Shown: positions 1 through 35,395 of the stretch, in pieces | How the letters are laid out: the number at the start of each line of letters is the position of its first letter | Numbering within the stretch: the stretch's first letter is position 1 | Assembly: GCA_015491865.1 (NCBI GenBank) | Contig: WFVD01000024.1 | Location: forward strand, 1-35,395 | Origin: Gammaproteobacteria bacterium | Lineage (GTDB): Bacteria; Pseudomonadota; Gammaproteobacteria; SZUA-140 | Length of the DNA stretch: 35,395 nucleotides | Direction: 5' to 3' | Notes under the pieces: model-generated | What the model was told of the DNA's origin: nothing | The model's input: the letters and a program-made list of their open reading frames with translations, nothing else | Databases searched by the model: none | Program-made: the position numbers and the translations under genes

Positions 1-692
<692 letters not shown>

Positions 693-768
693 TGTTTCAC
701 CTGTTTGTTGTGATAGTATCACTCAAAGTCAGGTGGCCAAATTCACTGTACCACTACAGTGAAAAGAG

Positions 769-785
769 CCCCGGCTGTGCCGGGG
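769..785 (-). terminator. Rho-independent terminator of the chemotaxis receptor gene
   Basis: On the minus strand, just after the stop codon at 793, CCCCGGC-ACA-GCCGGGG forms a perfect 7-base-pair GC-rich stem with a 3-base loop, followed by CTCTTTTC. This is a standard intrinsic terminator. It separates the receptor gene from the IS3 relic. Confidence 0.8.
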
Positions 786-792
786 ATGATAT

Positions 793-2931
793 TTATAATT
801 TGAAACGGGTGACCATTGAACCGAGGTGGTTGGCGGCATTGGAGAGCTCTTCACTTTCGCTAGCGGTCTGCTTGGCACCACCTGCGGTCTGCTCGGTAAT
901 CTGGCGAATCTCAACCATATTACGGTTGATCTCTTCGGCAACCGCGCTCTGCTCTTCAGCTGCGCTGGCGATCTGGGCATTCATGTCTGAAATCGTGCCG
1001 ACCGATTGATTGATCGCCTTCAGCGCCTCACCCGCCCTGGTGGCCTGTTCTACGCTGGTCAGTGTCTGTGTGCGCCCACTCTCCATGGTGCTAACGGCAT
1101 TGCCGGCGCTCTGCTGAATCCGTTCGATCATCGACTGGATCTCCTGTGTGGATGTCTGAGTGCGGCTGGCCAGTGTGCGGACCTCATCAGCGACCACAGC
1201 AAATCCTCGCCCCTGCTCGCCGGCACGTGCCGCCTCAATCGCGGCGTTGAGCGCAAGCAGATTGGTCTGCTCTGCGATGTCGCGAATGACATCAAGCACT
1301 GAGCCGATCTCCTGGCTTTCAGTCTCCAGCCCATGGATCACTTCGGCTGCCCCTTCAACCTCCCTTGCCAGTTCATTAATGGAAGTGATGGTTTCAGTGA
1401 CGACCCGATCGCCTTCCTTAACACGTTCGTCGGCAATGCGAGCTGCATCAGCCGCATTCTCGGCGCTTCTGGCAACTTCTTGCACAGTTGCCGCCATCTC
1501 AGTGACAGCACTTACCACCTGGTCTGTTTGAAGCTGTTGTTCGGCGACACCCGCACTGGTCTGCATCGTGACACTCTGTAACTGGCTGGCCGAGCTGGAA
1601 AAGCTCTGCGTCGACTGGATAATCTGCTGAATGATGAGTCGAAACTGTTCACCAACAGTATTAAAGGCCTCGACCACCTCACCGATTTCATCTTTAGATT
1701 CACTTTTTGCCCGTGCGTTCAGATCGCCCTCGGCCAGTTTATTCGAGACAGCCTTTAGTTCTGATACGGCCTTGTGCACTGAACTGTAGAAACCGATGAA
1801 GAGATAGATCGCAATGGCCGCCATGCTGAGCATGATGATAAAAAGGGTGCGTTTTTCATTGCGGAAACCGTCACTACGCAGCTCAAGCAGAGTGTCGAGT
1901 TGCGGTGCGATATTATCGTATAGCTGATAGTTCGATACGATCGCACTGGTGCCGAGGGTGAACAGGTTATTTGGGTCGAGTGAGATCGCATTTTGTGTGA
2001 TCAGCTCGTTATTGAGTGTTTGCAGAAAGGTGTTGACCTCCTGAGCGCTTTTGTCCAGACTTGTTTTCAGCGCGGGTTCGAGCGTCGGGTTTTCGCGGAA
2101 GGCGACCTGCATTCCGCTGATCACACCATTGATATTATCTTCTATCTTGTTGGCCAGAATAGTGAGTTTGATTCGCTCATTGAGCGTGATGGTGCCACGC
2201 GCAGCAACACCCGCACCTGCCCCGCGAGCCTGCCCGAGGTTTTCCGTGACATGGAGCAGCTTATTGACGATGGCATCCATCAGATAGTAACTATCCAGAT
2301 CCGGATCCAGAATCAGGTTGGAGGTGTCACCGACATGGGAGATCAGCGCGATGACATTCGCGATCAGCTCTGAATGGGCGGCGAAAATCTCTTTGGCTGA
2401 GAGTTGACTGTCGCCGAGACCGCGGACACGACTCCACTCCTGTTTAATAGCAAGCCACTGTTCGTGAGCATCAAGCTGCTCGCCCAGCCGGGCATCAATG
2501 GCATCGATGGCCATAATATCAGCATCGATATCTGCCCGTTTAGCGAGAATCTTGTTTTTAAAGCTATGGTCACCAGCGAGATAGGCGTTGGTCATGCCGC
2601 GATGTGATGGGATATTTTCAGTCAGTTTTCTGAGGCCCTGGATATACTCCACTCCAAGACGCTCTTTTTCAGCAAAATTGATACCGATGTTCAGCTGACT
2701 GTTGAGCATAAAGAGGCTGACGACCAGTGGGATCATAAAGATAGTGGAGATCAATATCATCTTGCGTGAATAAGAGAGCTTATTCATGAGCATCGCTGCA
2801 GGTTTAATTAATGACACGGCGCTGTTCCTCAGGATTATTGTGATTAAATGGCGATTAAATTCAGCAGTAATTGTGTGGTAATCTGTTTTGCTTATCGACC
2901 CTGTGCAGGGGTTCTTTAGGGTTTGATTCAC
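793..2931 (-). CDS. Methyl-accepting chemotaxis protein
   Basis: This is a transmembrane chemoreceptor that would control CheA activity from an inner-membrane position. Counting from the GTG at 2931 (712 residues), a first membrane helix lies at about 58-78 and a second at about 362-383. Between them is a helical periplasmic domain of roughly 280 residues. A HAMP linker (about 383-437) and the methyl-accepting coiled coil follow. The conserved hairpin tip is at about 552-585 ([19 protein letters not shown]). There is no C-terminal CheR-tethering pentapeptide. The GTG start has a good ribosome site (AGGA, 5-base spacer), but it puts some 55 residues before the first helix. The ATGs at 2793 and 2787 would give a more usual N-terminus but lack a Shine-Dalgarno sequence. 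The ligand is unknown. It is monocistronic with its own terminator. Confidence 0.93.
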
Positions 2932-3125
2932 TGTTATCCTGTTCAGCCAGGATTAAGAAGCGCGCTTGTTTACTCAACTATCAGTCAGTGGCAGGCAGGA
3001 TGGGCAGGAGAGGCCATCGCTAAGCGCAGTTGTGAACTGCTACATGTTAACGGCAGCCTTGCAGTTTTTATTTTTGAACCTCAGTAGCTCCAGTCGCCTT
3101 CAACGATAATAAATGATCATCCAGT

Positions 3126-4793
3126 ATGAGTCGCATCAACGATCTCCCTTCGCCAGTACTACAAAGTGAGCTACCACGCCACGGTTTTCCTAATCCTTTT
3201 AGTAATGTGCCACACCCACTTGCTCAGCGTGCAGCGCTTGCGCTACAGCATCAACTCGCCTGTTCGCACCCCTGGCAGCATGATTTTGATACGCCTGGTG
3301 GCGGAAAAATGTTTGGTGTGCTGGTGGTGAGGGGTGCGAATGGGGCGATCGGTTATCTCGCCGCTTTCTCCGGCATGTTAGGCGGTGAGTGGGAATGGCC
3401 CGCTTTTGTGCCGCCGCTCTTTAACCAGCAACATCTCGACAGTTTTATGCCGCAGGGTGAAACCCGGCTGGCCACATATGAGGCGCAGATCAAAGCGCTT
3501 CAGTCGGCCCCGGAGCTGATGCGGCTGCGAGAACAACTCGCACTGTTACAGCAGCAGTGTGATGGCGAACTGCTTGCGTTAGTGGCGAGGCATAAACAGC
3601 GCAAGGCGGCTCGCAGAGCGCTGCGTAATCAGTTACCCTCTGGAGAAGAGAGCGAGGCGCGGCTGGTTAAACTCTCTTTCGAAAGCCAGCAGGACAGAAG
3701 TGAACTGCGTGCCTGTCGAGATGAGTGGCAGGCCAGGCTGGCGACGCTACAGGAGCGGGTAGCGCTGATTGAACAGCAGGTTGCTGAACTTAAGCGGCAG
3801 CGATCCAGGCTGTCGAACAGACTTCATCGCCAGCTGTTTAACGCCTATCGATTGACTAACCGCCTGGGTGAAGCGAAAACAGTTGCCGAGTTTTTTGAGA
3901 CGCGGCTACCGCCAGGTGGCAGTGGCGACTGTGCCGCACCAAAGCTGCTGCAATACGCTCATCAGCAGGGGTTGATGCCGCTGGCAATGGCCGAATTCTG
4001 GTGGGGAGCTTCCCCCGCAGGGCGGGTGCGCCATCATGGCCACTACTACCCGGCATGCCGCGGCAAATGTCACCCGATCCTCCCTTTTATGTTGAAGGGG
4101 CTTAATCTCCAGCCGCGTGTGATTTCTGCTCAGCCATTCCATGACAGCGCAGCACCTGAGGTTATCTATGAGGATGATGAACTGCTGGTGATCAATAAAC
4201 CAGCTGGTTTGCTCTCTGTGCCGGGAAAAGAGAGCCGCGATTCGGTGCAGAGGCGTCTGCAGCAGCGCTACCCAGGTCATGATGGGCTGCTGCTGGTACA
4301 CCGGCTTGATATGTCTACATCGGGTCTGCTACTCGTCGCCAAGCACCGCGTAATACACAAAGCCCTGCAGCAGCAGTTTATAAAACGTACCGTTGAAAAG
4401 CGCTACGTAGCCCTGTTATCTAAACGGTTGCCAGAATTTACTGCTGAGGGGGCGGTGTTGAACAGCGGCACGATTGAGTTACCGCTGAGAGTTGATGTTG
4501 ATGACAGACCGCGTCAAATGGTCTGTTTTTTACATGGCAAACCCACCATGACGCACTGGGAGGTGATCGCGCGCCATGAGGAGAGCACGCGCGTCTATTT
4601 TTATCCACACACTGGTCGAACCCATCAGTTGCGACTACACGCCGCCCATCAGGCGGGGCTTAACGCCCCTATCTATGGTGATGAACTTTATGGGCGCTCG
4701 GTTGAGCGTCTGCTGCTGCACGCTGAGCGCCTCTGCTTTGATCACCCTGTGACCAATAAGCGCATCGAGGTTATCTCCCCGGTGCCGTTTTAG
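3126..4793 (+). CDS. RluA-family pseudouridine synthase, long form
   Basis: The C-terminal half (about 345-555) is a RluA-type RNA pseudouridine synthase, which isomerises uridine to pseudouridine in rRNA or tRNA. VIYEDDELLVINKPAGLLSVPG opens the domain (given here for position; residues about 346-367), HRLDMSTSGLL carries the catalytic Asp (about residue 395), and HTGRTHQLRLH closes it. The N-terminal 340 residues are not part of the catalytic fold. They comprise a globular segment, a Gln/Arg-rich coiled coil (about 115-235), and a Cys/His-bearing stretch (GDCAAPKLLQYA near 267; HHGHYYPACRGKCHP near 303). Long RluA-like proteins of this architecture occur in other gammaproteobacteria, so this looks like a family trait and not a recent fusion. 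The exact RNA target cannot be read from the sequence. Confidence 0.9.
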   Translation: MSRINDLPSPVLQSELPRHGFPNPFSNVPHPLAQRAALALQHQLACSHPWQHDFDTPGGGKMFGVLVVRGANGAIGYLAAFSGMLGGEWEWPAFVPPLFNQQHLDSFMPQGETRLATYEAQIKALQSAPELMRLREQLALLQQQCDGELLALVARHKQRKAARRALRNQLPSGEESEARLVKLSFESQQDRSELRACRDEWQARLATLQERVALIEQQVAELKRQRSRLSNRLHRQLFNAYRLTNRLGEAKTVAEFFETRLPPGGSGDCAAPKLLQYAHQQGLMPLAMAEFWWGASPAGRVRHHGHYYPACRGKCHPILPFMLKGLNLQPRVISAQPFHDSAAPEVIYEDDELLVINKPAGLLSVPGKESRDSVQRRLQQRYPGHDGLLLVHRLDMSTSGLLLVAKHRVIHKALQQQFIKRTVEKRYVALLSKRLPEFTAEGAVLNSGTIELPLRVDVDDRPRQMVCFLHGKPTMTHWEVIARHEESTRVYFYPHTGRTHQLRLHAAHQAGLNAPIYGDELYGRSVERLLLHAERLCFDHPVTNKRIEVISPVPF

Positions 4794-5621
4794 CTGTCAC
4801 GCTAATAAACCTCTGATGTTTAGCGATTCCCTTGTAGATTCGGGTAGGAATCATCCTACTGCTGTTTTTGAAGTTCCTACGAAAGGTCAAGCCCGCTTCT
4901 GATAGTGAAGATCTGGCCAGGGCCGAAAACTTAGATGCGTAAAGCGTATGAATGGTGGCAGAGAGAGCAATATTTTACTTGTCTCTCTGCGGGCGAAGGG
5001 AGTCGCTATGTATCAACGGAGCAGGCTTTACGTGCAGAGGTGTGGCTGGAGTTTGGATGGTGTAGCTGGTGGACCTGAAGGATGGTGAATCAGTATTGCG
5101 CTGGGCAGAAAGTAGAGGAGCTGTTAATTATTTCAACATGACTGTCAGGGATATCAGCAGGGAGCCGGAAAAGGAGCTCACATGGGTGTGACGTTGCGGG
5201 CAAGGAGCTGAACAGAAGCGGTGTTGAAATGATAGGTGAAGCGATGATCTGTCAGGCGCATATGCAGGAATAAGCAGCATGGATGCTGAAAACCGGGGTT
5301 GCAGCGAAGGCAGGGAGCCGTACGGAGAACGCTGTGACTAACACCTTTCGCAGCTCCAGCCGCGTGCTCCGGTCAGTTTGGGATAAAGGAGGTTGCGATT
5401 CCAGGGAGGGGTCTTTTCACCGCTTGCTGTCTGTTAACGTTAGCGGTTATTACTATTGGGTTCTAGTTGCCTGACTGAACAGGGCCGCCGTTTTGTTCAG
5501 TATCATGTTGTTTGCCATATTCCTATGTTGTTCCCCTGAATTTGTTATCGCTTTCCTTCTCAGGCTGGTTTTCCTGTGGCCAGCTGAAGGGGGCTTTCCT
5601 ACTGATGAATGCCGTTAAGAA

Positions 5622-5629
5622 GCCGATAG
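5622..5629 (+). promoter_or_regulatory. Possible sigma-28 -10 element upstream of cheB
   Basis: GCCGATAG matches the FliA -10 consensus GCCGATAA at 7 of 8 positions. The 8 bases lying 11 bases upstream (TGATGAAT, 5603-5610) fit the TAAAGTTT -35 poorly. The position, about 150 bases before cheB and 64 bases before the small ORF, is reasonable for a chemotaxis gene. On its own this is weak evidence; it gains some weight from similar elements before other signalling genes in the window. Confidence 0.3.
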
Positions 5630-5656
5630 CAGTTAAAGATAACGAGACTGTATCTT

Positions 5657-5681
5657 AGTGAAGTGAAGTGAAGTGAAGTGA
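5657..5681 (+). repeat. AAGTG pentanucleotide tandem repeat
   Basis: Four perfect copies of AAGTG (5661-5680) are preceded by a partial copy (AGTG) and followed by A. The tract lies 12 bases before the ATG of a small ORF and about 95 bases before cheB, in the presumed 5' leader. Slipped-strand changes there would alter leader length, not a coding frame. Confidence 0.85.
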
Positions 5682-5692
5682 GAGGGGAGATC

Positions 5693-5788
5693 ATGTTTGA
5701 CGGGTTGCGGCAGAGAATCGGTTATAGCGAAAAACGGGCAGACAAGTGTTTACTGACTGACGAGGTGTTGAACCATGTCGCGAATTAA
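5693..5788 (+). CDS. Small ORF (31 codons) overlapping the cheB start
   Basis: The ATG at 5693 is preceded by a strong purine-rich ribosome site (GAGGGGAGA, 2-base spacer from TC, or AGGGG about 6 bases upstream). The frame encodes a charged 31-residue peptide starting [18 protein letters not shown] and ends with TAA at 5786-5788. This overlaps the first 14 bases of cheB in another frame. The arrangement suggests a translated leader or translational coupling to cheB. No homology is recognised, and it could be the decayed end of a former upstream gene or an unselected ORF. Confidence 0.35.
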
Positions 5789-6857
5789 AGTAATGGTGGT
5801 TGATGACTCTGCTGTTATCCGCCAGGTCTTTACAAAAATCATCAATCAGGATTCTCAGCTGGAGCTGGTTGCCGCAGTAAATGACCCTGTGCTGGCGCTT
5901 AAGCGCATGAAGGTGACAATGCCGGATGTGATGGTGCTTGATGTTGAGATGCCGAAGATGGATGGCCTCACATTTCTGAAGCTGATCATGAATGATAACC
6001 CGCTACCTGTAGTGATGTGTTCAACGCTGACCGAGAAGGGGAGCAAGACCACCATGCAGGCGATCGCCGATGGGGCGATTGATTTTATCACCAAGCCAAA
6101 GCTGGGTGCCAAGGGGTTTCTTGAAGAGTCATCTGCAATGCTGGTTGATGTGATTAAGTCAGCTGCACGTGCCAATGTGAAGAAACTGAAACAGAACGCC
6201 TCGCTGATGGAGGGTGGCGAAAAGATTGAGACGCTACTCTCCATGAATGAGGCGTTGTTAGCAGGGAAGGCGAGCTCGATGACTCAGACTACCGATCGCG
6301 TGATTGCGATCGGAACTTCAACAGGGGGTACCCAGGCGTTAGAGTTGGTGTTATCACAACTCCCCCAAAATGCCCCAGGGATTGTGATCGTGCAGCATAT
6401 GCCAGAGAAGTTTACCGCCGCGTTTGCGGCTCGGTTGGACGGTCTCTGTCAGATTCATGTGAAAGAGGCGAGCAATGGGGACCGCGTGTTGCAGGGGCAG
6501 GCACTGATCGCGCCGGGTAGCCACCATATGGTGCTTAACCGTAGCGGCGCACGCTATTTTGTCGATATTAAGGAGGGGCCGCTGGTGAGTCGTCATCGCC
6601 CTTCGGTGGATGTGCTGTTTCGTTCAACCGCAAAAATTGCGGGTAAAAATGCGGTGGGGATTATTATGACAGGGATGGGTTCTGACGGCGCCTCCGGTCT
6701 GTTAGAGATGCACGATGCTGGTGCTTATACCATCGCACAGGATGAGGCGAGTAGCGTTGTTTATGGAATGCCTAAAGAGGCGGTGAAATGCGGTGCGGTC
6801 GATAAAATCACTCCGCTGAGCAATATCCCCCGCGAAATCTGTTCATTCACTGTGTGA
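5775..6857 (+). CDS. cheB: Chemotaxis response regulator protein-glutamate methylesterase CheB
   Basis: CheB removes methyl groups from glutamates of chemoreceptors and so resets receptor sensitivity; it can also deamidate glutamines. The N-terminal receiver has the acidic pair in [11 protein letters not shown], phospho-acceptor Asp56 ([12 protein letters not shown]) and Lys107. The C-terminal methylesterase domain has the catalytic Ser182 ([11 protein letters not shown]), His208 (VQHMPEKF) and Asp304 ([11 protein letters not shown]). At 360 residues it is full length. GAGGTG lies 7 bases before the ATG. No cheR, cheA or cheW is adjacent, so it is an orphan here, though a chemoreceptor lies about 3 kb away. 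Its stop codon is only 3 bases from the stop of the convergent hpnD, with no intervening terminator. Confidence 0.96.
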
Positions 6858-6860
6858 CGG

Positions 6861-7736
6861 TCAGGTGGTGGTCATCTGCTTTAGATAAGCCTTGTGTCGC
6901 CGCTTCTCGCTGCGTGAGGTTCGCCACGCCAGCCACAGTTTTCGAATCGGGGTAAGCGAAGTGCGATGTTCCAGCACACGATAGCCATCACGTTCAATCT
7001 CATCGAGGATCGCACGGTAGATGGTGGCCATAATCAGACCGCTACGTTGTGGATGCCGGTCGCAGTCTGGTAGCAGATCAAACGCCTGCCGGTAGTAGTC
7101 ACGTGCGCGGTCTGCCTGAAACTTGAATAGTGCACGAATATTTTCGGTGGTTCTGTTCTCCATCAGCTCATCAGTGGTCACCCCGAAACGCTCCAGCTCA
7201 TCGAGTGGAATATAAAGTCGCCCACGCACGCTATCTTCATGCACATCACGCAGGATGTTGGTCAGTTGAAACGCCATGCCAAGGGCGTGGGCATATTTCA
7301 GTGTCTTGCGGTCCTGGTAGCCAAAGATCTCAGCAGACATCAGCCCCACCACGCTGGCGACCCGATGACAGTAGAGTGAGAGCGCTTTAAAGGTGGGGTA
7401 GGCGTTATAGTCGAGGTCCATCTCCATGCCATCAATGATCTCGATAAAGTGCCCCTGCGACAGATCAAAATGTTTGATGGTCTCCTGTAGTGCTTTACCA
7501 ACCATATGCTCTGCTGTGCCTGTGTAGACTCGCTCGATCTCCTCGCGCCACCATGCCAGTTTAATGCGGGCGATTTCATGTTCCTGCGTCTCATCCACCA
7601 CATCATCGACCTCTCGGCAGAAGGCGTAGAGCGAGATGATCGCACGGCGCTGAGGCGGTGGGAGAAAGAGAAAACTGTAGTAGAAACTGGAGCCGCTTTT
7701 GGCGGCTTTGTCCTGGCAATACTGGTCGGGTGTCAT
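6861..7736 (-). CDS. hpnD: Presqualene diphosphate synthase HpnD
   Basis: This is a squalene/phytoene synthase-family enzyme that joins two farnesyl diphosphates to presqualene diphosphate, the first committed step of the HpnCDE route to squalene and hopanoids. The N-terminus (MTPDQYCQDKAAKSGSSFYY), the first Asp-rich motif (REVDDVVDE) and the second (NILRDVHEDSVRGRLYIP) match the HpnD subfamily better than CrtB. The open frame extends to a TTG at 7799, but the family N-terminus begins at the ATG at 7736 (291 residues). hpnC and hpnE are not in the window. It follows mobA on the same strand after about 115 bases, so cotranscription is possible but not shown. Confidence 0.9.
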   Translation of the reverse strand: MTPDQYCQDKAAKSGSSFYYSFLFLPPPQRRAIISLYAFCREVDDVVDETQEHEIARIKLAWWREEIERVYTGTAEHMVGKALQETIKHFDLSQGHFIEIIDGMEMDLDYNAYPTFKALSLYCHRVASVVGLMSAEIFGYQDRKTLKYAHALGMAFQLTNILRDVHEDSVRGRLYIPLDELERFGVTTDELMENRTTENIRALFKFQADRARDYYRQAFDLLPDCDRHPQRSGLIMATIYRAILDEIERDGYRVLEHRTSLTPIRKLWLAWRTSRSEKRRHKAYLKQMTTT

Positions 7737-7840
7737 ATTTGATCGGTCTGATTGAGGAACTAAGCGGCTAATGATCCCGGTGTGGGCGTGGCGAGTCAAG
7801 TCTGCTCTCTATGAGGGGGCGTGGTACACCGTGTTTAATG

Positions 7841-7871
7841 CTGGTTTACTGGTTTACTGGTTTACTGGTTT
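7841..7871 (-). repeat. 8-base tandem repeat overlapping the 3' end of mobA
   Basis: CTGGTTTA occurs three times in perfect tandem plus a fourth copy lacking its last base. The repeat contains the mobA stop codon (7854-7856) and encodes the last residues of MobA (KPVNQ). Because the unit is not a multiple of three, gain or loss of a copy would change the very end of the protein. Confidence 0.85.
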
Positions 7872-8471
7872 CAGTTGCGTTGAGCATTGCGCCAGCATCG
7901 CCGGTGTGTTGATGTTGAAAAAGGCGTGGGGCTGATCCGAGAAGTCAACATGGACGGTTGCTTGCTGTTTCAGCCATAAGGTGACCTTACGCTTGCCGGA
8001 GGAAAGAAAATCCGCCAGTGAGGTGGTCAGGTTACGATGAATCATTGAAAACAGGGGCTGAAGCTGTTGCCCATCATGGGCCGTGTAGAGCAGCGCGGGG
8101 GCCTGCTCCATTTTATCGCAGATGCGTGATATCAGGTTACTCGGTAGGCAGGGGGTGTCGCACGGTACGCTAAGAAGCCATTCGCTTGGGCACTGCTGCC
8201 TTGCACTGAGGATGCCAGCCAGTGGTCCTCTCCCTTTTAGCTGATCGCTAATCAGTGGATAGCCGTAGCTCTGATAGCGATCGATGTTGCGATTGGCGCT
8301 AATGATGATCCTGGAGAGCTGTGGTGCCAATCGGGCGATCACATGTTCAATCAGGGGCTGCTGCTCCAGCTCAAGCAGCCCTTTATCGACGCCGCCCATA
8401 CGGCTCCCTTCACCGCCCGCTAGAATCACAGCCGTCACGTCATCGGTATCGATTATACGAGTAGCGCTCAA
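7854..8471 (-). CDS. mobA: Molybdenum cofactor guanylyltransferase MobA
   Basis: MobA transfers GMP from GTP to molybdopterin-Mo to form the bis-MGD cofactor used by DMSO-reductase-family enzymes. The nucleotide-binding signature LAGGEGSRMGGVDKGL is near the N-terminus, followed by LSVPCDTPCLP, typical of the fold. The protein is 205 residues, the usual size. The start is a TTG at 8469-8471, overlapping the moeA stop (TTGA on the coding strand), which implies translational coupling to moeA. The 3' end lies in an 8-base tandem repeat. Confidence 0.93.
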   Translation of the reverse strand: MSATRIIDTDDVTAVILAGGEGSRMGGVDKGLLELEQQPLIEHVIARLAPQLSRIIISANRNIDRYQSYGYPLISDQLKGRGPLAGILSARQQCPSEWLLSVPCDTPCLPSNLISRICDKMEQAPALLYTAHDGQQLQPLFSMIHRNLTTSLADFLSSGKRKVTLWLKQQATVHVDFSDQPHAFFNINTPAMLAQCSTQLKPVNQ

Positions 8472-9697
8472 GTGGTCAGTTCATTGAACGGGATCACCTC
8501 GACAGTATCGCCGGGGCTGATCGTGGTGGCGGGTGGAATGATGGTGAGGCTATTTGCCCAGACTGTGGAATGGAGCACCCCGGAACCCTGTTTGCCGAAA
8601 GTGGTAACGGCGCTCCCCTCTGCAGTGGTTCCCATGCATGAACGTACATACTCCTGTCGCGTCCCTTTTCCGGTGTGGCTAAATTGTGCGCGCATTTTAA
8701 TCGTTTGTGGTTGCACATTTTCAATGCCCTGCATCCGCAGAATGAAGGGCCTGGCAAAGAGACAGAAGGTGACAAACAGTGACACAGGGTTGCCGGGCAG
8801 CCCAAAAAAAGGCTTGCTGCTGATCTCACCAAAGGCGAGTGGTTTTCCGGGTTTGATATTTAATTTCCAGATCTCCAGCTTTCCCAGCTGTTCGATGGCG
8901 CTTTTGATGTGATCCTCTTCTCCGACTGAGACGCCGCCGCTGCTGATGATGATATCTGCCTGCGTGGCAGCCGCTTTAAGTGCTTTTCGAGTGATCGATA
9001 ATTTGTCGGGGAGGGTGCCGAGGTCGATGATCTCACAGCCAAGCGCCTGAAGTAGCCCGGTCAGAGTGAAGTGGTTTGCATTATAGCGTTTGCCCGCCTG
9101 TAAGTGGTGGCCGGGCATCAACAGTTCGTTACCGGTCGATAGTAGTGCGACCTTTAAACGGCGAAAAACAGCGATTGATGCGATACCGTTGGCCCCAATC
9201 AGCCCCATCGCCTGTGGCTGAAGACGGGTGCCAGCCGACATGAATAGAGCATCTTGTTCGATATCTTCACCGGCGCGCCGAATATGCTGGCCTCTGTGTG
9301 CAGTGGCATTAATCGTAACGCGCTCATCGTTAGTTGTGCACTGCTCCTGCGGGATAACCGTGTCGGCTCCGTCCGGTAGTGGTGCGCCGGTAAAGATACG
9401 CGCGGCACTTTTTGTGATGAGTGGTTGTGGTAGGTCGCCAGCAGTAATGCGCTGTGTCACCAGCAGTGTGGTGGGGCCTGATGGTGAAAGGTCTCGATGG
9501 CAGAGTGCATAACCATCCATTGCGCTGTTGTCGGTCGGTGGCAGCGGGTACGGCGCTGTCAGCGGCTCGGCAAGCACTCTGCCAAGCGCACAGGCGAGTG
9601 AGCACCGCTCAGTGTGATCGACGGGGTGTGCCTCTCTTAGCAGCTGTAGAAGCGCCTCGTCGGCAGACAGTAAAGGTGGTTTGCTGTTGATGGTCAG
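8468..9697 (-). CDS. moeA: Molybdopterin molybdenumtransferase MoeA (non-canonical start)
   Basis: MoeA inserts molybdate into adenylylated molybdopterin. Visible family marks are the N-terminal PTDNSAMDGYAL segment, GDTVIPQEQ, ISSGGVSVGEEDHIK and GKPLAFGEI...FGLPGNPVS. The first ATG, GTG or TTG in frame is the GTG at 9577, which would remove about 41 residues. The upstream frame is open and clearly MoeA-like (PPLLSADEALLQLLREAHP, then SLACALGRVLAEP). Between the previous in-frame stop (9701-9703) and that GTG the only near-cognate start candidates at the beginning are CTG at 9695-9697, overlapping the moaB stop, and ATC at 9689-9691. I place the start at the CTG tentatively (409 residues, normal family length). 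Translation is probably coupled to moaB and, at the other end, to mobA. Confidence 0.85.
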   Translation of the reverse strand: MTINSKPPLLSADEALLQLLREAHPVDHTERCSLACALGRVLAEPLTAPYPLPPTDNSAMDGYALCHRDLSPSGPTTLLVTQRITAGDLPQPLITKSAARIFTGAPLPDGADTVIPQEQCTTNDERVTINATAHRGQHIRRAGEDIEQDALFMSAGTRLQPQAMGLIGANGIASIAVFRRLKVALLSTGNELLMPGHHLQAGKRYNANHFTLTGLLQALGCEIIDLGTLPDKLSITRKALKAAATQADIIISSGGVSVGEEDHIKSAIEQLGKLEIWKLNIKPGKPLAFGEISSKPFFGLPGNPVSLFVTFCLFARPFILRMQGIENVQPQTIKMRAQFSHTGKGTRQEYVRSCMGTTAEGSAVTTFGKQGSGVLHSTVWANSLTIIPPATTISPGDTVEVIPFNELTT

Positions 9698-10206
9698 ATC
9701 TCACGCAGTCGTGGAATTAACTGCACAAAATTGCACGGCTTGTTGCGGCTATCGAGCTGATCCTTGAGGATTCCCTCCCACGCGGTACGGCAGGCACCGG
9801 GGGAGCCGGGGATGCAGAAGAGGAACGTTGCATTGGCGATGCCGCCGAGTGCGCGTGATTGCAGCGCCGAGGTCCTGATCTCATCAAACGAAAGCATACG
9901 AAAGAGTTCGCCAAAGCCATCGATCTCTTTATCAAGCAGCGGGGTGATCGCTTCGGGGGTGCCGTCGCGCCCGGTCAGTCCGGTGCCGCCGCTAATGATA
10001 ATGGCCTGTACATTGTTATCCGCAATCCAGCGTGAGACCAGTGCGCGTACCTGATAGATATCATCAGGCAGGATCACTTTCTTCTCAGCCATCAGATGTC
10101 CCGCCGTGGTGATCTGCTCGACCAGGTACTGCCCTGAATCATCTGTCTCGTCATTGCGAGTGTCAGAGACGGTCAGGAGTGCAATCTTGAGGGGGGTAAA
10201 TGTCAT
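9694..10206 (-). CDS. moaB: Molybdenum cofactor biosynthesis protein MoaB
   Basis: This is a MoaB/MogA-fold protein of 170 residues, implicated in adenylylation of molybdopterin before Mo insertion. LLTVSDTRNDETDDSGQYL at the N-terminus and IIISGGTGLTGRDGTPEA are the characteristic motifs, and FLFCIPGSPGACRTAWEGIL is typical of the C-terminal part. It is the first gene of moaB-moeA-mobA and its TGA stop overlaps the moeA frame. The operon lacks moaA, moaC, moaD and moaE, which must be elsewhere if bis-MGD is made. Confidence 0.93.
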   Translation of the reverse strand: MTFTPLKIALLTVSDTRNDETDDSGQYLVEQITTAGHLMAEKKVILPDDIYQVRALVSRWIADNNVQAIIISGGTGLTGRDGTPEAITPLLDKEIDGFGELFRMLSFDEIRTSALQSRALGGIANATFLFCIPGSPGACRTAWEGILKDQLDSRNKPCNFVQLIPRLREI

Positions 10207-10464
10207 GGGCCTTTTCTCGCTTGATTCAGAATATGTCGACTAAGTGAAGTGTGAACTCGATTGTTATCAGCAATATCTGTACCACCCAACACAGCCGTGA
10301 CTGCGTAGCGGCCTGAGGCTATTTTAGCACGCTCTCTGTATGGGATTGGTGCGTATGGCAATGATGGCGCACTGTAATGTAGCGCGGTTCTGGCGGGGGT
10401 GGCAACATAACAGCCAGCTATGCTGGACGATTACCCACCATTGATGATGGCTGTGGTCACTGTA

Positions 10465-10857
10465 TCAGGCCTGTAGCTGGTGCCTGTTTTGATCAAAGCT
10501 ATCGAGCTGCTGCCGGAAGGCAAGAAAGAAAAGGGTAGCGAGGTCGCCCTGGAGGGGGCAAAACTTGATGCCTGTCTGATACTGTGTACGCTCATCACCC
10601 GCTTCAGACCAGATGACTTCAGCTTCAATTGATATCTCCAGCTCATCTTCCTGGTACGTAAGGGTCAGGGGGGTGCCGACAGGTATGAGCGCTTCCATTT
10701 CGATTCTGACGCCCGAAATAGAGACATCCTGGATGTCAGTAATTTCATAACGGCAGTCATTTACATGGAGATGGAAATGAAAATGGTTGTGAGCATCAGT
10801 GATCTTTGAAAGGGAATGTCTTTGTGAGCGGCGATTTTCATTGTTAGTGGTTACCAT
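10465..10857 (-). CDS. PilZ domain protein (probable c-di-GMP binding)
   Basis: This is a 130-residue single-domain protein. The PilZ c-di-GMP-binding signature is complete: an Arg-rich RxxxR stretch (about residues 9-13, NRRSQRHS) and DVSISGVRIE (Asp44, Ser46, Gly49), fitting D/NxSxxG. A short His-rich segment (HNHFHFHLH, about 23-31) lies between them, which is unusual and might bind metal. The ribosome site is near perfect (AGGAGGT, 7 bases before the ATG). PilZ proteins typically pass c-di-GMP signals to motility or exopolysaccharide systems; the partner here is unknown. The gene appears monocistronic. Confidence 0.9.
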   Translation of the reverse strand: MVTTNNENRRSQRHSLSKITDAHNHFHFHLHVNDCRYEITDIQDVSISGVRIEMEALIPVGTPLTLTYQEDELEISIEAEVIWSEAGDERTQYQTGIKFCPLQGDLATLFFLAFRQQLDSFDQNRHQLQA

Positions 10858-11183
10858 ACCTGACCTCCTGTCTTACTGCCTTAGTGGTGAATTTATTTTA
10901 TTGTAATCTAGCGTATCGACACCAGGCGGGATGACTTTATGATTAATTTGATAATAAAAGCGGAACTGCTTACAAAAATCTATTGATGTGAGAGCTTTGC
11001 ACGATAGTTCTTCTGTCCTCTGGCGGCGCTAAAAGGGTACTCAACCAGTCTTGATCGCGATAAACTTCCTCACTCCGTGCGCTTTTGCCTGGCCAGTGAA
11101 CAAAATTCCTGCTTGTGCAAATGTTTCGATGTAAGTATCTGCTGGCACCGTTGCCGCTGTGCATGCAGAGCCTCGTGGGGAAT
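10858..11183. other. Intergenic interval between PilZ gene and acs
   Basis: About 326 bases without a supported gene. It should carry the PilZ promoter and the acs 3' end. I see an AT-rich stretch near 10890-10960, but no clear -35/-10 pair and no strong intrinsic terminator after acs. Confidence 0.5.
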
Positions 11184-13145
<1,962 letters not shown>

Positions 13146-13206
13146 CTATTTTCCCTTTATCTCTTGTGCTTTCAACAATAAAACTAAATAAGACCTTAAT
13201 CCTTCA

Positions 13207-13281
13207 GTGCGGCAATTTCGACGCAAGACGAACCGCCGGGTTAAGCAATCACTTCGACGCTTCACGCCTCGTCATGACCAT
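13207..13281. repeat. Dispersed non-coding repeat, copy A
   Basis: This 75-base segment between acs and dksA aligns without gaps to 26566-26640, with 56 of 75 positions identical by hand count and most differences transitions. It begins GTGCGGCAATTTCGACG and ends near CCTCGTCATGACCAT. Neither copy is part of a gene. On the minus strand copy A contains GCGTCGAA twice, 20-odd bases apart, suggesting internal duplication. Confidence 0.7.
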
Positions 13282-13327
13282 TAATCAGGCCCCTTAAGCG
13301 TATGTAAAAAGGTGGGGCAGGGGCGGT

Positions 13328-14089
13328 TTATCCCCTTATCTGTTTTTCGCGGATCTCATCCAGTGTTTTACAGTCGATACAGAGGCTGGCAGTTGGTCTC
13401 GCCTCAAGACGACGAATACCGATCTCGATTCCACAGATATTGCAATAACCGTAATCCTCATTTTCCAGATTGTTGATCGCTTCATCGATCTTTTTGATCA
13501 ACTTGCGTTCACGATCACGCGCACGCAGTTCCAGTGCAAACTCAGACTCCTGGCTGGCGCGATCATTTGGATCCGGGAAATTGGCGGCCTCATCCTGCAT
13601 GTGATGCACAGTGCGATCAACCTCTTCCATTAGCTCGGTTTTCCACGCTTCCAGAATCTTGATGAAATGGGCTGTCTGAGCCTCATTCATATACTCCTCA
13701 CCTTTTTTCTCAATATAAGGTGCAAAGCCTCCCTGAGTCGTGGTTGGTATTGCCGATTTTTTTGCTGGCCCTGCTGTTTTCTTTGATTTCGCTGTGGTCA
13801 CTGTTCTCTTTTTCTTTGTTTCTGGAGCTGGTGTTTTTACTGAAGTCGCTTTTTTCTTAACGGCCGTTTTTTTAGCGGCAACTTTTTTAGTTGCTGCTTT
13901 TTTTGCGACGGTTTTCTTTGCAACTGCCTTTTTAGCCGTCGTTCTTTTTACAACCGCTTTTTTCTTGCTGGTGGTGGGGCTCTTTTTCACCGCTTTTTTG
14001 GTGACCGCTTTCTTTTTGACAGCCGCTTTTTTAACAGTCGATTTTTTAACTGTTTTTTTCTTCACTGCTCTCTTTTTTGCTGCCGCCAT
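13328..14089 (-). CDS. dksA: DksA-family RNA polymerase-binding factor with Lys/Ala-rich N-terminal extension
   Basis: DksA binds the RNA polymerase secondary channel and works with ppGpp to retune rRNA and amino-acid promoters. The C-terminal 130 residues are a standard DksA. They have coiled-coil helices with the acidic tip FPDPNDRASQESE (DxxDxA) and a four-Cys zinc finger (CNIC at about 216-219, CIDC at about 237-240). The first 120 residues are almost entirely Lys, Ala, Val and Thr in repeats such as KKAVAKKTVAKKAATKK, resembling histone H1-like or AlgP-type tails that bind DNA non-specifically. The frame is continuous with the ATG at 14089, so the extension is genuine and not a start-site error. 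An alternative ATG within the DksA part (about residue 133) would give a classical protein. Confidence 0.92.
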   Translation of the reverse strand: MAAAKKRAVKKKTVKKSTVKKAAVKKKAVTKKAVKKSPTTSKKKAVVKRTTAKKAVAKKTVAKKAATKKVAAKKTAVKKKATSVKTPAPETKKKRTVTTAKSKKTAGPAKKSAIPTTTQGGFAPYIEKKGEEYMNEAQTAHFIKILEAWKTELMEEVDRTVHHMQDEAANFPDPNDRASQESEFALELRARDRERKLIKKIDEAINNLENEDYGYCNICGIEIGIRRLEARPTASLCIDCKTLDEIREKQIRG

Positions 14090-14353
14090 TGCGTGATATC
14101 TCCCACATGCGCTTGCTAAATAAACCCGGATTTATACCAGAAAGATTGAAGAGACTCAATGCTTTAGATTACTTAAGGCAGTAGGGGGGCCACATTGCAG
14201 CGCTGTTTTTCTGTTTGCGGCAACTAATCACGGTTAAATTATCTGCGATGGGTGGATGGAATGGTGTTTTTATGCTCATACTGGGTGCGATCTAAGCGAG
14301 GGTCTGTGATTAGGTTGTTCTCTTAAGTAATTGATAGTAAAGGAGTGTTCTTG

Positions 14354-15514
14354 ATGGTTGCTGGTATTTCGGAACGTATGTCAGGCATCAGATCTTTTTA
14401 TGTGATGGCGCTGCTGGAGCGCGCCCGCGTATTAGAGGCGCAGGGGCGTTCTATTATTCATATGGAAGTTGGAGAACCCGACTTTGTGACGCCAGCGCCG
14501 ATTACGCAGGCGGGTATCGAGGCGCTCAAAGTGGGCAGGACTCACTATACCGCTGCGGCCGGTCTGCTCGAATTGCGCGAGCGGCTATCCACATTTTACC
14601 GTGACAGGTTGGGTGTTGAGGTCGCCGCTGAGCGCATTATTATCACCCCTGGTGCTTCGGGTGCGCTGCAGCTGGTGCTTGGTGTGACTATCAATCCGGG
14701 TGATTGTGTGATGATGGCTGACCCGGGTTACCCCTGTAATCGACATTTTGTACGGATGTTTGGCGGCGAGGCGCAATCGCTGCCGGTTGATGATCGGCAC
14801 GCATATCAGCTAAATGCAGAGATGGTTAAACGTCACTGGTCGCCCAGGAGTGCAGCAGTGATGCTCGCCTCGCCCTCTAATCCCACTGGTACTGTAATCG
14901 AGAGCCATGAGGTGGCCGAGATCAATACCTTTGTAGCCCAGCAGAATGGTTGTCTGATGATCGATGAAATTTACGGTATGTTAACCGATGAACAGCAGCG
15001 TCATTCACTGCTGGCTGATGCGCCAGACGCCTTCATTATCAACAGTTTTTCAAAATATTTTGGCATGACCGGCTGGCGGCTCGGCTGGCTGGTGGCGCCC
15101 GAACCGTATGTCGAAGCGATCGACCGCCTCGCGCAGAACATCTTTCTCGCCGCACCGACGGTGGCGCAGTACGCTGCACTCGCAGCCTTTGAGCCGGAGA
15201 CGATGCAGATACTTGAGTCGCGTCGTGAAGCGTTCAAGGCGCGACGGGATTATCTGCTTCCGGCGCTGCAGCAGCTCGGCTTTGAGATCTCAACAAAACC
15301 GCAGGGGGCATTTTATCTCTATGCCGATTGCAGTCGTTACACTGATGACAGCCATCTCTTTGTGGTTGATCTTTTAGAGAAAGCAGGTGTTGCAATTACC
15401 CCTGGATGTGATTTTGGCGATCACCGGGCGGGGCAGCATGTGAGATTTGCTTATACCACTTCGATTGAGAATCTGCGGGAAGGCGTGGCGCGGCTGGAAA
15501 GGTATTTGTTATAG
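14354..15514 (+). CDS. PLP-dependent class I/II aminotransferase
   Basis: This is a fold-type I aminotransferase of the AspC/AlaT-like kind, exchanging amino groups between an amino acid and a keto acid. MEVGEPDFVTP, the PLP phosphate-binding TPGASGALQL, SPSNPTGTV, DEIYG and the PLP Lys in NSFSKYFGMTGWRLGW (Lys234 from this start) are present. The start is the ATG at 14354: AAAGGAG lies 8 bases upstream, whereas the in-frame GTG at 14345 overlaps that ribosome site. The length of 386 residues is normal. Substrate is uncertain; aspartate, alanine or a branched amino acid are possible. It is a single gene read away from dksA. Confidence 0.92.
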   Translation: MVAGISERMSGIRSFYVMALLERARVLEAQGRSIIHMEVGEPDFVTPAPITQAGIEALKVGRTHYTAAAGLLELRERLSTFYRDRLGVEVAAERIIITPGASGALQLVLGVTINPGDCVMMADPGYPCNRHFVRMFGGEAQSLPVDDRHAYQLNAEMVKRHWSPRSAAVMLASPSNPTGTVIESHEVAEINTFVAQQNGCLMIDEIYGMLTDEQQRHSLLADAPDAFIINSFSKYFGMTGWRLGWLVAPEPYVEAIDRLAQNIFLAAPTVAQYAALAAFEPETMQILESRREAFKARRDYLLPALQQLGFEISTKPQGAFYLYADCSRYTDDSHLFVVDLLEKAGVAITPGCDFGDHRAGQHVRFAYTTSIENLREGVARLERYLL

Positions 15515-15630
15515 GCATCGCTGATTTATACGCTGATCGTCCTCGCTCTCCACGGCTGCCAGCGCCGGTAAAATCTAATGAAGATACGCTATCTGCAATC
15601 GTCAGGGTTACTCAATGAATAAAGACGAAA

Positions 15631-15649
15631 AATCAGAATTTTTCTGATT
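15631..15649 (+). terminator. Hairpin after the aminotransferase gene
   Basis: AATCAGA and TCTGATT form a 7-base-pair stem with a 5-base AT loop, preceded by AAAA and followed by AAATAATT. It could be a weak terminator for the aminotransferase transcript. It is AT-rich and lacks a good T-run on the plus strand. Confidence 0.4.
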
Positions 15650-15697
15650 AAATAATTATGGTCAACTAGACGGTAGATGATTGAGTGTTTATTGGCC

Positions 15698-15715
15698 GGT
15701 GCAACTTTTTGCACC
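15698..15715 (+). promoter_or_regulatory. Perfect palindromic hairpin GGTGCAA-N4-TTGCACC
   Basis: A perfect 7-base-pair inverted repeat (GGTGCAACTTTTTGCACC) lies about 85 bases before the 24-residue membrane ORF. It is not followed by a T-run, so it is more likely an operator or an RNA structure than a terminator. No known regulator site is recognised with confidence. Confidence 0.45.
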
Positions 15716-15800
15716 AGAAGTTTTAAAATTTGCATTTGGTATGAGGCATCAGCCAGCTTTACATTGGTGGCCAGTGGTGTCTGTACCTGGAGAGCAGGAG

Positions 15801-15875
15801 ATGAAAGTACTCATTTTGATTAGCGTTACTTTTTTGGGATTACTGGGCTGGTTATTTATTAAGGCCTCTTCATAG
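15801..15875 (+). CDS. Small single-pass membrane protein (24 residues)
   Basis: The ATG at 15801 follows CTGGAGAGCAGGAG, in which GGAG lies 8 bases upstream. It encodes 24 residues: MKVLILISVTF, then a Leu/Gly/Trp-rich segment, then IKASS. Nearly the whole chain is one hydrophobic helix with a Lys at each end. An in-frame upstream start at 15681 (64 residues) lacks a good ribosome site and crosses the palindrome region, so the short form is preferred. It faces the hydrogenase maturation protease gene tail to tail, with 17 bases between the stops. Similar miniproteins accompany membrane oxidases, but no specific family is recognised. Confidence 0.45.
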   Translation: MKVLILISVTFLGLLGWLFIKASS

Positions 15876-15892
15876 AGAGCAATGAGAACCGC

Positions 15893-16372
15893 TCAGCCCG
15901 GATAACAGAGGCAGCTGCTTTTTAAAATTTGCCGGGTGCTCTTTTCTACTTGTTCAATAGTGGCTGGTGATGCTGTATTGCTGGCATCGCACTGTTCCAG
16001 TTCTACGCCGTAAAATTCAATCTTAGTGGGTAATTCGGTGATGGCTGCTGCGATGGCCAGTCCCTGTTGCAGACCGATGCCGTGGCTTGATGTTGCCGGT
16101 GGTAGTGTTAATTTCTCACTGGGATCCAATGACAGACGGTGTAGCGTACCAGGTGTTGCACCGCTCTTTACTGCATCAACAAAGATCAACTCTTCAGGTG
16201 GCTGGTATTGATGAATCCAGTCAACACCGCTGTGGTCACAGCAGATGGCGCGAACGCCATTCCGATTTTTTAGTGCTGTTTGCAGTTTTTTAATCACCTG
16301 CCAGCCAAACTGATCATCACCATAGGGTGAACCAAAGCCGACGATGAGAGCTCTGTTTAAATCTGGCTTCAA
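15893..16372 (-). CDS. [NiFe]-hydrogenase maturation endopeptidase
   Basis: This is an HycI/HoxW/HyaD-type protease that cuts the C-terminal tail off the large subunit after Ni insertion. The N-terminal VGFGSPYGDDQFGW holds the first Ni-sensing acidic residue, FVDAVKSG the second Asp, and TSSHGIGL the His. The length of 159 residues is typical. Its ATG overlaps the stop codon of hyhL (ATGA at 16369-16372), so it is translated with its substrate. It is the last gene of the operon; its expected substrate is the HyhL tail FIDLTVTRN. Confidence 0.92.
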   Translation of the reverse strand: MKPDLNRALIVGFGSPYGDDQFGWQVIKKLQTALKNRNGVRAICCDHSGVDWIHQYQPPEELIFVDAVKSGATPGTLHRLSLDPSEKLTLPPATSSHGIGLQQGLAIAAAITELPTKIEFYGVELEQCDASNTASPATIEQVEKSTRQILKSSCLCYPG

Positions 16373-17670
16373 TTGCGTGTTACCGTTAGATCAATAAAAT
16401 GAGTAGCGCATGAAATACAGGGGTCGTAGTTGCGAATCACCTGTTCGGCGTGCTGGCGCAGTGTCACTTCATCATTGTCTAACCCTAAGGCTTCCAGCGA
16501 CAGGCGCAGGTCTTCCTCAATGCGTGCCTGATTCTGGCTGGTCGGCGGTACCAGCCTGGCAAATGTGATGATGCCGTCATCATTGACCTCGTAACGGTGC
16601 CACAATGTGCCGCGTGGTGCTTCGCTGCAGCCGTAGGCGCTGCCAGCTTTCGGCGTCACTTCGACTGCGGCAGTGGCAGGAGAGGTGTAATCTTCCAGCA
16701 GGCGAACCGCCTCAAGCAGGCTGTAATAGATCTCTGCCGCGCGAGCGACGATGTTGTGATAGGGGTTGTCACTGGGAAAGCTGATCTTTGTATTACTCAG
16801 GCTCGCTTTAATCTCATCGTGCAGCTGCTCATAATTGAGGTTAAGCCGTGCCAGCGGCCCGACCAGGTATGGGCTACCGTCAAGATGGCTGTGCAGGGCG
16901 GTGGAGTGTGGTATCTGTGACTCTTTGAAATAAGCTTCAAAGGCGTTGATTTCGAGATTGTGCCCGGCGCTGGTGACCAACGTGGTGTCGAGCATGTTGA
17001 TTGGGTATTCGACTGGATTTTGAAGAGTGACAGAGACAAACTTCTGTGTGCGATCAGGAAAGTTTAACGTCGCCACCCATTCAAGCAGCCCCTTTGCATC
17101 GGGCAGTGCACTGCGTAGTCGTTCAACCAGCGCGGCGACACTTGTCTCATTGGGCACCTTGTGAAAACCACCCACTTTTACGCCGACTGGATTAACCGAG
17201 CGCGCGCCAAACAGTTTGATCAGTTCGTTGCCGAGTCCCTGTAGTTTTAGTCCGCGCCGCACTTCATCCGGGAACTGCTTCGCCATTTCGGGGGCACTGC
17301 TATAGCCAAGAAAGTCCGGCAGGGCGAGCAGGTGGATATGTAATGCGTGACTTTCAATCCATTCGCCACAGTAATAGGCGCGCCGCATCGCATCGATCCA
17401 CGGTGTGATCTGAGTAGCGAAGAGCGCTTCAAAGGCGTAGACGGCACTCATCTGGTAAGCGACCGGACAGATACCGCAGATCCGGGTGACGATGTCGGGC
17501 ACCTCTGAATAATGTCGCCCTTCGAGGAGTTTCTCAAACAGCCGTGGCGGTTCAAAGATGCGTAGTTTCAGGTCGGTGATGCGGCCATCCTCGACGCGGA
17601 TGTCGAGCGCCCCTTCACCCTCGACACGCGCCAGCACCGGCACATTGATGTTGATTGTTCTGTCACTCAT
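16369..17670 (-). CDS. hyhL: Group 3b [NiFe]-hydrogenase large (catalytic) subunit
   Basis: This subunit carries the NiFe(CN)2CO site that splits or forms H2. The N-terminal Cys pair is in RICGICP (Cys65, Cys68 from this start) and the C-terminal pair in DPCISCATH (Cys418, Cys421). The nine residues after His424 are the peptide removed in maturation. The start is the ATG at 17670 (433 residues). It overlaps the small-subunit stop by 8 bases and has AAAGGT upstream; the open frame to 17760 covers small-subunit sequence and is not used. Short length, the motif type and the neighbouring diaphorase-like subunits place it in the cytoplasmic NAD(P)-linked group 3b (sulfhydrogenase-type) family. Confidence 0.95.
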   Translation of the reverse strand: MSDRTININVPVLARVEGEGALDIRVEDGRITDLKLRIFEPPRLFEKLLEGRHYSEVPDIVTRICGICPVAYQMSAVYAFEALFATQITPWIDAMRRAYYCGEWIESHALHIHLLALPDFLGYSSAPEMAKQFPDEVRRGLKLQGLGNELIKLFGARSVNPVGVKVGGFHKVPNETSVAALVERLRSALPDAKGLLEWVATLNFPDRTQKFVSVTLQNPVEYPINMLDTTLVTSAGHNLEINAFEAYFKESQIPHSTALHSHLDGSPYLVGPLARLNLNYEQLHDEIKASLSNTKISFPSDNPYHNIVARAAEIYYSLLEAVRLLEDYTSPATAAVEVTPKAGSAYGCSEAPRGTLWHRYEVNDDGIITFARLVPPTSQNQARIEEDLRLSLEALGLDNDEVTLRQHAEQVIRNYDPCISCATHFIDLTVTRN

Positions 17671-18463
17671 CGGTTCGACCTTTATTTCTGTATTTTTGTC
17701 CAATGGCATGAAATACCGGGGCGTTGTTATTGATGAAGAGAAAATTGCGCGAGATCTCATCTGCCGTCATCCCCAGCCCTTCAAAACGGTTTGCCAACGC
17801 ATTGGGATTGGGGTTTTCTGCCGGGCCGTAACAGGCGTAACAGCCGCGCCCAAACTGCGGGCAGAGCGCGCCGCAGCCTGTGCTGGTTACGGGGCCCATG
17901 CAGGGCTCACCTCGGCTTACCATGACGCAGACGCTCTGATGACGTTTGCACTCAAGGCAGACTTTGCTCTGCTCTATCTCTGGCAAAACACCGAATAGCA
18001 GCGCACGAATTGTGCTGCTGATCTGGAGGCTATTGATCGGGCAGCCCCATAGTTCCAGGTCGATACGCACATGGTCAGAGAGCGGGGTAGCGGTTGTGAG
18101 GCTTTTAATGTGCTCAGGTGAGGCGTAGATCGCATCGATCCACCCCTGGCCGTCACTCATATTGCGCAGTGCCTGGATGCCGCCCGAGGTGGCGCAGGCG
18201 CCCATTGCGATCAGGTAGCGGCTCTGTTCACGAATCTTTTTAACCTGTTCCATCTCTCGTGGGGTGGAGATGCTACCTTCGATAAAGGCGATATCAACCT
18301 CTGCAGCTTCATCCAGCACGCCTGCTTCAGCAAAGTGTTTGATGTCAACCAGCTCTGCGAGTGTTAACAGCGCCTCTCCGAGATTGAGAATTGCCAGTTG
18401 GCAGCCGTCACAGGAGGTGAACTTATGGACGGCAACGGCAGGCTTTGTGTGATGGATCTTCAT
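17663..18463 (-). CDS. hyhS: Group 3b [NiFe]-hydrogenase small subunit
   Basis: This is the FeS-relay subunit between the NiFe site and the diaphorase module. The proximal cluster ligands begin with FTSCDGCQLA (Cys18, Cys21) followed by GACATSGG and WGCPIN. A C-terminal Cys-rich part (CLECKRH, CMGPVTSTGCGALCP, GCYACYG) should hold two further clusters. There is no Tat signal peptide, so the enzyme stays in the cytoplasm, as expected for group 3. The length of 266 residues is usual. Its ATG overlaps the hyhG stop by one base (TAATG), and its stop overlaps the hyhL start. Confidence 0.95.
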   Translation of the reverse strand: MKIHHTKPAVAVHKFTSCDGCQLAILNLGEALLTLAELVDIKHFAEAGVLDEAAEVDIAFIEGSISTPREMEQVKKIREQSRYLIAMGACATSGGIQALRNMSDGQGWIDAIYASPEHIKSLTTATPLSDHVRIDLELWGCPINSLQISSTIRALLFGVLPEIEQSKVCLECKRHQSVCVMVSRGEPCMGPVTSTGCGALCPQFGRGCYACYGPAENPNPNALANRFEGLGMTADEISRNFLFINNNAPVFHAIGQKYRNKGRTDE

Positions 18464-19296
18464 TAGAATCCACTGTGCGTAAAGAGCGGTTCGATCTGCT
18501 TATAGGAGAAGACGGGGCCGTCACGGCAGACAAAGTCGGCGCCGTACTGGCAGTGGCCACATTGGCCGAGCGCGCATTGCATATTGCGCTCCATGCTGAG
18601 ATAGATCGCATGTTCCGGGATCTGGCGTAGCAGCAGTTCATCCACGCAGGCTCGCATCATCCCCTCCGGGCCGCACATCATCACGATGGTGTGATCACTC
18701 AGCCTCATCTGGTCAAACAGCTCAACCACCAGACCGACATGCCACGGCCAGGAGGGGTCACCCTTGTCGGCGGCGAGGAGGACCTCGGTGTTGGGTTCTT
18801 TAATCCAGCGCTCAAAGCGGTCGCGCCAGATGAGATCCTTCGGGAGTTTCACCCCCTGCAGGATGGTCAGTTTACCGAACTGTTTGCGTCGTTCAGCGAT
18901 GTAGTTGATGACTGAAACGACAGGTGCGCAGCCGAGTCCACCGGTAATCACCAGCACATCTCGCCCTTCAGCTTCTTGCATCGGCCAGCCGCGCCCGTAA
19001 GGACCCCGCAGGCCGATGATGTCACCCGCCTGTAGCTGGCTGATGCCGTTGGTTACACGTCCAACGGTGCGGATGGTGTGGTCGAGCAGTGTTGGGTCTT
19101 TGGGGTCGGAGACGATCGAGATGGCCACTTCACCCACACCGTAGAGATAGACCATGTTGAACTGCCCCGGTGCGAAGCGGTAACCGGCACGTATTTCGGG
19201 ATCGAGAAATTCCAGTCGCAGGGTAAAGACGGTGCCGCTCTCCTGGATCCGTTCCACGACGCGTGCACGCCAGGGGCGGTGGGGGTTATCCATCAT
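18463..19296 (-). CDS. hyhG: Group 3b hydrogenase gamma subunit (FAD/NAD(P)-binding reductase)
   Basis: This ferredoxin-NADP reductase-like subunit moves electrons between the FeS chain and NAD(P). The FAD-binding beta-barrel comes first (YRFAPGQFNMVYLYG), then the nucleotide-binding fold (VITGGLGCAPVVSVI and MMCGPEGMM). A C-terminal [2Fe-2S] site follows (MQCALGQCGHCQYG plus VCRDG). The start is chosen at the ATG at 19296, because GGAGGTG lies 6 bases upstream; the GTG at 19305 sits on that ribosome site. The gene start lies inside the end of hyhB (11-base overlap). The protein has 277 residues. Confidence 0.94.
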   Translation of the reverse strand: MMDNPHRPWRARVVERIQESGTVFTLRLEFLDPEIRAGYRFAPGQFNMVYLYGVGEVAISIVSDPKDPTLLDHTIRTVGRVTNGISQLQAGDIIGLRGPYGRGWPMQEAEGRDVLVITGGLGCAPVVSVINYIAERRKQFGKLTILQGVKLPKDLIWRDRFERWIKEPNTEVLLAADKGDPSWPWHVGLVVELFDQMRLSDHTIVMMCGPEGMMRACVDELLLRQIPEHAIYLSMERNMQCALGQCGHCQYGADFVCRDGPVFSYKQIEPLFTHSGF

Positions 19297-20419
19297 CGGT
19301 TTCACCTCCAGCGCGATTCAGTATTGCGAGTTCTGCGGTGAGGTCGATACCCGGTGGGCACCAGGTGATGCAGCGGCCGCAGCCGGTGCAGCCGGAACGG
19401 CCATATTGATCGTGCCAGCCTGCAAATTTATGTGTTAGCCACTGGCGATAGCGCAGCCGGGTGTCGTGGCGCAGCGTGATGCCGTGCATATAGCTATGCC
19501 CCGGAGTGAAACAGGAGTCCCATTCGCGTTGCTGCTCGCTGCTGCTGCCATCGAGCTCTGCTTCGCTCTGTTCACTGTAACAGAAACAGCTGGGGCAGAC
19601 AGAGGTGCAGTTGCCACATGAGAGGCAGCGGCTGGCGATCTTATCCCACTGTGGATGGTCGAGCGCATTAAACAGAGTATCGCGCATGTTTTGCGACGGC
19701 ACGGCCCGTACCTGTCGAGTGGCATTGGCTTCGTGTTGAGCTGCTTCATCACACTCTGCTTTACTGGCACTGCGTAGCGTGAGCGGCTTAGTCACCTGCC
19801 TGCCCTGAGGGGTGGCGCTGGTGATGACGAAACCGCTATCGAGTTCTGTCATCGCAATATCAAAACCAGCAGTAGGGTCACACCTCGGGCCGTCGCCAGT
19901 GCTGCTACAGAAACAGCTCTCAACAGCGCGGGTGCAGTTGATCGCGATAATAAAGAGATGTTGACGGCGTGCTGCATAAAAGGGATCGGGGCTATGGTTG
20001 ACAGAGAGGAAGTGCCGGTCCTGTAGTCTGAGTGCGGCGAGGTCGCAGGCGCGCAGTCCGATGATTGCCAGCTTCTCTGTGCTGTTAGCGGGGTCTTCAA
20101 AATGGGGGGCGCCTGTCGTATCGCGGGTCGCACGCCAGAGGGTTTCGCGCGGCCTGAATAGCAGTGGTTTGACCCCCTGCGCCGTGGAGACCCAGTCAAA
20201 CCAGTGTTCGCTACCGTTGTTTATCAAACGGTAACTGGCAGGGGCGTGGTGGTCTTCAACGCCTTGCGGTAGTGCTGATGTGCTCTTCAGTGGCGCGTAG
20301 ACGATGGCCCCATCGCGAACCTGCGGCCCGTAAATCTGATGGCCACTGCGCTGCAGGTTATCGAACAGTTGCTGTAACTGATCTCGTGGCAGAAAATGGG
20401 GCGGCAGGGTGTGCGTCAT
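19286..20419 (-). CDS. hyhB: Group 3b hydrogenase beta subunit (4Fe-4S electron-transfer)
   Basis: This is an iron-sulfur subunit related to the anaerobic sulfite reductase A subunit and sulfhydrogenase beta. Two [4Fe-4S] motifs are near the C-terminus: CLSCGNCTSVCP (Cys265, 268, 271, 275) and CTGCGRCITWCP (Cys344, 347, 350, 354). Additional Cys occur at CFCSSTGDGPRC (about 169-180) and SCFC (about 277-280). The N-terminal domain (REDTLW-like, IIGLRACDLAAL) matches the family. The length of 377 residues is normal. It starts 18 bases after hypE and overlaps hyhG. Archaeal homologues also reduce polysulfide; whether this one does is unknown. Confidence 0.93.
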   Translation of the reverse strand: MTHTLPPHFLPRDQLQQLFDNLQRSGHQIYGPQVRDGAIVYAPLKSTSALPQGVEDHHAPASYRLINNGSEHWFDWVSTAQGVKPLLFRPRETLWRATRDTTGAPHFEDPANSTEKLAIIGLRACDLAALRLQDRHFLSVNHSPDPFYAARRQHLFIIAINCTRAVESCFCSSTGDGPRCDPTAGFDIAMTELDSGFVITSATPQGRQVTKPLTLRSASKAECDEAAQHEANATRQVRAVPSQNMRDTLFNALDHPQWDKIASRCLSCGNCTSVCPSCFCYSEQSEAELDGSSSEQQREWDSCFTPGHSYMHGITLRHDTRLRYRQWLTHKFAGWHDQYGRSGCTGCGRCITWCPPGIDLTAELAILNRAGGETDDG

Positions 20420-20437
20420 ATCGCTCTGTCACCTCTC

Positions 20438-21451
20438 TCAACATATGCGTGGTAAAGGGTCATCTTCCAGCTCTTCAACGATTCGTTGTCCGCCCAGTGG
20501 TGTCTCAAGCATAACATAGGGCGTGTGGCTGGAGACGTTGCCGATGATGGCAGCCTCACGCCCGTCACTGAGTCGCTGTAGCGCCCTGAGTGCAGTATCT
20601 GCCTGAGTCTGGTCGATGACCGCCACCACCCGCCCTTCACAGGCGAGATAGAGCGGGTCGTAGCCGAGGATTTCACATACGGATGTGACCTCATCACGTA
20701 CTGGAATAGCCGCCTGCTGCAGATGTACCCCAAGGCCAGTTGAGCGATGGATCTCATGTAGCACTGTCGCGACACCGCCGCGAGTAGGGTCGCGCATAAA
20801 ACGCAGGCCACTAAATTCCAGCAATGTGTTTGTGATTGGCACCACAGAGGCGGCATCGGATTTCAGCTCGCCCTGTAGTCCAAACTGTTCACGTGCCAGC
20901 AGCACTGCGGTGCCGTGATCACCAATCGGGCCACTTACGATGATGGCATCATCGCCCCTGATCTGTGACATGGCGACTCTCTGCATCGTAGCCTTTACCC
21001 CGATGCCGCTGGTGGCGAGGTAGAGGCCGCTCCCTTCGCCACGGCGTACCACCTTGGTATCGCCAGCGACCACCTTTACGCCGCAGGCCTGAGCGGCACT
21101 CCCCATGCTCTTGATGATGCGCGTTAGCTGTGCGATCTCCAGTCCCTCTTCGATAAAGGTGTTAAGGCTGAGGTATTGTGGCGTTGCTCCCGAGACCGCG
21201 AGATCATTGACGGTGCCGTGGATTGCCAGTGAACCGATATCGCCGCCAGGGAATTCCAGTGGATCGACGGTAAAACCGTCAGTGCTAAAGAGTAGCTCCG
21301 CTTGAGGAAAGGGGAGCGTTACGGCATCACAGTCAGGGTCGAGTGACGCATTGCCGAGGTATCGAACGAAAATTTCTGAGATCAATGCACGCATGCGGCG
21401 GCCACCGTTGCCGTGCGCGAGGGTGATGTGGCTCTCATCGCGCCGCTTCAT
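20438..21451 (-). CDS. hypE: Hydrogenase expression/formation protein HypE
   Basis: HypE dehydrates the thiocarbamoyl group placed on its C-terminal Cys by HypF, yielding the thiocyanate from which the Fe-bound CN ligands derive. The N-terminus LAHGNGGRRMRALI, the ATP-binding PurM-like core (DGFTVDPLEFPGGDIG, RDPTRGGVATVLHEI) and the essential C-terminal Cys (PRIC, last residue) are all present in 337 residues. Its ATG overlaps the hypF stop (ATGA at 21448-21451), linking the two partner proteins translationally. Confidence 0.96.
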   Translation of the reverse strand: MKRRDESHITLAHGNGGRRMRALISEIFVRYLGNASLDPDCDAVTLPFPQAELLFSTDGFTVDPLEFPGGDIGSLAIHGTVNDLAVSGATPQYLSLNTFIEEGLEIAQLTRIIKSMGSAAQACGVKVVAGDTKVVRRGEGSGLYLATSGIGVKATMQRVAMSQIRGDDAIIVSGPIGDHGTAVLLAREQFGLQGELKSDAASVVPITNTLLEFSGLRFMRDPTRGGVATVLHEIHRSTGLGVHLQQAAIPVRDEVTSVCEILGYDPLYLACEGRVVAVIDQTQADTALRALQRLSDGREAAIIGNVSSHTPYVMLETPLGGQRIVEELEDDPLPRIC

Positions 21452-23703
21452 CGCTGTGCGGCTGCCTCAATGATCTGCCCGTAACAGAGCGCGGCATCAT
21501 TGCAGGGGAGCTGCTGTGGCAGGATGACCTTAAAATCCTGCCGTTCAAGCAGTGCTATCGCCTGTTCTGCCAGGCGCCGGTTCTGGAAGACACCGCCGTT
21601 AAGTCCGACAATAAATGGGCCGTGCTGTTGGCGAATCTGCACGGCCAGATCGCAGATTGTGTGGGCGAGCACGCTGTGAAAGAGGGCGGCACGCTGTGCG
21701 ACAGGTTCATTCTGATTCCGAAGCGCTACCAGTAACGGCTGCCAGTCGCTCACCAGAACACCTTCACTGTTGGCGATAGAGGGGAGAGGGTCTGCGCTAG
21801 GGGAGGGGATATTGTTTGCACTGGCTTGTAGCAGCATCGCGGCCTGACCTTCAAAGGTCGCGTGATCGGTCAGACCGAGTAGCGACGCCGCGCCATCAAA
21901 GAGGCGCCCTGCCGATGAGGTGAACGGTGCGTTGATCCCTTTTTTCCAGGCGCTCAACAGCAGCGCCGCTTGAGGGTGGTTGGCCCACGTCTCACCGGCA
22001 TGCCAGCAGAGTGATGCTGCACAGCGCCACGCTTCCCGTGCGGTGCGTTCACCACCGGGCAGACGAAATGGCCGCATGGTGGCCACACGTTGCCACAAGC
22101 CGGGCTGTCCAAGCAGCGCATCGCCTCCCCACAATGTGCCGTCGCGTCCGAGACCCGTACCGTCCCAGGTAAAGACGAGGCAGCGCTCTTCGATAGCTTG
22201 TTCACCGACAACAGCAGAGGCGTGAGCGTGGTGGTGATAGACCCTGGTGACGGGCAGGCTGTTATCGGCGGCCCAGCGATGGCTGAAGTAGTCTGGATGT
22301 GCATCACAGATAACGCCTTCGGCGCTAACGGCGTAATGGTGCTGTAGTGAATTGATGGTTTTTCTGAAAAGATCGGCACTGCGTGGTGAGTCAAGCTCGC
22401 CGATATGTGGTGAGAGTACGATACGGTTATCCCACGCAAGGGCGATGCTGTTTTTCATCTGCCCACCGACGGCGAGCAGTGGTCTGTCGAGTGTCACAGG
22501 AAGTGAGCGTTCTAATGGTGCATGGCCCCGCCCGAGTCGCAGCGGGCGCGGTTTTTTATCGATGACCTGAAACAGACTATCATCTGCGCTGTGAATGATG
22601 GGGCGGTCATGATGCAGAAATGCGTCCGCAATATTGCCAGACCTCGCTTCAAGCTCATCGCCCTCAGTGATCACCGGCTCACCGCTGATATTGGCCGACG
22701 TGACGACCAGGGCGGTGTCGGTGCTATTTAAGATCAACTGGTGGAGTGGGCTATAGGGTAGCAGTGCGCCGATCTGGTTGAGTCCCGGTGCGATCAATGT
22801 CGAAAGTGTGGTGGCGGCCCTTTTTTCACATAATACAATCGGACGGCTGCGCTCACACAGCAGTGCCGTGGTGGTTTCATCGCAGAGCAGTTCCCGCTGC
22901 ACGGCATCGATATTACGGAACATCACCGCTAACGGTTTATCTGGGCGCCCCTTCTGTCTGCGTAAACGGGCGACGGCTGCGTCGCTACTGGCGGTGCATA
23001 AGAGGTGGTAGCCGCCGATCCCCTTAACCGCGATGCTCTTGCCTGCGCGTAATAGCTGCTCTGTTTTAATGAGTGCATCAGCGGTGTCGTTGAGGCGGAT
23101 GTTACCTGCTACAAAGGTGAGCTGTGGACCGCACATCGAGCAGGAGATCGCCTCGGTATGAAAGCGGCGATCAGCGGGATCGCGGTACTCTTTCTCACAT
23201 TGAGTGCAGCGTGGGAAGTTCGCCATGCTGGTACTGCTGCGGTCATACGGCAGCTGTGTGATGGCGGTGTAGCGAGGGCCGCACTGTGCGCAGTTGATGA
23301 ATGGGTAGCGGTAGCGGCGGTTAGCCGGGTCGTTGAGTTCATCGAGACAGCGCGGACAGCAGTCGAGATCGCACGGCAGGTGGATGTTGTGCCCCTCGTT
23401 ATGGATGCTGTCGAGAATGGCAAAGCGAGCAGTAGCGGCGAGACGGGCGCTGTCGATCTCATTCCGTTGGCTGATACGAGGAGAGGCGACTGCCGGTGCC
23501 TCTTTGATCAGTCGTCGCATAAAAAGTGCGGTTGCCTGCTCTGTTCCGCTTGCCATGATCTCAACTTCACCACGCAGGTTACGTGCCCAGCCTGTGATGC
23601 CAAGCGCTGTTGCGATACGGTAGATATGAGGCCGAAATCCGACCCCCTGAACCTTGCCGCTCAGGCGTAGATGGATAGTGGAAGTGGTGTGATCTGGTTG
23701 CAT
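21448..23703 (-). CDS. hypF: Carbamoyltransferase HypF
   Basis: HypF uses carbamoyl phosphate and ATP to carbamoylate the C-terminal Cys of HypE in CN ligand synthesis. Domains in order are acylphosphatase (GKVQGVGFRPHIYRIA), two zinc fingers (CDLDCCPRCLDEL and CAQCGPRYT; then CTQCEKEY and CSMCGPQ), a YrdC-like domain (KGIGGYHLLC, IAVMFR-type segments) and a Kae1-like C-terminal domain (HHHAHASAV, FTWDGTGLGRDG, GLNGGVFQNRRL). The start is the ATG at 23703 (751 residues), 7 bases after the hypD stop. The open frame to 23778 lies over hypD and lacks the family N-terminus. Confidence 0.96.
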   Translation of the reverse strand: MQPDHTTSTIHLRLSGKVQGVGFRPHIYRIATALGITGWARNLRGEVEIMASGTEQATALFMRRLIKEAPAVASPRISQRNEIDSARLAATARFAILDSIHNEGHNIHLPCDLDCCPRCLDELNDPANRRYRYPFINCAQCGPRYTAITQLPYDRSSTSMANFPRCTQCEKEYRDPADRRFHTEAISCSMCGPQLTFVAGNIRLNDTADALIKTEQLLRAGKSIAVKGIGGYHLLCTASSDAAVARLRRQKGRPDKPLAVMFRNIDAVQRELLCDETTTALLCERSRPIVLCEKRAATTLSTLIAPGLNQIGALLPYSPLHQLILNSTDTALVVTSANISGEPVITEGDELEARSGNIADAFLHHDRPIIHSADDSLFQVIDKKPRPLRLGRGHAPLERSLPVTLDRPLLAVGGQMKNSIALAWDNRIVLSPHIGELDSPRSADLFRKTINSLQHHYAVSAEGVICDAHPDYFSHRWAADNSLPVTRVYHHHAHASAVVGEQAIEERCLVFTWDGTGLGRDGTLWGGDALLGQPGLWQRVATMRPFRLPGGERTAREAWRCAASLCWHAGETWANHPQAALLLSAWKKGINAPFTSSAGRLFDGAASLLGLTDHATFEGQAAMLLQASANNIPSPSADPLPSIANSEGVLVSDWQPLLVALRNQNEPVAQRAALFHSVLAHTICDLAVQIRQQHGPFIVGLNGGVFQNRRLAEQAIALLERQDFKVILPQQLPCNDAALCYGQIIEAAAQR

Positions 23704-23710
23704 CGATCGG

Positions 23711-24820
23711 CTACGCCTGTTTTGCTCTGCGCTGTTTATGCAAGCCGCTGCTCCACCAGATGCGGCACGCCCCTTCATCCGAGACCATGCAGGGGCCGAC
23801 TGGGTTTGATGGTGTACAGGCGGTACCGTAGAGCGGACAGTGATCCGGGGGCTCTTTTCCCAGTATCACTTTTGCACAGTCGCAGCCGGGCGGCATCTCA
23901 TCTTTATGGTGAGACTGTGCGCTGTACTTTGAAAAATGAATATGGGCATCGTGCAACCGATATTTCTTCTTAAGCGCGTAACCCGATGCGGGAATGGTGC
24001 CAATGCCGCGCCAGCGGCTGTCGACAGTCGTAAACGTCTGGTCAATCAGGTGCTGTGCATGACGGTTCCCTGATGGCGTGACGACTGCGGGGTAACTGTT
24101 TACGAGCGTGGCTTCGCCGTTTATCGCCTGCTGGGTGACAGAGCAGATCGCCGCAAGCAGTGACGCGGCATCGAAGCCGGCAACTGCGACAGGGCGCTGG
24201 TGCCGCTCTGCTACAAAGCGCCACTCATCGCTACCCATTACGGCACTAACATGGCCAGGGGCGATCAATGCATCAAAACCGGCCTGGTCTCTATTTAACA
24301 GCTGTGCAACAGCCGGCCAGGTCCGACGTGCGGCGAGTAATAGAAGCAGATTGTCTGGAATACCTTCTGCGATGAGCGCCGCTGTTGGTGCGCTAGTGGT
24401 TTCAAATCCAGCCATAAAGAAAACAACCTGTTGAGTGGGGTGTCGCAGTGCAATGGTGCGCGCCTCAAGTGGCGATGCGATGGGATGGATGTTGGCACCT
24501 GCCGCGCGTGCCTGCTCAAGTGAACGTGGTTCGCCTCTGGCTGTATTGATCGGCACGTGCAGCATATCCCCAAAGGTGACGACGACCACCGGCTCATTGA
24601 GGGCGATCGCTATCGCCATCGCAATGGTCTCTTCCGGGCAGATACAGACGGGGCAGCCGGGGCCGGGGATAAGCTCAATATGGCCGGGGAGTAGTGAGCG
24701 TAAGCCGGCCAGGTTGATGGTGCGTTCGTGGCCACCACACACATTCATGATTTTGAATGGGTTAGACGGGGCGAGGGTATTGATCTGGTCGAGCAACTGC
24801 CTGGCACGCTGATTCGACAT
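23711..24820 (-). CDS. hypD: Hydrogenase formation protein HypD
   Basis: HypD, with HypC, forms the scaffold on which the Fe(CN)2CO unit is assembled. Conserved Cys motifs are MNVCGGHERTI, PGPGCPVCICPEE and GFETTSAPTAA. The C-terminal [4Fe-4S] region has MPPGCDCAKVILG, HCPLYGTACTP and GPCMVSDEGAC. The length of 369 residues is standard. It starts 3 bases after the hypB stop. Nothing is missing. Confidence 0.96.
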   Translation of the reverse strand: MSNQRARQLLDQINTLAPSNPFKIMNVCGGHERTINLAGLRSLLPGHIELIPGPGCPVCICPEETIAMAIAIALNEPVVVVTFGDMLHVPINTARGEPRSLEQARAAGANIHPIASPLEARTIALRHPTQQVVFFMAGFETTSAPTAALIAEGIPDNLLLLLAARRTWPAVAQLLNRDQAGFDALIAPGHVSAVMGSDEWRFVAERHQRPVAVAGFDAASLLAAICSVTQQAINGEATLVNSYPAVVTPSGNRHAQHLIDQTFTTVDSRWRGIGTIPASGYALKKKYRLHDAHIHFSKYSAQSHHKDEMPPGCDCAKVILGKEPPDHCPLYGTACTPSNPVGPCMVSDEGACRIWWSSGLHKQRRAKQA

Positions 24821-24823
24821 TAT

Positions 24824-25579
24824 TCAGCTGCTCCGTTGAAGATGCTGATGTGTGTCGTTGAGCCACGCCAGCCACTGGGCAACGCCATCGCCCCGTTTTG
24901 CTGAGAGCGGTAATAGTGGAGTGTCCGCGGCAACAGAGGCGAATGAGTCTGTAGCACATTGTAGATCGAACTCATCAAGCAGCGGCAGAAGATCAATCTT
25001 ACTGATGAGCAGCAGATCAGAGGCGCGGAAGATGAGCGGATATTTTTCCGGTTTATCATCACCCTCGGTTGTTGAGAGTAGTGTGACATTGCGGTGCTGG
25101 CCGAGGTCGAAGCTGGCAGGGCAGACAAGGTTGCCGACATTTTCGATAAAAAGCAGATCTATCTGTTCAAGGTCGAGTTGCTGTAGTGCACTGTCCACCA
25201 TCGTTGCATCAAGGTGGCAGGCGTTCCCTGTGGTGATCTGAACTGCTTCGACCCCCTTCGCACGGATTCGTCTGGCATCGTTTTCTGTTTCGAGATCACC
25301 CTCAATTACGGCAATGTGATAGCGGCTTAGCAGTTCATCGATGGTGCATTCCAGCAGGGTCGTCTTTCCTGAGCCGGGTGAGGACATCAGGTTAATAGCC
25401 GTGATGTTGTGTTTTGTTAGCCGTTGACGGTTGCGTGCAGCCTGCTGGTCATTATCAAATAACAGCGTGCGATGAACATCAACGATAACAGTCTCGCCAG
25501 CTGGGGCGTGATCCGCTGAAAAACCATCGCCCTGAACCCTGTATCGTTTGCCGCCATTGCAGCCGCAATTAGTGCACAT
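24824..25579 (-). CDS. hypB: Hydrogenase nickel incorporation GTPase HypB
   Basis: HypB is a SIMIBI GTPase that delivers Ni to the large subunit together with HypA. The N-terminal CTNCGCNGG motif (Ni-binding in relatives), Walker A SSPGSGKTTL, EGDLETENDA, TTGNACHLDA with the metal-binding Cys-His at the G domain, and ENVGNLVCPA are present. The His-rich storage stretch found in some HypB proteins is absent. The length is 251 residues. Its ATG lies inside the end of hypA (11-base overlap). Confidence 0.96.
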   Translation of the reverse strand: MCTNCGCNGGKRYRVQGDGFSADHAPAGETVIVDVHRTLLFDNDQQAARNRQRLTKHNITAINLMSSPGSGKTTLLECTIDELLSRYHIAVIEGDLETENDARRIRAKGVEAVQITTGNACHLDATMVDSALQQLDLEQIDLLFIENVGNLVCPASFDLGQHRNVTLLSTTEGDDKPEKYPLIFRASDLLLISKIDLLPLLDEFDLQCATDSFASVAADTPLLPLSAKRGDGVAQWLAWLNDTHQHLQRSS

Positions 25580-25934
25580 GGCCTGTTTGATCCCGTTTTT
25601 TAAGCACGATGTTTTCGATTCTCATCTCATCACCGCTGAGTAGCTGTGTTACGCTGTTGTGACAACTGTTACAGATGAGCAACCTCTTCGGCTCACACTT
25701 GTTGCCACACTTTCTACAATAAATAGTCACTACTGATCGGGTGACCTCAAGTGCGGCATGTTCAGCGATCGTACCGCGTGAGACCAGAGGAAAAGCGCGT
25801 TCCAGCAGCGCTACTTCGACCCCTGCCAGTGGGCCAATATGGAGGCGAATGGCGTTGATTGCTATGGCGTGATGTGCTTCTGCGATCCGAGTCACCTGTT
25901 GCAGCATACCCCGACAGAGTGAGAGCTCATGCAT
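25569..25934 (-). CDS. hypA: Hydrogenase maturation nickel metallochaperone HypA
   Basis: HypA binds Ni through its N-terminal Met-His and passes it on with HypB. MHELSLCRGMLQQV is the classical start and carries His2. The zinc site is formed by CRKCGNKCEP and CNSCHN; the first part has one Cys more than usual. The start is the ATG at 25934 (121 residues), which overlaps the hypC stop by 8 bases. The longer frame to 26042 is hypC sequence read out of frame. Confidence 0.95.
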   Translation of the reverse strand: MHELSLCRGMLQQVTRIAEAHHAIAINAIRLHIGPLAGVEVALLERAFPLVSRGTIAEHAALEVTRSVVTIYCRKCGNKCEPKRLLICNSCHNSVTQLLSGDEMRIENIVLKKRDQTGHVH

Positions 25935-26169
25935 TCGGGTCACCTCTGATTGCTCCCTGCATCTCACGCTCAGTTTCCCAGGCAAGCTGAGCCGCTTCGG
26001 GATCGATTTTCTGGATCGCATACCCAACGTGTACCAGTACATAGTCGCCAGGTTTCAGCACGCCACGTTCAAATATGAATAGATTAACAGTTCGGGTAAT
26101 GCCTCCTGAGTGACATGAGGCGAGATCACCATCGATTTCTGTTATCTGCATGGGTATGGCGAGGCACAT
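25927..26169 (-). CDS. hypC: Hydrogenase assembly chaperone HypC
   Basis: HypC is a small chaperone that binds HypD and then the immature large subunit through its N-terminal Cys2. MCLAIPMQITEIDG is the hallmark start and YVLVHVGYAIQKID the typical core. The protein is 80 residues. AGGAT lies 3 bases before the ATG. It is the first gene of the 11-gene hydrogenase unit, so the promoter of the whole operon should lie in 26170-26300. Confidence 0.95.
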   Translation of the reverse strand: MCLAIPMQITEIDGDLASCHSGGITRTVNLFIFERGVLKPGDYVLVHVGYAIQKIDPEAAQLAWETEREMQGAIRGDPNA

Positions 26170-26366
26170 AATCCTGTTAAATATGATCGTCCCAAAAAGG
26201 TTATTAGCGTTTCTTTAGCAGCCTGCAACACGAATATAGCATGTTGTCACTATATGGGCAGTAGCTGGTTGATAGATAGCGCAGTGACTTTAACTGGCCC
26301 GATGTTGGAGGCGATATTTTAAGAGGCAGTAGCATCTATCGAATCGTACTCATGTTATTTTCTAGT
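26170..26366. promoter_or_regulatory. Upstream region of the hydrogenase operon
   Basis: No gene is seen here. On the minus strand TTGCAG followed 16 bases later by TAATAA could be a weak sigma-70 promoter about 40 bases before hypC. An inverted repeat, ATATAG-N10-CTATAT (26234-26255), overlaps or precedes it and could be an operator. No FNR box or sigma-54 -24/-12 pair was found in this stretch. Confidence 0.35.
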
Positions 26367-26393
26367 TAAAGCTCCTATTTTGATCGCCGATAA
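26367..26393 (+). promoter_or_regulatory. Sigma-28 (FliA)-type promoter
   Basis: TAAAGCTC, exactly 11 bases, then GCCGATAA. The -10 equals the flagellar sigma-28 consensus at 8 of 8 positions and the -35 matches TAAAGTTT at 5 of 8, including the key TAAAG. It points towards the receiver/pseudokinase gene 360 bases downstream, giving a long leader of about 355 bases that includes repeat copy B. The region just after it (26398 on) has a short frame ending near 26450 that may be a gene remnant. Confidence 0.65.
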
Positions 26394-26565
26394 CGCTATG
26401 AAGAAGGAACTGGCATTGACGCCGCAGTTATTGAGGTCATGGATGATGAATAGATGTGCTCCGTTTAACCCCCTGATTTTATCCCGATTTTCTGTTTATT
26501 TCATCCTCTCGGTTATATGGCCTTAGTGCCAGTTATAACGGATCATTTTGTTCTATTTGAGAAAA

Positions 26566-26640
26566 GTACGGCAATCTCGATGTTAGATGAACCGTTGAGT
26601 TAAACGATGACTTTGTCGCTTAATGCCTCATCATCACAAT
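26566..26640. repeat. Dispersed non-coding repeat, copy B
   Basis: This is the second copy of the 75-base element described at 13207-13281. It starts GTACGGCAATCTCGATG and ends near CCTCATCATCACAAT. It lies in the 5' leader of the receiver/pseudokinase gene. The two copies share blocks such as GAACCG, GTTAA, ACTT, CGCTT and GCCTC at fixed spacing. Confidence 0.7.
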
Positions 26641-26755
26641 GAGCCAGAGGTTGGTTAAGCCTTTTGAGGTATAACGATTTTTTAATGGTGAAGGATTTGT
26701 TCGATATTAATGTTGACCTGAAGCTTAATGAGACTGGTGGGTAGAGGAGAATCTA

Positions 26756-27970
26756 ATGAACGAACAGAAAGTGAGAGAGTTTGTAGAGATAAATAGAGTT
26801 TCAGGAAAGCAGCCACGCCCAAAAATACTTATTGTTGATGATGCCAGGGAAAACATTACCGCAATGGAACATGTGTTATCTGATCTGGATATCGACTTGG
26901 TAACATCAACAGATCCATATAAAGCGCTTTCATATACTTTGGAACATGATTTTGCATTAGCGCTGATAGATGTACAGATGCCCCTGCTAAATGGATATCA
27001 GACAGCAGAGAAGATGCGGTCAGCAGAGCATAGCTGCCATATACCTATTATGTTTGTCACTGCTAATTCACTGGATGAGAGAAGTGTGATGCATGGTTAT
27101 GGTGTAGGCGCTATTGATTATATTGAAAAACCTTTAAATCCCTATGTACTGAAAAGCAAGGTTAATATGTTTGTTGAATTATATAGAAATAAGCTTGCGT
27201 TAAAGGAGGTGAGCAGGGAAGTTAAGGAGGAGAAGGGTAGTGCAGAGAGTTTGAGTGAGATAGAGAGTAGTCTTGTCGCAAATATTTCCTCAGAGCTGAA
27301 AACCCCACTACATTCAATTATCGGCATGACTGATATGGGAGTAATCAATATTGATAAATGGGATAAGGTAAGGCAAATAGATAACTTGAGGGAAATTAAC
27401 AGCAACAGCCGCACTCTGTTACTACTGCTTAACGATATAATAGACCTCTCCAGGCTGGAGGCTGGCCTGATGGGGTTTAATTACTCAAAGAGCGATATGG
27501 TTTCTATTGTTCGTGATGTAGTCAAGTCGCTAAAACCTCTGATGTATGAAGAGGGTATTCTGGCTGAGATTGAAAGTAACCATGAACCGCTATTTGTAGA
27601 GTTTGATACAGCAAGAATCGGGCAGGTAATTTTGAATGTGATCTCCAGTGCGATTGAACGAACGCCAGTTAATGGGGTCATCAAAATTAACATATCAGAA
27701 GTCACCAGTTCATCTGATGAATGTAGAAAAGCCAGAGTTTCTATTGCAGATTGTGGCGGTGGAATCCCTGATGAGTTAATTTCATCGCTGTTTGACAAGT
27801 TCTCGCAGGTGATATCACTTCGTGGTAGAGATAGTAATACCAGTGGTTTGGGGTTAGCTGTATGTAAGAAGATTATCGACCAGCATGGTGGTTTTATCAG
27901 GATAGAAAATAATGCAGGTATGGGGGCGGTTGTCTCATTTGATATTCCTGTAAAACAGAGCTGCCCTTAA
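26756..27970 (+). CDS. Receiver domain joined to a catalytically degenerate histidine kinase module
   Basis: This is a 404-residue cytoplasmic protein with no membrane helix. The N-terminal receiver (about 22-145) looks active: acidic pair Asp28-Asp29 (LIVDDAREN), phospho-acceptor Asp72 (LIDVQMPLLNG), Thr102 and Lys125 (YIEKPLNP). A HisKA/HATPase module follows, but the H-box reads LVANISSELKTPLHSIIG, so the phospho-accepting His is Ser179. In the N-box (ILNVISSAIERT) the Mg-coordinating second Asn is Ser298. The ATP-lid residues DCGGGIP and TSGLGLAVCK remain. It therefore probably cannot autophosphorylate and may act as a phosphorylation-controlled partner or inhibitor of another kinase. The ribosome site is AGAGGAG. 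It is probably cotranscribed with the HPt gene. Confidence 0.9.
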   Translation: MNEQKVREFVEINRVSGKQPRPKILIVDDARENITAMEHVLSDLDIDLVTSTDPYKALSYTLEHDFALALIDVQMPLLNGYQTAEKMRSAEHSCHIPIMFVTANSLDERSVMHGYGVGAIDYIEKPLNPYVLKSKVNMFVELYRNKLALKEVSREVKEEKGSAESLSEIESSLVANISSELKTPLHSIIGMTDMGVINIDKWDKVRQIDNLREINSNSRTLLLLLNDIIDLSRLEAGLMGFNYSKSDMVSIVRDVVKSLKPLMYEEGILAEIESNHEPLFVEFDTARIGQVILNVISSAIERTPVNGVIKINISEVTSSSDECRKARVSIADCGGGIPDELISSLFDKFSQVISLRGRDSNTSGLGLAVCKKIIDQHGGFIRIENNAGMGAVVSFDIPVKQSCP

Positions 27971-28024
27971 TGGCCCTGTTCTACTGTAAACTATTACGTG
28001 ATAATGGTTAATTATTATGTTTTA

Positions 28025-28039
28025 TATGGCGTAGCCATA
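28025..28039 (+). other. Short hairpin between the pseudokinase and HPt genes
   Basis: TATGGC-GTA-GCCATA is a perfect 6-base-pair stem with a 3-base loop, without a following T-run, in the 100-base gap between the two genes. It could be an mRNA-stability element or chance. Confidence 0.3.
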
Positions 28040-28070
28040 ATGTACTTAGTCAGGATTAAGGAAGTAGGCG

Positions 28071-28802
28071 ATGGATGAGCAAGCTCTTATTGAAAGTTTG
28101 GGTAATGATTTTGTGCAGGACCTCGTTGATAACCGTCTGAGCTTTTTTCATAATCTTCTCCTGGAGCTTGATAATGAAGGGGATGCGGGCGGTCAGGAAG
28201 TCTATGAAGAGCTATTTCGTCGTTTTCATGGAGCTAAAGGGACTGGTGGTATCTTTGGTATGTACAGTATAAGCACAGTTTTTCATCAGCTGGAAAACTA
28301 TCTAACCCTGTTGAAGTCCCATGGTGATCACAACAAACCTGATGTCTTTATAAAAATGCACCATGAGTTAGATCTTGTTGAGAAAATGGCGTTAGCGTGG
28401 CTGGCAGGCGAGCGTGATCTTAGAAAGTTGATGGTTGAAGATAAAGCCTCTCTCCATTCAAATGAGTTTGCACTGGTACTGGAGCCGATGAAGAGTCTGG
28501 CCAGTCAAATTATCGCAACGCTGCAGAGTAATGGCTATGAAACTACACTGGTTCAGGATGGAGTGCAGGCAATTCAGCATCTTGTTTCCAGACCTTTCAA
28601 TATTTTTGTGACATCGGAGCAGAATAAATATATAAACGGCTCGGAGTTGATTGGGTTTGTGAAAATAACGCCGCGGTTTTCGACTATCAAAACCATCTAT
28701 CTGACGACAGAAAACAGGCGAAAATGGACCACCTTTTCTCCTGATGTCATTATTAAAAAAGACAGCTCTCTGCTAGAGTCTTTTGACATGGCTGTATCGT
28801 AA
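28071..28802 (+). CDS. HPt phosphotransfer protein with degenerate receiver domain
   Basis: The N-terminal 120 residues form an HPt four-helix domain with the motif RRFHGAKGTGGIFG. His53 is the expected phosphotransfer residue (HxxKG). The C-terminal part (about 134-240) has the pattern of a receiver (ALVLEPMKSLASQII, GYETTLVQDGVQAIQHL), but the acidic pair is lost and the acceptor Asp position is Ser182 (FNIFVTSEQ). The Thr (about 212) and Lys (229/230) remain. It should shuttle phosphate from a hybrid kinase to a receiver. It lies 100 bases after the pseudokinase gene on the same strand and ends 5 bases from the convergent aldolase gene. AAGGAAG precedes the ATG. Confidence 0.85.
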   Translation: MDEQALIESLGNDFVQDLVDNRLSFFHNLLLELDNEGDAGGQEVYEELFRRFHGAKGTGGIFGMYSISTVFHQLENYLTLLKSHGDHNKPDVFIKMHHELDLVEKMALAWLAGERDLRKLMVEDKASLHSNEFALVLEPMKSLASQIIATLQSNGYETTLVQDGVQAIQHLVSRPFNIFVTSEQNKYINGSELIGFVKITPRFSTIKTIYLTTENRRKWTTFSPDVIIKKDSSLLESFDMAVS

Positions 28803-28807
28803 CGCTT

Positions 28808-30793
28808 TTAAATAACACGCTCATTCCCACCATCAAGAGGTACATTGGCACCAGTAATTTTTGAGAACAATGTGTCGCACATTTCAGCGGCAAGTGCGGC
28901 GACATCTGATGAATAAATCTCAACTTTGAGCAGATTTTTCTTTTTATAGGCTTCAATAGTTATACCATAATGTTTTGCTCGTGATTCAAGCACTTCGTCG
29001 CTCCAGATGGCAGTATCGAATACCGCGTCTGGATGAATGCTGTTAATGCGGATGTTATCTTCGCTCCATTCTAGTGCTGCGATGCGGGCTAACTGCCCAA
29101 GTGCCGCTTTTGAAGCGGAATAGGCTGCTGCACCAGGGCCTGGCGCTGCTACATTCTTTGAGCCGATAATTACAATCCGTCCACCACGGTAGGCGCGTTT
29201 TAGTAGTGGATGGCACTGGCGCATAATTCTCAGATTCGCATCAAGATTGACTGACATGACCGAACGCCACTGTTCATCGCTGAGCGAGTCAATGCGATTA
29301 CTCGGAGGGAAAATGCCGGCATTAAGTAGTAGCATATCAATACCACCAAATCGGCTGACACCTGATTGAATGGCGCCTTCAAGCGCTGTCGGTGAAGTGA
29401 TATCACAGCTAATTCCAATGTAATTTGCATGTTTGTAGAGTGTGGTCACATGATGGTTAATATCAAGTGCGATGACGGCGGCCCCTTTCTTAAGAAATGC
29501 TGTGACTGAGGCTTTTCCAATGCCAGAGGCTGCGCCGGTTATGAGTACAACTTCACCCGAGAGTGATGGAGGAGAGCCTGCTTTTTTAAGCTTGGCCTGT
29601 TCAAGGCTCCAGTATTCGACATCAAAAATATCCTTTGCAGGAAGCGCCTGGTAACCGCCAAGCTTTTCGGCGCGTAGAATAATATCGATGGTGTGACGGT
29701 AGATATCAGCAATGATATCGCTCTCTTTACCGCTTCGTCCGATTGTACATAAGCCCAGCTCAGGGTCTATAACGACCCGTGGGCAGCTATCCAGCATTGT
29801 CTTGGTTTCACTGGCCTGTGGTGCCTGAGTTTCAAAATAGGCGGTGTAGGCTCTGCTATAAGCTGCAATGTCCTGCCCGAGCAAAGGGATACGTTTAGTG
29901 CGAATCACGTGATCTGGCGTTGCCGGGCCTGATTGTGTAATGCGCTCCAGGTCGTTTCGCTGTGAAAAAGCGCGTACCTTCTCTTCATGATGGCTTGAAA
30001 GTAGCATCGGAACGCCGGCAGTTTTAGAGGCCTGTAGTCTCAATCTTGAGAGCGCTTCAACATTAATTTTATGTGGTGGTGTTGGTGAATAGCCGATATC
30101 CCATGCGTTGTTTATGTGGAGATAAGCTTTTGCTCGTGAAACAAGCTCAATCATTCGCTCATAAGAGTCCCTGGCGCTCTCACCGAATGAAAAGACGCCG
30201 TGGTTCATCAATATCATCCCGATGGTTTTATCCGTTGCTTCCTCGCGGAAGCGTGTAGCACAGAGGCGAGCAAGGTCGAAGCCTGGCATGACGTAGGGAA
30301 TAACGATCACTTCATCGCCATATATCTCACGGATACGTGCCTCGCCATCCACTGTATTTGTAATCGATACAACAGCGTCTGCATGGGTGTGGTCGACAAA
30401 TTTATGCGGGATTGTTGCGTGTAAGATCGCCTCGACCGACGGGGTTGGTGCATTTGCCTGCGTCATATGGCTGCGCAGTTCATTGACCATCTCAATATCG
30501 GAGAGCTGTTCAAGTTGGGCAAGTTTAATAAGGTGTGCTAAACGTACAGGAGAGAAGCCAGGGGCTTCTATCGTTTCAAGATCCCAGCCGCTGCCTTTCA
30601 CATAGAGGATCTCTTCTCGTTCGCCTGTGATGGTTGTCTCTTCGATCTTAACAGATGTATTTCCACCACCGTGAAGAACGAGGGTTTTATCTTCTCCAAG
30701 AAGGCGGGATGTATAGACGCGTAGTGAGAGGTCATCGGTCAGCTTAGAAGCTGTTTCATTGTCCCAGCGGTTGGTGATTTCTGTAGTATTCAT
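28808..30793 (-). CDS. Bifunctional class II aldolase / short-chain dehydrogenase
   Basis: This is a 661-residue fusion. The N-terminal class II aldolase/adducin domain (about 15-390) has zinc-binding His135 and His137 (VDHTHADAV) and His198 (LMNHGVFSFG). The C-terminal short-chain dehydrogenase (about 412-661) has the NAD(P) motif TGAASGIGKA (about 419-428), NAG, Ser545 and YSASK (Tyr558, Lys562). The same architecture is known in rhamnulose-1-phosphate aldolase/lactaldehyde dehydrogenase (RhaEW, YuxG) proteins, but no other rhamnose gene is nearby, so the substrate is open. The ATG at 30793 lies 20 bases from a perfect FNR box, which would overlap the promoter. Confidence 0.93.
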   Translation of the reverse strand: MNTTEITNRWDNETASKLTDDLSLRVYTSRLLGEDKTLVLHGGGNTSVKIEETTITGEREEILYVKGSGWDLETIEAPGFSPVRLAHLIKLAQLEQLSDIEMVNELRSHMTQANAPTPSVEAILHATIPHKFVDHTHADAVVSITNTVDGEARIREIYGDEVIVIPYVMPGFDLARLCATRFREEATDKTIGMILMNHGVFSFGESARDSYERMIELVSRAKAYLHINNAWDIGYSPTPPHKINVEALSRLRLQASKTAGVPMLLSSHHEEKVRAFSQRNDLERITQSGPATPDHVIRTKRIPLLGQDIAAYSRAYTAYFETQAPQASETKTMLDSCPRVVIDPELGLCTIGRSGKESDIIADIYRHTIDIILRAEKLGGYQALPAKDIFDVEYWSLEQAKLKKAGSPPSLSGEVVLITGAASGIGKASVTAFLKKGAAVIALDINHHVTTLYKHANYIGISCDITSPTALEGAIQSGVSRFGGIDMLLLNAGIFPPSNRIDSLSDEQWRSVMSVNLDANLRIMRQCHPLLKRAYRGGRIVIIGSKNVAAPGPGAAAYSASKAALGQLARIAALEWSEDNIRINSIHPDAVFDTAIWSDEVLESRAKHYGITIEAYKKKNLLKVEIYSSDVAALAAEMCDTLFSKITGANVPLDGGNERVI

Positions 30794-30812
30794 AATAGGG
30801 TTTTATAACGTT

Positions 30813-30826
30813 TTGATTTAAATCAA
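30813..30826. promoter_or_regulatory. FNR/ANR-type box TTGAT-TTAA-ATCAA
   Basis: TTGATTTAAATCAA is a perfect 14-base palindrome identical to the FNR/ANR consensus. It is centred about 27 bases before the aldolase/dehydrogenase ATG and about 270 bases before the kinase start. Closeness to the aldolase start suggests repression of that gene when oxygen is low. Activation of the divergent kinase would require a start site near 30861. Confidence 0.7.
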
Positions 30827-30885
30827 GAAACTTGTGTCAAGTTAGGTCCTGTAAGAATTATATCGCAAAATCATGGTGTTATCTC

Positions 30886-30912
30886 TAATGCAGTGAAAAT
30901 AAATGCCGATAT
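30886..30912 (+). promoter_or_regulatory. Possible sigma-28 promoter before the hybrid kinase
   Basis: TAATGCAG, exactly 11 bases, then GCCGATAT. The -10 matches the FliA consensus at 7 of 8 positions, but the -35 at only 4 of 8. It is about 180 bases before the preferred start of the hybrid kinase and mirrors the stronger element at 26367. Confidence 0.4.
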
Positions 30913-31091
30913 GAACAGTGCGGCGTTATCTCTATTAATCGCCGAAATAGTCGTAGGTCTATTTTTCACATGAAATATCTAGTGATGCTGTTTGTAATGT
31001 AACAATCGCTCGTCTCTTTTATTCAGAGGCGGTGTTCATATGGGCGAATGTTGGGTATCTAAATTCTGTAATGAGGTTTAAAAGGATAACA

Positions 31092-34000
31092 GTGAGCAGG
31101 GGTGGGCAGGCAGTTGTTGTCGTATTTGCTACTTTAGCAATATTTTTGATGAGCTGGCAATATCAGCAGCAGGTTGCGAGTATCCACTCCAGTTTCGAGC
31201 GTCAGGCAGAGGCGCAGATTAGCCATATCATGGTTGCAGTAGAACGTGAGATGGAAGTTGTTGCCTCCGATATATTTGAGGCGGTTAATCATCTGGAGAG
31301 CTATGAAAGTAAGACGGGCTATGCAGACCTTAAAGAAATTGTGAGCCAGGCTGGTGAGAATATTGATTTAGTCAGGCGATTCCACCAGCTACAAAAAACG
31401 GCTTCTTTACACGAGCTACTCATCACTCAGCATGATGAGGTGATTAAAAGCTACTCTCTACTTTCAGGTGACATCGGTGATTATGATGTTATCCATATTC
31501 AAAAGCATTATGAGTGGCTATCCCAGAATGAGGTGCCACTTTATGGTGATAAACGGCCAGCAATCATAAGTAGTACATCTGATCGAAAAAAACACCATAT
31601 CTACTATTCCATGCTTTTAGCAGTAAAAACTGATGAGAAAAATCCAATGATGGTGACTGCCATGATAGGTATTGACCAGTTACAGCGTCAGCTACCGGTT
31701 GGTTATTATCTTAACCTGGATGGCACCAAATACTATTCACCTGATAGCAGGGGTAGTGCAGTGACAACCCCGGTGGATGGTAGTGTTGAATATTCTGAGC
31801 CTTTTGATTCAATTGGCAATCATATGCTCTGGGGGCAGTGGAGTGTTGGTATCTCCGGGGCGAATGATGATCATTATTTAACATCATCCGATAAGGCTTC
31901 TCAGACATACAGAATAGAAGTCATTGTGATTCTTGTTTTAGCTCTAATCTCGATTTTAGCCCTGGAGTACAGCTTAAGAGTGAGGCGCTCACTTTTAAGG
32001 GATCACGAGGCGGTTAAAGCGTCCCTTGTTCAGCGTGAGGAAGAGCTTGGGGAGTCTCAGGAAAATAGCAAGGCAATGTCACATGACTTGCTGGAGAGTG
32101 AGCTTAAACTGCATAGCATCATTAACGTTTCAACAGATGGTGTCATTATCTGTGATGACAGTGGTGTTATTACCAATATTAACCAGGCAGTAAAGAAACT
32201 TTTTGGTTATCTGGAGAGTGATATTGTTGGCAGGAATATTGATTTTCTTTTTCCTGAATATTCTGGCAATAAAGATAATAAAAGTTTGATACATGATTGT
32301 GTTGGGGAGAATTCGGCATCTAAATCAATAGAGATTAATGCTCTCTCCAGCGATAACCAGTTTATAGAGGTAGAGCTTAGCCTTACTCGTGTAAAAGTAG
32401 GCTGGCATGAGGTGTGGTCAATCGTTGTGCGTGATATTAGTGAACGTGTGCGTAATAAAAATGAGATTCGTGATGTTCAGGAGAACCTGAGAGCTGTTAT
32501 TGACAATATTGCGGAAGGTATTATTACTTCCGATGAAAGAGGCGTTATTCTTACTTTTAATCCTGCTGCCGAGCAGATTTTTGGCTGGAATGCCACTGAT
32601 ATTATTGGTCACAATGTATCCGAATTGATGACAGGTGATGATAAAAAGCACCATGACGAGCACCTTAACCGTTATCTCACTTTTAAGAAACGTAAAGTAC
32701 TGGGTGTTGGGCCACGGGAGGTTGTTGGGTTAAGAAAGAATGGTGATACTTTCTATATGGAGATTGCTACGAGTGAAATGTTTAGCGGTGACAAGCGCGT
32801 CTTTATCGCAATCGTTCATGATGTAACAGAAAGAAAGATTATCGAAAAGAATATGCACATGTCATATTCGGAGCTAGAGTCGCTGGTTGATTCACATACG
32901 GAAGATCTTAAACGAGTTAATAGAGAATTAGTTAAAGCGAGAGATGAGGCGCTTGTCGCTGCGAGAAGTAAATCCGAATTTTTAGCAATGATGAGTCATG
33001 AAATCAGAACCCCTATAAATGGTGTTCTTGGGATGCTGAGTCTTGTGCGAGATACATCGCTTAATGACGAGCAGCGTGATTATATCGAGTCAGCATACGC
33101 TTCAGGTGAAATATTACACTCTCTGTTAAATGATGTTCTAGATTTATCTAAGATCGAAGCCGGTAGGATGAGTCTTGACTGTGATGATTTTGATATTTAT
33201 AAGGTCGTTGAGAAGGCGATTCATATAACCTCAAAGACATTGCATGATAATGATATTGTTATCTCCTGTTTTATCTCAAAAGATGTTCCTCGTTATGTCT
33301 ATGGTGATGGAGGCAGGTTACGGCAGATCCTGTCAAATCTAATTAGCAATGCTGTAAAATTTACTAGAGAGGGGGGGGTGTCGGTCTCTCTCTCAGTAAA
33401 ATCACTCTTTGATGAAAGTATGATACTTGGTTTTGAGGTGACTGATACCGGCATTGGGATTGAGGAGGCTGATGCTGAAAGAATATTTGAAGAGTTCTCC
33501 CAGGCAGATAATTCTGAACGACGTAATTACGGTGGTTCAGGGCTAGGGCTGTCAATATGTAAACGGTTTGTGACAATGATGGGTGGTGAAATATCAGTAG
33601 AGTCTGATCCAGGTCAGGGGAGCTGTTTCTCATTTACCGCAACTTTTAAAAGGTCTGATAAGTCAGAGTCTGGCATGTTATTTAAGCCATGCCATGTTCT
33701 ATTGTTATCTGAGAACAATATTATTAAAAATAACTTTTTTACTCAATTAACAGATTGGGAGTGTGAAGTTAGTTTTATTAGAGTAGAAGAGCTTCTTTCT
33801 GGTCTTGATGGTGCGAAGAGAGGTGATAATGAAATATTGATTGTTGAGCTAGACCCATTACAGCATGAAAACCTGACAAATGATGTTGTTAAAATGGTTG
33901 ATGGAATTTCCAGACTAAATATCAAAACGTTATTTACAGAGATTGATGGCCTTCCTTACCGCTCAATCATCGCTAATAATGTTGCTAACGAAATTATTTT

Positions 34001-34499
34001 ATTAAGTCGTCCTATTCTACCTGGTGAGCTTCTCATTAAAATTAGCAGGCTACTAGGAGGCGAATGCGAAGGGCGTGGAATTATCGAATCAGCTATTGTC
34101 GATGATGACAATACTGAGCTAAATGATGTCACTATATTGGTTGCTGAGGACAATGTAGTTAATCAGAAAGTGATTGCGGCTATGCTTAAAAAAATAGGTG
34201 TGAAATCCGATATTGCCAATAATGGGGAGGAGGCTATCTCGGCATTGACTGATGTTAATCACGGCTACAAGCTGGTCTTGATGGATTGTCAAATGCCTGT
34301 AGTTGATGGCTATGCAGCGACACGAAAGATACGACTACTGGAAAAAGAGGATGGGGTGCGTCGCATACCGATTATAGCAATGACCGCCCACGCGCTGCCG
34401 GGTGATCGTGAGAAATGCCTTGATGCCGGTATGGATGACTATCTTACTAAACCGATAAACCTGGAAGTGGTAAAGAAAGCACTTCTTGAATGGGTTTAG
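31092..34499 (+). CDS. Membrane hybrid sensor histidine kinase with two PAS domains and two receivers
   Basis: Positions are counted from the longest frame (GTG at 31032, 1155 residues). Membrane helices lie at about 26-42 and 295-313, enclosing a periplasmic sensor of roughly 250 residues of unrecognised type. PAS 1 is at about 358-475 and PAS 2 at about 482-602. HisKA follows with His656 (MMSHEIRTP), then HATPase with Asn773, DTGIGI and GGSGLGLSICK. A degenerate receiver (about 886-1010) and an active receiver with Asp1085 (LMDCQMPVVDGY) and Lys1140 end the protein. PAS 2 contains HHDEHLNRYL and REVVGLRKNG, as in FixL-type haem PAS. The start is set at the GTG at 31092 because AAGGA lies 5 bases upstream; the ATG at 31071 and the GTG at 31032 lack a well-spaced site. 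Its terminal receiver is a candidate donor for the HPt protein. Confidence 0.92.
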   Translation: MSRGGQAVVVVFATLAIFLMSWQYQQQVASIHSSFERQAEAQISHIMVAVEREMEVVASDIFEAVNHLESYESKTGYADLKEIVSQAGENIDLVRRFHQLQKTASLHELLITQHDEVIKSYSLLSGDIGDYDVIHIQKHYEWLSQNEVPLYGDKRPAIISSTSDRKKHHIYYSMLLAVKTDEKNPMMVTAMIGIDQLQRQLPVGYYLNLDGTKYYSPDSRGSAVTTPVDGSVEYSEPFDSIGNHMLWGQWSVGISGANDDHYLTSSDKASQTYRIEVIVILVLALISILALEYSLRVRRSLLRDHEAVKASLVQREEELGESQENSKAMSHDLLESELKLHSIINVSTDGVIICDDSGVITNINQAVKKLFGYLESDIVGRNIDFLFPEYSGNKDNKSLIHDCVGENSASKSIEINALSSDNQFIEVELSLTRVKVGWHEVWSIVVRDISERVRNKNEIRDVQENLRAVIDNIAEGIITSDERGVILTFNPAAEQIFGWNATDIIGHNVSELMTGDDKKHHDEHLNRYLTFKKRKVLGVGPREVVGLRKNGDTFYMEIATSEMFSGDKRVFIAIVHDVTERKIIEKNMHMSYSELESLVDSHTEDLKRVNRELVKARDEALVAARSKSEFLAMMSHEIRTPINGVLGMLSLVRDTSLNDEQRDYIESAYASGEILHSLLNDVLDLSKIEAGRMSLDCDDFDIYKVVEKAIHITSKTLHDNDIVISCFISKDVPRYVYGDGGRLRQILSNLISNAVKFTREGGVSVSLSVKSLFDESMILGFEVTDTGIGIEEADAERIFEEFSQADNSERRNYGGSGLGLSICKRFVTMMGGEISVESDPGQGSCFSFTATFKRSDKSESGMLFKPCHVLLLSENNIIKNNFFTQLTDWECEVSFIRVEELLSGLDGAKRGDNEILIVELDPLQHENLTNDVVKMVDGISRLNIKTLFTEIDGLPYRSIIANNVANEIILLSRPILPGELLIKISRLLGGECEGRGIIESAIVDDDNTELNDVTILVAEDNVVNQKVIAAMLKKIGVKSDIANNGEEAISALTDVNHGYKLVLMDCQMPVVDGYAATRKIRLLEKEDGVRRIPIIAMTAHALPGDREKCLDAGMDDYLTKPINLEVVKKALLEWV

Positions 34500-34570
34500 G
34501 CGCAAACAAGCTCGCCGGTTATCATGAAAAAATTCGTGAAATAGAGTATCACTACCCTGTATAACTCCGT

Positions 34571-34576
34571 TATAAT
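34571..34576 (+). promoter_or_regulatory. -10 element of the tRNA-Arg gene
   Basis: A perfect TATAAT lies 26 bases before the tRNA, followed by a GC-poor initiation region. No good -35 TTGACA is seen 16-18 bases upstream. Confidence 0.45.
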
Positions 34577-34601
34577 TGCTTCTCAAAAATATCGTTCGTA
34601 T

Positions 34602-34678
34602 GCCCCGGTAGCTCAGCTGGATAGAGCGTCCCCCTCCTAAGGGGAAGGCCAGAGGTTCGAATCCTCTTCGGGGCGCCA
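34602..34678 (+). tRNA. tRNA-Arg (anticodon CCU)
   Basis: The 77-base sequence folds as a full cloverleaf. The acceptor stem is GCCCCGG with TCGGGGC, the D-arm contains GCTCAGCTGGATAGAGC, and the anticodon stem TCCCC/GGGGA has loop CTCCTAA, giving anticodon CCT at 34636-34638. The T-arm is AGAGG-TTCGAAT-CCTCT, with discriminator G and an encoded CCA end. It decodes AGG, a minor Arg codon. Such tRNA genes are frequent integration sites; an IS66 relic begins about 180 bases downstream. Confidence 0.97.
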
Positions 34679-34937
34679 GTATAAGAAGAGCGTTATTTAC
34701 TCTCTAAAGTTTGTTTAACGGCGTGGCGCAAATCAGCTCCTGATAGAGCCGTACCTGGCTGAATTGAATCTAACCTGACAATGCGCTTCCATAAATCCGG
34801 CAGCTTTCATATCATCTTTGAATTACTACAGATCACTATAGATGGTAATTATTCAGTAAGCGCAAAACAAACCCCACCCTATCAACCTGGTAACATCCAG
34901 CACGCGCTATGCATTTCAATAATAGCGGAGTACGCCA

Positions 34938-35273
34938 ATGGATAACGCACAAGGAATTTCTCTGACAGAACGCCAACGTTACTGACTTCACCACCTCCAG
35001 GCCTGCGAGGCCTCGGGCAAAGGCATTGCCTCATATGCAAAAGCTCATGAGATCAAAGCCAAGACAATGTATGCAGGCAAGAAGGCGTTGATCAACAAAG
35101 GTGTGTTGCCACGCACACGACCAGCCCGGTTCCAGCGGGCGCAGGTGGCTGATTCGATGGTGACCAACGCGTGGTGCATTCAATTGCCCAATGGTATCTC
35201 GATTTCCTTCAGCGGCTCAGTCGATACCAGTACATTAGCCACCGTACTGAACACGGCGGTCACCATTGGATGA
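34938..35273 (+). pseudogene. IS66-family TnpA with in-frame stop
   Basis: From the ATG at 34938 the frame reads MDNAQGISLTERQRY, then TGA at codon 16 (34983-34985). It then continues open as LHHLQACEASGKGIASYAK to a stop at 35273 (112 codons in all). This is the small accessory protein TnpA of IS66 elements. An ATG at 35067 opens a 68-codon remnant. Confidence 0.75.
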
Positions 35274-35395
35274 TGCGCCCATCGAACGACCTGCCAGCGG
35301 TGTATCTATGTCGAGATATTGCGATTTCCGCAAGGGCATCAACGGGCTGGCAATACTGGTGGAAGAGGCGTTGCAACACGATCCATTTTCTGAAC
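35270..35395 (+). pseudogene. IS66-family TnpB, frameshifted and partial
   Basis: The ATG at 35270 overlaps the tnpA stop and begins MMRPSNDLPAVYLCR, the classical TnpB start. After that, one base is missing relative to the family (8 bases where 9 are expected). The rest (DFRKGINGLAILVEEALQ) is then found in the neighbouring frame up to the window end. Confidence 0.75.

Follow-up and report, generated by a model that had tools for sequence, protein, structure and literature searches.

Pseudo-histidine kinases (DivL, RcsD, FasC) and Rec-controlled histidine kinases (Rec-HKs, such as LvrB) are each already known. The prototype Rec-HK, LvrB of Leptospira, is a soluble protein with the layout receiver (Rec), DHp and CA (PMC13269768, PMC5863495). 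It autophosphorylates on its catalytic His161 and is encoded directly after a hybrid kinase, in lvrA-lvrB (PMC5863495). Work on LvrB indicated that the signalling helices of Rec-HKs favour multiples of seven and that receiver phosphorylation acts via coiled-coil formation (PMC13269768), a switch through which the receiver drives the kinase core. Caulobacter DivL (PMC4211667) has lost the H-box acceptor, which is replaced by Tyr (Ala in one species), while retaining the DHp-CA fold, and it acts without kinase activity beside a hybrid kinase and an HPt protein. It carries tandem PAS sensors, binds DivK in trans and illustrates that a kinase core can serve as a binding module. RcsD, an enterobacterial membrane protein, has no N-terminal receiver, and its HPt domain is part of the same polypeptide. 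Its HisKA domain is without the His, and its partners are a hybrid kinase and an HPt (PMC3762810). FasC of Streptococcus and evolved ChrS of Corynebacterium have the histidine kinase fold and are proposed to form heterodimers with an active kinase (PMC12675982, PMC9491836); in both, the DHp His is retained and the CA domain is missing or not needed.

A Rec-HK that had lost the acceptor His and kept its receiver and helix register would be a natural case in which conformational output is uncoupled from phosphotransfer. No report of a pseudokinase with the Rec-HK layout was found in the literature searched, the coverage of which was incomplete. Here we describe a candidate, a Rec-controlled pseudo-histidine kinase (Rec-pHK), encoded in a 35,395-nucleotide stretch of gammaproteobacterial DNA that is referred to below as the window (Table 1).

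Table 1. Positions of Rec-pHK, its domains and neighbouring elements in the window
Feature	Position	Strand	Basis or remark
Sigma-28 (FliA)-like promoter, TAAAGCTC-N11-GCCGATAA	26367..26393	+	362 nt 5' of the Rec-pHK start codon
Rec-DHp-CA protein, 404 aa (Rec-pHK)	26756..27970	+	ORF, Pfam and model
Receiver domain, residues 24-136	26825..27163	+	Pfam Response_reg
Signalling helix, from the end of receiver alpha-5 via alpha-S into DHp helix 1	27140..27289	+	
DHp (HisKA) domain, residues 171-245	27266..27490	+	
Ser179 codon TCA	27290..27292	+	phospho-acceptor His position
CA (HATPase_c) domain, residues 284-400	27605..27955	+	
Ser298 codon AGT	27647..27649	+	second N-box Asn position
HPt protein, 243 aa, with C-terminal receiver-like domain lacking the acceptor Asp	28071..28802	+	co-directional neighbour

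Layout and active-site motifs of Rec-pHK

The open reading frame matched Pfam Response_reg (24-136), HisKA (171-237) and HATPase_c (284-400), each above the curated cut-offs. The H-box, VANISSELKTPLHSII, has Ser179 where His is expected, and the N-box, QVILNVISSAIERT, has Ser298 where the second Asn is expected, so that both substitutions described in the initial annotation were borne out, by the codons TCA and AGT. The same annotation held that the fold and the ATP-lid glycine motifs were kept. This was correct for the fold, with all domains over their cut-offs and a model of mean pLDDT 83, but not for the glycines, since Thr362 stands at the leading glycine of G2 (GxGLG), a position with Gly in 57 of 59 homologues in alignment A3. 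Lys301 of the N-box is replaced by Glu, and the G1 Asp332 is retained. The receiver is intact: Asp28/Asp29, the phospho-acceptor Asp72, Thr102 and Lys125 are all present and invariant among the orthologues.

The missing acceptor is unusual. All 59 homologues outside the Rec-pHK family have His at position 179, and likewise Asn at 298 and Asp at 332 (alignment A3). His is present in the 22 other HisKA domains read from stretches of the same genome, and it is retained in 26 of 26 further Rec-HK matches across the phylum. For comparison, 0.9% of HisKA domains (722/76,471) have been found to lack the His (PMC12632262). These counts confirm that the Ser179/Ser298 observation is real and lies beyond chance or background. 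Profile searches of 369 genomes of the class and 398 of the phylum, with strict thresholds and the best-scoring candidates of each genome, revealed no further Ser-type Rec-HK, and a scan of the genome contigs returned only four orthologues from one genus and distant kinases.

Rec-pHK has the Rec-HK architecture, an N-terminal receiver with an intact Asp pocket joined by a helix to DHp-CA, and in the tree the family (the window protein and its four orthologues) forms a single clade (100/100) with a long stem among active Rec-HKs. All five proteins have Ser179, which is incompatible with autokinase activity of the Rec-HK type. As judged from descent and architecture, Rec-pHK is a Rec-HK, though not an active one, and with a HisKA/HATPase fold, a missing essential residue and a conserved frame it qualifies as a pseudo-histidine kinase. 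Rec-pHK resembles LvrB in being soluble as well as in layout, but the autophosphorylation route that is open in LvrB is barred by Ser in the Rec-pHK family. Like DivL, Rec-pHK has a replaced H-box acceptor on a preserved DHp-CA fold, but the replacement is Ser instead of Tyr, the receiver is fused in cis instead of being bound in trans, and only this receiver precedes the DHp domain, which places Rec-pHK outside the DivL family. The likeness to DivL is one of fold and working principle. Unlike RcsD, Rec-pHK has an N-terminal receiver and no HPt in its own chain, the HPt being a separate protein with a pseudo-receiver. Relative to FasC and ChrS the defect is reversed. Membership of the EpsF family was rejected, as the best NCBIfam match reached only 192 bits against a cut-off of 900.

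Separate histories of the two substitutions

Clear orthologues, identified by profile and protein searches, were confined to one genus (G006, G003, G009 and G004). They originate from vent and marine gammaproteobacterial MAGs (Chromatiales HyVt-459, Thiotrichaceae NORP103, Chromatiaceae SZUA-76 and Gammaproteobacteria D96SM.bin.20) and are counted below together with the window protein as five orthologues. The G006 protein, whose contig stops at residue 337, is 88% identical to the window protein, and those of G003, G009 and G004 are 57-60% identical. The DHp domain is the best-conserved region of the core, with 75-77% identity between the window and G003, G004 and G009.

In G003, G009 and G004 a hybrid kinase of 1246-1248 aa, with its His intact and three receiver matches, is encoded directly upstream of Rec-pHK, and in G003 only nine bases separate the two genes. 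The arrangement resembles lvrA-lvrB, with an HPt gene following next. The hybrid kinase was absent from the genome of the window and from the sequenced G006 locus. In a further genome, G007 (L066, G007:C74, 3941-5021), all that is left of the hybrid kinase is a stretch of its first ~80 codons, which leads directly into an intact HPt/pseudo-receiver gene, and no Rec-pHK match was found on the contig with this remnant. The gene orders indicate that 5' parts of the gene set have been lost on at least two occasions within the genus. A second hybrid-kinase gene lies upstream in G003 (L039, 1-4143); its product has three receiver matches and is about 48% identical to the G004 and G009 copies of the neighbouring one, which suggests a tandem duplication.

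All five orthologues have Ser at 179, encoded by TCA, TCA, TCT, TCT and TCC. His to Ser requires two base changes, and the two sub-clades are close to saturated at synonymous sites. The codons indicate that Ser179 is ancestral and fixed, held through synonymous turnover. An assembly or sequencing error was rejected because five separate genomes have Ser, spelled by different codons. Residue 298 has another history: G003, G004 and G009 have Asn (AAT), the window has Ser (AGT) and G006 has Cys (TGT). These codons fit a loss via AGT in the common ancestor of the window and G006. Loss of the N-box Asn is limited to the species of the window and its sister G006, both without the upstream hybrid kinase, and on this distribution the change at 298 is later and lineage-specific, in two genomes without the hybrid-kinase gene. 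Among the initial annotation's points, Ser179 proved conserved in all four relatives, Ser298 did not (Asn in three of the five, Cys in G006), and the combination of His-bearing relatives and frame decay that would have spoken against the annotated loss failed in its main part, as the relatives have Ser.

Other catalytic parts vary by lineage. Asn replaces the G1 Asp332 in two orthologues, G006 and G009. At the first glycine of G2 the window has Thr and G009 has Ser, and at position 301 the window and G006 share Glu in place of Lys. G003 and G004 have kept their ATP-binding motifs nearly intact, a point that weighs against the pseudokinase reading. As read from this pattern, the order of loss is that His went first and was fixed, followed by other catalytic parts that differ between lineages. 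The family offers an ordered view of pseudokinase evolution, in which His was lost first and the N-box Asn later, where the hybrid-kinase gene is absent.

The residues around position 179 bear on two other explanations of the protein. Thr183, at +4, is invariant in the five orthologues, and Glu180, at +1 beside the acceptor position, is kept in the window and G006. With these residues the His-less DHp domain could be a receiver-gated phosphatase that uses the +4 Thr to dephosphorylate receivers, either those of the hybrid kinase or that of another regulator, and the His is not essential for the phosphatase activity of HisKA proteins (PMC12632262). However, Glu180 is Ala in three of the five orthologues (G003, G004 and G009). 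Phosphatase activity of HisKA proteins usually needs the CA domain and nucleotide, and the N-box and G2 changes would be expected to weaken nucleotide binding. A review has also argued that phosphatase activity is unlikely as a general role of pseudo-histidine kinases (PMC12632262). We regard this main rival to a binding role as unlikely.

Another residue might instead accept the phosphate, or a heterodimeric partner kinase might phosphorylate Rec-pHK in trans. His186 lies seven residues, or two helical turns, past Ser179 on the same face and is present in all five orthologues compared to 2 of 59 homologues, where Asn is usual. A comparable proposal has been made for a Caulobacter hybrid kinase without its His (PMC11481889), and RcsD was reported to autophosphorylate without the HisKA His (PMC3762810). 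Nevertheless, this position is also His in a few kinases with a normal acceptor His, and three orthologues are without the base Glu180 and two without the N-box, leaving this explanation very improbable.

Selection, helix register and proposed mode of action

Between the window and G006, dN/dS was 0.19 for the receiver, 0.05 for the DHp domain and 0.07 for the CA part, which indicates that the whole frame is under purifying selection. Because both proteins had already lost the N-box Asn, Rec-pHK has been under constraint after that loss. A simple pseudogene was ruled out by the open frame and the low dN/dS. The CA:DHp divergence ratio was ~2, inside the range of 0.8-4.4 found for active kinases of the same genomes, so the rates alone give no proof of release from catalysis or ATP chemistry, and a family-wide relaxation specific to the CA domain found no support on the same grounds. 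The view in the initial annotation that two losses in an intact frame reflect selection holds for the frame and for purifying selection; the two losses are not an equal pair, as only Ser179 is fixed.

These rates also weigh against a decaying leftover, in which Rec-pHK would have drifted after the loss of the upstream hybrid kinase and the N-box and G2 changes would be early decay. Such a course would match the absence of the hybrid kinase from the window's genome and the sequenced G006 locus, the restriction of the N-box change to these two, the unique G2 Thr of the window, and G007, where the hybrid kinase is reduced and Rec-pHK went unmatched on the contig. But the frame is open in both species under the constraint given above for each domain, the receiver active site is intact, and Ser179 is older than the loss of the kinase gene, being common to three lineages that keep it. 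We consider decay improbable; like phosphorylation at His186, it is less likely than the phosphatase.

The helix between receiver and DHp has kept its register. The spacing from Lys125 to Ser179 is 54 residues in all five family members, which is 5 mod 7. The corresponding Lys-to-His spacing falls into the same class in 14 of 17 active Rec-HK rows of A3, where one protein and its orthologues account for the three exceptions. Across the phylum it does so in 21 of 26 Rec-HKs, although lengths range from 40 to 75. This agrees with the heptad preference described in the LvrB work (PMC13269768). Since the heptad register is kept, Rec-pHK would retain the mechanical link from the receiver to the DHp domain, and a mere tolerated scaffold would have no need of such a link. 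The generic structural role proposed in the initial annotation overlooked the intact N-terminal receiver, and a Rec-gated pseudokinase is the better reading.

An AlphaFold2 model built from 64 sequences had a mean pLDDT of 83 and superseded an earlier 5-sequence model with a pLDDT of 39. The top full-length Foldseek match was the Rec-HK LvrB (8vc9), with a different inter-domain posture (rmsd about 28 A). With VIA-align, the modelled DHp-CA core superimposed best on DivL (4q20_B), with a Z of 27.2 and 219 residues aligned at an rmsd of 1.6 A; HK853 came within one Z unit and counts as a tie. The fold is kept according to the model; by itself it gives no function.

On balance, we favour the reading that Rec-pHK is a Rec-controlled histidine kinase turned pseudokinase with its output via binding, which builds on features read directly from sequence (acceptor loss, intact receiver, helix register, purifying selection and gene order). 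It probably acts through contact with partner proteins and not through phosphate transfer, because without an acceptor His its output would have to be binding, and by analogy it is most likely a DivL-like binding module. Asp72 would be phosphorylated, ancestrally by the hybrid kinase encoded upstream, and in the species of the window the phosphate would be supplied by a different hybrid kinase, by an HPt or by a small phosphodonor. As in LvrB, phosphorylation may change the alpha-S coiled coil and thereby alter the posture of the DHp-CA dimer. The DHp surface could then dock a partner, such as a receiver, an HPt or the DHp domain of another kinase, and through such docking Rec-pHK might exert allosteric control over a phosphorelay, comparable to the action of DivL on CckA. 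A point against this reading is that the ancestral hybrid-kinase partner is gone from the window's genome, so that the relay to be tuned there is putative. The protein offers a clean test case for receiver-driven rearrangement of DHp-CA as a signal in itself.

Promoter and neighbouring genes

The sigma-28 consensus is TAAAGTTT-n11-GCCGATAA (PMC2859248). The site upstream of Rec-pHK differs from it at no more than three of 16 positions, with exact agreement throughout the -10 octamer GCCGATAA and over TAAAG in the -35 octamer. It is conserved in G006, G007, G009 and G004, preceding the hybrid kinase in the latter three, and a near-identical site lies upstream of the first of the two tandem hybrid-kinase genes in G003. 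The same operon keeps its sigma-28-like site although the first gene differs, being the hybrid kinase in the relatives and Rec-pHK in the window and G006. The genome of the window encodes FliA (275.9 bits, cut-off 189.6) and two flagellin-domain genes. The main flagellin gene is preceded by a similar site, as are several MCP genes, each site having one or two mismatches. Within the window, the MCP gene at 793-2931 (-) has a sigma-28-like site with one mismatch at 2918. Exact TAAA-N15-GCCGATA occurred six times in the genome, compared to once for the reversed control. Most of the other five exact sites have no obvious motility gene downstream, and membership of the Rec-pHK operon in the sigma-28 regulon is thus likely, not proven. 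The promoter suggests that the relay may operate alongside late flagellar and chemotaxis genes.

The HPt/pseudo-receiver gene downstream is retained in those orthologous loci that are complete. Its His53 lies in an HxxKG context (His53-Gly-Ala-Lys-Gly), as expected for a phosphorylatable HPt His, and is invariant in five of five orthologues and aligned in distant members. We tentatively propose that Rec-pHK combines in a single polypeptide the functions of phospho-receiver and pseudokinase, which are split between DivK and DivL, and that, with a partner HPt carrying a pseudo-receiver, the locus could be a relay branch in which a kinase core and a second receiver have turned into binding modules. 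HPt proteins with a fused receiver-like domain that has no acceptor Asp form a family across the Gammaproteobacteria, with about 15 near-full-length matches in 369 genomes; in the window gene (28071-28802) and loci L103-L111 and L113 the HPt His and the pseudo-receiver pattern ITSxExxxxNG are largely kept. No Rec-pHK neighbour was seen beside the relatives in other families of the class.

On the other side of the operon, NiFe hydrogenase subunits and maturation genes (the hyp cluster and the HycI protease) occupy 15896-26169 (-), divergently oriented and flanked by an aminotransferase gene and by the Rec-pHK operon. These two flanks also occur in G009, where they enclose a different gene of 503 aa instead of the hydrogenase cluster. 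A globin-PAS-MCP gene adjoins the orthologous operon in G003, and an orthologue of this gene does so in G009.
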